A DNA stretch of 64,000 nucleotides, taken from contig NZ_JANHDK010000002.1 of the NCBI RefSeq assembly GCF_024494725.1, forward strand, positions 186,001 through 250,000, given 5' to 3'. Shown one piece after another: positions 1 through 64,000 of this stretch. The translations under genes and the position numbers were made by a program. Position 1 is the stretch's first letter. Each line of letters begins with the position of its first letter. This DNA comes from Haloplanus ruber (lineage in GTDB: Archaea > Halobacteriota > Halobacteria > Halobacteriales > Haloferacaceae). Below the pieces are notes generated by a model. It had not been told where the DNA came from and did not search any database. It saw nothing but the letters and a program-made list of their open reading frames with translations.

Positions 1-325
1 TCACCAGCGGCTGGAAGTCGTAGATGGAAGCCTGAGTCAGGAGGACGTCGTCACGCCAGCGGTTCGCCGCGACGGGGTAGGGCTCGATGCGCTCGTGGCC
101 CTGATCCTCGAAAAAGGAGAGGAAGGTCTCGCGCATCTCCTCCAGCGTGTACGTCTCGTCGAAGCCGGGGGTGCCGATGAAGGCGTAGTCGTCGCAGGGG
201 GGCTCGCCACAGGTCTCACGGTCAACCCGCGCCCAGAAGTGTACGCCACACGAGGCACACTCCTGTCGTGTGAACCCCTCCTCCTCGAAGTACTCGAGGC
301 GGTAGGCGTCTTCGAGTTCGCTCAT
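1..325 (-). CDS. alaS: Alanine--tRNA ligase, N-terminal part (gene runs off the window)
   Basis: The reverse strand encodes the first 108 residues, starting [18 protein letters not shown], with no stop before the window edge. The early CxxC (CASCG) followed by CGEPPCDDY and the FIGTPGF segment are typical of the zinc-binding N-terminal extension of archaeal AlaRS; the later [19 protein letters not shown] segment is the start of the class II catalytic core. The enzyme charges tRNA-Ala with alanine in the cytoplasm. The ATG at 325-323 is the only start compatible with the family's N-terminus. The rest of the gene lies to the left of the window. The call is from family resemblance of the N-terminus only. 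Confidence 0.88.
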
Positions 326-453
326 TACCACCACGTTGGCCCGTCTCCGCCTAAAACAGTTCCGGGAAGGCGTCTCGCGGCGGTCGGCGTCCGGTGACCG
401 GCGGTCCCCGCCCGACTCGACGGCTTATGTCGACCGGGACCCAACCGCGGCAC

Positions 454-1161
454 ATGAGCACGGCTCTGGGTGTCGACTGGGCGAGTGGCTGCTGGGTGGT
501 CGTCGCCGTCGACGACGACGGGACGACGATCACGACCGAACCGGCGATGCTCAACGTACTGTACGAGTACGATGACGCGGAGCCGATTCTCGTCGACATT
601 CCCATTGGGTTGCCCGAGACGCCGGGGCGGGCATGCGACGAGGCGGCTGCCGCCCGCCTCGGCGAGCGTCACGGCTCCGTCTTCGCCGTCCCCTGCCGTG
701 CGGCCGTCGACGCCGACGACTACGAGGCGGCCCGCGAGGCCAACGGCGGGAGCCTCGGCAGTCAGAGCTGGGGGCTCGTTCCACGAATTCGCGAGGTTGA
801 CCGCGTTCTCGACGCCTGCGACGCCGCGGCCCGCGTCTACGAGAGCCACCCAGAGGTGTGTTACGCCACCTTCGCGGAGCGTATCGGCCACGGCCCGCTG
901 GGCTCGAAACGCGACGACGACGGCCTCGACGCCCGGCTGTCGGTCCTCGAAGCGGTCGATCCGTCGGTCGGCGCGGCGGTGCGCTCGTTCGTCGACGACC
1001 GCCGCGACGGCGCCGCGTGGCACCGCCGGATTCGGGCCGGTCGGCTCGACGACGTCCTCGACGCCGCCGTTCTCGCGGTCACGGCGCGTCGCGGGTCGTT
1101 CGGCGTCCTGCCCGAGGGGCGGGAGTCGAGCGACGACCAGGTGATCGTCTATCCCGGGTGA
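454..1161 (+). CDS. DUF429 family protein
   Basis: A protein of 235 residues beginning MSTALGVDWASGCWVVVAVD. The opening GVDWA strand, the LVDIPIGLP segment and the later RxxEVCY-like SHPEVCYATF match the DUF429 family, which has a predicted RNase H-like fold; the first Asp is the usual conserved acidic residue. Biochemical function is unknown. I start at 454 because the longer reading frame upstream (from 394) is Arg/Pro-rich and does not look like the family. It is convergent with rfcS, with a 27-bp gap between the stops. Confidence 0.75.
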   Translation: MSTALGVDWASGCWVVVAVDDDGTTITTEPAMLNVLYEYDDAEPILVDIPIGLPETPGRACDEAAAARLGERHGSVFAVPCRAAVDADDYEAAREANGGSLGSQSWGLVPRIREVDRVLDACDAAARVYESHPEVCYATFAERIGHGPLGSKRDDDGLDARLSVLEAVDPSVGAAVRSFVDDRRDGAAWHRRIRAGRLDDVLDAAVLAVTARRGSFGVLPEGRESSDDQVIVYPG

Positions 1162-1188
1162 GACGGGTGACGTGCGCCACCGGGTGGC

Positions 1189-2160
1189 TCACTCTTCGAG
1201 TGCCAGCGCCGCCAGCATCGCCTCTAACTGCACCCGCTCGTTGGCGCCTTCGGTGATGCGGTAGTCGGCCTCGCCGAGGCGTTCCATCAACTGGACGGTC
1301 CGGCGGTCGTCGAGGTCGAAGTCCCACGCCGAGCGGTGGAGTTGGTCGATCACGTCGCCACCGGCCATGCCGGAGTCGACGAGAAGCGTCTCCAGCGTCG
1401 AGCGAGCACGGGGGAAGTTGCCCTCGATAGCGGCCTCGACCATCGACTCGATCTCCTCGGGGCGGGCGGTGCCGGTGACGGTGTAGACGGCCTCCTCGTC
1501 GACGACGTCGCCGGTCGTCGCCGCCGCCTGGAGCGTGTTGATCGCCCGCCGCATATCGCCCCCAGCGGCGTAGACGATGGCGTCGAGACCGTCCTCGGTC
1601 GTGTCGATGTCCTCCGCATCGGCGATCTGTCGGACCTGTGCGCCGATGGCGTCGTCGGACAGCGGCGAGAACCGGAAGACCGCACACCGCGACTGGATCG
1701 GGTCGATGATCCGACTGGAGTAGTTACACGAGAGAATGAAGCGGGTGTTGTCCGCGAACTGTTCCATCGTCCGGCGGAGCGCTGACTGGGCGTCGGAGGT
1801 GAGCGAGTCCGCCTCGTCGAGGAAGATGATCCGGTAGTCGAAGCCGCCGAACGAGGACCGCGCGAAGTTCTTGATCCGGTCGCGCACCACGTCGATGCCG
1901 CGCTGGTCGGAGGCGTTGAGTTCGAGGAAGTTGCCCCGCCAGTCGTCGGCGTACACCTCGCGGGCGATGGCCGTGGCGCAGGTGGTCTTGCCCACGCCGG
2001 CCGGTCCCGAAAACAGGAGGTGGGGCAGGTCGTCGCGCTCGATGTAGCTCTGTAGTCGGTCGACGATGTCGCCCTGTCCGTGCACCTCGTCGAGAGTCTG
2101 GGGGCGGTACTTCTCGATCCAGATCTCTCGACCCGCCGACGACCCCTCGGCATCGCTCAT
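1189..2160 (-). CDS. rfcS: Replication factor C small subunit (clamp loader ATPase)
   Basis: A 323-residue AAA+ ATPase that helps load the PCNA sliding clamp onto primed DNA. The N-terminus [17 protein letters not shown] is the classic RFC box, followed by Walker [10 protein letters not shown], Walker B FLDEAD, the SRC box ([10 protein letters not shown]) and the C-terminal collar helices. Length fits an intein-free archaeal small subunit; many haloarchaeal rfc genes carry inteins and this one does not. It is divergent from the SAMP2-like fusion gene, with an A/T-rich promoter element about 25-34 bp before the start. PCNA, its partner, is encoded at 25.8 kb. Confidence 0.96.
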
Positions 2161-2182
2161 ACCCTATCGAGGGGTCGGTCGG

Positions 2183-2194
2183 CACATAAACCGA
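2183..2194 (-). promoter_or_regulatory. Probable TATA-box region of rfcS
   Basis: Read on the minus strand the stretch gives a TTTATGTG-like box about 24-33 bp before the rfcS ATG, the spacing expected for a leaderless haloarchaeal transcript. The same sequence style and spacing precedes several other genes here (radA, pcn, DUF1931). Called by eye. Confidence 0.4.
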
Positions 2195-2238
2195 GCGGAA
2201 CCCGAAGGTTCAGGCCCGTCGGCCGGCTCCACGTATCC

Positions 2239-2835
2239 ATGCCGACGGTTGCAGTCGAGGTGGTCGGCGAGGGGACTCGGACGGTCGACCTCGCCGCCGA
2301 CGCCACCTACGGCGACCTCCTCGCGGCCCTCGAGTTTAGCCCGCACGAGGCGGCCGTCCTCGTCGACGACGCTCCCGTGCCCGAGGACCGCGCGGTCGAC
2401 GCCGAGGGCGACGTGCGCGTCCTCCGCCTGGTCAAGGGCGGCGGGACGGCCGGCGTCGACGACCGGGTCCGGGTCCGCCTCGCCGACGCCGACGACCACC
2501 TCGACGTCATGCGCGTTCTCGACGGGGCGATGCTGTCGACCGATGCCGGGACGGTCCGAGAGCGGATCGACACGGAGGCGGTCCACGTCGCGACCGTCGA
2601 GGGGCGGATCGTGGGCGCCCTCGTCCGCGACGGCGACCGCGTGACCGCGGTGGCGACCCGGCGTCGGTGGCGCGGTCGGGGGGTCGGCACCGCGCTGGTG
2701 TCGGCCGCCGCCGCGGAACGGGAGCGCCTCGTCGTCGCGTTCGACCCTGAGGTGCGTCCCTTCTACGAATCGTTGGGGTTCGAGGTCGAACCGGCCGGCG
2801 AGGGCGACCGCCTACGCGGACAGTTAGCGCGGTAG
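2239..2835 (+). CDS. Ubiquitin-like SAMP2-type domain fused to a GNAT acetyltransferase
   Basis: One 198-residue frame with two domains. Residues 1-68 start MPTVAVEVVGEGTRTVDL and end VLRLVKGG, matching a complete haloarchaeal SAMP2-type beta-grasp modifier with its C-terminal Gly-Gly (67-68). Residues from about 75 on are a GNAT N-acetyltransferase with the acetyl-CoA loop RRRWRGRGVGTAL and the terminal YESLGFEVEP strand. Free SAMP2 must end in the di-glycine to be activated by UbaA (E1-like) and conjugated to lysines or used for tRNA thiolation; here the reading frame continues GTAGVDDR with no stop. The GNAT part has no start codon of its own before its first strand (the next ATG is at 2509), so the fusion is real in this sequence. 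Its last 12 bases overlap the convergent membrane gene. Confidence 0.8.
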   Translation: MPTVAVEVVGEGTRTVDLAADATYGDLLAALEFSPHEAAVLVDDAPVPEDRAVDAEGDVRVLRLVKGGGTAGVDDRVRVRLADADDHLDVMRVLDGAMLSTDAGTVRERIDTEAVHVATVEGRIVGALVRDGDRVTAVATRRRWRGRGVGTALVSAAAAERERLVVAFDPEVRPFYESLGFEVEPAGEGDRLRGQLAR

Positions 2836-3522
2836 CCGGCGAGAGAGCGCGGCCCCGATCCGGTCGGCCCAGTAAAGCAGGGCGACGGTACAGAGAAAGA
2901 CGAGCGTCGAGAGATCCCACGCGAGGCCGGTCAGCGCCGATCCGAACAGCGTCGTCGCTCCGAGGAGGGGGAGGAGCAGCGAGAAGGTACAGCCGACACA
3001 GGAGAATAGCCCCAGTACGCCGGAGAGTACCGCCCGCGTCGCCGAGAGCAGGCGAGCGTAGACGAGGTAGGTCATGGCGACGTAGCCGACGAGTTTGAAC
3101 GGAATGATCGACAGCCTGACCCGCGGCGTGCCGTAGACGAGGATCGGCCCCAGCCCCGGGATGTTCCAGTGGATCGAGGCGACCGTACCGCCGTTGAGTG
3201 GGCTGTCGATGCCGAGTTGGAGGGTGCCGCCGACTACCAAGAGGAGGAGGAGATACGCCCCCGCCAAGGCGGCCGCGACGCCCCACTGACGGCGGTCGAC
3301 GGTCGGCGTCTCCGTGCGAATCACCGCCCACACCCCCGCGTTGATCCAGAGGAAGGGGTAGACGACGTAGCGGGGTTCGGTGACGACCACGTTGGAGACG
3401 GCGAGGTAGGCGGTGACGACCGCGAGTTCGGCTGCGACGGCGAGCAGCCACCACCGGATGGCCGCCGTCTCGGCGGCGAGGAGCCGCCGAATCCGCGAGA
3501 GGGGTCCGTAGGCGCCGCTCAC
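2824..3522 (-). CDS. Conserved haloarchaeal multi-spanning membrane protein
   Basis: A 232-residue hydrophobic protein with about six or seven predicted membrane segments, for example around WWLLAVAAELAVVTAYLAV, AAALAGAYLLLLLVVG and STLVFLCTVALLYW. A CVGC motif sits in a hydrophobic segment (LFSCVGCTFSLLLPLLG), which might bind a metal or form a disulfide. I do not recognise an enzymatic domain. Its 3' end overlaps the end of the convergent SAMP2-like/GNAT gene by 12 bp. Confidence 0.6.
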   Translation of the reverse strand: MSGAYGPLSRIRRLLAAETAAIRWWLLAVAAELAVVTAYLAVSNVVVTEPRYVVYPFLWINAGVWAVIRTETPTVDRRQWGVAAALAGAYLLLLLVVGGTLQLGIDSPLNGGTVASIHWNIPGLGPILVYGTPRVRLSIIPFKLVGYVAMTYLVYARLLSATRAVLSGVLGLFSCVGCTFSLLLPLLGATTLFGSALTGLAWDLSTLVFLCTVALLYWADRIGAALSRRLPR

Positions 3523-3603
3523 GGAGGGATCACGGCGTGGGTACGCCCGGATGGCATAGTCGAGTCTCGGGGGCGGAGGAACATGGAGGTGTCGACATCC
3601 GGG

Positions 3604-4971
3604 CTAGACGAGCGCCGCGACAAGCTCCCGGCCCTCGTCGAGGATGGCATCGACCCGCTCGCGGGTCTCGGCCTCGGCGTAGACGCGCATCTTCGGCTCC
3701 GTCCCGCTGGGACGGACCAAGAGCCACGAGCCGTCGGCGAGCAGGAGTTTGAACCCATCGAGCGTGATGACGTCCTCGACGGCCCGGTCGGCGACCGTCT
3801 CGGGGATGGCGTCGCCGAGGGCGTCGACGACCGCCGCCTTCCGCGCGTCGGGGCAGTCGACGCTCACCTTGTCGGCGACGATGTCGCCGTGGGTATCGAG
3901 CAGGCGATCCACGCGGGCGTCAAGCGGTTCGGCCGCGGCCACGTCTGCCGCGAGCAACGCCATCAGGACACCGTCTTTCTCGGGGACGTGTCCTCGGATC
4001 GAGAAGCCACCGGACTCCTCGCCGCCGATCAGGGCGTCGTGGTCGACCATGGCCTCGGCGACCCACTTGAAGCCGACGGGCGTCTCGACGGTCTCCTCGC
4101 CGTGGGCGGCGGCGACCCGGTCGATCAGGAACGTCGTCGAGACGGTGCGGACCGCGGGGCCGGAGCGCTCGGCCAGCAGGGCGTCGTAGACCGCAGCGAA
4201 AAAGAGATTCTCGTCGAGAAAGCCGCGGTCGGGTGTGACGACCGCGAGGCGGTCGGAATCGCCGTCGTTGGCGATCCCGAGGTCGGCGTCGTGGGCCGCC
4301 ACGGCGTCGACGAGACCGGACAGATGTTCGGCGCTTGGTTCGGGAGGGACGCCGCCGAAGTCGGGGTCCCGGTCACAGCGCCGGCGGATGACCGTCGCGC
4401 CCGCGGATTCGAGGAGGGCGTCGGTCACCCCGCGGCCGCTGCCGTGCATGGCGTCGTAGACGACGGTGAGACCGGCACAGTCGGGGGCGATCAGGTCCTG
4501 GGCGTGGGCGGCGTGGGCGGCGACGAGGTCGGCGCGGTCGACCGAGCCTCGGGGACCGTCGGCACGGGGGTCGGCGAGACGGGCCTCGATGGCGTCGGTC
4601 ACCGCGGGCAAGGCCGGCGCCCCGTCTCCGGGGATAAACTTCACGCCGTTGTACTCGGGCGGGTTGTGAGAGGCGGTGACCATCAGCGCCCCGGCGAGGT
4701 CGCGGTCCACGACCGACCACGCAATCACGGGGGTCGGACAGTCCCGCGTCGGGAGGAGGACGTCGATCCCGTTGTCGGCGAGGACCTCGGCAAGCGACTC
4801 GGCGAAGCCCTCGGAGGTCGCCCGAGCGTCGTACCCGACGGCAACCGGGGCGTCGAACCCCTCGTCGGCGAGGTAGTCGGCGACCGCCTGGCCGACCATC
4901 CGGACCCGTGCGTCGGTGAAGGTATCGAGACGGGCGCGCCACCCGTCGGTGCCGAAGGAGATGGCGTCCAT
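3604..4971 (-). CDS. Phosphohexomutase (phosphoglucomutase/phosphomannomutase family)
   Basis: A 455-residue alpha-D-phosphohexomutase that moves phosphate between C6 and C1 of a hexose or hexosamine through a phosphoserine. All four signature loops are visible: the active-site serine loop TASHNPPEYNGVK, the metal loop ANDGDSDRLAV, the sugar-recognition loop GGEESGG and the phosphate-binding loop RPSGTEPKMRVYAE near the C-terminus. The sequence cannot say whether glucose, mannose or glucosamine phosphate is preferred. I start at MDAISFGTDGW because the family begins at this FGTDGWR-like strand; five upstream in-frame residues (MGGWG) look non-native. Confidence 0.92.
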   Translation of the reverse strand: MDAISFGTDGWRARLDTFTDARVRMVGQAVADYLADEGFDAPVAVGYDARATSEGFAESLAEVLADNGIDVLLPTRDCPTPVIAWSVVDRDLAGALMVTASHNPPEYNGVKFIPGDGAPALPAVTDAIEARLADPRADGPRGSVDRADLVAAHAAHAQDLIAPDCAGLTVVYDAMHGSGRGVTDALLESAGATVIRRRCDRDPDFGGVPPEPSAEHLSGLVDAVAAHDADLGIANDGDSDRLAVVTPDRGFLDENLFFAAVYDALLAERSGPAVRTVSTTFLIDRVAAAHGEETVETPVGFKWVAEAMVDHDALIGGEESGGFSIRGHVPEKDGVLMALLAADVAAAEPLDARVDRLLDTHGDIVADKVSVDCPDARKAAVVDALGDAIPETVADRAVEDVITLDGFKLLLADGSWLLVRPSGTEPKMRVYAEAETRERVDAILDEGRELVAALV

Positions 4972-5145
4972 ACCCCACCCTCCCACGGCGGTGGCAAAAA
5001 GATGGGTGTCGGTCGGGTGGGCGAAGATTCACCGTCGGTACGGAGGACGAAGTCGCGGTATTGGGTCAACTAATAACATACACCAGCAGGCGTGTGAGAA
5101 CACCGTGGACGGGAGACTCGACGGAGTGTGTGATCGGTGGGGCGG

Positions 5146-5397
5146 TCAGTCGGCGTCGCCGCCGGCGACGAGTCGCTCTTTCGCCGCCCGCGAGAGCGAC
5201 TTGATCTCGTATTCGCGGGACATCGCCGCCGAACGCGTGTCGTAGCGTTCGACGTGGCGGAGTTCGACCGGCGTGCGCCCCCGGGTGTACTTCGCCCCCT
5301 CGCCCGCGTCGTGTTCGGCGACGCGTCGCTCCACGTCCGTCGTGTAGCCCGTATAGTATGTGCCGTCGGCACACTCGAGGACGTAGACGTAATGCAT
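5146..5397 (-). CDS. GIY-YIG nuclease domain protein
   Basis: An 83-residue single-domain protein. It starts [29 protein letters not shown], carrying the (G/V)-Y-V and Y-T-G strands plus the conserved Arg of the GIY-YIG fold, and ends with the [17 protein letters not shown] helix. It matches the small YhbQ/UPF0213-type group, thought to act on DNA ends or repair intermediates, though cellular roles are poorly defined. It is monocistronic. Confidence 0.88.
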
Positions 5398-5532
5398 ATC
5401 CGACGCACGGATCGGGCGCCCCTATACGGTGACGGTGTGTATCGCCGCCGGGCCGGGCGCGATGGGCGTGGCTGACGACATCGAGTGGACCGGAAGGTGG
5501 CTTCGCGTGGTGGTCGAACGCCGCTGCAGTGG

Positions 5533-5682
5533 TTACGCGTTTGGGGTGCGGCGTCTGGATGCTTCGGCGATGCCGGCGTTGGCCGAGCAGCTCGGGCAGG
5601 CCAAGATTTGGCCGTTCGCGTCAGCGAACACCCGTTCGAAGCGCTCCGAGACGTGTGACCCGCAGTGATCGCATCGTGCCAT
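5533..5682 (-). CDS. Small zinc-finger protein (DUF7563-like)
   Basis: A 49-residue protein reading MARCDHCGSHVSERFERVF and later LACPSCSANAGIAEASRR. Two CxxC-type pairs (CDHC and CPSC) spaced about 25 residues apart form an obvious zinc-ribbon. It resembles a haloarchaeal microprotein family annotated DUF7563; function unknown. It stands alone, and two short dyad-symmetric sequences lie 17-54 bp upstream of its start. Confidence 0.72.
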   Translation of the reverse strand: MARCDHCGSHVSERFERVFADANGQILACPSCSANAGIAEASRRRTPNA

Positions 5683-5698
5683 GATTGAGCCGGCTACC

Positions 5699-5736
5699 AC
5701 CGGTGCCGGTACCCTGTGTTAGGCACACACACCTAA
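5699..5736. promoter_or_regulatory. Two short dyads upstream of the zinc-finger gene
   Basis: ACCGG-TG-CCGGT (5699-5710) is a near-perfect palindrome, and TTAGG-N8-CCTAA (5719-5736) is an inverted repeat with 5-bp arms. They fall 17-54 bp upstream of the small zinc-finger start at 5682, so they could be operator sites or part of its promoter. Found by eye; no known regulator motif is recognised. Confidence 0.3.
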
Positions 5737-5822
5737 ATGGCTAACGCGCGCGCACGCGGTCATGACCAACCGTCCAGAAGGCGCGGCAAAGGCGCCGTAG
5801 TCGACGAATTCGGGCACGTCGA

Positions 5823-6593
5823 TCACGTCTCGCTGTCACCCTCGCGGGCGGCGGCGACGGCCTGCGCGATCAGTCCGGCCTGCGCGCCAGCGGAGAATCC
5901 GTCGTCGATATTGACCGTCGAGAGGACGGTACAAGACTGGAGGGTGCTGGCGAGCGCCGATTCGCCCTCACCGCCGTAGCCGTAGCCGGTCGACACCGGA
6001 AGACCGATCACCGGCGTGTCGATCAGCCCCGCGACCACCGTCGGGAGCGCGCCTTCGCGACCGGCGGCGACGACGGCCACGTCCGCGTCGCGAAGGGCGT
6101 CGAGGTGGTCGACGATCCGGCCGAGATGGGCGACACCCACGTCGTCGACACGTTCGACCGTGGCGCCGACGGCCCGGGCCAGGGTGGCCGCCTCGCCCGC
6201 CGCCGCGGCGTCGGAGGTGCCCGCGGTGACGACGGCCACCGTCGCGTCGATGCGCGGCGGGTCGAACCCCGGCGCTTCGACGACCAGCGTCCGGGCGCGT
6301 TCGTCGTGGTCGACCGTCGCCTCCGCCGGCAGGTCGTCGGTCACGGCCGCGACGTGGCCGTCGGTTGCGCGGGTGACGATGGCACGCCCAGTCGTCTCTA
6401 GGGCGGCGTCGACCATCGCCGCCACCTCGGTGGGGGTCTTGCCGTCCCCGAGGACGGCCTCGGGAATCCCTCGACGGCGCTCGCGTGCCGCGTCGAACCG
6501 GCCGGCGTCGGTCGTGGCGTAGCCGGCGAGTCGAGCCTCCGCCTCGGCCGGCGACAACTCGCCGCTTGCCACCGCGTCCAGAAGGTCGCGCAT
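5823..6593 (-). CDS. larB: Nickel-pincer cofactor biosynthesis protein LarB
   Basis: A 256-residue protein with a C-terminal AIR-carboxylase (PurE)-like domain. LarB carboxylates and hydrolyses nicotinic acid adenine dinucleotide to give pyridine-3,5-dicarboxylate mononucleotide, the first step to the nickel-pincer nucleotide of lactate racemase-type enzymes. Diagnostic segments are VVTAGTSDAAAAGEA, VVAAGREGALPTVVAGL, PVIGLPVSTGYGYGGEGE and the terminal INIDDGFSAG-like stretch (NIDDGFSAGAQAGLIA). I use the ATG at 6593 (MRDLLDAVASGEL), which matches the family start. LarE, the later sulfur-insertion step, is encoded at 14.9 kb; no LarC is visible. Confidence 0.9.
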   Translation of the reverse strand: MRDLLDAVASGELSPAEAEARLAGYATTDAGRFDAARERRRGIPEAVLGDGKTPTEVAAMVDAALETTGRAIVTRATDGHVAAVTDDLPAEATVDHDERARTLVVEAPGFDPPRIDATVAVVTAGTSDAAAAGEAATLARAVGATVERVDDVGVAHLGRIVDHLDALRDADVAVVAAGREGALPTVVAGLIDTPVIGLPVSTGYGYGGEGESALASTLQSCTVLSTVNIDDGFSAGAQAGLIAQAVAAAREGDSET

Positions 6594-6713
6594 ACCCGTC
6601 GTCCGGCCGTGAGACACTCGTAGGTGTCGGTTTTTCGCCCCAGTATTTATATATCTGCGGCGAACCGCGCGAGAACGGGCACTGTGGCGGTACGTGCGGC
6701 CGATTTGGGAAAT

Positions 6714-6724
6714 CTTATTAATAA
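6714..6724 (+). promoter_or_regulatory. TATA-box-like promoter of the DUF1931 gene
   Basis: CTTATTAATAA lies about 22-32 bp before the ATG at 6746, inside otherwise G+C-rich sequence. This is the expected position for a leaderless archaeal transcript and suggests strong expression of the small histone-fold gene. Confidence 0.5.
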
Positions 6725-6745
6725 GGGTGGGTATGTACTGGTCGT

Positions 6746-6913
6746 ATGGCAGACCTCATCGTCAAAGCCGCCGTCAAGGAAGCGCTCCAGGACAAGAACG
6801 TCGCTTCGGACTTCTACGATGCCCTCGACGCGGAGGTCGAGGAACTGCTCGACGACGCCGCCCGGCGTGCCGAGGAGAACGACCGGAAGACCGTCCAGCC
6901 GCGCGACCTGTAA
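6746..6913 (+). CDS. DUF1931 family small histone-fold protein
   Basis: A 55-residue protein reading MADLIVKAAVKEALQDKN and ending AEENDRKTVQPRDL. The helix-strand-helix pattern and the closing TVQPRDL are those of one histone fold, as in the conserved haloarchaeal DUF1931 proteins. It lacks obvious DNA-binding basic patches and is very acidic, so a chromatin role is not established. The ATG is preceded by a good TATA-like box. Confidence 0.85.
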   Translation: MADLIVKAAVKEALQDKNVASDFYDALDAEVEELLDDAARRAEENDRKTVQPRDL

Positions 6914-6962
6914 GTCGGTCCCCTTCCTTCTCGACTTTTTTCGACCGGATAGCGGCGCGTGA

Positions 6963-7655
6963 TCAGTCCGTCGTGCGGACACGGACGCCGTCGGCGTGGC
7001 CCACGTGGACCGCGTCGGCCAGGCCGACGAACAGGCCGTGAGCAACGACCCCGGGAACCGTCGCGAGATCCGTCGCCAGCGATTCCGGCGCCGTGATGGG
7101 GCCGAACGCACAGTCCAGGACGAGATTGCCGTTGTCGGTCACCACCGGCCCGTCCTTTCGCTCGGCGGTCCGGAGCGTCGGCGTCCCGCCGTGGTCGCGA
7201 ACCGCCCGGCGGACCGTCGCCCGGGCGTCGGGCAACACTTCGACCGGAACCGGGCGGTCGAGCGTCGCCGTCTCCTTCGAGGGGTCGGCGACGACGACGA
7301 ACCGGTCGGCGGCGGCGTCGACGACCTTCTCGCGGGCGTGGGCGGCCCCGCCACCCTTGATGAGCGCCAGGTCGTCGCTCACCTGGTCGGCGCCGTCGAT
7401 AGCGACGTCGATCCGTTCGACAGCGGCGAGGTCGGTGAGTGGGACCCCCACCTCGCGGGCCAAATCGCGGGCGGCGTAGGAGGTGGCAACCCCGCGGACG
7501 TCGAGGCCGGCGTCGACCGCCCGCCCCAGCGCCCGGATGGCGTGGGCGGCCGTGCTTCCGGTGCCGAGGCCGACGACGTCGCCGTCGCTCACTGTGTCAG
7601 CAGCGTGTTCGCCCGCGCGACGCTTCGCCGCGTCCGATCCACCCGGCGCCTTCAT
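6963..7655 (-). CDS. rpiA: Ribose-5-phosphate isomerase A
   Basis: A 230-residue enzyme that interconverts ribose-5-phosphate and ribulose-5-phosphate, supplying pentoses for nucleotides. The signature segments GLGTGSTAAHAIRAL, DGADQVSDDLALIKGGGAAHAREK and VVADPSKE hold the phosphate-binding loop and the catalytic Asp/Lys region of RpiA. The start at 7655 (MKAPGGSDAAKRRAGEHAAD) keeps the normal N-terminal helix and leaves out nine unlikely upstream residues. A roughly 230-bp spacer separates it from gdh. Confidence 0.93.
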   Translation of the reverse strand: MKAPGGSDAAKRRAGEHAADTVSDGDVVGLGTGSTAAHAIRALGRAVDAGLDVRGVATSYAARDLAREVGVPLTDLAAVERIDVAIDGADQVSDDLALIKGGGAAHAREKVVDAAADRFVVVADPSKETATLDRPVPVEVLPDARATVRRAVRDHGGTPTLRTAERKDGPVVTDNGNLVLDCAFGPITAPESLATDLATVPGVVAHGLFVGLADAVHVGHADGVRVRTTD

Positions 7656-7884
7656 GCACACGGGTGCGCAGGCGGCGGGCAAAAGCGCCGCGGTCCGACG
7701 GGGAAGCGTCGCCGGCGAGTGACCGCCGCGAACGGCCGGTCAGCGGCCTCGATGACGACGAGACCGACGCCGTCCGAGAGCCTCACCGCGGTCACACCCG
7801 ACACACCGAAGCGCGTCGCTCGTGAATTCGGCCGAAGCACCCGAGGTGGCGTGGTGCCGGGGTCGCGCTACGCGGCCCCGGAGG

Positions 7885-9165
7885 TCACGGCCAGAGTCCG
7901 CGCGTGCTCTTTGCCTCCGCAACCCGAGAGAGCGCGACGATGTACGCCGCCTCTCGCCAGGTCACGTCCCGCGCGGTAAACTCGGCCCGAACGTCCTCCC
8001 AGGCGGAGAGCATCTCCGCCTCTAGCTCCTCGTGAACCCGTTCCAAGGACCACTGACGGCGGTTGATGTCTTGTAGCCACTCGAAGTAACTCACAGTCAC
8101 GCCACCCGCGTTGGCGACGATATCGGGGATGACCGGGACACCACGCTCGGCGAAGATCCGGTCGGCCTCCGTCGTCGTCGGTCCGTTGGCGCCCTCGACG
8201 ATAATATCGGCCTGCACGGCGTCGGCGTTCGCGTTCGTCAGCACGTTACCGACGGCGGCGGGAATCAACACGTCGACGTCGAGTTCCAGTAGCTCCTCGT
8301 TCGTGATCTGTGAGGTGCCTTCGGTGGGCGAGACGGCTTCCGGCCGTTCACCGTGCGATTCGATTGCGTGTGTATCGAGGCCGTCCGCGTCGTAGATCCC
8401 ACCGCTCACGTCGCTGACCGCGACGACCGTCGCGCCCCATTCGTCGAGGAGTCGAGCCGCCTCGGACCCGACGCTTCCGAACCCCTGGACGGCGACCGTC
8501 GCCGTCTCCAGTGGGAGGTCGTAATGGTCGGCCGTCTCGCGCGTGACGAGGGCGACGCTTCGGCCGGGTGCCTCGGACCGCCCGTAGCTGCCGCCGATGA
8601 CCGGTGGCTTCCCCGTGACGACACCGGGGACGGTCTCACCTTCCTGCATACTGTACGCGTCCATGAACCAGGCCATCGTCTGGGCGTCTGTTCCCATATC
8701 GGGCGCGGGGATATCCACCGTCGGGCCGACGAAATCGCGCATCTCCTCCGCGAACCGCCGCGTGAGACGCTCCTGCTCGGCGGCGCTCAGGTCCTTCGGG
8801 TCGACGACGATACCGCCTTTCGCACCACCGAAGGGGAGGTCCATCACGGCACACTTCCACGTCATCCACATCGCCAGGCCGATGCACTCGTCTTCGGTCA
8901 CGTCCGGGTGGTATCTGAGGCCGCCCTTGTACGGGCCGCGAACGTCGTCGTGTTGTGCGCGGTACCCGGTGAAAATCTCGACGGTCCCGTCGTCACGCTC
9001 CAACGGGACCGACCCGCGGAGCACCTTCGTCGGATGTTTCAGACGTTCGACGATCCCCGCGTCGACATCGATGTGTGTCGCCGCACGCTCGAGTTGCGCA
9101 CGAGCGGTCGCCAGCGCCGATTCCGCTTCCTCGTCCGCCGTTGTCACCGTCTTCTGCTCTGACAT
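7885..9165 (-). CDS. gdhB: Glutamate dehydrogenase (Glu/Leu/Phe/Val dehydrogenase family)
   Basis: A 426-residue hexameric-type dehydrogenase for oxidative deamination of glutamate or amination of 2-oxoglutarate. Visible are the substrate-lysine region [11 protein letters not shown], the catalytic-lysine loop [25 protein letters not shown] and the Rossmann motif [12 protein letters not shown]. The start [16 protein letters not shown] is a normal short acidic N-terminus. Cofactor preference (NAD or NADP) is not assigned. An A/T-rich leader of about 100 bp lies upstream. The gdhB symbol follows haloarchaeal usage and is less certain than the function. Confidence 0.92.
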
Positions 9166-9467
9166 GGCTGAGATCTGTCCGAAGGTGTTGTCCTCCGGGA
9201 ACCACCTATTTCACCTAATATTATTTAATGATATTGGAATGAACGATAAATCGTATTTTTGAAATATTTTTTCTCATATCCGTCTCTTGTTCGAATACTA
9301 TTCAATAATCGGGGGGTGGCGGGTGTATCGGGGAGTGACCGCGGTCGGCCGCGGCGGTGGGAATGGCTACAGTCCAGTCCGCCGACCCGACCGGGCCAGC
9401 GGGGAGAGTGGACAGACGACGCTCGTCGGGACGGCACGAACGGCCCGACCGACGCCGTTGGGTCCGG
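9166..9467. other. Intergenic region with A/T-rich promoter block
   Basis: About 300 bp between gdhB (start) and the PQQ-propeller gene (stop). From about 9207 to 9310 it is strikingly A/T-rich, in contrast to the flanks, and includes a TATA-like stretch on the minus strand near 9219-9230, roughly 55-65 bp before the gdhB ATG. This most likely holds the gdhB promoter and a leader. The rest (9310-9467) is G+C-rich and I see no convincing gene. Confidence 0.45.
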
Positions 9468-10853
9468 TTAGACGCTGGTGAACGCGAACAGGCGGCCGTC
9501 GGTCGTGATGGCATAGAGGAAGCCATTGGCGGCCATCACGTCGACGATGGGATCGTATAGCTCCTGTTGCCAGCGCTGGCGACCGGAGGTGACGTCGACG
9601 GCGGCGAGAAGGATGCGTTGACTGGTGGGATCGCTCCGCCCGACCGCATAGAGGATATCGCCGACGAAGATCACGTCGCCACGGACGCCGAAAGGGACCG
9701 TCCAGCGCTCGTCGCCGGTCGAGAGGTCGAGACCGTGAAGCGTCCGCCGGGTGCCGTAGGCGACGATACCGTCGTCGACGGCGAGGGTGGCCGGGCGGAC
9801 CGACGACTCGACGGAGACGGCCCACCGCCGGGTGCCCGTCGCGGCGTCGAAGCCGGCGACGCCGGTGCCGGTCGTGGCGACGACGAGGTCGTCGGCCACC
9901 GCGATGCGCCCGACCGGGCCGTTCATCGAGACGTGCCACCGCACGCCCGGCGAGGCGGGGTCGACCGCGTACAGGTGTCCGATCCCGGTCGTCGGATCGC
10001 CGTCGGGGTAGCCGGTCCCGACGTAGGCGACGCCGTCACCGACGGTGGCCGCGCGAATCTTCCGGTCGCGGCGCTCGCTGCCGCGGCCCCGGTTCGGCGC
10101 AAACGACCAGCAGTGCTCGCCGGTCCGGGCGTCGACGACGCGGTAGGTCTCCTCGCTCGGCATCACCAGACTCGTCCCCGCGGTCGCTAGCCCCTCGACG
10201 AACCGCCCGGGAAGGTCGTAGACGTTCCGGAGCGACCCGTCGGTGCGGTCGATAGCCTGAACGCGGACGTCTTCGGGCGATCCAAAGGGGACGTACACCG
10301 TGTTCCCGGCCGCGACCGGCGGCCCGACCGGCATGGCGTCGACCCGGCGACGCCACTGGATCTCGCCGTTGCGTCGCGGGTCGTGACACAGCACGGCCGA
10401 CATCGGCACGCTCGGATCGGAGTCAGGATCGGCCGCCACCAGATAGACGAAGTCGCCGTCGGCGACGGGGAGGGTGACCTGTGCTTCGAGTGCCGACATG
10501 GTCCAGCGCTCGTTGAGTGGGAACCCGGTGGGGCCGTTGGCCGCCGGCGCAGCGTTCGTCCCCGCGGGGTCGTGGTGGGCCATCGGCCACGTGCCGTCGG
10601 CGACGGACGACGCCGTCAGGGCACAGCTTCCCGGCCCCCGCTCGAACGACCCCGCGAGGTCGGCCGTGTCGCCGTCGGGGGGGTCGGCGGCCGCGAGGCC
10701 GGCCGAGGTGGTGGCGCGGGCCGTGGTCGTCGGGGGCGGCGACGTGGCTGTCTCCGTCGCCGTTCCCTCGTCCGCACGGCTACCGCAACCGGCGGTCACC
10801 CCGCCGACGACGGCGGCGAGGTAGCCGCGGCGTGTGAACGTGTCACGTGCCAT
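9468..10853 (-). CDS. PQQ-binding-like beta-propeller lipoprotein (Tat-exported)
   Basis: A 461-residue secreted protein. The N-terminus MARDTFTRRGYLAAVVGG followed by VTAGCGS has a twin-arginine motif, a short hydrophobic stretch and a lipobox cysteine (TAGC), so it should be exported by Tat and lipid-anchored outside the membrane. A Thr/Ala-rich linker follows, then blade repeats such as YAVDPASPGVRWHV, AATGTRRWAV and LSTGDERWTVPF, typical of PQQ-like eight-bladed propellers. No enzymatic residues are recognisable; it may bind a ligand or other surface proteins. The Tat translocase genes are 6 kb away but not in an operon with it. Confidence 0.85.
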   Translation of the reverse strand: MARDTFTRRGYLAAVVGGVTAGCGSRADEGTATETATSPPPTTTARATTSAGLAAADPPDGDTADLAGSFERGPGSCALTASSVADGTWPMAHHDPAGTNAAPAANGPTGFPLNERWTMSALEAQVTLPVADGDFVYLVAADPDSDPSVPMSAVLCHDPRRNGEIQWRRRVDAMPVGPPVAAGNTVYVPFGSPEDVRVQAIDRTDGSLRNVYDLPGRFVEGLATAGTSLVMPSEETYRVVDARTGEHCWSFAPNRGRGSERRDRKIRAATVGDGVAYVGTGYPDGDPTTGIGHLYAVDPASPGVRWHVSMNGPVGRIAVADDLVVATTGTGVAGFDAATGTRRWAVSVESSVRPATLAVDDGIVAYGTRRTLHGLDLSTGDERWTVPFGVRGDVIFVGDILYAVGRSDPTSQRILLAAVDVTSGRQRWQQELYDPIVDVMAANGFLYAITTDGRLFAFTSV

Positions 10854-10899
10854 TCTCGTTCGTATGCTGGATTCCGCGGCTAAAGGTGTTCCGCCCGGG

Positions 10900-12024
10900 T
10901 TAGAGGCGGTCGAGGACAGCCTCGGCGTCGTACGAGAGGGTGAGCGACCGTGATCGGCCCCGGCCCTCGACGTCGGCGTAGTCGGCCTCGATGACCCCCA
11001 GTTGGTCGAGTTTGTTGACGATTTCCGAGTAGCGGGTGTAGCCGAGATCCGTGGCCTCGTGGAACGCCTCGTAGACTGTCCCGGCCTGTTGGCCGTCGTG
11101 TTCGGCGATGGTCTCGACCAACGCCCGCTCGGACTCCGAAAGTTCGCGCAGACAGCGCGAGAGGTGGACGTATTTCGACTTGTCGTAGGCCGCCTCGACG
11201 TCCTCGGTGCTGATCGTCTTGCTGGCGCGCATCTCGGCGTTGAGCCCCGCCCGGCGCAACAGGTCGATACCGACCCGCAGGTCGCCGCTCTCGGCGGTGA
11301 GTTCGGCCACCCGGTCGAGTTCGCGCGTCCCGATCACGCCGTCGTGGAAGCCGCGGTCAATCCGCTCTCCGAGGATGTCGACGATTTCGTCGGCGTCGTA
11401 GACGGGGAAATACACCTCCTCGGGCCGGAAGACGCTCTGGACCCGGCCGTCGAGTTCCTCCATGATGTCGAGTCCCAGATCCGAGGAGACGACGATGACG
11501 CCGATGCGGGCGCCCGCGGACCCCTCGTGGGCGCGCAACAGCGAGTAGAGCGTATCCGAGGCCTCGTTCTCGTAGAAGAGGTAGTTCACGTCGTCGAGTG
11601 CGACCACCAACACCTCGTCGTCGTCGACGAGGCGGTCGGTGATCTGCCCGAACAGCTTCTTAAACGAGATGCCCGACGAGGGAGGTTCGTAGTCGAAGAC
11701 GTGTTCGAACACGCGGGAGAAGACGGCATAGCGCGTCGAGTCGAGTTGGCAGTTCACCCGGACGGTCCGCACACCCGGCTGCCCCGACAGTTCGCCAAAC
11801 AGCTTCAAGACGGCGGTGGTCTTGCCGGTCCCCGGCGGACCGCGGACCATCGTGTTGAGCGGGCGGGAGCCACGCACCGCGGGACGGAGCGCGTATTTCA
11901 GGTTCTCCAACTGAGTCTCGCGGTGATCGAATGTCTCGGGCACGTAGTCGATTTCGAAGACGTGTTCGTCCCGGAACACCGACTCGTCCCACGACAGCAT
12001 CCCCTCGTCGGGGTCCTCTGTCAT
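10900..12024 (-). CDS. orc: Orc1/Cdc6-type replication initiation protein
   Basis: A 374-residue AAA+ initiator. Walker A GPPGTGKTTAVLKLF, Walker B VVALDDVNYLF, a sensor region (GVIVVSSDLGLDIME) and the C-terminal winged-helix domain (EAFHEATDLGYTRYSEIVNKLDQLGVIEAD) are in the normal order. These proteins bind origin recognition boxes and load MCM. I use the ATG at 12024 (MTEDPDEGMLSWDESVF); upstream frame residues are Arg-rich and not family-like. The 225 bp in front of the gene show no clear origin repeats or A/T-rich unwinding region, so it may act at an origin elsewhere. Confidence 0.93.
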   Translation of the reverse strand: MTEDPDEGMLSWDESVFRDEHVFEIDYVPETFDHRETQLENLKYALRPAVRGSRPLNTMVRGPPGTGKTTAVLKLFGELSGQPGVRTVRVNCQLDSTRYAVFSRVFEHVFDYEPPSSGISFKKLFGQITDRLVDDDEVLVVALDDVNYLFYENEASDTLYSLLRAHEGSAGARIGVIVVSSDLGLDIMEELDGRVQSVFRPEEVYFPVYDADEIVDILGERIDRGFHDGVIGTRELDRVAELTAESGDLRVGIDLLRRAGLNAEMRASKTISTEDVEAAYDKSKYVHLSRCLRELSESERALVETIAEHDGQQAGTVYEAFHEATDLGYTRYSEIVNKLDQLGVIEADYADVEGRGRSRSLTLSYDAEAVLDRL

Positions 12025-12249
12025 CACTTTCACCTCGCTCGCGTGACCACTTAACAGTTGCCGCAGGTCGAGCGCGACGGCCGCGCCGAGGGCGCTACGC
12101 CTCGGTTTCCGCACCCGGGTCACTGCGGTACGGAATCGAACTGGGGCTGGCTCCGGCGAAGGGCCGTCGGTTCCGCGTCGAGCGCCTCACCGACGCCGGG
12201 ATGCTCGTACGGTAACGCGTTTTTGCGCAGAAATGGAACGGTGTGTTGC

Positions 12250-14259
12250 TCAGAATTTCTCCAGCAAGCGCCGGTAGAAGTCGTCCTCGTCGGTCGGAGG
12301 ATCGTCGTCGGGTGTTCGGTCGCCGGCTTCCGTCGCCAGTTTCTCCACGATAAGTTCGGGCGTCGAGCGCGCGAGGTGGTCGGTCACCGGCGAGCGGTTC
12401 ACCCGCAGTTCGCCGTCGACGAGCCCCACCGCCTCGATGCCGTCGACGGCCACGTCGATGCCCGCGGCGTCCCGAATCTCGCCGGCGAGGTGAGAGACGA
12501 AGACGGCCGTCACGTCGCCTCCAGCGAGCGATTCGAGGATGCCGGCGATGATCTTCGCGCTCGCGCCCGGTTCCGTGATACTCTCCAACTCGTCGACGAG
12601 CACCAGCCGCGAGTCGGTACCCGTCACGAGGTCGGCGAAGTCCCGGAGCGTCGCCTCGAAGGCACCAGCGTCGAGGGTGCCCTGACTCTTGGCGTAGTAG
12701 TGAAGTTCGGAGACGCGTTCGACCCGGGCGGCCACAGCGGGAACCGGGAGGCCCATGTGTGCCAGGACCGTGACGAGCGCCAGCAAGTCGAGCGTCGAGG
12801 TTTTGCCGCCGCTGTTGACCCCCGAGAGGAGCGTCACCCCGGAGACGGTGTAGTCGACGGGGTCGACCTCGTCGAAGGAGACATCGAGCAAGGGCGACCG
12901 GCCGCCCTCGACGGCGACGCCGCGCACGTCGTCGCCAACCTCCGGCAGAGTGCAGTCGAAGTCGTCGGCAAAGCGGGCGAGAGCGAGTTCCACGTCCCGC
13001 TCGAGCGCGGCCCGGACCAGTCGCTCCGCGGGGTCGCGAAGCGCCCGCAGGTCGTCGGCCAACTCCGTCTTGAGGCGGGCGGCCCGACGGTCGCGGGCGG
13101 CCGTGAGTTCGGTACGGAGCCGCGAGACCGCCTCCTCCTCTCGCTTCAGTGGAAAGGTCGGGTCGCCGCCGAAGACCCGCTCGGCTAAGTCCGCCTCGTC
13201 GCTCAGGTCGAGGCTGTCGATCAGGTGATCGCGGGCCTTCGCGACCGCGCGGTCGAACTCGTCGGCGAGTTCCCGTGAGAGGAGGGTGTCGACGCGGGCG
13301 CCCTGCTCGACCAAGGAGAGGAAGTCGGTGCCTTCGATGGTCACGTCGCGCTCGCGGATGGCGGTGCGGAGGTGGTCGTTGGCGACGGACTCGGCCGTGC
13401 CGACCGCGGCGTCGAGGTCGTCGACGGCGGTCGTGAGCCGGTCGAGTTCGTCGTCGCCGACGGGCGTGCCGTCGTCGTCGAGTCGCGAGAGCGCGTCGCG
13501 AAGCCCGTCGAGGTCACAGGGTGGGGCCATTCCCGCGGCGTCGTGGACCCGCGCCGCCGCGAGCAGGGTGTCGCGGTTCGCCGCGAAGAAGGCGAGGAGG
13601 CGCTCGGGGACCACCTCGGCAGGGTGTTCGAGGGCGTCCGGGCGGACCCGGACATCGCCGGTCACGTCGACACCGGCGAACGACTCGTCGAGAGCGATCA
13701 CCGTCGCGTACGAGCGAGCGAGTTCCGCGAGGTCGCGGGCATCGTCGACCACCTCGACCGAGAGTTCGGGGACGGCGTCCTCCGCCTCGGCGTACCGCTC
13801 GGCGTCGGCGGTGGCGAGACAGCGGTCGCGAACCCGCGTCGGCGGCGGATCGACAAGCGGCGTCACGTCGGCGAGCGCCTCGAGGGTCGCAGGGTCGACC
13901 TCACGGTTGGTCGCCTGCTCGACCAGGTCGCGAACCTCCGCGATCCGAGAGGCGGCCCCCGTCGGGACGAACGTCTCCATCCGGCGGGCGGCGTAGTCGG
14001 TGACCGTCCGCGCCTTCAGGAGCGCGAGGATATCCTCGTAGATGTCGCGGGCGCGGTCGGTCGCGAGGAACTCGCCGTCGGCGTCGTGTTCGTGGCGGAC
14101 GGCTGCGCGGGCGATGGCGGCGGCCCGACCCGGAGAGATCCCCGGCGCCTCGGCGAGTGCGGCCACGTCCCCCTCCCGGAGCGCCCGTTCGGGGTCGGCG
14201 AGGTCGGCGAGCGCAGCCGCCGTCTTCTCGCCGACACCCGGGATGGCCGTAAGCTCCAT
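12250..14259 (-). CDS. mutS2: MutS2-like DNA-binding ATPase with N-terminal helix-hairpin-helix
   Basis: A 669-residue archaeal MutS2/MutS5-type ATPase. The N-terminus MELTAIPGVGEKTAAALADL is a helix-hairpin-helix DNA-binding motif. A helical lever region follows (about residues 90-450), then the MutS ATPase core with Walker A LLSGVNSGGKTSTLDLL, Walker B LVLVDELESITEPGAS and the downstream TAVFVSHLAGEI switch. It lacks the mismatch-recognition domain I of MutS, and I see no C-terminal Smr nuclease. A role in recombination or branched-DNA control is inferred from the family. The ATG at 14259 sits right at the HhH motif. Confidence 0.87.
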   Translation of the reverse strand: MELTAIPGVGEKTAAALADLADPERALREGDVAALAEAPGISPGRAAAIARAAVRHEHDADGEFLATDRARDIYEDILALLKARTVTDYAARRMETFVPTGAASRIAEVRDLVEQATNREVDPATLEALADVTPLVDPPPTRVRDRCLATADAERYAEAEDAVPELSVEVVDDARDLAELARSYATVIALDESFAGVDVTGDVRVRPDALEHPAEVVPERLLAFFAANRDTLLAAARVHDAAGMAPPCDLDGLRDALSRLDDDGTPVGDDELDRLTTAVDDLDAAVGTAESVANDHLRTAIRERDVTIEGTDFLSLVEQGARVDTLLSRELADEFDRAVAKARDHLIDSLDLSDEADLAERVFGGDPTFPLKREEEAVSRLRTELTAARDRRAARLKTELADDLRALRDPAERLVRAALERDVELALARFADDFDCTLPEVGDDVRGVAVEGGRSPLLDVSFDEVDPVDYTVSGVTLLSGVNSGGKTSTLDLLALVTVLAHMGLPVPAVAARVERVSELHYYAKSQGTLDAGAFEATLRDFADLVTGTDSRLVLVDELESITEPGASAKIIAGILESLAGGDVTAVFVSHLAGEIRDAAGIDVAVDGIEAVGLVDGELRVNRSPVTDHLARSTPELIVEKLATEAGDRTPDDDPPTDEDDFYRRLLEKF

Positions 14260-14341
14260 GCGGGAACGAGTATCCCCGCGTCCGGCAAAACGTTGCGGGT
14301 CCGATGGACGGGGTCCGGGCGCGGCCGACGGGGGGATGGAG

Positions 14342-14734
14342 TCACCGGCGACCGCGGGAGACGAGGGCGCCAGCGCCGGCGACGACCAACAGGACGGCAG
14401 CGATGACGAGGGTCCCGTTTCCGAAGGCGGTGCCGGCCGCGATGCCGGCCCACGCCAGGCCGAAGACGCCGTGTGCGAGACCGAACAGGCGTCGGTCCCG
14501 CCGGAGGAAAACGACGGCACCGAGACAGAACCCACCGGCGAGCACCACCGTCGAGAGCGCGACAGGGCGGACGCGTGCCTGGCCGATCCGGACTGGGCCG
14601 ACGAGCGGTTCCAGCAGGAAGAGCAGGCCACCCACACCGACGAGGAGGCCGACGGCCATGGGGCCAGCCTCGACGTCGACGGCATCGACGAGGCCGAGAC
14701 CCGACTCGCCGCTCGGATCGTCGGGGGCAGTCAC
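14342..14734 (-). CDS. Hypothetical small membrane protein, about four spans
   Basis: A 130-residue protein starting at GTG (VTAPDDPSGESGLGL) with about four hydrophobic segments, including MAVGLLVGVGGLLFLLEPL, VVLAGGFCLGAVVFLR, FGLAHGVFGLAWAGIAAG and LVIAAVLLVVAGAGAL. The start is chosen because the longer upstream frame is Arg-rich and overlaps the promoter area of the divergent larE gene. No family recognised; it may be a haloarchaeal DUF. Confidence 0.5.
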   Translation of the reverse strand: MTAPDDPSGESGLGLVDAVDVEAGPMAVGLLVGVGGLLFLLEPLVGPVRIGQARVRPVALSTVVLAGGFCLGAVVFLRRDRRLFGLAHGVFGLAWAGIAAGTAFGNGTLVIAAVLLVVAGAGALVSRGRR

Positions 14735-14865
14735 CGGGGATCGGCCTCCCGTGGCGGTCGAATCCCGCAGACGCAGGTCATACCCGCCGTTCGGCGCCAC
14801 ACGATTGAGCCTTTGGCCGAGGGACGGACGACGCGCTTTTGCCCGTCGGCGCGGAATGGCGGACG

Positions 14866-15738
14866 ATGACCACACTCGACGCGAAACTCGACGCCGCCCG
14901 CGCCGACCTCGCCGCGCGCGACGGGGTCGTCGTCGCGTTCTCCGGCGGCGTCGATTCGGCGGTCGTCGCCACCCTCGCCCACGAGGCCCTCGGGGACGCC
15001 GCCCTGGCCTGTACGGCCAGAAGCGAGACGCTCCCCGCGTCCGAACTCGACGATGCCGTCCGGGTGGCCGAGGAAATCGGAATCCCCCACGAGACGGTGA
15101 CGTTCTCGGAACTCGACGACCCCGACTTCGTCGCCAACGGCGAGGATCGGTGTTACCACTGCCGGACCATGCGCTTAGGAAAGATGTACGACGTGGCTCG
15201 CGAGCGTGGGATCGGCACCGTCTGTGACGGGACGAACGCCTCGGACCCGGGGGAGGGACACCGACCCGGACTTCGCGCCGTCGAGGAACTCGACGTGTTC
15301 TCGCCGCTGCTCGCCCACGACCTCACCAAAGCGGAGGTCAGGGAGGCCGCCGAGCGCTACGACCTCTCGGTCGCCGACAAGCCCTCGATGGCGTGTCTCT
15401 CCTCACGGATCCCGACGGGACTGGAGGTGACCGAGGAACGGCTCACGCGCGTCGAGAAGGCCGAACGGGTGTTGCGGACCTGGGGCTTCTCGCAGTTTCG
15501 AGTGCGCGACCACGACGGCCTCGCGCGCATCGAGGTGGCACCCGCGGAACTCGACGCCGCCCTCGACGAGGAGTTCGTCCGCGCGGCGCGCGAACACCTC
15601 AGCGACGTGGGCTTCGATCACGTCACGCTCGACCTGCACGGATACCGGACGGGGAGCGTCAGCCCGGACGACGACACCGAAGAGGAACCGGTCGTCGCCG
15701 ACGTGTTCGCCCAGGAGTACCCCACCGGCGAGGACTAA
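14866..15738 (+). CDS. larE: ATP-dependent sacrificial sulfur transferase LarE
   Basis: A 290-residue PP-loop ATPase. LarE activates the carboxylates of the pyridinium dinucleotide and inserts sulfur during nickel-pincer nucleotide synthesis. The PP-loop is VVVAFSGGVDSAVVA. The conserved MACLSSRIPTG segment carries the family's key cysteine (Cys177), and a CYHC pair adds Cys96 and Cys99. Three-cysteine LarE proteins are described as [4Fe-4S]-dependent, whereas single-cysteine forms sacrifice their own sulfur, so this copy is probably the cluster type; that is inference. It is divergent from the small membrane gene, and LarB is 9 kb away. Confidence 0.92.
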   Translation: MTTLDAKLDAARADLAARDGVVVAFSGGVDSAVVATLAHEALGDAALACTARSETLPASELDDAVRVAEEIGIPHETVTFSELDDPDFVANGEDRCYHCRTMRLGKMYDVARERGIGTVCDGTNASDPGEGHRPGLRAVEELDVFSPLLAHDLTKAEVREAAERYDLSVADKPSMACLSSRIPTGLEVTEERLTRVEKAERVLRTWGFSQFRVRDHDGLARIEVAPAELDAALDEEFVRAAREHLSDVGFDHVTLDLHGYRTGSVSPDDDTEEEPVVADVFAQEYPTGED

Positions 15739-15782
15739 GCGGCGACGGGCGCGCCGGTTTCGGGGCGTCGAACGAGACTCAC

Positions 15783-16412
15783 CTACGCCGAGACGCCGTC
15801 GAGGAAGTCGGTTCGGTTCTCAGTGATCAGCCGTGCCCGACCGTCGGTCACGCGGAGTTCGTTCAGCCCGCAGTTGGCGTGTTCCCCGTCGACGACCGCC
15901 GAGACGACGTCGCGGCCCTCGACGGCGCCGAGAAGTAAGGAGAGCGGACCGCGGTGAGAGACGACAGCCACCGTCTCCGCGGGGCCGCTCTCGGCGAGGA
16001 GTCGCTCCCAACCGGCCAAGACGCGTTCCCGCACGTCCCGGAGGCTCTCGCCGCTCTCCGGGCGGGCGTCCACCGCGTCGTGGCCGGCACGGCGGAGCGA
16101 GAGGCGCTCGTGGTCCTCGAACATCGTCTCGTGGGGCAGGCCCTGGTAGCACCCGAAGTCGCGTTCGCGCCACGTCGACTCGAAGGTCGGCTCACGGTCC
16201 ACGCACTCTGCGAGGTGGGTAGCGGTCCGCTTGGCCCGTCGAAGATCCGAGGCGAGGACGCGGTCCACGTCGTAGTCGGCGGCGACGGCGTCGGCGAGCG
16301 CTCGCGACTGTGCGTGCCCGCGGTCGGTCAGCGGCGTCGGTGCCCAGCCCTGGAGACGGCCCTCGCGGTTCCACGTCGTCTCGCCGTGTCTGGTGAGCAA
16401 AACGGTAGTCAT
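15783..16412 (-). CDS. Histidine phosphatase family protein
   Basis: A 209-residue phosphoglycerate-mutase-like phosphatase. It opens MTTVLLTRHGETTWNREGRLQG, with the catalytic RHG histidine, and has the second conserved histidine in VVSHRGPLSLLLG near the C-terminus. LASDLRRAKRTATH is the usual Arg-containing segment. The substrate is unknown; such enzymes range from sugar-phosphate phosphatases to RNase H-linked or cobalamin-pathway phosphatases. The ATG at 16412 gives the canonical N-terminus. Confidence 0.88.
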   Translation of the reverse strand: MTTVLLTRHGETTWNREGRLQGWAPTPLTDRGHAQSRALADAVAADYDVDRVLASDLRRAKRTATHLAECVDREPTFESTWRERDFGCYQGLPHETMFEDHERLSLRRAGHDAVDARPESGESLRDVRERVLAGWERLLAESGPAETVAVVSHRGPLSLLLGAVEGRDVVSAVVDGEHANCGLNELRVTDGRARLITENRTDFLDGVSA

Positions 16413-16503
16413 GGCAACTGTTACGGCCGTCTCCGACAAGAGCGTTCCTGGGGACGATACCGGACGACACCCCGGCACTCGGTTCGTCAATCGATCACAC
16501 GGA

Positions 16504-17973
16504 TCAGTTTCCGGTCCACCGGAGCAAGGCGAGGGTCCCCTCGAACAGCGTGATCATCGTCGCCGCGACGATGATCGGTGCCATCCCCGTCGGGTCGGGG
16601 CTGACGAGGAAGGAGATTCCGAGGAACCCACCCCAGAACAGCAGGCGCCGGCCTTCGAGCCATTGCCGGGTGGTGAGATTCATCATGATCGCGAGCATGA
16701 TGAACAGCGGAATCTGGAAGACGAGGGCCATATAGCCCATGAGCACGAGAATGAGGCCGAACGTCTCCTTGAGTCCGAAGGCGATGAGTTCGACCGACTG
16801 CTCGGTGTAGACGGTGAAGTACGCGAAGATGGCGGGGAGGACGACGAAGTGGGCGAAGCCGACACCGATCAGCGCCAACACGAGGCTAGTCGGGACGGCA
16901 GCGAGGTAGTAGCGGCGTTCGCGCGGGAACAGGCCGGGGCGCATGAACAGGTACGTCTCGTAGACGGCGACTGGCAGACCGACGACGAAGCCGGCCAGCG
17001 CGGCAACCTTCAGTTCGGTGAGCAGGAGTTCGAGCGGGCCGTACAGGCGCGGCCGCAGGTCGGGGTTCGTCGCCGCCCCCGGGATGTGAGCGTTCCAGAG
17101 GTAGTTGATGACGTTGTCGGCGATGGGAAAGACCCCGAGGGCGACGACGCCACCGACGACGAGGACGACCGCCAGCCGGCGCACCATCTCCTCGATGTGG
17201 GCGGCGAGGGGCATCTCCTCGTCCGAGGCCGGCCCCTCGCCGACGAGGCCGTCGTCGACGTCGCTCGACGGATCGGGAGCCGACGGTGGCTGTGGCTCCA
17301 CGGTCGTCTCGCCGCTGACGACGGAGCCGCCGGTCGTCGCGGGCGTCGTATCGGAGCTTTCGGCGGCTGGATCTGCGCTGTCGGCGGTCGCCACCGGATC
17401 GGGCGGCGGCGTCGCTCCGGTGTCGGCCTCGTCCGTGTCGTCCTCGCGGGTCCAGCCCTGCGGGGCCGTGCTGTCGCGCAGGTCGCGGCCGGTCGGAGCC
17501 GCCCCGTCGGGCGCCCCGTCGTCGGCATCCCGGTCCGCCGACTCGGCGTCCGTCTCCACCTCGGCGTCGGCGGTCACCTCCGGGGCGAGTTCGAGTTCCG
17601 GATCCTCGTCGAGGGCCTCGTCCGGAGCGGGGGCGCCGACGGCGTCAGAGACGCTCCGGCGCTCGTCGATGTCGAAGGGGTCGTCGGTCCCCGTCGCCCC
17701 CTCGGGGGCCGTCTCGTCGGCGGTGAGCGAAGACTCGTCGTCGAGGTAGTCCTCGATGGAGCCGCCGGCATCGGGGGCGTCCGACGGCGAGTAGACGGTG
17801 TCGGTGTCGGAATCGAGCGCCGGATCGTCGGCGTCGGGAACGGATCCGGCCCCGGCGTCGTCGGACGCCGTGGTCCCGCGGCTATCGGCGGGATCCACAT
17901 CGGCGTCTTCCGAGTCCGGATCGCCGTCCGCCGCCGCCTCGGACGGCGTGTCCGGCTCCGAGTCCTCAGCCAT
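16504..17973 (-). CDS. tatC1: Sec-independent translocase TatC, single-domain TatCo type with long acidic tail
   Basis: A 489-residue protein. Residues 1 to about 253 are low-complexity, Asp/Glu/Ala/Ser-rich and predicted disordered and cytoplasmic. From about residue 254 (MPLAAHIEEMVRRLAVVL) it is a normal six-span TatC core, with the conserved GLPVAVYETYLFMRPGLFPRERR and FFVLPAIF-type segments. TatC receives twin-arginine substrates, the dominant export route in haloarchaea. The arrangement, a TatC with a long acidic N-terminal extension next to a double TatC, matches the known haloarchaeal TatCo/TatCt pair. It is divergent from tatC2 with a gap of about 120 bp. Confidence 0.9.
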   Translation of the reverse strand: MAEDSEPDTPSEAAADGDPDSEDADVDPADSRGTTASDDAGAGSVPDADDPALDSDTDTVYSPSDAPDAGGSIEDYLDDESSLTADETAPEGATGTDDPFDIDERRSVSDAVGAPAPDEALDEDPELELAPEVTADAEVETDAESADRDADDGAPDGAAPTGRDLRDSTAPQGWTREDDTDEADTGATPPPDPVATADSADPAAESSDTTPATTGGSVVSGETTVEPQPPSAPDPSSDVDDGLVGEGPASDEEMPLAAHIEEMVRRLAVVLVVGGVVALGVFPIADNVINYLWNAHIPGAATNPDLRPRLYGPLELLLTELKVAALAGFVVGLPVAVYETYLFMRPGLFPRERRYYLAAVPTSLVLALIGVGFAHFVVLPAIFAYFTVYTEQSVELIAFGLKETFGLILVLMGYMALVFQIPLFIMLAIMMNLTTRQWLEGRRLLFWGGFLGISFLVSPDPTGMAPIIVAATMITLFEGTLALLRWTGN

Positions 17974-18095
17974 TCACCCGAAGTATCCCCCCGGCTGTTA
18001 TAGGCCTTTTTCCATCGGATCGGCGGACGAGACGCCCCGCCCCGGGCAGGACCGGAGAGAAAAGATTGATGACGACGAGACGGGTTCGATGTAGC

Positions 18096-20321
18096 ATGTC
18101 GAGTGCGCTTGACGAGGACACCCGTCAGACGTTGGACGCCGGGCGGGAGACGGCCGGTGCGATGCTCCGCTCCGCCCAGAAGGACCTCCAGAAGGTGTTC
18201 ATCGTCTTCCTCGTCGGGTTCATCGGCTCGTTCTATGCCCTCCGGCTCTACATCTGGGAGTTCCTGCGCAACGTCACCGAAGCCCGGATGTCCGCGGTGA
18301 CCGCCGAGGAACTCCAGATCATCGCGCAGACGCCGTTCGACGTGATCCTCCTGCAGGCGAAGATCGGTCTCGTCACCGGAATCATCATGGCGATTCCCGT
18401 CTTCATTTACTTCTCGCGCGACGCCCTCGAAGAGCGCGGTTGGTGGCCGTCGTCGCCGGTGGCACGGTGGAAGATTGCTGCCGGGGGGCTGCTCTCGGTG
18501 ACGCTGTTCATCGCGGGTCTCGTCTACGGCTACGTCGTCTTCTTCCCCGTGATGTTCTCATTTCTCGCGAACAACGCCATCTCCGCGGGGTTCCGGCCGA
18601 CCTACTCTATCGTCCTCTGGGCGCAGTTCATCTTCCTGCTGACGCTCTCTTTCGGCATAGCGGCACAGTTGCCGCTGGCGATGAGCGCCCTTTCCTACAC
18701 CGAAATCGTCCCCTACGAGACGTTCCGCGACCGCTGGCGGTACGCCGCCGTCGCCATGGTCGCCGCCGGCGCGCTGTTCACGCCGCCGGACCCGTTCACG
18801 CAACTCATGTGGGCGGCGCCGATGCTCGTCCTCTACGGGTTCAGCCTCTATCTCTCGAAGCTCGTGGTGACGGCCAAGCGCGGCAGCGAGCGCCTCGACG
18901 TGTGGACGGCCGCCGGACGCCACTGGAACGTCATCGCCGGGATCGGCGTCGTCGGCGCCCTCCTGGTGTACGGCTTCTACGCCTACGGCGGCCTCGCGCT
19001 CGCCAACGACCTGCTAGCGCGGCTGGGGAGCAGTCGTCGCTTCCTAGAACCCGGATCGACGCTTCCGGTGGCCCGGACAGTCGCCCTCGCGGTGTGGGCG
19101 TCGATTGGGGCGCTCCTGGCCGGCGCCGTCGGGTTCATGTACTACGTGTACGCCGAACTCGACGCCGCGGTCGATCCCGTCACGGTCGGCGAGCCGACGG
19201 AGATCGACCTCGGAGAACTCGACGCCGACGGGATCAGGGCGGCGCCGCCCGAGGCGTTCGCCGACCTGAGCGAGGAGGAGGCGTTGACGATGGCCAACGA
19301 GGCGATGGACGACGACCGGAAGGAGAAGGCCGGAGCGATCCTCGACCGGTTCGACGAGGCCGAAGAGCGGCGGGCAGCCGAGAGCGACGGTGACGGCGAC
19401 AGCAGCAGCGGGAGCGACGCCCCACAGTCCACGACCGAGGAACTGGGCGACCGGGCGAGTCGCGCCGGCGGGACCTTCCTCGACGAGTTCACCGGCGGTG
19501 AGGCCGACGAGGACGATGTCGGCGGCTACTACACCGACGTCGCGTTCATCCTCGACTCGCTCACTTCGCGGGCCTTCCGGATCGCCGCCGTCTTCGGAAT
19601 CGTCCTCGCGTCGACGTTCGGGTGGCTCTACACCGGCGGGATCGGCCGCGTCTTCGAGCAGTTCCTCTCGCAGTTGCCCGACCAGGTGACCGCCGCCGAC
19701 CGGATCGAGGTGGTGGCCCTCCACCCCATGGAGGCGCTAATCTTCGAGGTGAAGTTCTCGACGCTGATTGCCGTCCTCGTCACCGCTCCGATAGTGGCGT
19801 ACTACGCGTGGCCGGCGCTCCGGGAACGCGGGTTCGTCCGCGGCAACCGGAACGTCATATTCGGGTGGGTCGCAGCCCTCGTCGTCGGCCTGTTGGGCGG
19901 GTTCGCCCTCGGATACACCACCGTCGCTCCGACGGTCATCTCCTATCTCGTCGCCGAGGGCGTCCGGGCCGAGATGGTCATCGCCTACCGCATCACCAAC
20001 TTCTTCTGGCTCATCTTTTTCACCACCGCAGGCATCGGCCTCCTGACCGACGTGCCCGTTCTCATGCTCCTGCTCAACACCGCGGGTGTCTCCTACCGGT
20101 CCATGCGCGGCCGCTGGCGCGAGGTGACCGTCGGGGTGCTGGCGTTCGCCGCCGTCGCCACCCCTGCGGACGTCATGACGATGTTCCTCGTCACCATCCC
20201 GCTGATGGTCGCCTACGGCGTCGGTATCGCCGTGTTGTTCGTGGTGACACTCGGCGGTCGCCGCGACCTCTCCGGACGCGACTCGGCCGACAGCGAGGCG
20301 AGCGCCGACGCCGAGGTGTGA
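18096..20321 (+). CDS. tatC2: Double-length twin-arginine translocase TatC (TatCt)
   Basis: A 741-residue protein made of two TatC units joined by a middle section with extra membrane segments and an acidic cytoplasmic linker (rich in Asp/Ser around residues 380-480). The first unit runs from about residue 25 (LQKVFIVFLVGFIGSFYALRL) to 270, the second from about 490 to 725. This fused TatCt is specific to haloarchaea and functions with the single TatCo encoded next to it. The ATG at 18096 (MSSALDEDTRQTLDAG) is preferred over an upstream in-frame ATG because the upstream residues are Arg-rich and unconserved. Confidence 0.9.
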   Translation: MSSALDEDTRQTLDAGRETAGAMLRSAQKDLQKVFIVFLVGFIGSFYALRLYIWEFLRNVTEARMSAVTAEELQIIAQTPFDVILLQAKIGLVTGIIMAIPVFIYFSRDALEERGWWPSSPVARWKIAAGGLLSVTLFIAGLVYGYVVFFPVMFSFLANNAISAGFRPTYSIVLWAQFIFLLTLSFGIAAQLPLAMSALSYTEIVPYETFRDRWRYAAVAMVAAGALFTPPDPFTQLMWAAPMLVLYGFSLYLSKLVVTAKRGSERLDVWTAAGRHWNVIAGIGVVGALLVYGFYAYGGLALANDLLARLGSSRRFLEPGSTLPVARTVALAVWASIGALLAGAVGFMYYVYAELDAAVDPVTVGEPTEIDLGELDADGIRAAPPEAFADLSEEEALTMANEAMDDDRKEKAGAILDRFDEAEERRAAESDGDGDSSSGSDAPQSTTEELGDRASRAGGTFLDEFTGGEADEDDVGGYYTDVAFILDSLTSRAFRIAAVFGIVLASTFGWLYTGGIGRVFEQFLSQLPDQVTAADRIEVVALHPMEALIFEVKFSTLIAVLVTAPIVAYYAWPALRERGFVRGNRNVIFGWVAALVVGLLGGFALGYTTVAPTVISYLVAEGVRAEMVIAYRITNFFWLIFFTTAGIGLLTDVPVLMLLLNTAGVSYRSMRGRWREVTVGVLAFAAVATPADVMTMFLVTIPLMVAYGVGIAVLFVVTLGGRRDLSGRDSADSEASADAEV

Positions 20322-20328
20322 CCGCGCC

Positions 20329-21672
20329 TCACGCCTCGACGAGCGTCAGGCGGAGGTCCATCACGTTCGTCCCCGTAGGGCCTGTCACCACCGCGTCGTC
20401 GACGGCTCGGAGCGCCGGCGTCGCGTCGTGTCGGTCGAGGTGGGCGGCGGGGTCGAACCCCGCCGCGTCGAGGCGGGACACCGTCGTGTGATCGACGATC
20501 CCACCGGCGACGGCGGTCGGGCCGTCGGTGCCGTCGGTGCCGAGCGCGAGCGTCGTCACCCGCGGCTCGTCAGCGAGGGCGACCGCCGACCGGAGGGCGA
20601 ACTCCTGGTTCGGGCCGCCCGCACCGGCGTTTCCACCGACCCGGACGGTCGTCTCGCCGCCCGAGATCAACACACACGGTGGGGCGGCCGGCCGCCCGTG
20701 GGTCGCCGCCTCGCGGGCGAGCGCCGCCAGACAGGTTGCCACCTCGCGGCTCTCACCTTCGACCGTCGAGGAGAGGATCAGCGGCTCGTAGCCGCGGCCG
20801 GCGGCCCGATCCCGGGCGGCCTCGACGAGGTCGGTTGGTCCGGCGAGGACGAGGACGTCGCCGTCGGTTGTCCCGGGCGTCTCGGAGACCGCGCCCTCCC
20901 GGCCGCGACGGAGGTGTTGGGAGACGGCCGGCGGAACGGCGTCGGTCAGGTCGTGACGGTCGAGGACGGCGAGCGCGTCGGCGAACGTCGACGCGTCGCC
21001 GACGGTCGGCCCCCAGGGGTCGCCGGCGGGTTCGTCGACGACGACGAGCGTCGCGAGCGTCGCCGGCGCGACCCGCTGGGCGAGTCGGCCACCCTTGAGC
21101 GTCGAGCAGTGTTTCCTGACGGCGTTGATCTCGTCGATCCGGAGGCCCGCTCGCAGGAGCCGATCGGTCGTGTCCGCGAGGTCGGAAAGCGAGAGGTCGG
21201 CGGCGGGGGCGGCGAGCGTCGCCGAGGCGCCGCCGGTGACGGCGGCAAGCACCAGATCGTCCGGCCCCGCCGCGTCGGCGAGTGCGGTGATCCGCCGGCC
21301 GGCCCGCAGGCTCTCGGCGTCGGGGACCGGATGCCCGGCGCCGACGACGGTGAGGTCGTCGAGGGTGCGCTCGCCACCTGCCTTCTCGGCGACGACGCCA
21401 TCGGTGAGGCGGTCCCCGAGCCGAGCGCGCAGTGCCGCGGCGACGGCGGCCGACCCTTTGCCCGCCGCCAGGAGATAGACCTCGTCGACGGCCCCGAGGT
21501 CGACGGTTCGCTCGCCGATCCGAAGGCAGTCGCCGTCGCGGGTCACGGCCGTGGGGACGGTCTGACGGGGGTGGACGGCGTCGACGGCCGCAGACGCGAT
21601 ATCGAGGAGGGCCCGTCTGGCCGCGACGTTGCCGTGGTCGACGAGCGCCGACCGGTTGCGGACGGTCGTCAC
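20329..21672 (-). CDS. Glycerate 2-kinase (DUF4147/MOFRL family)
   Basis: A 447-residue kinase of the GckA/GLYCTK family, which phosphorylates glycerate to 2-phosphoglycerate in the semi-phosphorylated Entner-Doudoroff and related routes. Visible are the AAGKGSAAVAAAL loop, GAGHPVPDAES, VTGGASATLAAP, the KHCSTLKGGRLA helix and, in the MOFRL domain, LISGGETTVRVGGNAGAGGPNQEFAL and LALGTDGTDGPT. It starts with GTG at 21672, overlapping the stop of the enolase-like gene by 4 bp (GTGA), so the two are translationally coupled. Its product, 2-phosphoglycerate, would be the substrate of a true enolase. Confidence 0.88.
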   Translation of the reverse strand: MTTVRNRSALVDHGNVAARRALLDIASAAVDAVHPRQTVPTAVTRDGDCLRIGERTVDLGAVDEVYLLAAGKGSAAVAAALRARLGDRLTDGVVAEKAGGERTLDDLTVVGAGHPVPDAESLRAGRRITALADAAGPDDLVLAAVTGGASATLAAPAADLSLSDLADTTDRLLRAGLRIDEINAVRKHCSTLKGGRLAQRVAPATLATLVVVDEPAGDPWGPTVGDASTFADALAVLDRHDLTDAVPPAVSQHLRRGREGAVSETPGTTDGDVLVLAGPTDLVEAARDRAAGRGYEPLILSSTVEGESREVATCLAALAREAATHGRPAAPPCVLISGGETTVRVGGNAGAGGPNQEFALRSAVALADEPRVTTLALGTDGTDGPTAVAGGIVDHTTVSRLDAAGFDPAAHLDRHDATPALRAVDDAVVTGPTGTNVMDLRLTLVEA

Positions 21673-22940
21673 GGGACGAGCGTCCCCTCGACGGGCGGGC
21701 CGAACGTCGCGGCGTCACCCAGTTCGGTCTCGATTGCGAGGAGGCGGTTGTACTGTTCGGTGCGCTCGCCGCGGGTCACGCCGGTCTTGATCTGCCCGGC
21801 GCCGAGGCCGACCGCGAGGTCAGCGAGCCACGTATCGGGGGTCTGTCCGGAGCGCTCCGACACCTGCACCGCGTAGCCGTTCCGGGTCGCGAGCCGCGAC
21901 GCCTCGCGTGCCGCCGTGACGGTGCCGACCTGATTTACCTTCCAGAGGAGGGCGGTCGCGGCACCGCGGTCGATCCCCCGTCGCAGTCGGTCGGGGGTGG
22001 TGACAAAGAGGTCGTCGCCGACGACCTGCACGTCGAGGCGGTCGGTCAGGTCGACGTAGCCGTCGAAGTCGTGCTGGTCCAGCGGGTCCTCCAGCGAGAC
22101 GATGGGGTAGGTATCGACGAGTTCCTCATAAAATGCGAGAAGCTCCGCCCGGGAGAGACGGTCGTCGAGGAGGGCGTAGGTCTCCGTCTCGGGGTCGTAG
22201 AAGTGAGAGGCGGCGACGTCCGCCGCGAGGGCGAACTCGCCGTCGTAGCCACACGCCTCGATGGCCCGGAGTTCGAGGTCGAAGGCCGTCCGCGGATCGG
22301 CGACGCCGGTCGGGTTGTACCCCCCTTCGGCGCCGACGTTGAGCGACGCCTCGCCGTACTCCGCGCGGACGATGTCGCCGAGTTCGTAGTACACCTCGGC
22401 GGCCATCCGGACCGCCTCGGCGACGGAGTCGGCGCCGACGGGGACGACCTGGTGTTCTTGGAAGGGAAGGTCGCCGCCCGCGAGTTCGCCGCCCTCGATC
22501 ATGTCGAAAAAGGGGAGCGGGAGGACGTGCGTGTCGGCGCCGCCGACGTAGCGATAGAGGGGTTGGTCGGTCGCCACCGCGCCGGCCCGGAGGACGGCCA
22601 GCGAAACACCCGTGGTGGCGTTACCGCCGAGCGGGTCGTCGGGGTCGTCGAGCGCATCGAGGCGGGCGTCGACGGTTCGCTGGGCGGTGGCGTCGTGGCC
22701 GACGAGCGCGGGCGCGATGCGTTCCTCGACGTGTGCGGCCGCCTGCCGGACCCCGCGACCCCGATACCGGTCGCCACCGTCCCGCAGGTCGACGGCCTCG
22801 TGGTCGCCACGAGAGCGACCCCGGGGAACGTCGGCTTGGCCGGTGCCAGCGGCCGTCTCGACGGTGACCCGCAACGTCGGCTCCAGGCGATTGTCGAGAA
22901 TTTCGCGTGCGGTGATGGCTTCGATGGACGCGTCGGTCAT
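21669..22940 (-). CDS. Enolase-family paralogue with altered active site
   Basis: A 423-residue enolase-superfamily protein. The fold and metal ligands are kept: Asp241 (AADVAAS), Glu284 (SLEDPLD), Asp309/310 (GDDLFVT), Lys334 (WKVNQVGT), Lys385 (QIKTG), and Glu162 and Glu205. Two histidines of the yeast enolase active site are gone: His159 is Leu153 (GGELAGG) and His373 is Glu362 (VSERSGQT). The mobile loop PSGASTG reads PRGRSRG, keeping only the Ser. It may therefore not interconvert 2-phosphoglycerate and PEP, or may handle a related substrate. It is first in a two-gene operon with glycerate 2-kinase. Identification is by eye against the enolase signature, so the call is family-level. Confidence 0.82.
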   Translation of the reverse strand: MTDASIEAITAREILDNRLEPTLRVTVETAAGTGQADVPRGRSRGDHEAVDLRDGGDRYRGRGVRQAAAHVEERIAPALVGHDATAQRTVDARLDALDDPDDPLGGNATTGVSLAVLRAGAVATDQPLYRYVGGADTHVLPLPFFDMIEGGELAGGDLPFQEHQVVPVGADSVAEAVRMAAEVYYELGDIVRAEYGEASLNVGAEGGYNPTGVADPRTAFDLELRAIEACGYDGEFALAADVAASHFYDPETETYALLDDRLSRAELLAFYEELVDTYPIVSLEDPLDQHDFDGYVDLTDRLDVQVVGDDLFVTTPDRLRRGIDRGAATALLWKVNQVGTVTAAREASRLATRNGYAVQVSERSGQTPDTWLADLAVGLGAGQIKTGVTRGERTEQYNRLLAIETELGDAATFGPPVEGTLVP

Positions 22941-23015
22941 GTCGTGGCTACGTTACGTCGGGCGGCAGGCAAATAGATGGGGAGTGGGGACTGTATCACG
23001 CGGTAAAGCCGTCGC

Positions 23016-23023
23016 GTTTAACT
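23016..23023 (+). promoter_or_regulatory. TATA-like box of the RHH/YhhQ operon
   Basis: GTTTAACT, 32-40 bp before the leader ATG and about 80 bp before the RHH start. Read by eye; typical of haloarchaeal promoters. Confidence 0.35.
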
Positions 23024-23055
23024 CCTCCATCGGGGAATATGCCCGAGAGAACACC

Positions 23056-23106
23056 ATGAGAATATTAGCACGTGTGATCGGGTGCGAACTGGGGGGAGTG
23101 GCGTGA
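23056..23106 (+). CDS. Possible 16-codon leader ORF before the RHH gene
   Basis: ATG at 23056 opens a 16-residue frame (MRILARVIGCELGGVA) whose TGA overlaps the GTG start of the RHH gene (GTGA). It lies about 35 bp after a TATA-like GTTTAACT, so it would sit near the 5' end of the transcript. Ribosome-binding sequence in front of it is weak, and it could be chance. If translated, it would couple to the RHH gene. Confidence 0.3.
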   Translation: MRILARVIGCELGGVA

Positions 23107-23279
23107 CCAAGATCAGCGTCGAGATTCCGGACGAACTCTTGGCCGACCTCGACGAACACGTCGGCGAGGACGGGAAGTTCGTAAACCGGAGCGACGCGAT
23201 TCGGGCGTCGGTCAGGAAGAATCTGGATCTGCTCGACGAGATCGACGCCAGGCACGGGCGTCTGGAGTCCGACGAATGA
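23103..23279 (+). CDS. Ribbon-helix-helix (CopG/MetJ-type) regulator
   Basis: A 58-residue protein reading VTKISVEIPDELLADLDEHV and FVNRSDAIRASVRKNLDLLDE. The opening beta strand (TKISVEIP) would pair in a dimer to contact DNA, followed by two helices with the NRSDAIRASV turn. I take the GTG at 23103 because a Shine-Dalgarno-like GGGGGGAG lies 5-12 bp upstream and it matches the family start. Its TGA overlaps the ATG of the transporter gene by 4 bp (ATGA), so it probably regulates or is co-expressed with it. Confidence 0.85.
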   Translation: MTKISVEIPDELLADLDEHVGEDGKFVNRSDAIRASVRKNLDLLDEIDARHGRLESDE

Positions 23280-24019
23280 ACGGCAGACGGGACGCATTGC
23301 CGGCGGGCCGCGTCGCCATCCTCGCGCTGTTCGTGACGGCGCTGGTGACGGCGCAGTTGACCGCCTCGAAGGTACTCGCCGTTCCGCTGCCGGTCGCGCT
23401 GCCGCGGGTCGGCGCGACCGTCAGCCTGCCCGGGGCGGCGCTGGCGTACGCGCTCACCTTCTTGGCCTCGGACTGCTACGCGGAGCTGTACGGCCGGCGG
23501 GCGGCACAGGTCATGGTGAACGTCGCCTTCGTCATGAACTTCGTGTTGCTGGCGCTGGTGTGGTCGACCATCCTGGCGCCGGCGTCGCCGAACTCGCCGG
23601 TCGACCCCGCACAGTTCGCCGCGGTGCTCGGCGCGAGCACGAACATCGTCGCAGGCAGCCTGCTTGCCTACCTCGTCAGCCAGAACTGGGACGTGTTCGT
23701 CTTCCACCGGCTCCGAGAGGCGACCGACGGCGACTTCCTCTGGCTCCGGAACGTCGTCTCGACGGGGACGAGCCAGGCCATCGACACCGTCATCTTCGTC
23801 GGTGTCGCCTTCTACCTCCTGCCGCGGTACGCGGGCATCGGCACCCCGACACCGTGGTCCTTAGTCGTCGGGCTGATGCTCGGCCAGTATCTCCTCAAAC
23901 TGCTCATCGCACTGGTCGACACGCCGTTCGTGTACGCCGTCGTTGGCCTCGTGCGCTCGCGGGCTGACGCGGCCGCGAAGGCCGCGGCCGCCGCGACGGG
24001 CGACCCCGAGCGCGAGTAA
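23276..24019 (+). CDS. YhhQ/VUT family transporter, probable queuosine/archaeosine precursor importer
   Basis: A 247-residue membrane protein with about six spans. The N-terminal TAQLTASKVLAVPL, the SDCYAELYGRR signature and the C-terminal LVGLMLGQYLLKLLIALVDTPF-like segment (GLMLGQYLLKLLIALVDTP) match the VUT/YhhQ family, which in bacteria imports preQ0/preQ1. In haloarchaea preQ0 is the precursor of archaeosine in tRNA. It is translationally coupled to the RHH gene. The substrate is inferred from the family. Confidence 0.82.
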   Translation: MNGRRDALPAGRVAILALFVTALVTAQLTASKVLAVPLPVALPRVGATVSLPGAALAYALTFLASDCYAELYGRRAAQVMVNVAFVMNFVLLALVWSTILAPASPNSPVDPAQFAAVLGASTNIVAGSLLAYLVSQNWDVFVFHRLREATDGDFLWLRNVVSTGTSQAIDTVIFVGVAFYLLPRYAGIGTPTPWSLVVGLMLGQYLLKLLIALVDTPFVYAVVGLVRSRADAAAKAAAAATGDPERE

Positions 24020-24034
24020 TCCGGGGGCGTCCGC

Positions 24035-24802
24035 TCAGACCCGCTCGGCGAAGGCAAACCGCGGCTTGACCTCGTCGATCCGCACCTCGACCCGGTCGCC
24101 CACCTCGGCGTCGGGAACGAAGACGGTGAAGCCGTCGACGCGGGCAATGCCGTCGCCCTCGTCGCCGCGGTCGACGACGTCGACGACGAGTTCGTCGCCG
24201 GCGGTGATTGGCGCCGTGAGATACCCCTTGGCGACGAGATACACCTCCGAAGAGGAGTCCCGGGAGGCGTCGGGCCGGATCGAGCGCACGTACTCGAAGG
24301 AGTCGTCCATATCGGTACGGAGGGCCGCGAGGTCCGGGCCGTCGAAGGCCTTCACGACCAGGTCGCCGCCCGGCGCGAGGACGTCCTCGGCGACGCCGAG
24401 GGCCTGCCGGGCGAGGTGGATCGACCGGGCGTGATCGACGGAGTACTCGCCGGTCATGTTCGGCGCCATGTCGGAGACGACGGCGTCGGCGCCGGCGTCG
24501 CCGACGGTTTCGCGGAGGCGGTCGACCGTCTCGGCCTCGGTCATGTCGCCCCGGAGCGTCTCGACAACGTCGTGATCGAGCGGCCGGATGCGCTGGCGGT
24601 CGACGCCGACGACGGTGCCGCTTTCGCCGACCGCCTCGGCGGCAACCTGAAGCCAGCCGCCGGGCGCCGCCCCGAGGTCGACGACGACGTTGCCCGGGGC
24701 GAGCAGGCCCGCCGCCTCGTCGAGCTGTTTGAGCTTGTAGGCCGACCGGGCACGATACCCTTCCTGTTTCGAGCGGTTGTAGTACTCGTCGCGCCCGGTC
24801 AT
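24035..24802 (-). CDS. rlmE: RlmE-type 2'-O-ribose methyltransferase with C-terminal TRAM domain
   Basis: A 255-residue protein. The FtsJ/RrmJ methyltransferase core has the SAM motif VVVDLGAAPGGWLQVA, the catalytic Asp in SDMAPNMTG and Lys in LVVKAFDG, and the N-terminal KQEGYRARSAYKLKQLDE. Residues from about 200 form a TRAM RNA-binding domain (GDELVVDVVDRGDEGDGIARVDGFTVFVPDAEVGD in shorter pieces), a fusion usual in archaea. It methylates U2552 in the A-loop of 23S rRNA or the archaeal equivalent. I use the ATG at 24802 (MTGRDEYYNRSK). Confidence 0.92.
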   Translation of the reverse strand: MTGRDEYYNRSKQEGYRARSAYKLKQLDEAAGLLAPGNVVVDLGAAPGGWLQVAAEAVGESGTVVGVDRQRIRPLDHDVVETLRGDMTEAETVDRLRETVGDAGADAVVSDMAPNMTGEYSVDHARSIHLARQALGVAEDVLAPGGDLVVKAFDGPDLAALRTDMDDSFEYVRSIRPDASRDSSSEVYLVAKGYLTAPITAGDELVVDVVDRGDEGDGIARVDGFTVFVPDAEVGDRVEVRIDEVKPRFAFAERV

Positions 24803-24994
24803 GGGCGACTCACCGGACGTCGCGGCCGCGAACGGACGGCCGACGGGTGTGTGTCCACGTTCATACGCGAACCGAGGCGGTCGACCCGGATATGCACGTC
24901 GGATGCGTAGCCTCGATCCGTCGCTAGCGGTCGCCTTGGCCACCGATGACTCCAGTGTCGCCCCGGCGCGGCCGTTCACAGGGGGAGAGGATCG

Positions 24995-25642
24995 TCACCC
25001 GTCTTCGGACAACAGGGCGTTGGTGACGAAGGTCACGATGCCGCGGCGCAGTCGCTCGGTGACGGCCTGATCCGAAATGCCGAGGTCGTCGGCCAGTTCG
25101 ATGGTCGTACAGCGCCGGGGGATGTCGTAGTAGCCGCGGTCGACCGCGAGTTCGAGCGTTCGTCGCTGTCTGGGTGTCAGTCCGTACCAAGCGCCGGTCC
25201 CCGAGGTGGGGTTGTAGACGCGCTCGATTTCGATAGTAGCGTCGAGATCATCGGTGGCGGATCGAAACGACGAGAAGTCGTCGTGACTCGGGAACGCCGC
25301 CTCGAACGTCCACGCCTCCGAGGCACCCGTGCCGCGACGGATGGAGCCGCCGTGGTCGTCGAGAAGTCGGAAGAAGGGTTCGGCCTCGGCGTCCCACGAG
25401 ACGAGACGGAGTGAGCAGTCCCCGGACACGTCGACGGGTTCGAACCGGTAGCCGTCCGTATCGGCGAACGGGTCGCGGCCGTCGAGATGGTCGGTGGCGA
25501 GGTCGGACAGCGAGAAGACCGGCGCCGAACAGTCTTCCACTGCGTTCACCCGTTCGAGTTCGGTCTCCCCGGAGCCAACCGGGAGTCGCCGACCGAACTC
25601 GAACTGGTGGGTCGGTATTCGCAGTTCGACGATGATGGCCAT
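24995..25642 (-). CDS. Bacterio-opsin-activator-like HTH_10 regulator
   Basis: A 215-residue haloarchaeal transcription regulator. The start MAIIVELRIPTHQFEFGR is a beta-rich sensor-like N-terminal domain. The C-terminus carries the HTH_10 motif (YGLTPRQRRTLELAVDRGYYDIPRRCTTIELADDLGISDQAVTERLRRG in shorter pieces), where TPRQ and GYYDIPR are diagnostic. No PAS or GAF domain precedes it. The target is unknown. ATG at 25642 preferred over an in-frame codon further up. Confidence 0.87.
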   Translation of the reverse strand: MAIIVELRIPTHQFEFGRRLPVGSGETELERVNAVEDCSAPVFSLSDLATDHLDGRDPFADTDGYRFEPVDVSGDCSLRLVSWDAEAEPFFRLLDDHGGSIRRGTGASEAWTFEAAFPSHDDFSSFRSATDDLDATIEIERVYNPTSGTGAWYGLTPRQRRTLELAVDRGYYDIPRRCTTIELADDLGISDQAVTERLRRGIVTFVTNALLSEDG

Positions 25643-25769
25643 AGAGTGTACAGCAGTATCCAACGAGGGTTCATAGCAGGTATGCTTGGTTAACCAAGTT
25701 TCCTTCGCCATCGGGGTGTTCGTATAAACCGGAGGCAGACACGCGCGCTCGCCCGCGACGAACAGCGGG

Positions 25770-25779
25770 TATTTTTAAC
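25770..25779 (+). promoter_or_regulatory. TATA-box-like promoter of pcn
   Basis: TATTTTTAAC lies 24-33 bp before the ATG of pcn, with no Shine-Dalgarno sequence between, indicating a leaderless mRNA. Confidence 0.5.
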
Positions 25780-25802
25780 GCCCGGGGCGTACCACCGGGT
25801 AC

Positions 25803-26546
25803 ATGTTCAAGGCCATCGTGAGCGCGTCGACGCTCCGGGACGCCCTCGACTCCGTGAGCGTGCTGGTCGACGAGTGTAAGGTTCGGCTCAACGAGGACGG
25901 CCTGTCGATTCGGGCGGTCGATCCGGCGAACGTGGGGATGGTCGACCTCTCACTGGACGCCGCGGCGTTCGAGTCCTACGAGGCCGACGGCGGCGTCATC
26001 GGCGTCAACCTCGCCCGACTCGAGGATATCGCGGGGATGGGCAACGCCGGTGACCTCGTCCACCTCGAACTCGACGAGGAGACCCGCAAACTCCACATTC
26101 GGATCGACGGGCTCTCCTATACGCTGGCGCTCATCGATCCCGACTCGATCCGCCAGGAGCCGGATATCCCCGACCTCGATCTGCCCGCAGAGATCGTGGT
26201 CGAGGGCAACCAACTCGACCGCGGCATCACCGCCGCCGATATGGTCTCCGACCACATCGACCTCCGTGTCGACGAGGGGGCGGAGACGTTCCACATCGAG
26301 GCCGAGGGCGACACCGACGACGTCGACTTCGAGATGGGTCCTGGAGACCTCATTCACCTAGAGGCCGGTCCGGCCGACTCGCTGTTCTCGCTCGACTATC
26401 TCAAGGACATGAACAAGGCCATCCCCGGCGACGCCGAGGTAACGGTCGAACTGGGCGAGGAGTTCCCGGTGAAACTCCACTACGAGTTCGCCGAAGGTCT
26501 GGGACAGGTGACGTTCATGCTCGCGCCGCGCATCCAGAGCGAATAA
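25803..26546 (+). CDS. pcn: DNA polymerase sliding clamp PCNA
   Basis: A 247-residue clamp. It begins [19 protein letters not shown] and shows the two-domain PCNA pattern with [20 protein letters not shown], the interdomain connector ([18 protein letters not shown]) and the C-terminal [20 protein letters not shown]. It forms a trimeric ring that tethers DP2/DP1 and PolB, Fen1 and ligase. The RFC small subunit that loads it is at 1.2 kb. Strong leaderless promoter upstream. Acidic, as in haloarchaea. Confidence 0.97.
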
Positions 26547-26708
26547 CCGTCGAGCGCCCGCCGCTCACGACCCCGTTCCACGTCGACCGGCGCCGCGATC
26601 GGCCACCCCATCATTTATTATCGTTCGGATTTTTCCCGACCGCCGATATCATACGTTTGCTGTCACGAATTGCGGGTTGTTTATGTACTCTCGTGCATTT
26701 CAGCGGTT

Positions 26709-26720
26709 GTTTTATATACC
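26709..26720 (+). promoter_or_regulatory. TATA-box-like promoter of tfb
   Basis: GTTTTATATACC lies about 80-90 bp before the ATG at 26798, giving a leader of around 55 nt if initiation is about 26 bp downstream. The spacer 26547-26797 is A/T-rich in its second half and includes a second A/T block (CATTTATTATCG, about 26610). Confidence 0.4.
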
Positions 26721-26797
26721 TAGAACACTAACTGTGGGTTAAGAACCGTCACGGCGGCACGGTCCCCGTCTCGGCCGTCGGTGGCGATTACCTCATC

Positions 26798-27772
26798 ATG
26801 ACAGAAGCACGTATCTGGACGACCGAGAGTACCGAAATTCAAGAGCACGAAGAGTCGACGACCGAACACGTCTGTCCCGAGTGTGGCGGCGCGCTGGTGA
26901 CCGACGAGGAACACGGCGAGACGGCCTGTAGCGAGTGTGGACTCATCGTCGAGGCCGACGAGGTGGACCGCGGCCCCGAGTGGCGGGCCTTCGACGCCCG
27001 GGAGCGCGACGAGAAGTCCCGAGTCGGCTCGCCGACGACGAAGATGATGCACGACAAGGGGCTGTCGACGACGATTGACTGGCAGGACAAGGACGCCTAC
27101 GGAAAGGCGCTGAGTTCGCGCCAGCGCGAGAAGATGCAGCGCCTGCGAACGTGGAACCGGCGGTTCCAGACCCAGGACCACCAGGAGCGTAACCTGCGGC
27201 AGGCCCTCGGTGAAATCGACCGCATGGCCTCGGCGCTTGGCCTCCCCGAGAACGTCCGCGAGACCGCGAGTGTCATCTACCGACGGGCGCTGGAGGACGA
27301 CCTCCTGCCGGGACGTTCCATCGAGGGCGTCGCCACCAGCGCACTCTATGCCGCCGCTCGGCAGGCGGGCGTCCCGCGGACCATCGACGAGATGGCCCGC
27401 GTCAGCCGGGTCGAGGAGCGCGAGTTCAAGCGCACCTACCGGTACGTGGTGCGGGAACTCAACCTCGAAGTCGCCCCGGCCGACCCGGTGAGCTACGTCA
27501 CCCGATTCACGTCGGACCTCGACCTCTCGGACGAGGCCGACCGACTGGCACGGCGGATGCTCGATGCGGCAAAGGAACGCGGACTCCACAGCGGCAAGAA
27601 CCCGGTCGGCCTCGCGGCCGCCGCCGTCTACGCCGCGCCGCTGCTCACCAACGAGGAGATCACCCAGCGAGACGTAAGCGAGGTGGCCGACATCAGCGAG
27701 GTCACCATCCGCAACCGGTACCGCGAACTCCTCCAAGCCTACGAGGACGCCGGCCAAGCGGCCGCCGTCTGA
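26798..27772 (+). CDS. tfb: Transcription initiation factor TFB (TFIIB homologue)
   Basis: A 324-residue basal factor that bridges TBP on the TATA box to RNA polymerase. The N-terminal zinc ribbon is CPECGGALVTDEEHGET then ACSECG, followed by the B-reader region (EWRAFDARERDEKSRVGSP), and then two cyclin folds (GLPENVRETASVIYRRAL and DEADRLARRMLDAAKERG). Haloarchaea carry several TFBs; the particular paralogue is not identified. It ends in AAAV. Length is normal. Confidence 0.95.
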   Translation: MTEARIWTTESTEIQEHEESTTEHVCPECGGALVTDEEHGETACSECGLIVEADEVDRGPEWRAFDARERDEKSRVGSPTTKMMHDKGLSTTIDWQDKDAYGKALSSRQREKMQRLRTWNRRFQTQDHQERNLRQALGEIDRMASALGLPENVRETASVIYRRALEDDLLPGRSIEGVATSALYAAARQAGVPRTIDEMARVSRVEEREFKRTYRYVVRELNLEVAPADPVSYVTRFTSDLDLSDEADRLARRMLDAAKERGLHSGKNPVGLAAAAVYAAPLLTNEEITQRDVSEVADISEVTIRNRYRELLQAYEDAGQAAAV

Positions 27773-27860
27773 GGCGACCCGAAACCGGCTCACAGTGGCC
27801 CACACGGGTCCCCGTACCCCGGAATCCTTTTACGCGAAAGTACCCTACCTGAAGCTACTC

Positions 27861-28280
27861 ATGGGTATGGGATCGGATATGTACCGACAGCAGATCCTCG
27901 ATCACTACAAGAACCCTCGCAACCACGGGGAACTCGAGGATCCCACGTTCACCCACGTCGGCGAGAACCCGTCGTGTGGCGATACGATCAAAATTGACGT
28001 GCGCCTCGACGACGACGGGGAGACCATCGACTACGTGAGTTTCTCCGGCGACGGGTGTGCGATCAGCCAGGCGAGTGCGAGCATGCTCACCGAGCGTCTC
28101 CCGGGCACGACGCTCGGCGAACTCGCCGAGATGGACCGTGACGACGTGGTGGAGATGCTCGGCGTCGACATCAGCCCCATGCGGATCAAATGCGCCGTCC
28201 TCGCGGAGAAGGTGATTCAGGACGGCGCGAAGATTCACGAGGGCGACCTCGACATCGACGAGACGACCACCGAGGAGTAG
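27861..28280 (+). CDS. iscU: IscU/SufU-type iron-sulfur cluster scaffold
   Basis: A 139-residue NifU N-terminal-type scaffold. All three cluster-ligand cysteines are present: NPSCGDTI, GDGCAISQASASML and MRIKCAVLAEK, along with the early MYRQQILDHYKNPRNHG. It assembles Fe-S clusters with a cysteine desulfurase. The Start at 27861 (MGMGSDMYRQQ) lies about 27-36 bp after a TATA-like CCTTTTA. The gene ends 2 bp from the convergent DUF1641 gene; another Fe-S carrier (NifU C-terminal type) is at 50.0 kb. Confidence 0.9.
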   Translation: MGMGSDMYRQQILDHYKNPRNHGELEDPTFTHVGENPSCGDTIKIDVRLDDDGETIDYVSFSGDGCAISQASASMLTERLPGTTLGELAEMDRDDVVEMLGVDISPMRIKCAVLAEKVIQDGAKIHEGDLDIDETTTEE

Positions 28281-28282
28281 CC

Positions 28283-28672
28283 TTACTCCTCTCCCCGCTC
28301 TAGTTCTCGCCCGATCCCTCGCGCGAGCGCCACCAGAAACGCCAGTCCACGCTTGACCTCCGGATCGCGGAGCGCCCGCAGGAGACCGACGACACCGACC
28401 TCTCGATAGGCCGTCTCGGGGTCGCCCGCGTCACCGAGCGCTCGCAGGAGCGTCCGCGCCCCCCGGATCGTCTCCGGCTCCGTCGCTTCGTCGGCCAGTT
28501 CACCCAACGAACCGGCGGTGCCCGCCACCGACGACACCATCTCGTCGTCGGCCGCCTCGGTCGCGAGGGCAAGCACGTCGAGTAGTTCGTTCACATCGTC
28601 GAGACGGCGGACGAACGCCGCCACCGCTTCGGGGTCCTCGGCGACGGCAGCCGCCAGGTCGTCGTCGCTCAT
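28283..28672 (-). CDS. DUF1641 family protein
   Basis: A 129-residue mostly helical protein with a C-terminal GLLRALRDPEVKRGLAFLVALARGIG segment, the recognisable DUF1641 core. Such proteins are commonly encoded next to sulfide:quinone oxidoreductase-like or formate dehydrogenase genes. Here it sits directly downstream of an SQR-like flavoprotein, with a 1-bp gap, so co-expression is almost certain. Function unknown. Confidence 0.8.
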   Translation of the reverse strand: MSDDDLAAAVAEDPEAVAAFVRRLDDVNELLDVLALATEAADDEMVSSVAGTAGSLGELADEATEPETIRGARTLLRALGDAGDPETAYREVGVVGLLRALRDPEVKRGLAFLVALARGIGRELERGEE

Positions 28673-28673
28673 C

Positions 28674-29804
28674 TCAGATCAACCCCCGTGCGGTCAGCCA
28701 GTACGACTCGTTGTACGCGCCTTTCGCCCAGTGGACGAGTGCCGACTCCGCGCGCAGGTCGGGGAGGGAGTCGTAGTCGAACGAGACGAACGTCGCCTCG
28801 TCCATACCAGCTTCGAGGAAACAGAGCACCTTGCCGTCGTAGGTCGCTGTCGGCCGGTGGCCCCGGACCCGGGCCGCGATCCGGTCGGCGACGACACCCG
28901 CCTGGTAGTGGGCGACGCTTCCTGCCATCGGCCGTTCGATATCAGTCGTATCGCCGATAGCGTACACGTCGTCGGCGCGGGCCGCTTCGAGCGTCCGCGG
29001 GTCGGTCTCGACCCAGCCGTCGTCGCCGAGACCGGCCTCGGCAACCAGGTCGACGCCCGCGTGCGGCGGGATGGTCACGAGTAGGTCGTAGTCGAGCGTT
29101 CGCCCGTCGGTCGCGTGGAGCGTCCGCTCGCCCGGATCGACGCGTGCCACCGCGAAATCGGTGTGGCTCTCGACGCCCGCGGCGTCGAAGCGTTCGTCGG
29201 CCCAGTCCGCGACCGGCGGGAGTTTGTGTGACCGCTCGGTCGGCGCCGTGTAGACGACGTCGCTCTCCGCGCGCACCTCCCGGTCGCGGAGCCAGTCCTC
29301 GACCATCAGCGTGAACTCCACCGGCGCGGCCGGGCACATGTGCGGCATCCCGGCGACCGACAGGACGACACGGCCGCCGTCGAACGTGGCGAGGGCGTCA
29401 CGGAGCCGTTCGGCACCGTCCTCGCTGTAGAAATCGTGGGCGCCCTCGACGAGACCGGGAATCCGGTCGGGCACGAGTCGTGCCCCCGTCGCGACGACCA
29501 AGTGGTCGTAATCGAGCGCCGACGTTCCATCGACGGTCACCCGCTTCGCGTCGGTGTCGATGTCCGTCACCCGCCCCGTTCGGAGCCGTACCTGCCGGTC
29601 GAGCAGGTCGTCGAGCGGACGCCGGCCGTCCGCCGGCTCCGCGTCGCCGAAGGCCACGTAGAGCCAGACGGGTTTGTAGACGTGGACGCCAGTCTCGTCG
29701 ACGAGCGTCACCGCCGCGTCCCCGGTGTCGAGTTTCGATGCGAGCTTGTTCGCGAGGACGGTTCCTCCGGTCCCCCCGCCGAGGACGACGATCCGTTCGG
29801 TCAT
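28674..29804 (-). CDS. Sulfide:quinone oxidoreductase-like FAD flavoprotein
   Basis: A 376-residue two-dinucleotide-binding flavoprotein. It begins MTERIVVLGGGTGGTVLANKL (FAD motif), has LVVATGARLVPD and a C-terminal DVYAIGDTTDIERP binding the FAD. Cysteines in MCPAAP and VLCFLEAG are in positions typical of the SQR group. The C-terminus (WAKGAYNESYWLTARGLI) is amphipathic, suited to membrane association. Oxidation of sulfide to polysulfide with quinone reduction is possible but not proven; NDH-2-like activity is the alternative. Operon with DUF1641. Confidence 0.8.
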   Translation of the reverse strand: MTERIVVLGGGTGGTVLANKLASKLDTGDAAVTLVDETGVHVYKPVWLYVAFGDAEPADGRRPLDDLLDRQVRLRTGRVTDIDTDAKRVTVDGTSALDYDHLVVATGARLVPDRIPGLVEGAHDFYSEDGAERLRDALATFDGGRVVLSVAGMPHMCPAAPVEFTLMVEDWLRDREVRAESDVVYTAPTERSHKLPPVADWADERFDAAGVESHTDFAVARVDPGERTLHATDGRTLDYDLLVTIPPHAGVDLVAEAGLGDDGWVETDPRTLEAARADDVYAIGDTTDIERPMAGSVAHYQAGVVADRIAARVRGHRPTATYDGKVLCFLEAGMDEATFVSFDYDSLPDLRAESALVHWAKGAYNESYWLTARGLI

Positions 29805-29890
29805 TGATCGATCACCGAGTCGGACGACGTGCCGCTACTACGTAAAATTGTGCGGTGAGTACAATAACGTGGGAATCCCCCAGATCGTGC

Positions 29891-30922
29891 CTACTCGGGG
29901 ACGAGGCCCTCGTCTTTGACGCGCATCACGGCTTCGCCGTCGGCGAGGTTGGGCGCGTCGACGAGGCGGACGATCCGCTTGTCGCCTTTCGACTTCCGCA
30001 GATACATCCGGAACGTCGAGGTGTGACCGAGGATGTTGCCCCCGATGGGTTGGGTCGGGTCGCCGAAGTAGGAGTCGGGGTTCGAGGCGACCTGGTTGGT
30101 GACGAGGACGGCCGTGTTGTAGAGGTCACCGATCCGCATCAGGTCGTGGAGATGTTTGTTGAGCTTCTGCTGGCGGTCCGCGAGTTCGCCCCGACCGACG
30201 TACTCCGCACGGAAGTGCGCGGTGAGGGAGTCGACGTTGAGCAGGCGAACGGGCCACTCGGTGTCCTCGTGTTCGCTCGCGAGTTCCTTTGCCTTCTCGG
30301 CGAGCAGGATCTGGTGGTTGGAGTTGAACGCCTTGGCGACGTGGATCTTGTCGAGTACGTCGGTGACGAGTGCCTCCATCGCGTCCTCGTCGCCGGGCGA
30401 TCCCTCGATGTCGCGGTCGTCCATCGTCGCCTGGATGATCTCGTCGTCGAGGCCCCGGACCATGTCGTCGATGCGCTCGGGACGGAACGTGTCCTCGCTG
30501 TCGACGAAGATGGCGCTTCCGCGGAGACCACCGTACTCGGTAGGCAACTGGACGTTGACCGAAAGCTGGTGGGTGACCTGGGACTTACCGGCGCCGAACT
30601 CGCCGTACACCTCGGTGATGGACTGGGTCTCGACGCCGCCGCCGAGTAGGTCGTCGACTTCGGAGACGTTCCAGGTGAGTTTGCCGATCTGTTCGCGTCG
30701 TTCGAGCACGGCCGCCCCGCTCTCGAACCCGCCGATGTCCGCTGCCTCGCGGGCCGCGTTGATGATGTCACTCGCCGTCGATTCGCCGATGTCGGCCGTG
30801 TTGGAGAGCTCCGCGGGACTCGCCACCGCGATGCTCTGATAGCTCTCGAAGCCCGCATCGGTCAGCTTATCGGCCGTCGCCGGGCCGACTCCCGGAAGGT
30901 TCTCGAGGTCGTCTTCTGCCAT
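29891..30922 (-). CDS. radA: DNA repair and recombination protein RadA
   Basis: A 343-residue RecA-family recombinase. It opens [20 protein letters not shown] (helix-hairpin-helix N-domain), then Walker [18 protein letters not shown], Walker [29 protein letters not shown] in shorter pieces, and the TNQVASNPD segment. It forms filaments on ssDNA and drives strand exchange. No intein is present, unlike in some haloarchaeal radA genes. The ATG at 30922 follows a TATA-like GCTTTATGT on the minus strand about 25-33 bp upstream. Confidence 0.96.
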
Positions 30923-30946
30923 GTGACTTCGCTTGTGCCCCTCCGC

Positions 30947-30955
30947 ACATAAAGC
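30947..30955 (-). promoter_or_regulatory. TATA-box-like promoter of radA
   Basis: On the minus strand GCTTTATGT sits about 25-33 bp before the radA ATG at 30922, consistent with a leaderless transcript. Confidence 0.45.
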
Positions 30956-31041
30956 CTCGTTAACACCGTGGTGAAAGTAAAACGGCACGAGGGCGTGGCC
31001 CTCGATATCACGGAACGCGGAAGTTCATCCGGAGTGGCGCG

Positions 31042-31653
31042 CTACGTCCACGGGTGGCCGCCGTCGTCGTCGGGCCACAGCGGATACCAGTAACTCTCGT
31101 CGTCCTCCACGTCGAGTTCGCCGTCGAGGACGGACTGGAGTTTGAACTCCAGGCGGTTGTCACGGTCACGACCCGACTGCGGGGCGAAGGGGTAGTACGC
31201 GCCGCGGCGGAAGGAGTAGATCCAGTACGCGCGGGCGCCGTCGCGGGGGCGCTCGAAGCCGAACACCGCCGCGAGGAGGCGGGAGCCGTACCCCTGCTCG
31301 ACGAACGTGTCGGCGGCGAAGTGGACACTCGTCACCAGGTCCTCGGGGTCGTCGTCCTCGAGGACGACCCAGTGGTAGCCGTGATCGTCCGTGTGGCGGT
31401 AGAAACGCGTCCCCGTCTCGGCCTCGCCGGCGTGAAGGATCTCCTCGACGTCGTCGACCGTCGCGTCGAAGTCGGTGCTATCGACAGCGGAAAAGCAGAG
31501 TGCCGCGGCGTCGACGGGGACGAAATCGAGGTCGGCCTCCATCGTGAGATAGGCAGTGCTCATGCCGAACAGATCCTCGGGGTCGGCCTCGCGGGTCGCG
31601 TCGGCGTCGGTACGAACGCCGAGGACCGACCGGAGCGCATCGAACAGGCCCAT
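31042..31653 (-). CDS. PspAB-like PspA-associated protein
   Basis: A 203-residue soluble, very acidic protein starting MGLFDALRSVLGVRTDAD and ending DDDGGHPWT. It resembles the haloarchaeal family named PspAB (PspA-associated protein B). Its ATG overlaps the htpX stop (TGATG), so it is the second gene of an htpX operon. The family is genomically linked to membrane-stress genes; a role in envelope maintenance is inferred from that context. No catalytic motif is recognised. Confidence 0.65.
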   Translation of the reverse strand: MGLFDALRSVLGVRTDADATREADPEDLFGMSTAYLTMEADLDFVPVDAAALCFSAVDSTDFDATVDDVEEILHAGEAETGTRFYRHTDDHGYHWVVLEDDDPEDLVTSVHFAADTFVEQGYGSRLLAAVFGFERPRDGARAYWIYSFRRGAYYPFAPQSGRDRDNRLEFKLQSVLDGELDVEDDESYWYPLWPDDDGGHPWT

Positions 31654-32525
31654 CAGCGCCGTTCCATCTCGCCTTCGAGGTTGCGCAGGCGGTCGACACG
31701 CTTCTCGGTCGACGGGTGCGTCGAGAACAGGCGGCCGACGACACCGTTCCGGAGCGGGATGACGAAGAAGGCGTTCATCTCGGACTGCTCACGGAGGTCA
31801 CGGTCGGGGACGTCGTCCATCCGCCCGGAAATCTTCAGAAGCGCCGAGGCGAGTGCCGAGGGACGGCCGGTGATCGCGGCGGCTCCCCGGTCGGCGGCGT
31901 ACTCGCGGTACCGCGAGAGCGCCCGGACGAGCAGGAAGGAGACGACCCAGACGACCAGAGAGACGAGGACCGCCACGACGACGCCGCCCCCGCCCTGACG
32001 GTTGCGGCCGCCGCCGAACAGCCACCCCCACCGGACGACCATGAACGCGAGCGTCGAGAGGAAGGAGGCAATCGTCATCACCATCACGTCCCGGTTTTTC
32101 ACGTGGGCGAGTTCGTGGGCCATCACGCCTTCGAGTTCCTCCTCGTCGAGGGTGCGGAGGAGACCCTCGGTGACACAGACCGTCGAGTGCTGCTGCGAGC
32201 GGCCGGCAGCGAAGGCGTTGGGCATCTTCGTATCCGCAACCGCGACGTCCGGTTTCGGGAGGTCGGCCTGCTGACAGAGGCGCTCGATCATGGCGTGCAG
32301 GCGTGGATACTCGTCGGCGTCGACGCGTCTCGCGCCCATACTGTACAGCGCGAGGCGGTCGCTGAAGAAGAACTGTCCCAGCGAGAACAGCCCCATCACG
32401 AGGACGACGCTGAACAGCCCCATGTACCGCGACAGGATCACGACGAAGACGATGTAGAGGACGAAAAGGAGGAACATCGTCAGGACCATCCGGCCTCGAA
32501 GGCCCCAGTCGGGTTTCCACTCCAT
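31653..32525 (-). CDS. htpX: Membrane zinc metalloprotease HtpX
   Basis: A 290-residue M48 protease. Two N-terminal membrane spans (around MVLTMFLLFVLYIVFVVIL and FSVVLVMGLFSLGQFFF), the zinc site HELAH in GVMAHELAHVKNRD, further spans (ASFLSTLAFMVVRWGWLF and VVVAVLVSLVVWVVSFLL) and the ligand-containing REYAADRGA are all visible. It degrades damaged membrane proteins. The ATG at 32525 (MEWKPDWGLRGR) is preferred; two codons further up is a TTG. First gene of the operon with PspAB. Confidence 0.94.
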   Translation of the reverse strand: MEWKPDWGLRGRMVLTMFLLFVLYIVFVVILSRYMGLFSVVLVMGLFSLGQFFFSDRLALYSMGARRVDADEYPRLHAMIERLCQQADLPKPDVAVADTKMPNAFAAGRSQQHSTVCVTEGLLRTLDEEELEGVMAHELAHVKNRDVMVMTIASFLSTLAFMVVRWGWLFGGGRNRQGGGGVVVAVLVSLVVWVVSFLLVRALSRYREYAADRGAAAITGRPSALASALLKISGRMDDVPDRDLREQSEMNAFFVIPLRNGVVGRLFSTHPSTEKRVDRLRNLEGEMERR

Positions 32526-32616
32526 GCTCAACAGTAGGGGCGGACACCGGTAAACGTTATCGACATCCGACCGCGTGTCGCGGGGCTTAACCGCCGTGGG
32601 CGACTACGATCTGGCG

Positions 32617-33723
32617 ATGAGCGACACCGAGTCTCGGGAGTTCTGTCCGCGCTGTGGCGACCCGGTGCCGACGCGAGCGGAGCCACTGCCCGGCGAACCC
32701 CGTGACCGGGACCGCCGGCTCTGCGACGCCTGTTACTTCGAGGACTTCGCGCTCGTGGACGCCCCCGAGCGGATCGAGGTGCTGGTCTGTTCCGGCTGTG
32801 GCGCCGTCCACCGAGGGAACCGGTGGGTGGACGTCGACGCCCGCGATTACACCGACGTGGCCGTCGACGAGGTTCGGGAGGCCCTCGGCGTACACGTCGA
32901 CGCCCGAAACGTCACGTGGGCGGTCGACCCCGAACAAGTCGACGAGAACACCATCCGGATGCACTGCCAGTTCACCGGCGTGGTGCGCGAGACACCTCTC
33001 GAGGAGTCGGTCGTCGTCCCCGTGAAGATATCACGGGGGACCTGCGACCGCTGTGGGCGCATCGCCGGCGGCTACTACAACGCCATCGTCCAGGTACGGG
33101 CCACCGACCGGACGCCCACAGCGGCGGAGCGGAATCGCGCCGTCGAGCGTGCGGAGGCGTACATCGGTGACCGGGAGTCGGCGGGCGATCGGAACGCCTT
33201 CATTACCGAGGTGGAGGAGGTCGACGACGGCGTGGACATCCGCATCTCCACGACACAGATGGGTGAAGGGGTCGCAACTCGGATCGTCCGTGAACTCGGC
33301 GGGAGCGTCGAGAGCTACCCCACCCTCGTCACCGAGGACGGCGACGGAAACGAGGTTTACCGAGTCACCTACGCGGTACGACTGCCGAAGTTCACGCCCG
33401 GCGACGTGATCGCCCCGGACGACGACGCGGGGCCGGTGCTCGTTCGGAGCGTGAGCGGGAATCTGAAAGGGGTTCGCCTGGCCTCCGGCGACCCCTACGA
33501 GGCGTCGTTCGACGACGAGGAACTCGCCGCCAGACGGCTGACGACCCGCGAGGACGCCGTCGAGACGACGGTGGTGGCCGTCGAGGACGCCCACGCGGTA
33601 CAGGTGCTCGACCCGGAGACCTACGAGGCAAAGACCGTGTCGCGCCCGGCATTCTTCGACGCAGACGCCGAGACGGTCCCCGTCGTCAAGACGCGGGCCG
33701 GTCTCCACCTGCTGCCCGACTAG
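32617..33723 (+). CDS. NMD3-related zinc-ribbon protein
   Basis: A 368-residue archaeal relative of eukaryotic NMD3, the 60S ribosome export adaptor. Zinc-binding Cys pairs FCPRCG, LCDACY, VCSGCG and CDRCG appear in order over the first 165 residues, then several beta-rich domains (FTPGDVIAPDD onward). In archaea an interaction with the large ribosomal subunit is likely but unproven. The ATG at 32617 follows a TATA-like GGCTTAACC about 28-34 bp upstream. Its stop overlaps the end of the convergent small HTH gene by 4 bp. Confidence 0.88.
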   Translation: MSDTESREFCPRCGDPVPTRAEPLPGEPRDRDRRLCDACYFEDFALVDAPERIEVLVCSGCGAVHRGNRWVDVDARDYTDVAVDEVREALGVHVDARNVTWAVDPEQVDENTIRMHCQFTGVVRETPLEESVVVPVKISRGTCDRCGRIAGGYYNAIVQVRATDRTPTAAERNRAVERAEAYIGDRESAGDRNAFITEVEEVDDGVDIRISTTQMGEGVATRIVRELGGSVESYPTLVTEDGDGNEVYRVTYAVRLPKFTPGDVIAPDDDAGPVLVRSVSGNLKGVRLASGDPYEASFDDEELAARRLTTREDAVETTVVAVEDAHAVQVLDPETYEAKTVSRPAFFDADAETVPVVKTRAGLHLLPD

Positions 33724-33920
33724 TCGGCGTCGGCGAGGAGGCCACGGCCACCGACATCGGCGTCGGCGCTGTCGGCGTCGGTCCCCACACGCCGCGTGTA
33801 TGCATCCACCGCGCTCGCCATCTCGTCGTTGGAACAGCCCGCGTGCCGCGCGGCCTGCGAGAGCGTGAGCGTGCCGTTGCGATACAGGATCACCGACGAC
33901 TCAATCGAGTGTGTGCGCAT
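33720..33920 (-). CDS. Small HTH-like DUF7317 protein
   Basis: A 66-residue protein starting MRTHSIESSVILYRNGTLTLSQAARHAGCSNDEM. The SVILYRNGTLTLSQAARHAGCS part looks like the helix-turn-helix of the haloarchaeal DUF7317/UPF0175-like group, followed by an acidic tail. Function unknown; regulatory roles or toxin-antitoxin-like antitoxin roles are both possible. It overlaps the NMD3-like stop. Confidence 0.65.
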   Translation of the reverse strand: MRTHSIESSVILYRNGTLTLSQAARHAGCSNDEMASAVDAYTRRVGTDADSADADVGGRGLLADAD

Positions 33921-34048
33921 TTGGGTACGTATCCGAGAAATAGTCGTAGGTACCTAAACCTTTCTAGGTACACAGACAGCGTATGATAGGTTCTGCCGTG
34001 GATAAGGAAACAAGTGGCCAATCAATATATGCGAACCGATACCACGGA

Positions 34049-35836
34049 TCACTCGCCCCACACGTCCGACAGCGGGTGGTCGTCGCCGCCGTCGCTCGAT
34101 TCGGACCCGCCGGACGCCGTTCCGGATGGGGGCGCGGTCCGGCCGCCGCTCTGTGTTCCGGGCGTCGTGTCCGTGCCGTCGAGCGCCGCTGCGGGGTCGA
34201 ACGCCGGGAGAGTCGGCCGTCGCATCCGATCCACGGCGTCGGCGAACCAAGACGGGGTGTCGCTCCGGGCGCGTTCGAAGAGGTCGAGGAGGCTCGAATC
34301 CGCGAGGTAGGTGGCGCCGTGGTCGTCGGGCGCCCGCACGATCCGTCCCGCGGCCTGGATCACCGTCCGGAGGGCGACCCGGTAGTACCACGCCCACTGT
34401 CCGTCCTCCAGGCGACGGGCCACCCGTGAGTCAGCGGTGTTGAGGTAGGGGGCCTTACAGAGCACCTGCCAGCGGGCCAGGTCACCGCGCAGGTCCAGCG
34501 CCTCCTCCATCTTCACTGAGAGGAAGACATCGGGGGTGTCGACGGCTTGCCAGTCCGCGAGCGCTTGGTCGCGGTTCGCCCGGTCGTGGGTGCGGAGGCG
34601 GGCGTCGACCCCGAAGTCCGACAGGTGGTCGGCCAGTCGGTCCTGGATCGCGTAGGAGTGACAGTGGACGAGGCCCTTCTCGTCCGGGTGGCGCGCCATG
34701 AGCCGAACCAGCAGACGGGCCACGTCGGGCAGCGTCTCGTCGCGGTGTTCGTAGGTCATCTTTCCCTGGGTCACGTCGTAGAGCGGGCGATGCTCCAAGG
34801 GGAAGGTGTGTGGAACGTCGACCAGTGCGACGTTCGAGGGATCGAGACCGACGCCGCGGCAGAAGGCCGCCTTATCCAGGATGGTCGCCGAGAGGAGGGC
34901 GAACTTGGTTCCGCGGTCCCAGACGGTGTGATGGAGGTATCGCCCGGGGTCGAGTGGTTTGATCGTGATGGCGCTCTCCTCACCGTCGGGCTGGTCGACG
35001 ACCCAGGTGGTCGCGCTGGTCGGGTCGCGGTAGTCGGAGACGAACCACTGAAGATCGGAGCGGAGGTCCTGTAACCGGTCGCGGCGGGCGGCCTCGCCCG
35101 GTGTCAGCTCCGACGACGTGGTCAGCTCCGTGGCAGCGCGTTCACAGACGCCAGCGAGCGTCTCGGCAAAGCGGGCCGTCCGGTCGAGCGGGTCGGCGGC
35201 GCCGTCCACATCGGGCACGCCCACCTCGTCCCAGACCGGGACGGTGTCGGGCCGGAGGTCGACGGTGGCGTACATCTCCGCCCACTCTGCGAGGCCGTGG
35301 GCCTCGTCGATCACCACCACGTCACGGGTGCCGAACACCTCCGAGCCGGCGGTCTGCATGAAGTAGGCGAGTGTCATCGCCGCGATAGACCGGTTGGAGG
35401 CGATGGCGCGGTCGGCGTAGTAGGGACACCGGTGTTGTACCGTGCAGTCGTAGCCCGACTCCCGGGCACAGGGCGCGCGGTCGACGGGCGTCGTCGTCTC
35501 GTCGGGGAGGATGCAGGTGTAGTTGCCTTTCCCCCGGATCACGTTGAGGTCGTCGAGCAAGTCGTCGGCGGCCACGTCGTCGAGCTGTGACACCTGGGGC
35601 GTGGTGTAGTATGCGCCGGTCGGCTCGGCGGGGTCGGCTTCGGCGGGCGTCCGGGCCGCTCCGGCGACGGCGCGGGCGAGCAGCGACTTCCCGCTCCCGG
35701 TGGGTGCGCGCACGAGTACCACGTCGTTGCCCGCGGCGAAAGCCGAGCGGATGTCCGCCAAGGCCTCGCGCTGGTTGCCACGGAACGACGGGGCCGGAAA
35801 CGAAGGCGGGATGCGCTCGGGGTCCACGGTGGCCAC
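34049..35836 (-). CDS. DinG/XPD-like ATP-dependent DNA helicase
   Basis: A 595-residue superfamily 2 helicase. Q-motif-like RGNQREALADI, Walker A VRAPTGSGKSLLARA, the DEAH box in VVVIDEAHGLAEW, and C-terminal motif VI QAAGRIVRAPDDHG are present. Four cysteines between motifs I and II (YTCIL, APCARESGYDC, HRCPY) fit the [4Fe-4S] domain of XPD/DinG helicases, which unwind 5'-to-3'. A Ser/Gly-rich acidic tail ends the protein. It likely acts in repair of replication-blocking structures. No neighbour suggests a specific pathway. Confidence 0.88.
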   Translation of the reverse strand: MATVDPERIPPSFPAPSFRGNQREALADIRSAFAAGNDVVLVRAPTGSGKSLLARAVAGAARTPAEADPAEPTGAYYTTPQVSQLDDVAADDLLDDLNVIRGKGNYTCILPDETTTPVDRAPCARESGYDCTVQHRCPYYADRAIASNRSIAAMTLAYFMQTAGSEVFGTRDVVVIDEAHGLAEWAEMYATVDLRPDTVPVWDEVGVPDVDGAADPLDRTARFAETLAGVCERAATELTTSSELTPGEAARRDRLQDLRSDLQWFVSDYRDPTSATTWVVDQPDGEESAITIKPLDPGRYLHHTVWDRGTKFALLSATILDKAAFCRGVGLDPSNVALVDVPHTFPLEHRPLYDVTQGKMTYEHRDETLPDVARLLVRLMARHPDEKGLVHCHSYAIQDRLADHLSDFGVDARLRTHDRANRDQALADWQAVDTPDVFLSVKMEEALDLRGDLARWQVLCKAPYLNTADSRVARRLEDGQWAWYYRVALRTVIQAAGRIVRAPDDHGATYLADSSLLDLFERARSDTPSWFADAVDRMRRPTLPAFDPAAALDGTDTTPGTQSGGRTAPPSGTASGGSESSDGGDDHPLSDVWGE

Positions 35837-35875
35837 AGCCGGGCGCCGCAGGTAATACTGTCGAACGTCGGCGGG

Positions 35876-36085
35876 CTAGTCGGACAGTGCCGCCACGTCG
35901 TCAGCGGTCACCTCACGGTCGTCCGGGAGGCGTTCGATGCAGTCGAAACAGAGGAAGTGTTCGGTGCCGTCCGCGAGTTCGAGTGTGACGCCGCCGGTGG
36001 TCTCGGCCTCGAACGTCCAGAAGTTCCCGGCGCCGCCCGCGACGGGGACGTCCGCCCCACAGCCGTCACAGGGATCGGAGCTCAT
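35876..36085 (-). CDS. Small zinc-binding DUF7561-like protein
   Basis: A 69-residue protein, MSSDPCDGCGADVPVAGG then FWTFEAETTGGVTLELADGTEHFLCFDCIERLP. Two CxxC pairs (CDGC and CFDC), about 40 residues apart, make a zinc ribbon around a beta sheet. It matches a haloarchaeal family annotated DUF7561; function unknown. Confidence 0.72.
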   Translation of the reverse strand: MSSDPCDGCGADVPVAGGAGNFWTFEAETTGGVTLELADGTEHFLCFDCIERLPDDREVTADDVAALSD

Positions 36086-36214
36086 ACTCGGAGGACGGGC
36101 CGGGACGGCAAAGCCCTATGGATCAGCGCCCGTCGTCGGGGTGGCTCGGTTACTGCCACCGCCGTCGCGACGGCGTCGACGACAGCGATGGGTCTGCTGG
36201 GGCGAGCCGAAGAG

Positions 36215-36385
36215 TCACTCGCCCTGGAGTTGCTTGAACTGATCGAGGAGCGCTTCGGTGGAATCACCGGACTCGTACGAGAGGGTCCCTCGGAACTCCG
36301 ACCGGTCGTCGTCGGAGAGGTCGACCTGCCCCGTCTTCTGCGCGCGACGCTCGTGTTCGGCCTCGTCATAGGCACCCATTGACAT
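36215..36385 (-). CDS. DUF5786 family small acidic protein
   Basis: A 56-residue protein, MSMGAYDEAEHERRAQ, with a conserved C-terminal DSTEALLDQFKQLQGE. This pattern is that of the haloarchaeal DUF5786 family. Function unknown. It starts at the ATG at 36385; an ATG two codons later (36379) is also possible. It is divergent from the DUF5784 gene, with about 100 bp between. Confidence 0.75.
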   Translation of the reverse strand: MSMGAYDEAEHERRAQKTGQVDLSDDDRSEFRGTLSYESGDSTEALLDQFKQLQGE

Positions 36386-36483
36386 GGTAGATGCTGACTT
36401 GGACACGTCCAGATATATATGTAACGGACGATCCGGGGGAAGCGACGCGGAACGCGTAAATCGTCCGGGGACGTAGCGTCCCC

Positions 36484-37485
36484 GTGGCACGACCTCTTCG
36501 TTTTCGACACGCTCCCGGCCGCTGGACGGACGGCCGCGTCCGCGCCGAGGTGTTCGAACCGCTGGACGGCAACCTGGGTGCGACGAGTCGCCGCCCCTGG
36601 TTCAAACCCCCCGAGGGCTACGAAGCCCGGCGGTTCGACGTGGACAACGGCGACACTGCGCTTTTCTGCTGGAACGACGACGGCGCCTACTGGCTCGGCA
36701 ACACGGAAACGCCGTCGAGCCTCTGGCGCACCGAGAAGTACGGCTTTACCGAGGTGCCGTCGGGCGTCGCCGACTGGGCAGAGCGTGAACTCCGGGCGGA
36801 GCTACACGAGCAGTCGCCGTGGCTCGAACCCTATCCCCATCTCTCGTGGTTTTTCCTTCCCGTGTTCCTCTCGAAGGACGGCCGGTGGACGACCCGCGAG
36901 TTCTTCGACGAACACGCGGCGGGGTTTCCCGACGCCGACCGCGACGACGCGCTGGGCTTCTACGAACGGTTCCTGTCGACGGGCGTCCTCGACGAGGACC
37001 GCGAGACGATGGCGGGCAAACTCGGCACCTCGGAACACCTGGATCTGACGCGTATGGCGGCGACCATGGGTGAGTTTCACGCCGCGAAGCTACTCGTCGA
37101 CGCCGGCTACGAGCCTCGACCGGAAATCGAAGTGACGACGGGCCACTCCATCGACTTCCAGGCCCGAACCGACGAGGGTGAACAGCCGCTGGTCGAGGTG
37201 ACACGGCCGTTGCCGCCGAACCAGCGCTCGGCGGGAACCCCCGCCGCCGCCGTTCGGGACACCGCGAAGACGAAGACGAACGGACAGCTGTCGGCACACG
37301 CCGGCGGCGTCGTGTTGTTCGTCGACTGCTCGTCGTTCCCCGATGACGACTGGCTGGCGGTCAGCCAAGCGCGGCCGGACGTGGGACACCGCCCGGCGGT
37401 TGTCTACCGGACGCGACCCGACGGACGGACGACAGGCTATACGAAGGGATCGGTACCGCTAGAATTGGAGTCGGTCTTCGACTAG
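36484..37485 (+). CDS. DUF5784 family protein, possible restriction-endonuclease-like fold
   Basis: A 333-residue haloarchaeal protein starting at GTG (MARPLRFRHAPGRWTDGRV). The central YWLGNTETPSSLWRTEKYGF and the FHAAKLLVDAGYEPRPEIEVTTGHSIDFQA region match DUF5784. In the C-terminal third, E-x-V-TTGHSIDF followed by PLVEVTRPLPP recalls the D...E-x-K pattern of PD-(D/E)xK nucleases, but the expected lysine is a threonine. Function unknown. Its stop overlaps the convergent DUF5789-like gene by 4 bp. Confidence 0.78.
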   Translation: MARPLRFRHAPGRWTDGRVRAEVFEPLDGNLGATSRRPWFKPPEGYEARRFDVDNGDTALFCWNDDGAYWLGNTETPSSLWRTEKYGFTEVPSGVADWAERELRAELHEQSPWLEPYPHLSWFFLPVFLSKDGRWTTREFFDEHAAGFPDADRDDALGFYERFLSTGVLDEDRETMAGKLGTSEHLDLTRMAATMGEFHAAKLLVDAGYEPRPEIEVTTGHSIDFQARTDEGEQPLVEVTRPLPPNQRSAGTPAAAVRDTAKTKTNGQLSAHAGGVVLFVDCSSFPDDDWLAVSQARPDVGHRPAVVYRTRPDGRTTGYTKGSVPLELESVFD

Positions 37486-37766
37486 AGCGACAGCGGCGTC
37501 GGTCCCGACTCGCCGAGCGCCGTCGGGTCTCGGTCGCTGTAGAAGCGTCGGCCGATGGCCTTGTGTCCGACCGCCGAGCGAACCGAGAGGCGGACCTCCT
37601 CGGGCGTGGTGAACTCCTCGGTCGCCAGTCGGTCGAGCACCTCGCCGACCTGCTCGGTTCCGCGCTGGAGTTCGAGTTCGTGGTCGCCGTGTTCGGCGAT
37701 GATCTCGTCGGTGGTTGTGGGGAATTCGAGGGCGTCGATCATTTCGCCAGTGCCGTTGAACTTCAT
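37482..37766 (-). CDS. DUF5789 family protein
   Basis: A 94-residue protein, MKFNGTGEMIDALEFPTTTDE, ending VGHKAIGRRFYSDRDPTALGESGPTPLSL in shorter pieces. The ELELQRGTEQVGEVLDRL and the GHKAIGRRFYSDRDPT segments are the DUF5789 signature. It is presumed a small nucleic-acid- or protein-binding protein; function unknown. I use the ATG at 37766, the preceding in-frame codon being TTG. Confidence 0.75.
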   Translation of the reverse strand: MKFNGTGEMIDALEFPTTTDEIIAEHGDHELELQRGTEQVGEVLDRLATEEFTTPEEVRLSVRSAVGHKAIGRRFYSDRDPTALGESGPTPLSL

Positions 37767-37923
37767 CAACAGAGTGGAGACACCGGAGAACTATAATGGT
37801 TTTCCATGCACGACCTTAGAGAGAGACAAGTCTTTAATCATCCTTAATTGTCGATCAGTGACGTGTGTGGGAGTGTCATGCTACCGTCGCAAGGCCTATC
37901 GGCGGGGCTGGCAAGGAGAAGGT

Positions 37924-38715
37924 ATGGACGTGGTCGCCGATCTGCACGTACACACGCCCGTCTCCGACGGGCGACTGTCTCTCGATGCTCTCCCGTCTGC
38001 GGCGCGTGCGGCGGGCGTCGAGACGGTTGCGATCACCGACCACGACCGCCTCCACCCGGACCTCGATGCCCCCGTGACCGTCCGCGACGGAATCACGGTG
38101 ATCCGGGGGATCGAACTCCAGGTGGAGACGGCGACGGGGCGGATCGACCTGCTCGGCTACGGGGTCGAGGAGACGGCGGCGCTGCGGGCGGAGTTGGATC
38201 GCCTCCAACGCGACCGGATCGAGCGCGCCCGCCGGATGACGGCGCGGGTCGAAGAGCACCTCGGCGTCGACCTAGACGTGGCGTTCGAACCCGGCGTCGG
38301 GCGCCCACACGTCGCCCGGGCGGTTGCGGAGAGCGACGCCGACTGCGACTACGCGGGCGCGTTCGAGCGACTCATCGGCGACGACGGCCCCTGTTATCTC
38401 CCCCGCAAGGTGCCACCGGTCGACCGCGCTCTCTCCCTGCTGACCGCGGCCTGTCCGGTCGTCTCGCTGGCCCATCCGTTTCGGTACGCCGACCCGGCGG
38501 CCGCGCTCGAACTCGCGCCCGAACTCGACGCAATCGAGCGGTACTATCCGTACGATCATCGGGTCGAGACGGAGCGTCTCGACGCGGTGATAGCGCGCCA
38601 CGACCTGCTGGCGACCGGGGGGAGTGACGCCCACGACGACCGACTGGGTCGCGCTGGCCTCGATACCGCCGCGGCCGCCCGGATCACGTCGTGTCTGCCG
38701 GATTCGCAGGCTTAA
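37924..38715 (+). CDS. PHP-domain phosphoesterase
   Basis: A 263-residue metal-dependent phosphoesterase. It starts MDVVADLHVHTPVSDGRLSLD with the HxH metal ligands, followed by VAITDHDRLHPD, GIELQVET, VVSLAHPFRY and the final TGGSDAHDDRLG, the four PHP motifs. Relatives hydrolyse histidinol phosphate, 5'-3' oligonucleotides or cyclic phosphates (RNase AM/TrpH-like). The substrate here cannot be told. The start follows AAGGT at a spacing suited to a Shine-Dalgarno. Confidence 0.9.
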   Translation: MDVVADLHVHTPVSDGRLSLDALPSAARAAGVETVAITDHDRLHPDLDAPVTVRDGITVIRGIELQVETATGRIDLLGYGVEETAALRAELDRLQRDRIERARRMTARVEEHLGVDLDVAFEPGVGRPHVARAVAESDADCDYAGAFERLIGDDGPCYLPRKVPPVDRALSLLTAACPVVSLAHPFRYADPAAALELAPELDAIERYYPYDHRVETERLDAVIARHDLLATGGSDAHDDRLGRAGLDTAAAARITSCLPDSQA

Positions 38716-38740
38716 ACCGGCGGGAGTCCCTACCCTGGGT

Positions 38741-38905
38741 ATGAAGTGCCACTACTGTGATCGCGAGGCCGCCTACGCGGCAGAGAAGGAGGGTATTCGC
38801 GTCGGCCTCTGCGAGAATCACTTTCGCGAGCGGTTGGAGGAGCTCGCGGAGTCCGACGACCTTGCCGCACTCCGCGAACGGATCGACATCGACCGCACCG
38901 AGTAG
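38741..38905 (+). CDS. Small zinc-finger protein (DUF6757-like)
   Basis: A 54-residue protein, MKCHYCDREAAYAAEKEG then VGLCENHFRERLEELAES. One CxxC and a CxxxH form a zinc-binding pair. It resembles a haloarchaeal microprotein family annotated DUF6757. A TATA-like GGCTTAAACC lies about 25-33 bp upstream. Function unknown. Confidence 0.75.
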   Translation: MKCHYCDREAAYAAEKEGIRVGLCENHFRERLEELAESDDLAALRERIDIDRTE

Positions 38906-38977
38906 TCTTTCTCGCGTCCCGCACCGGCCCCACTGGTCCCCCCGTCCCCGCGCATGGAATCGCCGGCGCGAGGCGTC

Positions 38978-39502
38978 TCACAACACCGTCCCGAACCAGA
39001 GGTAGAGTCCGGCCAGTATCGCCTCGAAGGAGAGGGTGCCGAGCGCCGAGAGGAGCACGAACCGTCGGTCGTCCATTCCGGCGAGGCCGGCGGGCACCGT
39101 CACCATGCCCCGCGTGAACAGGAGGGTGTTACTCACGGGGACGACCACCGGTCCCCACCGGTCGAACCAGCCCTCGAAGCGGGCGAGCGTGTCGTCACTG
39201 ACGCGGAACCACCGGGAGCCGAGGAGCCGTTCCCGCCCGACCCGCTTGGCCAGCGTGAACAGGGCGAACTGCCCCACCGTCGCGCCGGCGACAGCGACGC
39301 CGACGACGACGGCAGCCGTCCCCACGGACCCTCCGAGAAGCGCGAGGGCGCCGGGAACGACGAGTTCGCTCGGGACGACGTAGAGCAACATCGCCCCTTC
39401 GAGGACGAACACGCCGAACAGAACCAGCAGGCCGTAGTCGGCGGCGAGCAACTCGCGGAGGGCATCGGGGAGTTGCGCGATCTGAAGCGGCGACGCGAAC
39501 AC
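38978..39502 (-). CDS. DedA/SNARE-associated family membrane protein
   Basis: A 174-residue protein with about four membrane spans (for example GLLVLFGVFVLEGAMLLYVV and AVVVGVAVAGATVGQFALFTL). The VVPSELVVPGALALLGG and FTRGMVTVPAGLAGMDDRRF segments are the DedA (VTT domain) signatures with the conserved Arg. Family members act in lipid scrambling or proton-coupled envelope maintenance. The gene is somewhat short for the family. Confidence 0.85.
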   Translation of the reverse strand: MFASPLQIAQLPDALRELLAADYGLLVLFGVFVLEGAMLLYVVPSELVVPGALALLGGSVGTAAVVVGVAVAGATVGQFALFTLAKRVGRERLLGSRWFRVSDDTLARFEGWFDRWGPVVVPVSNTLLFTRGMVTVPAGLAGMDDRRFVLLSALGTLSFEAILAGLYLWFGTVL

Positions 39503-39596
39503 ACCTCGCCTTGGGCCACCGAGAGACTAATCGGTTGCGTCTCCGCCGTGGGCGTGAGGCCAGCGGGTTCGCCCGCGAGTACGCGGGAACGACGGG

Positions 39597-39604
39597 GTTT
39601 TTGA
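39597..39604 (+). promoter_or_regulatory. TATA-like box of hemB
   Basis: GTTTTTGA, 22-29 bp before the hemB ATG at 39626. By eye. Confidence 0.35.
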
Positions 39605-39625
39605 CGTCCCGGACGAGGTGCCGGT

Positions 39626-40615
39626 ATGGACCAGACAGACCGCCCGCGGCGACTCCGCCGGGACGGCGTCCGCTCGCTGGTCAGCGAGACCCACCTTCGC
39701 GCAACCGACCTGGTGGCCCCCGTGTTCGTCGACGCGACGACCGACGAACGGGTGCCCATCGAGTCGATGCCCGGCCACGAACGGGTCCCCGTCGACGAGG
39801 CAGTCGCCCGCGTCGAGGAGGTGTTGGCGACGGGTGTCGAGGCCGTCATGCTCTTTGGCATCCCGGAGTCGAAGGATCACGAAGGCTCGCGCGCTTGGGC
39901 ATCGGACGGCGTCGTCCAGCGGGCGACCCGCGCCATCACCGACGCGACGGACGCGACGGTGGTTACCGACGTATGTCTCTGTGAGTACACCGACCACGGC
40001 CACTGTGGGGTGCTGGAGGCCGACGCCCGCGACGATCCGACCCTGACCGTCGACAACGACGCGACCCTGGACCTGCTGGCACGGACAGCCGTCTCTCACG
40101 CCGAAGCAGGGGCGGAGATGGTCGCGCCGTCGAGCATGACCGACGGGATGGTCGGCGCCATCCGAACGGCGCTCGACGACGCCGGCTTCAGCGACGTGGC
40201 GATCATGTCCTACGCGGCCAAATACGAGAGCGCCTTCTACGGTCCCTTCCGCGACGCCGCCGATGGCGCCCCCGCCTTCGGTGACCGGCGGCATTACCAG
40301 ATGGACCCCGCGAACACGCGGGAGGCGCTTCGCGAGGTGCACCTAGATGTCGAACAGGGCGCGGACGTGCTGATGGTGAAACCGGGTCTCCCCTACCTCG
40401 ACGTGGTGAACGCCGTCCGGCGCGAGTTCGACCGGCCCGTCGCCGCCTACAACGTCAGCGGCGAGTACGCGATGCTTCACGCCGCCGCTGAAAAGGGATG
40501 GCTCGACCTAGACGCCGTCGCCCGGGAGTCGCTGCTCTCGCTCAAGCGTGCGGGGGCCGATCTGATCGTGACGTACTTCGCCGAGGACGTCGCGCCCGAC
40601 TGCCGCGACGCGTAA
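39626..40615 (+). CDS. hemB: Porphobilinogen synthase (delta-aminolevulinate dehydratase)
   Basis: A 329-residue enzyme that condenses two 5-aminolevulinate molecules to porphobilinogen. The metal-binding Cys region LCEYTDHGHCG, the KYESAFYGPFR lysine segment, and the second Schiff-base lysine in DVLMVKPGLPYLD are present, plus the RRHYQMDP-like YQMDPANTREAL. It is the first pathway step after HemL, whose gene lies 2 kb downstream. The active-site cysteines indicate the zinc type. Confidence 0.96.
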   Translation: MDQTDRPRRLRRDGVRSLVSETHLRATDLVAPVFVDATTDERVPIESMPGHERVPVDEAVARVEEVLATGVEAVMLFGIPESKDHEGSRAWASDGVVQRATRAITDATDATVVTDVCLCEYTDHGHCGVLEADARDDPTLTVDNDATLDLLARTAVSHAEAGAEMVAPSSMTDGMVGAIRTALDDAGFSDVAIMSYAAKYESAFYGPFRDAADGAPAFGDRRHYQMDPANTREALREVHLDVEQGADVLMVKPGLPYLDVVNAVRREFDRPVAAYNVSGEYAMLHAAAEKGWLDLDAVARESLLSLKRAGADLIVTYFAEDVAPDCRDA

Positions 40616-40831
40616 CCGACCGGGCGAGACGAGTAGTTCGTTTTACACTACATACGTCAAAATATTCGCCGGTTCTCGTTTTGAGAGTGTACACCTTACG
40701 ACCTTATACACCCCTTATCTGCTATTAAACCGGACGAACATCCACGAAACCCCTGCTATATCTTCATTTGTAAACGCTAACCCTTATACTATGTCGTAAC
40801 AGTATCTTCTATCGCAATTCGGAGAACGAAC
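40616..40831. other. A/T-rich promoter region upstream of amt
   Basis: Between hemB and the micro-ORF in front of the ammonium transporter. It is clearly A/T-richer than the surroundings. A TATA-like CTTATACT lies at 40783-40790, about 42-50 bp before the micro-ORF ATG. A short inverted repeat (TCTC-GTTTT-GAGA, about 40674-40686) lies upstream, in a place where a nitrogen regulator could bind; no known motif is recognised. Confidence 0.4.
40783..40790 (+). promoter_or_regulatory. TATA-like box of the amt transcript
   Basis: CTTATACT, placed so that transcription would start about 20 nt before the micro-ORF ATG at 40832 and include its GGAG Shine-Dalgarno. Confidence 0.4.
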
Positions 40832-40912
40832 ATGGCACGGAAACCTCAAAACGCGAACGTCTGTCCAAGCACTGATCACGAAGCACCGTCCGCGGAGGAA
40901 GCCGAATGCTGA
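40832..40912 (+). CDS. Micro-ORF overlapping the amt start (possible coupling peptide)
   Basis: A 26-codon [21 protein letters not shown] then PSAEEAEC, stop TGA at 40910-40912. GGAG lies about 8 bp before its ATG (40821-40824), and its stop overlaps the amt ATG at 40906 (ATGCTGA). A GGAGG stretch inside its end would serve the amt start. Translation of the small ORF would deliver ribosomes to amt. Seen directly; function is inference. No homology recognised. Confidence 0.45.
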
Positions 40913-42582
40913 CGCCGCTGCAGGTTGACCCCTCGGCGTTGGCGTCCGGCGTCAACAACGTCTGGGTGTTGACCGTCACCTTCCTGATTTTCTTCATGCA
41001 CGCTGGCTTCGCCATGCTGGAGGCGGGGCAGGTACGCTCGAAGAACGTCGCCAACCAGTTGACGAAGAACATGCTGACCTGGAGTATCGGCGTCATCGTC
41101 TACTTCCTGATCGGCGCCGCTGTCTCAGGGATGGTCGGCGGAGCTGCCAGTCCGTTCGGCTACATCGCCGGTGGCTCCGATGCGTGGATCGGCTGGCTGT
41201 TCGGCGCGGTGTTCGCCATGACGGCGGCGACCATCGTCAGCGGGGCCGTCGCCGGCCGCGCAAAGCTCCGTGCGTACGTCACGTACACGGTGTTGCTATC
41301 GGCGGTCATCTACCCCGTCGTGACGGGCCTGACGTGGGGGGGCGGCTACCTCTCGTCGGTGCTCGGCGTCGGGTTCAGTGATTTCGCGGGCGGCATGATC
41401 GTCCACGGAATGGGCGGCGTCGCCGGGCTCACGGCGGCGTGGGTCCTCGGCCCGCGGATGGATCGCTACAACGAAGACGGAAGCGCGAACGTCATCCCCG
41501 GTCACTCGATGACCTTCGCCGTACTGGGGACGCTCATCCTCTGTTTCGGCTGGTACGGCTTCAACGTCGGCACGGCGGCGACGGTGTTCGTCGTCGAGGA
41601 AGGCTCCGTCGCGCTGGGCTCGTTCGCCGAAACCGTCGGCCGCGTGGCGCTGACGACGACGCTCGCGATGGGTGCAGGCGCCATCGGGGCTGCCGGCGTC
41701 TCGCTGCTCCAGACGAAGAAAGTCGACACGCTGTACGTCGCCAACGGGATGCTCGCCGGTCTCGTCGGCATCACGAGCATCACCAACCTGTCGACGTGGT
41801 GGGGCGCCCTGCTGGTCGGCCTGCTGGCCGGCGGTCAGCTCCCCCTCGTCTTCAAATTCGTCGAGCGGAAGCTCAAGATCGACGACGTCTGTGCGGTCTA
41901 CCCCGTTCACGGGAGCGCCGGCGCTCTCGGTGCGGTGCTGCTGCCGTTCGTCTCCATCAACGGCTTCTCGACGCAGGTGCTGCTGGCACAGATCGTCAGC
42001 GTCACCGTCATCGGCGCCTGGACCATCGTCGCGACCGCGGTGGTGTTCGGTGCCCTGAAGGCCATCGGTCAGGCTCGCGTCGACCCCTCCCACGAGCGTG
42101 AGGGCCTTGACGTCGCCGAACACGGTGTCGACACCTACCCCGAGTTCGGCGACCAGCCCGACGCGGTGCCGGACGGCGGCGAGGACCTCCGGACCGACGG
42201 CGGCACGGAGATTCGGACCGACGGCGGCGAGGCCGAACGCGACATCAAGATGGTCACCGCCATCCTCCGCCCGGAGATGCTGGGCGACGTGAAACAGGCC
42301 ATCGCCGAGGTGGGCGCCCCCTCGATCACCGTGACGAACGTCTCCGGCCGCGGCTCCCAGCCCGCCAAGAAGGGCCAGTGGCGCGGCGAGGAGTACACCG
42401 TCGACCTCCACCAGAAGGTGAAAGTCGAGTGCGTGGTCGCGGACGTGCCCGCGGCGGACGTCGCGGAGGCGATCCGCGAGAGCGCGAACACGGGCGAACC
42501 CGGCGACGGCAAAATCTTCATCCTGCCCGTCGACAATGCGGTCCAGGTCCGGACCGGCAAGGAGGGTCCCGACGCGGTCTGA
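40906..42582 (+). CDS. amt: Ammonium transporter Amt fused to a P-II (GlnB/GlnK) domain
   Basis: A 558-residue fusion. Residues 1 to about 395 are the Amt channel, with about 11 spans, the [16 protein letters not shown] segment, the twin-His pore region (HGMGGVAG and [11 protein letters not shown]), and [10 protein letters not shown] linker rich in Asp/Gly follows (about 395-445), then a complete P-II domain from about residue 446 ([14 protein letters not shown]) to the end, with T-loop [19 protein letters not shown] containing the tyrosine, and [17 protein letters not shown] normally caps Amt in response to 2-oxoglutarate and ATP/ADP. Here the regulator is covalently attached. No separate glnK follows; hemL is next. 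Confidence 0.92.
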
Positions 42583-42731
42583 GATTTCGCGGCTGAACGC
42601 GACCCCGACTGCGACTATCTCGGCCCCGGCAGACGGTCTCCGTGGGTACAGTTCCGTCACCGAGGCCTCTGCGGCGAGCACCCCTTCTCCAACCCAGTAC
42701 ATTCTTTCCGCCGCCGTACACAGCGATAGGT

Positions 42732-44066
42732 ATGACCCACGAGAACTCGCGGGAGCTGTACGACCGGGCGCTGTCGGTCCTGCCCGGCGGCGTCAACTCG
42801 TCGGTGCGGGCGACGATGCCGTATCCCTTCTTCGTCGAGGACGGCGACGGCGCACACGTCGTCGACGCCGACGGCAACCGCTATCTCGACTACGTGATGG
42901 GCTATGGCCCGTTGCTGTACGGCCACGACCTCCCCGACTCCGTCGAGGCGGCGATCCAGTCACACGCCAGCGCCGGGCCGATGTACGGTGCGCCCACCGA
43001 GGTGGAGGTCGAACTCGCGGAGTTCGTGGCCCGACACGTCCCCTCCGTGGAGATGCTTCGGTTCGTCAACTCGGGGACCGAGGCGACGGTCTCCGCGGTT
43101 CGTCTCGCCAGAGCCTACACCGGGCGGGACAAAATCGTCGTCATGCAGGGTGGCTACCACGGCGCCCAGGAGTCGACGCTCGTCGAGGGCGACCCCGAGG
43201 GCGCCGTGCCCTCCTCTCCGGGCATTCCGGACAGCTTCGCCGAACATACGATCCCCGTGCCGTTCAACGACACCGACACCGTCGCCGACGTGTTCGAAGC
43301 CCACGGCGACGACATCGCGGCCGTCCTCACGGAACCCATGCTGGGCAACATGGGCGTGGTCATGCCGGTCGACGGCTTCCACGAGTCGCTGCGCGACCTG
43401 TGTGACGAGTACGGCTCACTGTTGATCTTCGACGAGGTCATCACGGGGTTCCGGGTCGGCGGCCTCGGCTGTGCACAGAGCGAGTTCGGCGTCACGCCCG
43501 ACCTGACGACGCTCGGCAAAATCGTCGGCGGCGGCTTCCCGGTCGGCGCCGTCGGCGGCCGCGCCGAAATCGTCGAACACCTCACGCCCGGCGGCGACGT
43601 GTTCCAGTCGGGCACCTTCTCGGGCCACCCCGTGACGATGGCCGCCGGTCTGGAGACCCTGCGGTACGCCGCCGAGAACGACGTCTACGACCACGTGAAC
43701 GGGCTCGGCGAGCAGTTGCGCGCGGGAATTACCGATATCCTCGAGGAGCGGGCGCCGGAGTACACCGTCGTCGGCACCGGCAGCATCTTCAAGACCATCT
43801 TCACCCGCGAAGGCCGTGGCGGCGAGGATCGGTGTGAGGCCGGCTGTCGTCAGCGTACGGACTGCCCGAACTACGACGCCTGTCCCAAGACGGGGGCGGA
43901 CGTCGCCGCGGCCGAGACCAACCGCTGGGAGCGAGTGTTCTGGCAGGAGATGAAAGAGCGCGGAATCTTCCTCACCGCCAACCAGTACGAGGCACAGTTC
44001 GTCAGCTACGCCCACACGGAGGCAGACGTCCAGCGGACCCTAGACGCGTACCAGGAGACGCTGTAG
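42732..44066 (+). CDS. hemL: Glutamate-1-semialdehyde 2,1-aminomutase
   Basis: A 444-residue PLP enzyme that makes 5-aminolevulinate. Start [23 protein letters not shown], then [30 protein letters not shown] and the PLP lysine in [18 protein letters not shown]. Unlike bacterial HemL it carries an extra Cys-rich segment near residues 365-385, C368-x3-C372-x5-C378-x4-C383, between the IFKTIFT strand and the TNRWERVFW helix. The motif could bind a metal or Fe-S cluster; the family normally does not. ATG at 42732 chosen over a longer frame that is Pro/Arg-rich. Confidence 0.95.
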
Positions 44067-44067
44067 A

Positions 44068-45183
44068 CTACCCGTCCGCGTCCCCCTGGCCGTTCTCGTC
44101 TTCGTTGCGCTCGTGGTAGGGCGGCACGAACACGTCCGCCTCGACCATCTTCTCGATCTGTCGCTCGGTCACCTCCTCGGCGTAGGTGTCGTGATCGACG
44201 GGCTGACGGTCGAGCCACAGGTTCTTCGGGTAGATCTCCCGGTCGTAGATGGGGCGGATCAACTCGGTCCGGAGGTCCTTGATCCAGTTGGTCAGCGGCG
44301 ACGAGGTGCGGTGTTCGCGCAGTCCCTCCACGTCGATTGGCGCGGCACAGTACGACGACCCGGCACCGTAGGCGTGTTCGGCGAGGATCTCTCCACGGTG
44401 GTCGACGATCATCGACCCGCCGCCGAAGGTGTCGACCGGCGTGTCGGCGTCGGGAGAGACGTAGTACGTTCCCAGATTGGGCGCGACGACGTAGCAGGTG
44501 TTGTCGAGGGCGCGGGCGCGGTTCTGGATCTCCCAGCTATCGTTCGCCACGAGGGGTTCGGGGCAGGCGATCCGGCAGATCACCTCGGCGCCGTTCATCG
44601 CGAGACCGCGGACGTACTCGGGGTAGGCACCCTCGATGGCGAGCGAGATGCCGATGCGACCGATGTCGGTGTCGACGACGGGGAAGATGTCGTCCAGGTC
44701 GTCGCCGTGGTGGTCGGTCCAGTCGTCCCACACGTCGTGAGGGGAGACCGAGCGCTCGACGGGAAGCAAGGGGGTCACCTTCCGGTGGGTGTGGATCACG
44801 TCGCCGTCGGGGTCGATGACGAAGGCGGTGTTGTAGAACTTCTCGTCGTACTCCGGGGCCTTCTCCTTGGCCGAGGCGACGATGTAGGTGTCGAACTCCT
44901 TTGCGTACTCGCCGAGGGTCTCGGTCTCTGGGCCGGGAATCTCGACCGCAATCTCCTCGCGGTAGGTCGCGTGATCCATGTCGAACACCTCGTCGGTGAA
45001 CCCCTGGAGTGCGCCCTCGGGGAGGACGGCGAGGCGGACGGGGAGTTCGAGGCCGCTGAGCCACGTGGCCGCCGAGAGCGCCTCGTGAATGTGCTCTAAG
45101 TTCTGCTCGATGTCGCTCCGTTCGTTGGCTCCCCACACGGTCGGGGAGAGGCCGACAGCGTTGTACTGCGGAATCTTCGACAT
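44068..45183 (-). CDS. Nitrilase-family homologue lacking the catalytic cysteine
   Basis: A 371-residue CN-hydrolase-fold protein, starting MSKIPQYNAVGLSPTVWGAN. The Glu (LPEGALQG, Glu56) and Lys (HRKVTPLLPVE, Lys135) of the Glu-Lys-Cys triad are present. In the third motif, usually I-C-(Y/D)-(E/D)-x-x-(Y/F)-P-E, the sequence is LAIEGAYPE, with Ala182 where Cys belongs (codon at 44638-44640, GCC). The following GAEVICR resembles aliphatic amidases. So canonical amidase or nitrilase chemistry seems unlikely. It lies convergently between hemL (1 bp gap) and divergently from hemC. Another cysteine (203 or 207) might stand in, but that is speculative. Confidence 0.8.
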   Translation of the reverse strand: MSKIPQYNAVGLSPTVWGANERSDIEQNLEHIHEALSAATWLSGLELPVRLAVLPEGALQGFTDEVFDMDHATYREEIAVEIPGPETETLGEYAKEFDTYIVASAKEKAPEYDEKFYNTAFVIDPDGDVIHTHRKVTPLLPVERSVSPHDVWDDWTDHHGDDLDDIFPVVDTDIGRIGISLAIEGAYPEYVRGLAMNGAEVICRIACPEPLVANDSWEIQNRARALDNTCYVVAPNLGTYYVSPDADTPVDTFGGGSMIVDHRGEILAEHAYGAGSSYCAAPIDVEGLREHRTSSPLTNWIKDLRTELIRPIYDREIYPKNLWLDRQPVDHDTYAEEVTERQIEKMVEADVFVPPYHERNEDENGQGDADG

Positions 45184-45272
45184 GCGTCGGGGGGTCTCGG
45201 GTCCGACGGATATCGTTTGTGCCGGCGGCGGGAACTGGTGGGCTTTTCACCCTCGGGAGCGACCGAACGGAC

Positions 45273-46358
45273 ATGAACACAGGCGGGACCATCCGGCTAG
45301 CGACACGCGGGTCCGACCTCGCCCGCCGACAGACGGCGAGCGTCCGCGACCGCCTCGACGGGCGGCGTCGCACCGTCGAGACGGTGACGGTGTCGACTCG
45401 CGGCGACGAGATCAGGGACGAACTCATCCACCGCCTCGGCAAGACGGGGGCGTTCGCTCGCGCGCTCGACGAACAGGTGCTCGACGGCGACGTCGACGCC
45501 GCGGTCCACTCGATGAAGGACATGCCCACGGAGTCGCCGCCGGAACTCGTGGTCGCCGGCGTGCCGGAGCGTGCCCCCGCAGGGGACGTACTCGTGACCC
45601 CCGACGGCACGGACGTAGCGGGCCTCTCCGAGGGCGCGGTGGTCGGTACCTCGTCGCTCCGGCGCGGCGCCCAACTGCGCCGCGAGCGGCCGGATCTGGA
45701 GGTGGTGCCGCTCCGAGGCAACGTCGACACCCGACTGGAGAAACTCCTCGCACCGACCCTCCAGCGCGAACACCAGCGACGGCTTGACGCCGAAGACGAG
45801 GACGAGGGAGAGCATCCGGACGCCTTCGACCAGTCCGCCGAGGCGTGGTTCGACGACCTCTCGGAACTGGAACGGCAGGCGATGGAGCGAAGCGTCGACC
45901 ACGAGTACGATGCAATCGTCCTCGCGGAGGCAGGGCTGGAGCGAAGCGGGCTACTGGGGACCGTCGAGACGACTCGGTTACCGAAGGCGCGGTTCGTCCC
46001 CGCGCCGGGCCAGGGCGCCATCGCGGTGACGGCGCTCGCGGAGGGCGAGGCGACGGCGACGATCAACGACCGGGTGGACGATCCGGTGACCCGCGTCGAG
46101 ACGACCGTCGAGCGGACGGTGCTCGCGGAACTCGGCGGCGGCTGTATCGCCCCAATTGGCGTCCACGCCGTCGTGCAAGGGGAGTACGTCCACGTGACCG
46201 TGCAGGTGCTCTCGCTCGACGGCGAGGAGGCAGTCGAGCGAAGCGCCGACCTGCCGGTCACGGACCACGCGGACGCGGCGGCGTCGCTGGCCGCCGAACT
46301 ACGCGAGGCGGGGGCCGCCGATCTGATCGAGCGCGCCCGAACGGAGGCCGAGGAGTGA
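45273..46358 (+). CDS. hemC: Hydroxymethylbilane synthase (porphobilinogen deaminase)
   Basis: A 361-residue enzyme that joins four porphobilinogens to hydroxymethylbilane. It starts MNTGGTIRLATRGSDLARRQ, contains VDAAVHSMKDMP, GTSSLRRGAQL, PLRGNVDTRL, PAPGQGAIAV, and the dipyrromethane cysteine in LGGGCIAPIGVHA. A 30-residue Asp/Glu-rich insert (AEDEDEGEHPDAFDQ) is the halophilic touch. Start at 45273. Its stop overlaps the GTG start of hemD (GTGA). Confidence 0.95.
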   Translation: MNTGGTIRLATRGSDLARRQTASVRDRLDGRRRTVETVTVSTRGDEIRDELIHRLGKTGAFARALDEQVLDGDVDAAVHSMKDMPTESPPELVVAGVPERAPAGDVLVTPDGTDVAGLSEGAVVGTSSLRRGAQLRRERPDLEVVPLRGNVDTRLEKLLAPTLQREHQRRLDAEDEDEGEHPDAFDQSAEAWFDDLSELERQAMERSVDHEYDAIVLAEAGLERSGLLGTVETTRLPKARFVPAPGQGAIAVTALAEGEATATINDRVDDPVTRVETTVERTVLAELGGGCIAPIGVHAVVQGEYVHVTVQVLSLDGEEAVERSADLPVTDHADAAASLAAELREAGAADLIERARTEAEE

Positions 46359-47104
46359 CCGGACCGTCGACCGACGACCGGCCACGCGTGGCGGTCTTTC
46401 GCCCGGACGACGACCGCCTGGCTACGGCCCAGTCACTCTTGGCTGATCTCGGCGCCGAGGCGGTCGCCGATCCGATGCTCGCGGTCGAGCCGACGGACGC
46501 GCGGCCGCAGGACGCCGACTACGTCGTGTTCACGAGCAAGACGGGCGCCGAACTCGTCGCCGAGGCGGACTGGGACCCGGGACAGGCGACGGTCGTCGCT
46601 ATCGGGCCGAAGACCGCCGACGCGCTGGAGGCGGCTGGCTACGCCGTCGACCTCGTTCCCGAGGCGTTCTCCTCGACCGGGCTGGTCGACCTCCTTGCCC
46701 CCCGGGTTGGGGCGGCGACGGTGGAGGTAGCCCGGAGCGACCACGGCAGTCCGGTCCTACTCGACGGCCTGCGCGACGCGGGGGCGTCGGTCAACGAAAC
46801 GGTGCTCTACCGGCTGGTTCGCCCGTCTGGCGCAGGCGAGTCGGCGACTCTCGCCGCCGACGGCGCCCTCGATGCCGCCTGTTTCACCTCGTCGCTGACG
46901 GTCGAGCACTTCCTCGACGCCGCCGCCGAGCGTGGGGTTCGCGCGGACGCGATCCAGGGACTGAACGCCGCCGTCGTCGGCGTCATCGGCGAGCCGACCC
47001 GGGAGACAGCCGAGAGCGAGGGCATCGCGGTCGACGTGGTGCCCGCGGAGGCGACCTTCGAGGCGCTGGCTCGCGAGACGGTCGCCCACCTCGAATCGGG
47101 CTGA
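46355..47104 (+). CDS. hemD: Uroporphyrinogen-III synthase
   Basis: A 249-residue protein starting at GTG (VTGPSTDDRPRVAVFRPDDD). Segments DYVVFTSKTGAELV, TVVAIGPKTADALEAAGY, PEAFSSTGLVDLL and AACFTSSLTVEHFL are the two-lobe pattern of HemD, which cyclises and inverts ring D of hydroxymethylbilane. The sequence is poorly conserved in the family, so the name rests also on the position directly after hemC with overlapping start and stop. Confidence 0.9.
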   Translation: MTGPSTDDRPRVAVFRPDDDRLATAQSLLADLGAEAVADPMLAVEPTDARPQDADYVVFTSKTGAELVAEADWDPGQATVVAIGPKTADALEAAGYAVDLVPEAFSSTGLVDLLAPRVGAATVEVARSDHGSPVLLDGLRDAGASVNETVLYRLVRPSGAGESATLAADGALDAACFTSSLTVEHFLDAAAERGVRADAIQGLNAAVVGVIGEPTRETAESEGIAVDVVPAEATFEALARETVAHLESG

Positions 47105-47106
47105 GG

Positions 47107-47114
47107 GTTTATTC
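47107..47114 (+). promoter_or_regulatory. TATA-like box of the recJ-like gene
   Basis: TTTATTCA, about 25-33 bp before the ATG at 47139. It supports that start over an ATG at 47118, which would lie within the promoter spacing. Confidence 0.4.
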
Positions 47115-47138
47115 ACGATGGCGCCCCAGGAACCGACG

Positions 47139-48575
47139 ATGACGGGTCCCGTACCGGAACTCGCCGAGCGTGCGGCGGCGTGTGCCGACCGACTCCGGGC
47201 GGCCGACTCGGTGCTGCTTGCCTCCCACATCGACGCGGACGGACTGACGAGCGCCGCCGTCGCGGCGACAGCGCTCTCGCGGGCGGGCGTCCCCTTCGAG
47301 ACGGTATTCGAGAAACAACTCGACGAGGCGGCGATCCGGCGGATGGCCGCGACCGACCACGACACGATCCTCTTTACCGACTTCGGGAGCGGTCAACTCG
47401 ACGTGATTGCCGGCTTCGAGGAGCGCGGAGCGTTCGTCCCCGTGATCGCCGACCACCACCAGCCGGCGGACGCGACGACGACCTATCACCTGAACCCCCT
47501 GCTGGAGGGAATCGACGGCGCGAGCGAGCTATCGGGGGCGGGAGCGGCGTACGTTCTCGCGCGCGCCCTCGACGGCGAGGGTGTCGACAACCGCGACCTC
47601 GCGGCGCTTTCGGTCGTCGGCGCGGTCGGTGACATGCAGGGCGGAGTCGACGGGTTGACCGGCGCCAACGAGGGAATCGTCGCCGAGGGGGTCGCGGCGG
47701 GTGTCCTCGCCGAGCGCACGGACCTGGCGATGTACGGTCGACAGACCCGCCCGCTCCCGAAACTGCTCCAGTACGCGAGCGACGTACGGATCCCGGGAAT
47801 CACGGGCGACGAGGCCGGCGCTATCGACGTTCTCACCGGGCTGGACGCCGACCTCCGGGAAGACGGCGAGTGGAAGCGGTGGGTCGACCTCTCCGACGAC
47901 GACCGGCGGACGGTTGCGAGCGCCCTCCTCAAGCGGGCGGTCGCGAGCGGCGTGCCCGCGGACCGCGTCGACGACCTGATCGGGACGACCTACACACTCA
48001 CGGCGGAGCCGACGGGGACCGAACTGCGGGACGTAAGCGAGTTCTCGACGCTTCTGAACGCGACGGCGCGGTACGAGCGTGCGGACGTGGGACTCGCGGT
48101 CTGTCTCGGCGACCGTGCGGCGGCGCTGGATCGAGCCCGGACGCTCCTCCGGAACCACCGTCGAAACCTCTCCAACGGGTTGGAGCTGGTGAAATCGGAG
48201 GGAGTCACCGTCGAGGAGAACGTCCAGTGGTTCGACGCGGGCGGGCAGATCAGAGAGACCATCGTCGGCATCGTCGCCGGGATGGCGCTCGGGGCCGACG
48301 GGATCCGCCGCGACCGGCCAATCGTCGCCTTCGCCAGCGTGGCCCCGGAGTCGGAGGCCGACGCCGCCGACAGTGAGCTGAAGGTCTCGGCTCGTGGCTC
48401 ACACACGCTGGTGCGGCGCGGCCTCGACCTCTCGGCGGTCATGCGCGAGGCCGCGCGGTCGGTGGGGGGCGACGGCGGCGGTCACGACGTCGCGGCGGGG
48501 GCGACCATCCCCGCCGACGAGCGGGCGGCGTTCGTCGACGCTGTCGACCGTCTCGTTGGCGAACAACTCGGCTGA
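47139..48575 (+). CDS. RecJ-like DHH-family phosphoesterase
   Basis: A 478-residue DHH/DHHA1 protein. Motifs SHIDADGLTSAA, FTDFGSGQ, the DHH in VIADHHQPAD, VGAVGDMQGG, and the C-terminal DHHA1 GGGHDVAAGATI-type stretch (GDGGGHDVAAGA) are visible. Archaeal relatives (GAN/RecJ) associate with GINS and act as 5'-3' ssDNA exonucleases or 3' proofreaders. Choice of ATG at 47139 (MTGPVPELAERA) rests on the promoter spacing and family N-terminus. It starts just after hemD. Confidence 0.85.
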   Translation: MTGPVPELAERAAACADRLRAADSVLLASHIDADGLTSAAVAATALSRAGVPFETVFEKQLDEAAIRRMAATDHDTILFTDFGSGQLDVIAGFEERGAFVPVIADHHQPADATTTYHLNPLLEGIDGASELSGAGAAYVLARALDGEGVDNRDLAALSVVGAVGDMQGGVDGLTGANEGIVAEGVAAGVLAERTDLAMYGRQTRPLPKLLQYASDVRIPGITGDEAGAIDVLTGLDADLREDGEWKRWVDLSDDDRRTVASALLKRAVASGVPADRVDDLIGTTYTLTAEPTGTELRDVSEFSTLLNATARYERADVGLAVCLGDRAAALDRARTLLRNHRRNLSNGLELVKSEGVTVEENVQWFDAGGQIRETIVGIVAGMALGADGIRRDRPIVAFASVAPESEADAADSELKVSARGSHTLVRRGLDLSAVMREAARSVGGDGGGHDVAAGATIPADERAAFVDAVDRLVGEQLG

Positions 48576-48624
48576 CGAATCGATTCGGGTCAAGCCTTAC
48601 CCGAGACACCGGGGTAGCGCGAGT

Positions 48625-49560
48625 ATGAGCGAACGAGTGACCGCCGACCGGTCGCGCAAGGATGGCGTGGTCGACTCGGTCGAGGCGTTGATCGGCGACA
48701 CGCCGCTGGTCCGCCTCGACGGGGTCGCCGAGAACCTCCTCGGAAAGGTGGAGGCGGCCAACCCCTACTCGGTCAAGGATCGGATCGCCCGGGCGATGAT
48801 CGACGCCGCGGAGGCGTCGGGCGACCTCCAACCGGCCGGGACCGTCGTAGCAGCTACGAGCGGGAACACCGGCATCGGCCTGGCGACGGTGGCGGCCGCC
48901 CGCGGGTACGAGTGTGTCCTGACGATGCCGGCCTCGATGTCCGAGGAACGCCGAGCGATGCTGTCGGCACTCGGCGCGAACCTGGAGTTGACGCCCGCCG
49001 AGGAGGGAATGAGTGGGGCGAAGCGTCGGGCCGCGGAGTTGGCGACGGCAGCGGACGCCGTCCTCGCCCGGCAGTTCGAGAACGAAGCGAACCCGCGTGC
49101 CCACCGGCGGGCGACGGGGCCGGAAATCGACCGAGCCACCGACGGCGACGTTGATGCCGTCGTCGCGGGCGTCGGGACGGGCGGCACCATCACGGGGATC
49201 GGCGCGTACTTCGCCGAACGGGATCGCGACGTGACGACCGTCGCCGTCGAACCGGCGTCGTCGCCGACCCTCTCGGAGACCAGCGCCGACGGCCACGACA
49301 TCCAGGGGATCGGCCCGGGGTTCGAGCCGGAGGTGTTGCGGACGGAGTTGGTCGACGAGGTGCGGGGGGTCACGGGCGACACAGCGCGGGACGCCGCCCG
49401 GCGACTCGGCCGGGAAGCGGGACTACTGGTCGGTATCTCCTCGGGGGCGGCGCTCGCCGCCGCGGCCGACTACGCGACCCACCATCCCGCGGAGACGACG
49501 GTCGTGATCCTCCCCGACACGGGCGAACGGTATCTCTCGACGGACCTGTTCGAGGCGTGA
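48625..49560 (+). CDS. cysK: Cysteine synthase-type PLP enzyme
   Basis: A 311-residue beta-family PLP enzyme. DTPLVRL, the PLP lysine in NPYSVKDRIARAMI, TSGNTGIGLA, the GTGGTITGIG phosphate loop and VGISSGAALAA define the O-acetylserine sulfhydrylase/cystathionine beta-synthase group. It would make cysteine from O-acetylserine (or O-phosphoserine) and sulfide. The sequence cannot separate those substrates. No C-terminal CBS domain. Confidence 0.9.
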   Translation: MSERVTADRSRKDGVVDSVEALIGDTPLVRLDGVAENLLGKVEAANPYSVKDRIARAMIDAAEASGDLQPAGTVVAATSGNTGIGLATVAAARGYECVLTMPASMSEERRAMLSALGANLELTPAEEGMSGAKRRAAELATAADAVLARQFENEANPRAHRRATGPEIDRATDGDVDAVVAGVGTGGTITGIGAYFAERDRDVTTVAVEPASSPTLSETSADGHDIQGIGPGFEPEVLRTELVDEVRGVTGDTARDAARRLGREAGLLVGISSGAALAAAADYATHHPAETTVVILPDTGERYLSTDLFEA

Positions 49561-49656
49561 CCTCGGCGTCTCGCGACTCGCGATCACTAGTCGACGAGAT
49601 CCGAGTCGAGGAGGGCTAATCGTCCGACTTTTGCCCGCGCCCGCGAAAGGTCGTGC

Positions 49657-49992
49657 ATGGCTGACTTCGATCCCGAGAAGTTCGAGGATAAGTACGCCAA
49701 CTACTTTACCGAACTCCAGCGGGCGTACAAGGACGCCTTCGAGACGATGAACGAAGGGTTCGACTCCGACCTCATCCACGCCATCGACCAGCAGGTGCTC
49801 AACGAGTCCGAGCCGTTCTACGAGGACGGCGAGTTCCGGATCGAACTCCCGGAGAATCCGACTGAGCGCGTGACGGCCGTGGTCGTCGACGAGGAGAAGT
49901 TGGAGGCGACGCTGGAGCGGTACGTGGCGGAGATCGAGGCCGAACTCCGGTCGGTGTTTGGCCTTGACGACCGTGATGAACCAAAGGCCTAA
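49657..49992 (+). CDS. DUF5783 family protein
   Basis: A 111-residue acidic protein, MADFDPEKFEDKYANYFTEL, with a C-terminal beta-helix region (ERVTAVVVDEEKLEATLERYVAEIE). It matches the haloarchaeal DUF5783 family. Function unknown. 25 bp before the NifU-like gene. Confidence 0.78.
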   Translation: MADFDPEKFEDKYANYFTELQRAYKDAFETMNEGFDSDLIHAIDQQVLNESEPFYEDGEFRIELPENPTERVTAVVVDEEKLEATLERYVAEIEAELRSVFGLDDRDEPKA

Positions 49993-50017
49993 GCCCGTCG
50001 GTGTCGTTGGTTCTCCT

Positions 50018-50398
50018 ATGAGTACTGACGCTCAGGACGCCGACGGCGAGGACGACCTTCGGGAGCGCGTGACCAACTTTCTGCGGCGGAACTTCCCGCA
50101 GATTCAGATGCACGGCGGGAGCGCGGCCATCCAGCACATCGACCTCGAGACGGGTGAGGTGAGCATCCAACTCGGCGGTGCCTGTTCGGGCTGTGGCATC
50201 TCCCCGATGACCATCCAAGCCATCAAGAGCCGAATGGTCAAAGAGATTCCGGAGATCACGAAGGTTCACGCCGACACGGGCATGGAGGGCATGGGTGGCG
50301 AGGGCGGCCACGGCGGCATGGAACCCTCGTTCCCCGGCGAGACGACCGACGCAGACGACGGCGAGGGCCGCGACGAAGGCCCGCAGGCCCCGTTCTAA
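50018..50398 (+). CDS. NifU C-terminal-domain Fe-S protein
   Basis: A 126-residue protein, MSTDAQDADGEDDLRERVTNFL then RRNFPQIQMHGGSA. The CxxC in LGGACSGCGISPMTIQ is the cluster site of Nfu/NifU C-terminal scaffolds, which carry [4Fe-4S] or [2Fe-2S] clusters to targets. A Gly/Met-rich and acidic tail follows. An IscU-type scaffold is encoded at 27.9 kb. Start at 50018. Confidence 0.87.
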   Translation: MSTDAQDADGEDDLRERVTNFLRRNFPQIQMHGGSAAIQHIDLETGEVSIQLGGACSGCGISPMTIQAIKSRMVKEIPEITKVHADTGMEGMGGEGGHGGMEPSFPGETTDADDGEGRDEGPQAPF

Positions 50399-50478
50399 CG
50401 CCCCGCTCGCCGCGGCGACTTTTTCCCGTTCCGAGCTACGGCCACGTCTCGCCCAGGGCCGTCGGCGGACCGAGTAAG

Positions 50479-50486
50479 GTTTAATC
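50479..50486 (+). promoter_or_regulatory. TATA-like box of the PPC-polC transcript
   Basis: GTTTAATC, 23-30 bp before the ATG at 50509. The downstream PPC gene overlaps polC, so this promoter probably serves both. Confidence 0.45.
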
Positions 50487-50508
50487 GGCGGCGGTTCGTC
50501 CCCCGTCC

Positions 50509-50907
50509 ATGGACGTTCGCGAACTCGCCGTGAGCGCGGAGTACCGCGTCGCCATCGAGGCGGGCGACGACTGGCGGGGAGCGATCGAGGCCGTCGCCGC
50601 CGACGAGAGCGTCGCGTCGGCGTGGTTCACCGGCACGGGGACGGTCCGGGACGCCGACGTGTGGCACTACGACCCCGACGCCGGGGAGCATCGCGCGGTC
50701 CGATTCGACGAACCGCTGTCGGTGGCGGCCTGTACGGGCGAGGTGTCGACCGACGACGGCGGGCCGACGGCGCGACCATACGTCGTCCTGACGCGGCCGA
50801 GCGGCCAGGCCGTCGGCGGTTATCTCAACGCCGCCGAGACGGAGACGGGGCAGGTGTATCTTCGGGCGTTCGAAACGGGCTTCGGCGGCGGACGGGCGGA
50901 GCCGTGA
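50509..50907 (+). CDS. PPC (DUF296)-domain protein
   Basis: A 132-residue single-domain protein, MDVRELAVSAEYRVAIEAG. The PPC fold (DUF296) is a trimeric beta-barrel often linked to DNA binding in plants and of unknown function in prokaryotes. YVVLTRPSGQAVGGYLNAAETET and RAFETGF match the family. Its stop overlaps the GTG start of DP2 (GTGA), so the two are coupled. Confidence 0.8.
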   Translation: MDVRELAVSAEYRVAIEAGDDWRGAIEAVAADESVASAWFTGTGTVRDADVWHYDPDAGEHRAVRFDEPLSVAACTGEVSTDDGGPTARPYVVLTRPSGQAVGGYLNAAETETGQVYLRAFETGFGGGRAEP

Positions 50908-53900
50908 CCCCGGCAGACGAGCGGTACTTCGAGCAGATCGAGGATCGACTCGGCGAGGCGTTCGACCACGCAGAGCGGGCCAAATCGATGGGCGCGGATC
51001 CAAAGTGCGAGGTCGAGATTCCGGTCGCCCGCGACATGGCCGACCGGGTCGAGAACATCCTCGGCATCGACGGCGTCGCCGAGCGGGTGCGGGAACTCGA
51101 CGGGCAGATGAGCCGCGAAGAGGCCGCGCTGGCGCTCGTCACCGACTTCGTCGAGGGGACCGTCGGCGATTACGAGAGCGACGCCGGCAAAATCGAGGGC
51201 GCGGTCCGGACGGCCGTCGCCCTGCTAACCGAGGGGGTCGTCGCGGCGCCCATCGAAGGGATCGACCGCGTCGAGTTGCTGGAGAACGACGACGGAAGCC
51301 GCTTCGTCAACGTGTACTACGCGGGGCCGATCCGCTCGGCTGGCGGGACCGCCCAGGCGCTCTCGGTGCTGGTGGCAGACTACGCCCGGTCGCTGCTCGG
51401 GATCGAGGAGTTCCGCCCTCGGGACGACGAAATCGAACGGTACGCCGAGGAGGTCGGCCTCTACGACTCCGAGACAGGACTCCAGTATACGCCCAAGGAC
51501 AAGGAGACGAAGTTCATCGCCGAGCACATGCCGATCATGCTGGACGGCGAGGCAACGGGTGACGAGGAGGTCTCGGGCTTTCGCGACCTAGAGCGGATCG
51601 ATACCAACGCCGCTCGGGGCGGGATGTGTCTCGTCCTCGCGGAGGGCATCGCGCTGAAGGCGCCGAAGATCCAGCGCTACACCCGTGACCTCGACGAGGT
51701 GGCCTGGCCCTGGCTCCAGGACCTCATCGACGGCACCATCGGTTCGGACGGCGGCGACGACGCGAGCGAGACGGAGGGGGCCGAGGACAGGGCGGACGGC
51801 GACGACGGCGGGCGCGAGGAGGCGGCCGAGGCGGGGCCACCCCGGGTCGATCCCTCGGGGAAGTACCTCCGGGATCTGATCGCGGGGCGACCGGTGTTCG
51901 GCCACCCCTCGGAGTCGGGAGGCTTTCGCCTCCGGTACGGCCGCGCCCGAAACCACGGGTTCGCGACGGCGGGCGTCCACCCGGCGACGATGCACCTCGT
52001 CGACGACTTCCTCGCGACGGGGACACAGATCAAGACCGAGCGCCCGGGGAAGGCCGCGGGCGTGGTGCCGGTCGACACCATCGAGGGGCCGACCGTTCGC
52101 CTCGCGAACGGCGAGGTCCGCCGCATCGACGACCCCGCGGAGGCCCTCGAGGTGCGCAACGGCGTCGAGGAGATCCTGGATCTGGGCGAGTATCTCGTCA
52201 ACTACGGCGAGTTCGTCGAGAACAACCACCCGCTCGCGCCGGCGTCCTACACCGTCGAGTGGTGGGAACAGGAGTTCGAGGCGACGGACGCGGACGTCCA
52301 GGCCTTGCGGGACGACCCGCGCGTCGACCTGGCGGCGCCGACGGCCGCGGAGGCAATCGAGTGGGCCACCGAGTTCGACTGCCCGCTTCACCCCGCCTAC
52401 ACCTACATGTGGCACGACGTGAGCGTCGACGCCGTCGCGACGCTCGCCGCAGCGGTCGTCGACGGTGATCCCCGCGTCGCGGAGGGTGATGGCGGCTACG
52501 GCGCGATCCACCCACGGGACGAGGGCGACGGCGACGTCCTCGTGATCGAGCGGCGCGACCCGCTCCAGCGGACCTTAGAGACCCTCCTCGTCGAGCACGT
52601 CGCGACCGAAGGTGGGATTCGGATCCCCGACTGGCGGCCGCTGGCCCGGTCGCTGGGAGTCTCGCCGGAGGACGACGAGGCGTGGACGACGGCGGATCTG
52701 TCGGCCGCGGCCCGCGAGTACGGCGACGGCGACAACGCCATCCGCGCGGTCAACGAGGTGGCGCCGTTCACGGTGCGGGAACGGGCGCCGACGCGGATCG
52801 GCAACCGGATGGGTCGCCCGGAGAAATCGGAGCGGCGGGACCTCTCGCCGGCGGTACACACGCTCTATCCCATCGGCGAGGCAGGGGGCAGTCAGCGCGA
52901 CGTCGGTGCCGCGGCCACGGCCCGCACCGACGAGGGGCGCGGCGTCGTGGACGTCCAGGTGGGCCGGCGGGCGTGCCCGGACTGCGGGACCGACACCCAC
53001 CGAACGCGATGCCCGGACTGTCGGGCCCACACCGAACCGGTCTACGAGTGTGACTCCTGTGAACAGTTGATCGACCCGGACGAGTCGGGACGGGTCCACT
53101 GCGAGCGGTGTGACCGGGAGGTGACGAGCGTCGAGCGACGACACCTGAACGTCGGTGACCGCTACCACGAGGCCTTAGAGACGGTCGGAGAGCGGGAAGC
53201 CGCCTTCGAGATCCTGAAGGGGGTGAAAGGACTCACCTCCGCGAACAAGACCCCAGAACCGATGGAGAAAGGCGTGTTGCGCGCCAAACACGATGTGAGC
53301 GCGTTCAAGGACGGCACGGTCCGGTACGACATGACGGACCTCCCGGTGACGGCGGTCCGCCCGGAGGAACTCGACGTAACCGCCGCCGACTTCCGCGAAC
53401 TCGGCTACGAGACCGACATCGACGGCGACCCGCTCCGCTTCGACGACCAACTGGTCGAACTCAAGGTTCAGGACATCGTGCTCTCGGACGGCGCCGCCCA
53501 ACACCTCATCCAGACCGCCGACTTCGTCGACGACCTCCTGACGGAGTTCTACGACCTGCCGGCCTTCTACGAGGTAGACGAGCGCAACGACCTGATCGGC
53601 GAACTCGTCTTCGGGATGGCGCCACACACCTCGGCAGCGGTGGTCGGCCGCGTCGTCGGCTTCACCTCGGCGGCGGTCGGATACGCCCATCCGTACTTCC
53701 ACGCGGCGAAACGACGGAACTGCTTCCATCCCGAGACGAAAGTGTGGTATCGGGACGAGGACGGAGCGTGGCATCACGAACGGATCGAGCGGCTGGTGGA
53801 GGAACGGCTCGATCCGGCCACCGCGGAGCGGGACGACTTCGGCACGCTCGTCCAGGAACTCAACGGCGATGTGCACGTGCCCAGTATCAACGACGAGGGA

Positions 53901-55982
53901 GAGCAGGTGCTGAAGCCGGTTGAAGCAGTGTCGAAACATCGGGCGCCCGATCATCTCGTCGGCCTCGAAACACGCGGAGGCAGGGAACTCACCGTGACAC
54001 CGGACCACGAAGTCCACGTCTTCGACGACGGGATAACCCCGAAGCGAGCCTGCGAAGTCACGGAATCGGACTCCCTCGTGGTTCCCACCCGGATGGACGT
54101 AGCTGGATCCGCGACGCGGTTCGATCTCCTCGGAGAGTTCCTCGATAGTGACGATGTTCCGAACGAGTCGCTGATGCTGAAGGGATTGGACAAGGGCGAA
54201 CTCTACGACCTCTTCACTGAGACGCTCGAAGCAGACTGGGACGGCCAGTTCTATCCGCTAAAAAGTACGGCGGAGTATCTCGGACTGACGAAGAAAGCGT
54301 TGAGCAACTATATCTATCGCAATAGCGTTCCAGCGTCCCTCGTCGTCGAGTTGCTCGGCTCGGCCGATGCCGTCGTCGAACGAGTGCCCGACGACATCGC
54401 TCTCGGAATGAAGCGAGACACCGTCGAGGTCGACCGGTTCGTCGACTTGGACGAGGAGTTCGCTACCCTCCTCGGCTACTACACTGCTGAAGGCTTCGCC
54501 CGCGAACAGTCCACGCCGAAGGGAACGATTCACCAGACAACTATCTCGGGTGTTGAAACGGAAGCACGCAACTTCTTCGTCGAGGCGTTCGATGCCGTAC
54601 TCGGCGTCGATGCGTACCGAGAGAACGACGAGAAGGTCACCGCTTCAGGCCGGTTGCCACGCGCCTTCGTTGCGTCCGTACTCGACTGTGGCGTCAGCTC
54701 CGAAGACAAGCGTGTCCCCGACTGTATCTTCGACGCACCGGACGACATCGTCGCCGCGTACCTCGGGGGCTATTTCAGTGGGGATGGAACGGTTGACAAG
54801 AACACGCTGACGGTGTCGGCGACGACAATCAGCCGGGAACTGAAAGAGGATCTACTGGCGTTACTCACACGCCTCGGTATTACGGCACGTGTCGATACCG
54901 TCGACCCCGTTCCCCTCGTCGAGAAGTTCCCGGAATTCTACGACACCGACGATTCGATGTCTGCGGAGACGTTCGTCCTCCAGGTAACGTCGTCGGACGC
55001 TGTGCGGTTCGCAGAGAAGGTGGAACTGCATCTGTCGCGGAAACAGGAGCGACTGGAAACGCATATCGAGGAAATCGAGCCGAGAGGGCGGCGCGTCTTC
55101 GACGGGGGCAGCGGAGAGTACGCTGTCGACGAAGTTACCGACGTTTCGTGTGCCGAAGCCGACGTGGACCACACGTACTGTCTCACCGTCGCGGACACGC
55201 ACTCGCTGATAGCGAACGGGACGTCCCAGAAGCAATGCGACGGCGACGAGGACTGCGTCATGCTCTTGATGGACGGCCTGCTCAACTTCAGCCGGGAGTT
55301 CCTGCCGGACCAGCGAGGGGGGCGGATGGACGCGCCGCTGGTCATGTCCTCGCGGATCGATCCCACCGAAATCGACGACGAGGCCCACAATATGGACGTG
55401 GTGCGGCAGTATCCGCGCGAGTTCTACGAGGCGACGCGGGAGATGGCCGATCCGGAGGAGGTCAACGTCGAAATCGCGGAGGCGTCGCTGGGGACCGACG
55501 GCCAGTACCACGGCTTCGATCACACCCACGACACCACCGACATCGCGCTCGGACCGGACCTCTCGGCGTACAAGACGCTGGGCTCGATGATGGAGAAGAT
55601 GAACGCGCAGTTGAATCTGGCACGGAAGCTCCGCGCAGTCGACGAAACGGACGTCGCCGAGCGGGTCATCGAGTACCACTTCCTCCCGGATCTGATCGGG
55701 AACCTCCGGGCGTTTTCGCGCCAGGAAACCCGGTGTCTGGACTGTGGGGAGTCCTACCGGAGAATGCCGCTGTCGGGCGAGTGTCGGGTGTGTGGCGGGC
55801 GCGTAAACCTGACCGTCCACGAGGGATCGGTGAACAAGTACATGGACACCGCGATTACGGTCGCCGAGGAGTTCGACTGTCGGCCGTACACCAAACAGCG
55901 ACTGGAGGTGCTCGAAAAGAGTCTGGAGAGCATCTTCCAGAACGACCGAAACAAGCCGTCACGGCTGGACGACTTTATGTAG
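50904..55982 (+). CDS. polC: DNA polymerase D large subunit DP2 with intein
   Basis: A 1692-residue precursor. After intein removal (1187 residues) it is the catalytic large subunit of archaeal family D polymerase. Start VTPADERYFEQIEDRLGEAF. Recognisable segments are VYYAGPIRSAGGTAQALS, ARGGMCLVLAEGIALKAPK, LHPAYTYMWHD, PEKSERRDLSPAVHTLYPIG, the zinc ribbons CPDCGTDTHRTRCPDC and CDSCEQL..CERC, NKTPEPMEKGVLRAKHDV, the active-site H-A-A-K-R-R-N then CDGDEDCVMLLMDGLLNFSR, and a C-terminal CLDCGESY..CRVCGG ribbon. A negatively charged insert (about 280-315) is halophilic. GTG start overlaps the PPC gene. Confidence 0.96.
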   Translation: MTPADERYFEQIEDRLGEAFDHAERAKSMGADPKCEVEIPVARDMADRVENILGIDGVAERVRELDGQMSREEAALALVTDFVEGTVGDYESDAGKIEGAVRTAVALLTEGVVAAPIEGIDRVELLENDDGSRFVNVYYAGPIRSAGGTAQALSVLVADYARSLLGIEEFRPRDDEIERYAEEVGLYDSETGLQYTPKDKETKFIAEHMPIMLDGEATGDEEVSGFRDLERIDTNAARGGMCLVLAEGIALKAPKIQRYTRDLDEVAWPWLQDLIDGTIGSDGGDDASETEGAEDRADGDDGGREEAAEAGPPRVDPSGKYLRDLIAGRPVFGHPSESGGFRLRYGRARNHGFATAGVHPATMHLVDDFLATGTQIKTERPGKAAGVVPVDTIEGPTVRLANGEVRRIDDPAEALEVRNGVEEILDLGEYLVNYGEFVENNHPLAPASYTVEWWEQEFEATDADVQALRDDPRVDLAAPTAAEAIEWATEFDCPLHPAYTYMWHDVSVDAVATLAAAVVDGDPRVAEGDGGYGAIHPRDEGDGDVLVIERRDPLQRTLETLLVEHVATEGGIRIPDWRPLARSLGVSPEDDEAWTTADLSAAAREYGDGDNAIRAVNEVAPFTVRERAPTRIGNRMGRPEKSERRDLSPAVHTLYPIGEAGGSQRDVGAAATARTDEGRGVVDVQVGRRACPDCGTDTHRTRCPDCRAHTEPVYECDSCEQLIDPDESGRVHCERCDREVTSVERRHLNVGDRYHEALETVGEREAAFEILKGVKGLTSANKTPEPMEKGVLRAKHDVSAFKDGTVRYDMTDLPVTAVRPEELDVTAADFRELGYETDIDGDPLRFDDQLVELKVQDIVLSDGAAQHLIQTADFVDDLLTEFYDLPAFYEVDERNDLIGELVFGMAPHTSAAVVGRVVGFTSAAVGYAHPYFHAAKRRNCFHPETKVWYRDEDGAWHHERIERLVEERLDPATAERDDFGTLVQELNGDVHVPSINDEGEQVLKPVEAVSKHRAPDHLVGLETRGGRELTVTPDHEVHVFDDGITPKRACEVTESDSLVVPTRMDVAGSATRFDLLGEFLDSDDVPNESLMLKGLDKGELYDLFTETLEADWDGQFYPLKSTAEYLGLTKKALSNYIYRNSVPASLVVELLGSADAVVERVPDDIALGMKRDTVEVDRFVDLDEEFATLLGYYTAEGFAREQSTPKGTIHQTTISGVETEARNFFVEAFDAVLGVDAYRENDEKVTASGRLPRAFVASVLDCGVSSEDKRVPDCIFDAPDDIVAAYLGGYFSGDGTVDKNTLTVSATTISRELKEDLLALLTRLGITARVDTVDPVPLVEKFPEFYDTDDSMSAETFVLQVTSSDAVRFAEKVELHLSRKQERLETHIEEIEPRGRRVFDGGSGEYAVDEVTDVSCAEADVDHTYCLTVADTHSLIANGTSQKQCDGDEDCVMLLMDGLLNFSREFLPDQRGGRMDAPLVMSSRIDPTEIDDEAHNMDVVRQYPREFYEATREMADPEEVNVEIAEASLGTDGQYHGFDHTHDTTDIALGPDLSAYKTLGSMMEKMNAQLNLARKLRAVDETDVAERVIEYHFLPDLIGNLRAFSRQETRCLDCGESYRRMPLSGECRVCGGRVNLTVHEGSVNKYMDTAITVAEEFDCRPYTKQRLEVLEKSLESIFQNDRNKPSRLDDFM
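53721..55235 (+). mobile_element. Intein with LAGLIDADG homing endonuclease in DP2
   Basis: A 505-residue insert at residues 940-1444 splits the active-site sequence AAKRRN/CDGDEDC. It starts with Cys (CFHPETKVW) and ends VADTHSLIANGTSQKQ, with Cys as the +1 extein residue. Block B (LTVTPDHEVHVFDDG) and block F-like DHTYCLTVADTHSLIANG are present. The two endonuclease dodecapeptides are LLGYYTAEG and YLGGYFSGDG, with a small HTH-like region before them (AEYLGLTKKALSNYIY). The C-terminal residue is Gln, not Asn, and the penultimate Lys is not His. Gln-ending PolII inteins are known from Pyrococcus. G+C content is visibly lower than in the exteins, which fits horizontal spread. Confidence 0.9.
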
Positions 55983-56192
55983 CCGAGTGGATCTATCACG
56001 CATTCAAAGACATATATTGTCGTTACCCTGATTAATACACCTATATGCTGTTTCCCCGTGAACGCCGGCTCGAACCGCCGAAATCCCCGGTTTCAATCGG
56101 GGGGTTGTGTCTGGTAACGGCTGGTTACCGCACTCGTTGAATCCCGTATCGTTCCGGTAAGCAGTCACTAACTATGTCTGATAGGCGTAAGG
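55983..56192. other. Intergenic region after polC with a short hairpin
   Basis: About 210 bp, A/T-rich near 56009-56050. A 5-bp stem (CCCCG-N8-CGGGG, 56085-56102) with an 8-nt loop lies in the middle. It might aid termination or be an RNA relic, but 5 bp is weak. No gene seen. Confidence 0.3.
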
Positions 56193-58067
56193 ATGGAGAC
56201 GAATGATGACTGTGAGAACCGCGCCGAAACGAGGACGTTCCGTGACACCGGCGGTCGGCACGCAGAGCCGAGTCCGAAACGTACGACGCCGGCGGGCGGT
56301 GCAAGGGGGATGAGCGTACAGACGGTCATCCGTGACGGGGTAAGCGTCGAGAAGAGCGTCGAACGGACCGACCGCGAGGGGTCAGGGTTCGCCCGCGAAC
56401 TGTGTGTCACCTTGATGGTGTCCTCCGATCACGACTTCCCGGTCGACGTCTCGATTGCCGACCGGTTACCGTCGGACCTCGGACCGCCGAACGTCGCGCT
56501 CCCCCCCAAGAGGGATCGTGACGAGACGTGGACGCTGGACACGGAAGCGGTCACCTGCCACGCCGTCGTGCCCGCGGACGGCTCGGTGACGGTGAGCTAC
56601 GTGTTACATACGGACGCCGTCAGCGAGGCGGCGCTGGTCGGGGCGACGACGATCACGGAGGTTCGACCTCTCGATCCGGCACCAGACCCGGGAATCGAGA
56701 GCGACGGGCTGGCGACCGACGGTGACGCGCCGGCGATGTCACGTGCCGCCGAGACCAACGGAACCGGTGTCGTGAGCGGAGCCGGGAGCGCCGTCGACAA
56801 CGGCGCCACGAAGTCGGCGCCGGACGGTGTGGCGGCCCCCGAGGAGGACAGCGGGATCAAGTCGGTCGACCTGTTCCGACAGAGCGAACAGGTGGCCGCG
56901 GACAGTCCCTTCCTCGTCCCTCGGCGGAGCGACGCCGATCCGATCGTCTCGTTCGTCATGCCGACGATGAACGAGGAGGAGGGCATTCAGGAGTGCATCG
57001 AGCGGGGGAAATCTGCCCTGGAGATGCTCGGGTTGACCGGCGAAATCATCGTGAGCGACAGCTCCGAGGACCGAACGCCCGAACTCGCGGCGGAGTTGGG
57101 CGCACACGTCGTGACGCCGGACGCCGCGGGCTACGGGTACGCGTACCGCTACGCGTTCGAACGGGCGCGGGGAGAGTACATCGTCATCGGCGACGCGGAC
57201 ACGACCTACGACTTCGAGGAGTTACCGAAGCTGTTCGAGCGCTTACAACGGACCGACGCGGACATGGTGATGGGAAGCCGGCTGGACGGCGAGATCAAAT
57301 CGGGCGCGATGCCCCCCCTCCACCAGTACGTCGGAAATCCGCTGTTGACGCAGTTCCTCAACGTCTTCTACGAGGCGGGGGTCAGCGACGCCCACAGCGG
57401 CTTCCGGGTGATCGAACGCGACGCGCTGAACCACCTCAACCTCCACTCCGACGGGATGGAGTTCGCCAGCGAGATGATCATGCAGGCCGCGGAGCGCGAC
57501 TTGGACATCGAGGAAGTCCCCATCGTCTATCACGAACGCGAGGGAGAGGCGACACTCGACAGTTTCCGCGACGGCTGGCGTCACGTGCGGTTCATGTTGC
57601 AGAACGCTCCGGGCTATCTGTTCACCGGGCCGGCCATCGGACTGGGCATCGTTGGCGTCGTCATGATGACGCTGTCACTGCTGAATCGCCCCTTCGCGGG
57701 CGTGTTCTTCGGACAGCATACGATGATCGCCGGCAGTCTCTCGGTGATCCTCGGCTACCAGATCGGGAGTCTCGGCCTGTTCAGTGCCGTCGCGGCGGAG
57801 CCGATCCGCTCGCCGCGAGATCCGGTGACGGAGTGGGTGCTAAGTCGGTTCCAACTCGAGCACGGGACGACCCTCGGGCTGGCGGTGTTCGCCGCCGGCG
57901 GGCTCTATACGACCTATCTCGTCGCCCGGTGGGTGCAGAGCGGCTACACCGAACTCCCCATCGTCCCGATGAACCTGCTCGCGTTCACCGCACTCGTGCT
58001 CGGCGCGCAGACGGTGTTTCACTCCTTTTTCCTCAGCCTGCTCGGGACGTCCGTCGGGGAGGCCTGA
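56193..58067 (+). CDS. Family 2 glycosyltransferase with extra N-terminal domain and four membrane spans
   Basis: A 624-residue protein. The N-terminal 215 or so residues form an unusual extension: a beta-rich acidic unit starting near MSVQTVIRDGVSVEKSVERT and an Ala/Gly/Ser-rich linker. From about residue 245 (FVMPTMNEEEGIQECI) a GT2 fold, with IVSDSSEDRTPELAAELGA and the DxD-like VIGDADTTYDFEEL, resembles dolichol-phosphate mannosyl/glucosyl-transferases. Four C-terminal spans follow (YLFTGPAIGLGIVGVVMM, MIAGSLSVILGYQIG, GLAVFAAGGLYTTYLVA, LLAFTALVLGAQTVF). It probably charges dolichol phosphate for surface glycosylation. The start codon is uncertain (56193 or the ATG at 56310). Confidence 0.82.
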   Translation: METNDDCENRAETRTFRDTGGRHAEPSPKRTTPAGGARGMSVQTVIRDGVSVEKSVERTDREGSGFARELCVTLMVSSDHDFPVDVSIADRLPSDLGPPNVALPPKRDRDETWTLDTEAVTCHAVVPADGSVTVSYVLHTDAVSEAALVGATTITEVRPLDPAPDPGIESDGLATDGDAPAMSRAAETNGTGVVSGAGSAVDNGATKSAPDGVAAPEEDSGIKSVDLFRQSEQVAADSPFLVPRRSDADPIVSFVMPTMNEEEGIQECIERGKSALEMLGLTGEIIVSDSSEDRTPELAAELGAHVVTPDAAGYGYAYRYAFERARGEYIVIGDADTTYDFEELPKLFERLQRTDADMVMGSRLDGEIKSGAMPPLHQYVGNPLLTQFLNVFYEAGVSDAHSGFRVIERDALNHLNLHSDGMEFASEMIMQAAERDLDIEEVPIVYHEREGEATLDSFRDGWRHVRFMLQNAPGYLFTGPAIGLGIVGVVMMTLSLLNRPFAGVFFGQHTMIAGSLSVILGYQIGSLGLFSAVAAEPIRSPRDPVTEWVLSRFQLEHGTTLGLAVFAAGGLYTTYLVARWVQSGYTELPIVPMNLLAFTALVLGAQTVFHSFFLSLLGTSVGEA

Positions 58068-58189
58068 AACCCCACGACCGCCCCCTCGTTTCGACACTGA
58101 TCGCGACGAGCTGCCAGTCTCCGATACCCGACTCCGAAGCGGCCCCGAACCGTGTAAATGAGTGACTGACACCTCTGTAACCAGTCAAT

Positions 58190-58198
58190 ACTTATACC
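58190..58198 (+). promoter_or_regulatory. TATA-like box of the small zinc-ribbon gene
   Basis: ACTTATACC, 23-31 bp before the ATG at 58221, consistent with a leaderless transcript for the micro-gene. Confidence 0.45.
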
Positions 58199-58220
58199 AT
58201 ATTGCGCCGATCCATCGGGC

Positions 58221-58361
58221 ATGGGACGTTACCCACGGGAAGTTCGGGACGCACAAATCAAGTGCATTCCGTGTAACGCACCGGTAACCAAGACCGTCGA
58301 CGGGGAGTTCGTCTGTGTCGAGTGTGGTGGCTCGCCGATCGACCGCGCCCCCGCCGAGTGA
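58221..58361 (+). CDS. 46-residue zinc-ribbon microprotein
   Basis: The frame reads MGRYPREVRDAQIKCIPCNA then VTKTVDGEFVCVECGG. Two CxxC pairs (CIPC and CVEC) about 15 residues apart form a compact zinc ribbon. A TATA-like box lies at leaderless spacing upstream, so it is likely expressed. No family recognised beyond general haloarchaeal zinc microproteins. It ends 3 bp before the convergent membrane gene. Confidence 0.7.
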   Translation: MGRYPREVRDAQIKCIPCNAPVTKTVDGEFVCVECGGSPIDRAPAE

Positions 58362-58364
58362 GTG

Positions 58365-58967
58365 TCAGTCGGATATCCGCGTCGCGTCGGCCGGCCGGCG
58401 GGTGACGAATCGCCAGAGAGTGCCGACACCCGGAAAGCCGTCGAGCGCCCAGATCCCGAAGAGAACGAGCAGGAGTACGAGCTGGAAGCCGAAGCCACTC
58501 GCCATGATCTGAGAGGGGGAGAGACGAGGCAACGCTTGGAGATACGTCATCCACGCATCGAGATGTTCGAACAGACTATCCTTGGGGTAGGTCGGCGCCG
58601 GAACCAGCGGCCAGAGGAGGAAGGCCGCACGGCCAAACTCGCCCGACAGCAAGGCTTGATACGAGTCACCCAGCAGATGCGTGTACAGGCCGACCGAGAG
58701 TGCCCCCGCGGCGTCCAGCCGGTCGGCCCGGTACGCCACGAACGCGACGAGCAGGCAGACGGCGGTGACGGCGAACAGCGAGTGCCCGATGCCGCGACCG
58801 TCGAAGATTCCGAACCACCAGTTGAGGGGCTTGTCGACGAGGTCGGGAAGTTGTGTGCCGAGCGCCAAGACGAGCGTCGGGACGCCTGCAGGGGCTCGCT
58901 GACCGCGCACGCGCACCAAGACGGTGTAGACGAGGTAGCCGACGGCGAGATGACCCCAAGGCAACAT
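58365..58967 (-). CDS. YdjM/DUF457-type membrane-bound metal-dependent hydrolase
   Basis: A 200-residue protein with five or so membrane segments. It starts MLPWGHLAVGYLVYTVLV and has the conserved His/Asp residues of the family in the opening GH, in ALGTQLPDLVDKPLNWW, GIGHSLFA, and YTHLLGDSYQALLSG. These features match the DUF457/YdjM group of membrane hydrolases. The substrate is unknown. The ATG at 58967 gives the normal family start; the longer upstream frame is Arg-rich. Confidence 0.82.
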   Translation of the reverse strand: MLPWGHLAVGYLVYTVLVRVRGQRAPAGVPTLVLALGTQLPDLVDKPLNWWFGIFDGRGIGHSLFAVTAVCLLVAFVAYRADRLDAAGALSVGLYTHLLGDSYQALLSGEFGRAAFLLWPLVPAPTYPKDSLFEHLDAWMTYLQALPRLSPSQIMASGFGFQLVLLLVLFGIWALDGFPGVGTLWRFVTRRPADATRISD

Positions 58968-59226
58968 ATCGTATCGGCGGTACGGCGCGAGGATACTAAG
59001 CGTCTCGGCTCCGAACGGGATCGGAGACGTGGCGACACCCACCAGTCACCGACTCGCACGAGAGGGGACGGACCGCTGCGCCGGCAGGACCCGTCAGTTC
59101 GCCGTGCGAGGATTGATACTGTGAGACGATTGAGTCCGTACGAGGGCGAGCGAACTTGGACCGATCTCCCGCGGGGACCGCTCCGTGCCGCCCGCGCCCC
59201 CGACGGAGACGTGGGACGGTGACGAA

Positions 59227-60417
59227 ATGACAACCGCAATCGATCCACAGCGACCTGTCAGTACCGGCGCGGAGCTGGAGGTACTCCTCCAGTGCGGTCG
59301 CGACATCCTCGACGGCGAGGACACCCCGTCGCAACGCTCGGTGGACAGGACAGCCGACTGGCGCCGAACTCTCGAGTTGGCCCGACAGCACGGGATGGAA
59401 CTGTTGTTCCTCAGATGGTGTCGGGCGGGGTCGTTCGAGGGGTGTCCCTCCGACGAAAGCCGGTACGACGAGAAGTACGACAGGCTGCGGCGACAGAACC
59501 TCGGCACCATAGCCCATCTGGTCACCCTCACCGAGCGTCTTGACTCGGCGGGCGTGGAGTGTCTGGCGTACAAGGGACCGGCCGTCTCGAGTCGGGCGTA
59601 CGGGAGCGCGACGGTTCGTCGATACGCCGACATCGACATCCTGATCTCCCCCACGGATCAGCGGCGAGCGAAACGCCTCCTCGAAGCCGAGGGTTACGAA
59701 GTGAAACAGGTCAACCATGCGGTGTTTCAATCCGTGTTGGGACACCCGGATCGGCAGTCGCCGGTCGACCTCCACACACACGTCGTCCCAGATTTCTTTC
59801 CACTCGAACTTCCCTTCGAGGAACTCTACGCCCGCCGAACACGTATCGACGTCGGCGGACGATCCGTGCAGGGTCTCTCTCTGTCCGACGCGATACTCGT
59901 CCACTCGATTCACGGGGCGAAACACCACTGGTATCGGCTGGAGTGGATTCTCGCCGTCGCACTGCTGATGCAACAGCATCGGGATCTGGCGTCACTCCTC
60001 GACCGGGCGGAGACGCTCGGCTGCGAGCGGATGGTCCTGCTGGCGATGTTGCTATCACAGCGGCTGTTCGACGCTCGGTTCCCCGAGAGGGTACAGCGGA
60101 TGCTCGACCGGGAGTCCAAGTCGCTGCGCGTCGTCCGAACAGCCGCAGACAGGGTGATCCACTGGCTGGCTGACACTGACTGGTCGAACAGGAACGTCAA
60201 ACGAACCCATCTCGCGGATTTCCGCTTTCGTTCCCGCCTGATGTCGGGACGGGCCGACAAGGCGCGGTTCTGGGCCGCCGCCCTCACCAACCCACGCCCC
60301 GAGGACGAGGAGGCCGTGCCGCTTCCGGCGTCACTATCACCGCTGTACAGGGTGATCCGGCCGTTCAGGTTGCTCTACGAATACCGGGGGACGCTGGCGG
60401 ATCGGGTGCTGGGCTGA
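59227..60417 (+). CDS. Uncharacterised nucleotidyltransferase family protein (NTP_transf_5-like)
   Basis: A 396-residue protein starting MTTAIDPQRPVSTGAELEV. The central CLAYKGPAVSSRAYGSATVRRYADIDILISPTD segment has the D-x-D of a pol-beta-type nucleotidyltransferase (DIDILI) and the preceding KGPA, typical of the NTP_transf_5 family common in surface-polysaccharide clusters. The VDLHTHVVPDFFPLELPF segment supplies another conserved acidic/His stretch. The rest is helical. Substrate unknown; a sugar or glycan context is inferred from neighbours. Start at 59227 is the best ATG. Confidence 0.8.
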   Translation: MTTAIDPQRPVSTGAELEVLLQCGRDILDGEDTPSQRSVDRTADWRRTLELARQHGMELLFLRWCRAGSFEGCPSDESRYDEKYDRLRRQNLGTIAHLVTLTERLDSAGVECLAYKGPAVSSRAYGSATVRRYADIDILISPTDQRRAKRLLEAEGYEVKQVNHAVFQSVLGHPDRQSPVDLHTHVVPDFFPLELPFEELYARRTRIDVGGRSVQGLSLSDAILVHSIHGAKHHWYRLEWILAVALLMQQHRDLASLLDRAETLGCERMVLLAMLLSQRLFDARFPERVQRMLDRESKSLRVVRTAADRVIHWLADTDWSNRNVKRTHLADFRFRSRLMSGRADKARFWAAALTNPRPEDEEAVPLPASLSPLYRVIRPFRLLYEYRGTLADRVLG

Positions 60418-60420
60418 TCG

Positions 60421-61563
60421 TCAGCCCTGACGGACCACCCGTGCGTACCGTTCGGCCGCCGCGGACGCGACGTTGTCCCAGTCGTACTGTCGTGCACGCT
60501 CGACAGGGTCACGCGGCGGCGCCCGCCCACCGAGTACCGCATCGAGCGTCTCGCGTAGCCTCTCGACCGTCGGCTCGACGACGAACCCGGCGTCGCCGAT
60601 GACCTCGTCGGCGGCGGAGTCGGGATGGTCGGCGGCGACGACGGTGCAGTCGGCGGCCATCGCCTCCGCGAACGTGATGCCGAACCCCTCGCGGGTGGAG
60701 GGCGAGGCAAACACGCGCGCGGCGGCCATGTGACCGAGAACGTGTTCGTACTCGTCGAGAAACCCGAGCATGTCGACGCGGCCGGCGTTTGTCAGTCCCT
60801 CGGCCTGCCGCCGGAGGCGGTCACGTTCGGGGCCGTCACCGACGATTCCGAGGGTAGCGTCGTGCTCCTCGGCGACCGCGTCGAAGGCCTCGAGCAACAG
60901 GGAGACGTTCTTGTCGGCGATCAGGCGACCGGCGAAGAGCACATCGTAGCCGTCGGCGTCGGCCGGCAGAGTCGCCCGCTCGATCCGCCCGACGTCGATC
61001 CCGTTCGGGATCACCGTGATCGACTCGCGATCAGGACCAATCTGTGCGAGGCGGTCGGCGGTCACGCCGGAGACGGCGACGGGATGCTGGGGGACGCGGG
61101 CCGCGGCGCGTTCGACGATTTTGCCGCCGAACGCGAGCGGTCCCAGATACTCGTCCCAGTAGGACCGCCACACCTCGTGCCACGTCGTCACCACGGGCGT
61201 GTCGCCGACGGCGCCGGCGAGTTTCGCTGAAAACACCGGAAAGTAGGGGAACACGGAGACGACGAGGAGATCGTGATCGGCCGCTCGCAGGCGCTCACCG
61301 AAGGGAGCGACCAACCGAGCGCTAAAGTCGAGTGCTTCGGTGATCGACCGCCGGTCGTCGGTGTAAAGTTCCGTGCCGGGCGCGACAGCGCGGAGGGTAA
61401 GCCCCTCGTGTGTTGTCTCCGGTGGGCCGTCCCAGAAGTGGCGGCCGTACACCGTCACGTCGTGGCCGTCGGCCGCGAGGCGTGTCCCGATCTCGTGGAT
61501 GCGCTTTTCGGCGCCCCCCTTGACGAACGGATAGACCACGTTCGAGACGTACCCGATGTCCAT
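60421..61563 (-). CDS. Family 4 glycosyltransferase
   Basis: A 380-residue GT-B enzyme. Start MDIGYVSNVVYPFVKGGAEKRIHEIG is the typical donor-independent N-domain with the VKGGAE loop. VTTWHEVWRSYW and ITVIPNGIDVGRIE follow, then the C-terminal donor-binding region LFAGRLIADKNVSLLLEAF, VGDGPERDRLR and SPSTREGFGITFAEAMA with the EX7E motif. It transfers a sugar from a nucleotide donor to an unknown glycan. Transcribed convergently with the nucleotidyltransferase gene. Confidence 0.92.
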   Translation of the reverse strand: MDIGYVSNVVYPFVKGGAEKRIHEIGTRLAADGHDVTVYGRHFWDGPPETTHEGLTLRAVAPGTELYTDDRRSITEALDFSARLVAPFGERLRAADHDLLVVSVFPYFPVFSAKLAGAVGDTPVVTTWHEVWRSYWDEYLGPLAFGGKIVERAAARVPQHPVAVSGVTADRLAQIGPDRESITVIPNGIDVGRIERATLPADADGYDVLFAGRLIADKNVSLLLEAFDAVAEEHDATLGIVGDGPERDRLRRQAEGLTNAGRVDMLGFLDEYEHVLGHMAAARVFASPSTREGFGITFAEAMAADCTVVAADHPDSAADEVIGDAGFVVEPTVERLRETLDAVLGGRAPPRDPVERARQYDWDNVASAAAERYARVVRQG

Positions 61564-61642
61564 CGTTCCGTCAGTGTCGGGGGGAGTTGATGCCTGTTTC
61601 GGTGGTCGGAACGCGGCCGGGCGCTACCCACACCGAAAACGC

Positions 61643-61650
61643 TATTTTTC
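61643..61650 (+). promoter_or_regulatory. TATA-like box of the epimerase gene
   Basis: TATTTTTC, 19-26 bp before the ATG at 61669. Confidence 0.4.
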
Positions 61651-61668
61651 ACACACTAAATCTGAAGT

Positions 61669-62610
61669 ATGGAACTCTCCGGACAGCGGATTCTCGTGAC
61701 GGGTGGGGCGGGGTTCATCGGCTCACATCTCTGTGATCGACTCGTCGCCGACAACGACGTGATCACGGTCGACCGGTTCTCGAACGGTCGACGCGACTGG
61801 ATCCCCGACGAGGCGGAACTAGTCGAGGGCGACCTGACCGACGCGGCCGTCGTCGAGGAGGCGCTCACGCCGGACGTCGACCTCGTCGTCCACCTCGCGG
61901 CCGACAAGGCCGTCGACAGCGACGACCCCCTCTCGCAGTTTCGCCTCAACAACACGATCACCGAGAATCTCCTCAACCGCATGCAGGCCGTCGGCGTCGA
62001 CGCCATCGCCTTCGCCTCGTCGTCGACGGTCTACGGCGAGGCGCCCCGGCCGACGCCGGAGGATTACGCTCCCTTGGAGCCGATCAGCATGTACGGGGCG
62101 TCGAAACTCGCAAACGAGAGCCTCCTCTCCGTGTACGCACACAGCTACGACTGCACGGCCTGGATCTTTCGGTTCGCCAACGTCGTCGGGGAGCGCCTGC
62201 AACTCGGCGCCGTCGTTCCGGACTTCATCGAGAAGTTGCGGGCGGATCCGACCGAACTCGAAATCCTCGGCGACGGGCGGCAGGAGAAGTCGTATCTCCA
62301 CATCGAGGACTGTCTCGACGCGATGGAGCACATCATCGAGGAAACCGACCGCCCGGTGAACACCTACAACCTCGGCACCCGGACGACAACGTCGGTTCGC
62401 CGCATCGCCGACATCGTGAGCGAGGAGATGGACCTCGACCCGACCTACGAGTACACGGGCGGGGACCGGGGCTGGACGGGGGACGTCCCGAAGATGCGTC
62501 TCTCCATCGAGAAACTGAGCGCGCTGGGGTGGGAGCCGGCGTATGCGAGCGACGAGGCGGTTCGGGCGGCGACGCGAGCGTTGCTCACCGGCGAAGGCAT
62601 CGAGGACTAA
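61669..62610 (+). CDS. NAD-dependent sugar epimerase/dehydratase (GalE-like)
   Basis: A 313-residue short-chain dehydrogenase. The Rossmann GGAGFIGSHLCDRL binds NAD, VVHLAADKAVDSDDPL follows, and the catalytic Tyr-x3-Lys is YGASK preceded by SSSTVYGEAPRPTPEDYAPLEPISM in shorter pieces. Relatives interconvert UDP-glucose/galactose or UDP-GlcNAc/GalNAc or make other epimers. The substrate is not assignable. It likely supplies activated sugars for neighbouring glycosyltransferases. Confidence 0.9.
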   Translation: MELSGQRILVTGGAGFIGSHLCDRLVADNDVITVDRFSNGRRDWIPDEAELVEGDLTDAAVVEEALTPDVDLVVHLAADKAVDSDDPLSQFRLNNTITENLLNRMQAVGVDAIAFASSSTVYGEAPRPTPEDYAPLEPISMYGASKLANESLLSVYAHSYDCTAWIFRFANVVGERLQLGAVVPDFIEKLRADPTELEILGDGRQEKSYLHIEDCLDAMEHIIEETDRPVNTYNLGTRTTTSVRRIADIVSEEMDLDPTYEYTGGDRGWTGDVPKMRLSIEKLSALGWEPAYASDEAVRAATRALLTGEGIED

Positions 62611-62629
62611 CCACGTCTCGGGACGTGTC

Positions 62630-62743
62630 TCACTCGATGATCGCCAGGCAGGCATTACAGAGTGCGCCGATCCACGGTTCGTCTTGGTGTACCTCCGTTC
62701 GCTCCTCACACTCGGGGCAGTATTTCCGGTCGTCTACGGCCAT
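62630..62743 (-). CDS. 37-residue zinc-finger microprotein
   Basis: The minus-strand frame reads MAVDDRKYCPECEERTEVHQ and DEPWIGALCNACLAIIE. Two CxxC pairs (CPEC and CNAC), about 22 residues apart, make a zinc ribbon. A TATA-like GGTTTTATAGAC lies about 22-33 bp upstream, which supports expression. No family recognised. Confidence 0.65.
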   Translation of the reverse strand: MAVDDRKYCPECEERTEVHQDEPWIGALCNACLAIIE

Positions 62744-63056
62744 CACCCAACACGTCACTCGATTGTCTATAAAACCTTCCGGAGAGTGAGGTCAATTGAA
62801 AGCAATACCGCTTGGGGACATCCACAGCCACTCAACCGCAGCGATTTGAGGACGTACGGGGGACAGACGTAGCAGCAGGAACGTGATCGGCTATGATACC
62901 AGTTAGCCGCGCGGAAGTAGAGATGCTCAGTATACGATAGACAGTAGCCGGGAACCACCTCGGATCGGCAGGTGGAAGTCAAATACGGAGACGGACCACC
63001 CCAAAGTGTATATCTTTTAGTTGATATAATCGGGACGAGCCGGCGCCCCCTGAAAC
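62744..63056. other. Intergenic region before the ABC transporter gene
   Basis: About 310 bp of lower G+C than most of the window. It contains the minus-strand microprotein promoter at its left end and, near 63007-63030, TATA-like stretches (GTATATCTTTT, TTGATATAAT) about 30-50 bp before the ABC gene ATG. Nothing else was recognised; no inverted terminal repeats or target duplications were seen. Confidence 0.4.
62765..62776 (-). promoter_or_regulatory. TATA-like box of the 37-residue zinc-finger gene
   Basis: On the minus strand GGTTTTATAGAC sits 22-33 bp before the ATG at 62743. Confidence 0.45.
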
Positions 63057-64000
63057 ATGACAGATCTGCGCGAGAAACTACAGGCTGTTTATAAAGCAGC
63101 ACGATTCCGCCCCTGGCTCGGAACCACGATTGTCGTACTGAGCTTTGTCACCGCGTTGCTAGAAGGAATCGGACTCAGCTTCCTGCTTCCGATACTCGAG
63201 ATCGCGCAGTCGCCGTCATCACCCGCAGAAGCCGATGGGATCTTCGGCTTTTTCACCCGTGCGTACGCCTTATTGGGGGTTCCGTTTCAGCTCGAATATC
63301 TGATTATTGGGATTGCAGCCGTTATGACCGTTCGATTCGCGTTGACGTTTCTTACTGCGTGGCTCCGCTCGGTGTTCGGACTGGGCTATCAGCGCGAGTT
63401 ACGGAAGGAACTTTTCGATTCGGTCATGTACGGACCAATCGAATATATCGACGAAGTTGGGTCCGACGAACTCCTGAACAGCCTCATCACCGAGACGAAC
63501 AAGGGTGGAGGGGTTCTGATGATGACGTTCAGTATTGTCGGGACTGGTCTGCGGGGTGTTGTCTATCTCTGTCTGGCAGCCGTACTCTCGCCAACGCTGA
63601 CCGCAGTCGCACTGGTCAGCCTGGGGGTTAGTACGATAGTGGTCAGGTACGGCCTCGAGCCGGCATACGGTGTGGGAGACAAGTCAGCCAACGTGAATGA
63701 TAGGATTCAGGCTATCTCACAGACTAGTTTTCAGGGAGTACGCGATATCCGACTGTTCAACATGCAAGAGGAGTTGTCCGGGCGAATGACCGATGCGCTC
63801 GACGACTATCTGAACATCAACGTTCGGCTCCGGCGAAATCAGGCCGCGCTAAACAACCTCAACAAGTTCACGAACGCGCTCGTCGTGTTCGGGTTAGTGT
63901 ACGTCGGATTCACCTACACTGGGCTTTCGGTGTCGAGACTCGGGGTGTTTCTTTTCGCTGTATTCCGGCTGTCTCCCGTTCTAAACCAACTCAACACGCA
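63057..64000 (+). CDS. ABC exporter, transmembrane part (truncated by the window end)
   Basis: The visible 314 residues begin MTDLREKLQAVYKAARFRPW and contain about five long hydrophobic segments, arranged like the type I exporter transmembrane domain (MsbA/PglK/Wzm-like). IEYIDEVGSDELLNSLITETN and IQAISQTSFQGVRDIRLFNM are the coupling-helix region typical of glycan or lipid-linked oligosaccharide flippases. The nucleotide-binding domain is beyond the window. Codon use is more A/T-rich than in the rest of the window, which suggests recent transfer. A surface glycan function is inferred from neighbours. Confidence 0.78.
   Translation, partial: MTDLREKLQAVYKAARFRPWLGTTIVVLSFVTALLEGIGLSFLLPILEIAQSPSSPAEADGIFGFFTRAYALLGVPFQLEYLIIGIAAVMTVRFALTFLTAWLRSVFGLGYQRELRKELFDSVMYGPIEYIDEVGSDELLNSLITETNKGGGVLMMTFSIVGTGLRGVVYLCLAAVLSPTLTAVALVSLGVSTIVVRYGLEPAYGVGDKSANVNDRIQAISQTSFQGVRDIRLFNMQEELSGRMTDALDDYLNINVRLRRNQAALNNLNKFTNALVVFGLVYVGFTYTGLSVSRLGVFLFAVFRLSPVLNQLNT

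Follow-up and report, generated by a model that had tools for sequence, protein, structure and literature searches.

Eukaryotic ubiquitin is, to our knowledge, never made in its free form but always as a fusion or a tailed precursor that a protease has to cut, and its fusions with ribosomal proteins are separated by a deubiquitinase. Fubi-S30 is described as a eukaryotic modifier fusion in PMC10611586. In archaea, the cutting of precursors is already known from Caldiarchaeum, where CsJAMM cleaves SAMP precursors (PMC6043591), and from an artificial SAMP1-MoaE construct (PMC4443979). In vitro, HvJAMM1 cuts this linear fusion precisely behind the GG; cleavage in vivo depends both on the Gly-Gly and on jamm1 (PMC4443979). 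The same enzyme has been described as cleaving SAMP1-3 linkages of both the linear and the isopeptide type, and SAMP2-NcsA conjugates have been shown to be among its substrates (PMC4048286). Here we describe a haloarchaeal gene in which SAMP2 continues in frame into an acetyltransferase, and we consider it likely that this gene encodes a SAMP2 precursor that is cut by JAMM1 after Gly68.

The gene lies in the window, i.e., the whole 64,000-nucleotide stretch of DNA that was analysed, where positions 2239-2835 of the forward strand form a single frame of 198 codons that runs from an ATG at 2239 to the TAG stop without any stop inside (Table 1). The N-terminal part scores 85.7 bits against Pfam PF21965 (cutoff 27) and 95.6 bits against the NCBIfam equivalog NF041919 (cutoff 70), and the Haloferax volcanii SAMP2 structures 2l32 and 4hrs match residues 4-68 with E values of about 1e-15. 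The beta-grasp domain closes with LVKGG, which is invariant in 12 relatives except for one LLKGG. Past the Gly-Gly, the frame runs through GTAGVDDR into a domain that scores 43.2 bits against PF13508 and 43.0 bits against PF13673, both above cutoff, and that carries the R/Q-x-x-G-x-G/A acetyl-CoA loop as RWRGRGVG. A Foldseek search of the PDB with the model returned almost exclusively GNAT enzymes among its best matches (E about 1e-7) and the profile search gave no MoaE match in the C-terminal part, which identifies the C-terminal domain as a GNAT. The complete SAMP2 ending in VKGG, in frame with a GNAT, that had been read from the letters alone is therefore confirmed by profile scores above cutoff and by the 198-codon open frame. 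The encoded Gly-Gly is internal, with 130 further residues behind it, and could serve as the C-terminus of a SAMP2 only with processing; the order of N-terminal modifier domain, Gly-Gly and extension is that of a modifier precursor. The AlphaFold model (mean pLDDT 93.3) contains two confident domains, with values of 92-97 over residues 1-60, and pLDDT falls below 50 solely at residues 67-69, which are Gly67-Gly68-Gly69. A pTM of 0.68 points to a relative arrangement of the domains that is not fixed.

Table 1. Positions of the fused gene, its parts and the related loci discussed in the text (plain coordinates refer to the window)
Feature	Position	Strand	Basis
SAMP2 (ubiquitin-like, beta-grasp) domain, residues 1-68, end VKGG	2239..2442	+	PF21965, NF041919, 2l32/4hrs, AlphaFold
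Gly67-Gly68; putative scissile bond C-terminal to Gly68	2437..2442	+	KGG invariant in 12/12; pLDDT dip
Linker, residues 69-77; length and sequence differ between relatives	2443..2469	+	Alignment columns
GNAT acetyltransferase domain, residues 78-198	2470..2832	+	PF13508, PF13673; Foldseek against PDB
GNAT acetyl-CoA loop TRRRWRGRGVG (R-x-x-G-x-G type)	2656..2688	+	Sequence reading; kept in alignment
TAG stop codon ending the fused frame	2833..2835	+	
Replication factor C subunit (rfc), divergent neighbour	1189..2160	-	ORF translation; family by eye
SAMP2-peroxiredoxin loci, main genus	L118, L121, L128, L131, L152, L154, L155, L156, L160, L161, L163, L028		
SAMP2-peroxiredoxin loci, three other genera	L124, L137, L138; L132; L141		
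Three other ubiquitin-like proteins of the window's genome (L081, L082, L083)	C6:84041, C3:213005, C1:1190715		

The same in-frame fusion stands at the same place in each of the 12 examined genomes of the genus, and the single SAMP2 of each is the fused one. No second SAMP2 copy was found across the genus genomes; three relatives gave weak extra matches (E 0.01-0.07), one of which (L058), once translated, has no GG end. The possibility that a sequencing or assembly error deleted the stop codon is ruled out by the occurrence of the fusion in 12 separate assemblies, and codon-level constraint on both sides of the junction argues in the same direction, leaving such an error a practically negligible probability. 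The missing stop directly after the Gly-Gly is thus genuine, as it is absent in 12 of 12 assemblies. Among the 12 fused sequences, the KGG columns gave a dN of 0 with a pS of 0.61 and the two domains gave dN/dS values of 0.34 and 0.38, the highest value (0.63) being that of the linker columns, in which 48% of the cells are gaps. The absence of amino acid changes in KGG in the presence of many synonymous ones, next to a linker that varies freely, indicates that selection keeps the Gly-Gly and not the residues that follow it.

The GNAT might also be translated alone from an internal start, in which case the long chain would be a by-product. The first ATG, GTG or TTG past Gly68 in the window is the ATG at 2509 (residue 91), which falls within the helix that comes first in the GNAT model (residues 84-96); therefore the GNAT lacks a start codon of its own in the window, in agreement with the earlier statement that none precedes its first strand. 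Six of the 12 genomes (L004, L005, L006, L008, L010, L011) carry a GTG, either in the linker or in the first strand, that would suit internal initiation, but it is not conserved, and the window and five other relatives contain no ATG, GTG or TTG ahead of the first GNAT helix. Internal initiation would moreover leave the free C-terminus of SAMP2 unexplained, and we regard it as very unlikely.

In most other genera of the order, the SAMP2 stop codon comes directly after the Gly-Gly and a separate GNAT or redoxin (peroxiredoxin-like) gene follows downstream. When the first GNAT or redoxin found downstream of SAMP2 was recorded in 227 genomes, it was a GNAT in 136 and a redoxin in 32; SAMP2 was fused to a GNAT in 15 and to a redoxin in 17, and neither was found in the remaining 27. 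SAMP2-stop-GNAT is the commonest arrangement, and the presence of a separate GNAT downstream in most of the order indicates that the fusion unites two ancestral operon neighbours. The stop codon between adjoining samp2 and GNAT genes would have been lost in the ancestor of the genus to yield a single chain, and the suggestion of the sequence-only reading that a stop was lost at an old gene boundary is borne out by the frequency of the unfused arrangement. Its account of the SAMP2 neighbourhood also proved correct, with rfc lying divergently upstream and a GNAT recorded as neighbour of haloarchaeal SAMP2 (arCOG00535/arCOG04721) by Makarova and Koonin (2010, PMC2948915). Elsewhere in the window, a small ORF on the reverse strand (5146-5397, 83 aa) resembles a GIY-YIG nuclease domain as judged by eye.

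We surveyed the same 227 genomes for residues past the Gly-Gly of SAMP2. The Gly-Gly itself is retained in all 227, and in 92 of them it is followed by further residues, which form GNAT fusions, peroxiredoxin-like fusions or tails of 1-17 residues. SAMP2-GNAT fusions occur in four lineages (the genus of the window and G251, G047 and G066). Fusions with a peroxiredoxin-like (AhpC/TSA) domain, which matches PF00578 above cutoff, follow IKGG and occur in four genera, in one of which 12 of 13 genomes carry them; LRLIKGG is kept in all ten aligned redoxin fusions, with a free linker. The tails of 1-17 residues, found in many genera, have no partner domain. Proline never occupies the position directly past the Gly-Gly (0 of 92 extensions) vs 6.7% at the next seven positions, which would support cleavage at this place, although the evidence is modest because the genomes are related. 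Two further observations concern individual lineages. In G082 (L191), the SAMP2 end appears to be repeated (SGGRGRRMRTVSGGRGRR), possibly through duplication of a C-terminal segment. In a reduced-genome lineage (f2; L181 vs L024, L032), two of three species have a stop after SGG, whereas in the third the frame continues into the GNAT; a JAMM-type protease was found in none of these incomplete genomes.

If an extended SAMP2 needs cutting, genomes without the protease should be without extensions. To examine this prediction, we divided the PF14464 matches into a strong class (E <1e-14, JAMM1 type) and a weak, near-universal class (JAMM2 type), and scored 226 genomes for both traits, leaving one with a partial JAMM match out of the 227. 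With JAMM1 called by the gap in PF14464 score and not from a tree, extensions were found in 90 of 173 genomes with JAMM1 vs 2 of 53 genomes lacking it (Fisher p 1.5e-11, the genomes not being independent and the pattern having first been spotted in a 30-genome subset that overlaps the final set). Restriction to genomes with a completeness of 90% or more gave 86/163 vs 0/43. Counting by genera gave 25/46 vs 1/24. As the control for relatedness, which consisted of within-family permutation only, JAMM1 was shuffled among genera inside families, giving p 0.0008 (about 0.0006-0.0007 with complete genomes). Both exceptions, in which no JAMM1 was detected, are fused and incomplete: G005, which belongs to the genus of the window, is 79% complete, and G066, in which no JAMM-type match at all was found, is 71% complete. 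The occurrence of extensions almost only alongside JAMM1 indicates that the fusion is probably cut after the Gly-Gly in the fashion of a ubiquitin precursor. As a separate observation, the JAMM1-type desampylase is absent in about 50 of the 227 genomes, spread over many families, and this patchy absence suggests repeated loss with SAMP2 retained.

The window's own genome encodes a 147-aa JAMM1-type protein (L067:1456-1899) that scores 188.9 bits against the desampylase profile NF041370 (cutoff 130) and has an intact HSHPESPAVPSATD motif (H-x-H...S..D type), together with one clear E1-like gene (UbaA type) and a gene for an NcsA-type, SAMP2-dependent tRNA thiolase. The other three Gly-Gly modifiers of this genome bear one residue past the Gly-Gly (VSGGR, VAGGA and VVGGR), so all four modifiers would need trimming before activation. 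A further beta-grasp-like protein on the reverse strand (L084, C1:1264841) ends in Cys-Cys (FIFCC) and resembles a haloarchaeal family with CC ends that Makarova and Koonin pointed out (PMC2948915).

Taken with the published JAMM cleavage data, these results make it most likely that the fused chain is a precursor of SAMP2 and that JAMM1 cuts it after Gly68. The cut would free a SAMP2 that ends in Gly-Gly and is open to activation by the E1-like UbaA, both for protein conjugation and, with NcsA, for the transfer of sulfur to tRNA; it would also free the GNAT bearing a short N-terminal stub. We infer the cleavage itself, JAMM1 as the enzyme that performs it and the separate working of both products; cleavage by a JAMM/MPN protease after Gly68, which had been proposed from the sequence alone, is supported by the selection on KGG, the sole SAMP2, the JAMM1 association and the retained NcsA-type, E1-like and JAMM1 genes. 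Alternatively, the two domains could stay joined, with SAMP2 as a fixed part by which the GNAT is positioned or regulated, and with the Gly-Gly unused as a C-terminus. In favour of this reading, a single model shows both domains well folded and the fusion is stable throughout the genus, but the invariance of KGG beside a free-running linker would be unexpected, no other SAMP2 would be left to serve the retained UbaA and NcsA, and neither the association with JAMM1 nor the tails without partner would be explained. The earlier proposal of an acetyltransferase regulated by an attached modifier, which accounts for none of these, thus fares poorly, and we consider lasting fusion quite unlikely; regulation of the GNAT before cleavage is possible.

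A protease other than JAMM1, either JAMM2 or a non-JAMM enzyme, could also cut after the Gly-Gly. JAMM2-type genes are present in nearly all genomes, a role of JAMM2 in recycling SAMP2 has been proposed for H. volcanii (PMC4895103), and the fused genome G066 would fit such an enzyme. In contrast, extensions are near-absent where JAMM2 stands alone, and purified HvJAMM2 was inactive, HvJAMM1 alone being able to cut (PMC4895103), which makes another protease unlikely compared with processing by JAMM1.

Our search of the open-access literature brought up no description of SAMP2 fused naturally to a GNAT or a peroxiredoxin, of widespread haloarchaeal SAMP2 tails or of their link to JAMM1; SAMP2 fusions appear neither in Makarova and Koonin (2010), who list GNAT as a neighbour only, nor in an archaeal fusion survey (PMC11237513). 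Across the order, natural SAMP2 fusions with two different neighbours, together with dozens of short tails, track JAMM1, which opens the archaeal processing step to direct tests in a haloarchaeon amenable to genetics. This suggests a route to ubiquitin fusions, in which the presence of a processing protease makes stop loss between operon neighbours cheap. It is tempting to speculate, although we hold this to be rather doubtful, that fused or tailed SAMP2 forms a general haloarchaeal precursor system in which maturation is the essential job of JAMM1, and in which one cut frees SAMP2 and switches on the GNAT or peroxiredoxin-like enzyme, so that the supply of modifier would be coupled to acetylation or to the redox state.

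Among known systems, SAMP2 of H. volcanii (HVO_0202; NF041919) belongs to the same family, with the same KGG end and an adjoining haloarchaeal GNAT gene, but it is a free 66-residue protein ending in GlyGly, whereas the window protein has 130 more in-frame residues. Eukaryotic ubiquitin-ribosomal protein and Fubi-S30 fusions likewise join a modifier to an unrelated protein; their proteases and partners are different, and the archaeal separation proposed here is one that we infer. The ubiquitin/SAMP precursors of Caldiarchaeum subterraneum (CsRpn11, CsJAMM; PMC6043591) also carry residues past the GlyGly and are cut by JAMM enzymes, although CsUb has a 9-residue tail without a catalytic domain and comes from a different lineage. 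Similar in layout are Ubl(MoaD)-MoaE and the artificial SAMP1-MoaE (PMC4443979), which also combine a ubiquitin-like domain, GlyGly and a partner enzyme and are cut by JAMM after the GlyGly. In contrast to these, the present fusion is natural in its host and joins a ThiS-type SAMP2 to a GNAT (elsewhere to a peroxiredoxin-like enzyme), never to MoaE.

Follow-up and report, generated by a model that had tools for sequence, protein, structure and literature searches.

A mobile, cysteine-less branch of the nitrilase superfamily with a representative between hemL and hemC of Haloplanus ruber

The nitrilase-fold protein P0001, encoded between hemL and hemC in a 64,000-nucleotide stretch of the Haloplanus ruber genome (the window), belongs to a real, widespread and mobile branch of the nitrilase superfamily that lacks the catalytic cysteine. 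This confirms the central observation of a preliminary description of the same DNA, in which the Glu and Lys of the catalytic triad had been seen to be kept, with Ala182 at the Cys position; the placement of the gene between hemL and hemC had likewise been read correctly (Table 1).

Table 1. Features of the P0001 locus, with positions counted from the first letter of the window
Feature	Position	Strand	Basis
Cys-less nitrilase-fold protein P0001, 371 aa	44068–45183	−	ORF, PF00795 match, predicted model
Codon of Ala182 (GCC), catalytic-Cys position	44638–44640	−	formamidase alignment; Ala in 40/40 clade rows
Codon of Glu56, first catalytic Glu, kept	45016–45018	−	formamidase alignment; 40/40 rows
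Codon of Lys135, catalytic Lys, kept	44779–44781	−	formamidase alignment; 40/40 rows
Codon of Glu143, second Glu of the C-E-E-K tetrad, kept	44755–44757	−	formamidase alignment; 40/40 rows
hemL, neighbour, not functionally linked	42732–44066	+	name from the preliminary description, not from a family scan
hemC, neighbour, not functionally linked	45273–46358	+	name from the preliminary description, not from a family scan
1,173-base insertion with this gene alone inside, from hemL stop to hemC leader	44067–45239	.	comparison with gene-less congeners

The Gene Product and Its Fold

The open reading frame starts with ATG at position 45183 and ends with the stop codon at 44070–44068 on the minus strand. 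Its product is placed in the superfamily by a match to the PF00795 CN_hydrolase profile (123.6 bits, E 1.1e-35; cut-off 23.2 bits), and its closest solved sequence relatives are formamidases (5g3o, 1.5e-20; 2e2k, 2.6e-20; 2dyu, 3.6e-20). None of the NCBIfam cut-offs is passed by the protein, the formamidase model scoring 82.3 bits against a cut-off of 406 and the aliphatic amidase model 57.8 bits against 427. An AlphaFold model built with 13 aligned sequences (pLDDT 65, pTM 0.73; an earlier 7-sequence model reached pLDDT 50) supports the nitrilase fold, with formamidases as the best Foldseek matches (E 6.5e-19) and a VIA Z of 23.4 to formamidase; with active-site loops at pLDDT <50, its resolution suffices for the fold rather than for active-site geometry. 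The rest of the source genome contains just two weak matches to P0001, at 32–35% identity.

Among characterized enzymes, the formamidase AmiF (H. pylori 2dyu, B. cereus 5g3o) is the best match in both sequence and fold and possesses counterparts of Glu56, Lys135 and Glu143. P0001 differs from it by Ala182 in place of the catalytic Cys, by extra residues between 143 and 168 in the alignment, and by an overall identity of about 26% over the aligned fold. The aliphatic amidase AmiE (2uxy; Geobacillus pallidus 2plq) also shares the fold (Z 23.2), but again P0001 is without the Cys. In public records, the proteins of the clade are labelled “nitrilase-related carbon-nitrogen hydrolase”, a function which, considering Ala182, appears doubtful.

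Active-Site Residues

The formamidase alignment sets Ala182 onto the catalytic Cys of 2dyu, with “rigislAiegaypey” of P0001 over “klavciChdgmipel”. At the same letter, the mutant formamidase chain 2e2k has Ser (“klavciShdg”), and because 2dyu and 2e2k differ at exactly this letter, Ala182 occupies the nucleophile position. The triad Glu and Lys have their counterparts in Glu56 and Lys135, and Glu143 matches the second glutamate (“rklnpwvpvE”). According to the available text of PMC10781810, a Cys nucleophile defines the C-E-K triad of the catalytic C-N hydrolases of this superfamily; P0001 and all 40 rows of its clade have Ala instead. The C-E-E-K tetrad and the roles of its two glutamates have been described in relatives, as far as a reference title in PMC10781810 and the accessible part of PMC4812014 indicate.

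Throughout the 40 Ala-type rows, E56, H133, K135, E143, S145, H149, D150 and R204 are invariant, as are Thr172 and Ser257. Ten near relatives with Cys keep Glu56, Lys135, Glu143, Asp150 and Arg204, and His133 is found in only 3/10 of them. A second Cys-less branch (L013, L072–L075, L079, L080; seven rows) has Ser at the nucleophile position, Arg replacing Lys135, and no Glu143. There, loss of the nucleophile was accompanied by loss of other site residues, so that retention of Glu-Lys-Glu in the Ala clade is not automatic. Yet another nitrilase-like protein (L076, the same gene as L037), from a genome with 10 family matches (G396), has Gly at this position.

Single Origin and Purifying Selection

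In a 58-row tree, computed with the trait column 182 left out, the 40 Ala rows stand on one side of a branch (support 98/94; 98% of bootstrap trees), with the Cys protein L020 and a Cys clade outside. This tree shows one ancestral Cys-to-Ala change and, hence, a single-origin Cys-less branch on the formamidase/aliphatic-amidase side of the superfamily. An earlier 63-row tree, which kept the trait column and held no phage rows, needed two changes for Ala and left forks in the Ala core unresolved. Before the 58-row tree and the count of 40, several rows were dropped: the seven Ser-type rows; L014, L044 and L078 (Cys, distant); L061 (Ala with Glu56 not kept; distant, on a long branch in the 63-row tree); the fragments L058, L059/L063 and L060, of which L058 and L059 have Ala and L060 ends short of the site; the duplicates L037 and L040 (same genes as L076 and L077) and L111 (identical to L007); and the frameshifted L129. 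The Flammeovirga row L117, whose branch is long and whose residue 184 is Gly, was counted among the 40.

The dN/dS ratio amounts to 0.03–0.10 in seven haloarchaeal pairs and 0.15–0.30 in four phage pairs. Ala182 is not a chance state, being shared by 40/40 rows of a single clade on which purifying selection is strong. The missing Cys could by itself speak for a single decayed gene, as the preliminary description had considered in case most homologues had Cys; since Ala extends across the whole clade and dN/dS is about 0.1 or less, this reading is rejected as next to impossible. The expectation of a non-decayed Cys-less protein, be it a pseudo-enzyme or an unusual enzyme, was thereby borne out.

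Distribution

Members of the Ala clade come from haloarchaea and Caldarchaeum-type archaea, from several groups of bacteria, and from plasmids and phage contigs. Within its own class, 11/391 genomes match at 1e-40, the source genome included; as one of these (G207) carries just two distant paralogues, orthologues are present in nine other genomes, with 76–95% identity. In the Caldarchaeum-type phylum, 8/300 genomes match at 1e-25; four Caldarchaeum/Pelearchaeum-type genomes carry an Ala-type gene and the remaining four matches are distant and have Cys. In the phylum of G395, 17/251 genomes match (15 with Ala, one fragment short of the site, one distant), and in the class of G396, 10/190, one of them (L067) with the clade's Ala and the others with Cys, Ser or Gly.

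On plasmids, 12 records matched, of which 11 were read (H10 left out): six copies have Ala (Natrinema, Halorientalis, two Haladaptatus, Tsukamurella, Flammeovirga) and five have Cys, the Halorientalis copy being the same sequence as L007 from G058. IMG/VR contributed eight contigs with a homologue, seven intact with Ala and one frameshifted (L129). Viral-contig scans with three single proteins as queries yielded no relatives, and the phage-borne copy found no match in the INPHARED phage collection. Literature titles and abstract beginnings, mostly of non-subscription papers, contained no natural Cys-less nitrilase.

The hemL–hemC Locus

Within the genus, the gene is present in 5/12 genomes and, in all five, divergent from hemC at a distance of 89–119 bp. 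In 4/4 inspected of the seven gene-less congeners, hemL and hemC are adjacent and nearly touching, and the hemL stop runs straight into a leader; three of the four have a GGGCTTTTCACC-like one. In the window this leader starts at 45240, which delimits the inserted piece given in Table 1. Two gene-bearing congeners harbour an AbrB-like/PIN-like pair in this gap (L021 8623–9315, L022 10148–10834) and another genus an RHH/PIN-like pair (L109 2193–2851), all named by appearance; such small toxin-antitoxin-like pairs indicate that the gap accepts insertions and is a hotspot for them. Upstream of hemL, the window encodes a 558-aa ORF (40906–42582) which by appearance is an ammonium transporter with a PII-like C-terminal part, and such an ORF is also present at the three other hem-linked loci read. 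One congener possesses a second hemC-like gene with 60% identity (G280:C1:1207545-1208660).

Adjacency to hemC in 5/5 gene-bearing genomes of the genus would fit a role in tetrapyrrole supply, which the preliminary description had suggested on account of position. Against this stand the clean insertion, absent from all four inspected gene-less congeners, and the missing hem neighbour at nine haloarchaeal loci outside the genus; hem synteny is, thus, not conserved, an outcome that had been named beforehand as telling against the link, and a gene of the hem cluster is a highly improbable reading. The P0001 gene was inserted between hemL and hemC, and we infer that it has no part in heme synthesis, its placement being happenstance.

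Neighbours Elsewhere

Genes of HAAT-type ABC transporters adjoin the gene in 3/4 Caldarchaeum-type loci, where it lies directly upstream of a HAAT binding-protein gene (L015, L016) or, with 3 bp between, upstream of four HAAT transporter genes (L017). Of the nine haloarchaeal loci outside the genus, those of G159, G118 and Natrinema have HAAT permease genes within 5 kb, that of Haladaptatus salinisoli has them within 10 kb, and the other five have none. With a background of 2–5 LivH homologues in each of six haloarchaeal genomes, the chance of such linkage is ~1–2% per locus by our own arithmetic, in which the genomes of two of the four linked loci were not counted. The HAAT binding proteins of G159, G118 and Natrinema are orthologous (56% identical to that of Natrinema); at 1e-20 these proteins have no match in the window genome, G280, G297, G133 or G215, and only a 27% match in G058. 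Phosphoglycerate dehydrogenase is encoded near all three of these HAAT-linked haloarchaeal copies and tryptophan synthase beta near two; the Natrinema representatives of both pass NCBIfam cut-offs, while names for the rest come from similarity or appearance. A partial tryptophan-dioxygenase-like neighbour in L094 scores 176 bits against a cut-off of 391.

In the other bacterial copies, recurrent neighbours are confined to near-identical loci. Molybdenum hydroxylase genes lie beside two bacterial copies and at 3–6 kb in L015, amidohydrolase genes near three copies, M20 peptidases near three, and an NCS1 permease beside one; all of these are common genes taken without a background count, and we give them no weight as hints. 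In all eight phage contigs (L122–L129), the gene is opposite in strand to its neighbours and located between portal and scaffolding genes, as called by PHROG matches for L124 and by similarity to L124 for the other contigs.

Proposed Function and Alternatives

P0001 is regarded here as a mobile, stand-alone protein of the Cys-less branch and, at roughly even chances, as a functional enzyme repurposed for non-covalent work. In the absence of the Cys sulfur, no thioester would be formed; the kept Glu-Lys-Glu site could still accommodate an amide-like group. A small nitrogen compound taken up by the cell, resembling an amide, a ureide or an amino acid, would be bound by Glu56, Glu143 and Lys135, which would carry out acid–base chemistry on it or add water to it directly where the sulfur is missing. 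The HAAT-type transporter neighbours hint at an imported amino-acid- or amide-type compound as substrate; against this hint, the window genome lacks the transporter to which the gene is linked in three haloarchaea. More tentatively, the Glu-Lys-Glu residues and the invariant His133 may run a non-covalent reaction, possibly new to the nitrilase fold, across archaea, bacteria and phages, with import of an amide- or indole-like compound hinted at by the nearby HAAT transporter in three haloarchaea and by tryptophan synthase beta in two of the three. Loss of Cys together with changed chemistry would have an analogy in an unrelated fold: isochorismatases such as PhzD stand beside Asp-Lys-Cys amidases in an amidase-type superfamily, some members of which dropped Cys and changed their chemistry. 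Vinyl ethers, amides and lactams are the substrates of that family, as stated in the available text of PMC4519933.

The main rival, which we consider somewhat unlikely, is a binding-only pseudoenzyme, i.e., a natural substrate trap that binds a small amide or amine and serves the cell as a sensor, a carrier or a regulator. Relatives with an engineered Cys-to-Ala or Cys-to-Ser change have been crystallised with ligand, to go by the titles of 6ypa (C146A) and 8hpc (C171A) and the available text on MtCPA-C158S (PMC4812014), which suggests binding without turnover; in 6ypa and 8hpc, the change was engineered, while it is the natural state of the clade. The retention of all remaining tetrad residues and the transporter linkage would suit a trap as well. 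A conserved signal-receiving partner was not found, however, as neighbours vary between the genus, plasmids, phages and bacterial chromosomes, and Lys135, whose AmiF counterpart stabilises the tetrahedral state according to the accessible part of PMC10781810, is kept in 40/40 rows. An enzyme is preferred over a binding protein because the gene spreads alone without such a partner and because the charge-stabilising Lys is invariant; portability without a fixed partner is evident from the plasmid copies, the eight phage contigs and the hemL–hemC insertion.

Less probable still is an ordinary amidase that employs another nucleophile, either Cys203 or Cys207, as the preliminary description had proposed, or an invariant Ser, Thr, Tyr or Asp. 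The two cysteines are essentially haloarchaeal and fail as candidates, with position 203 being Tyr in 26 and Cys in 14 of the 40 Ala-type rows and position 207 Tyr in 22, Cys in 13 and other residues in the rest. Ser145, Thr172, Ser257 and Asp150 are invariant in the clade, but Thr172 and Asp150 are also present in the 10 Cys relatives (Thr in nine and Ser in one; Asp in all 10) and, therefore, did not arise as replacements. The position of the gene on the opposite strand between portal and scaffolding genes in 8/8 phage contigs would favour lysogenic-conversion or host-benefit cargo for which mobile elements are selected (defence, exclusion, or removal of a single toxic amide), and so would the Halorientalis plasmid, on which an AAA protein and a type I restriction system are encoded near the gene. 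This we rate as rather improbable, since several chromosomal and plasmid copies adjoin metabolic genes and PADLOC returned no match for P0001; on the latter ground, a known defence-system protein was rejected.

Implications for the Nitrilase Superfamily

Descriptions of the nitrilase superfamily rest on its Glu-Lys-Cys triad. The clade treated here lost the Cys once, kept the remainder of the site, and spread over two domains of life and into phages. Either the fold can do useful chemistry without covalent catalysis, or mobile DNA gains from carrying a natural substrate trap.
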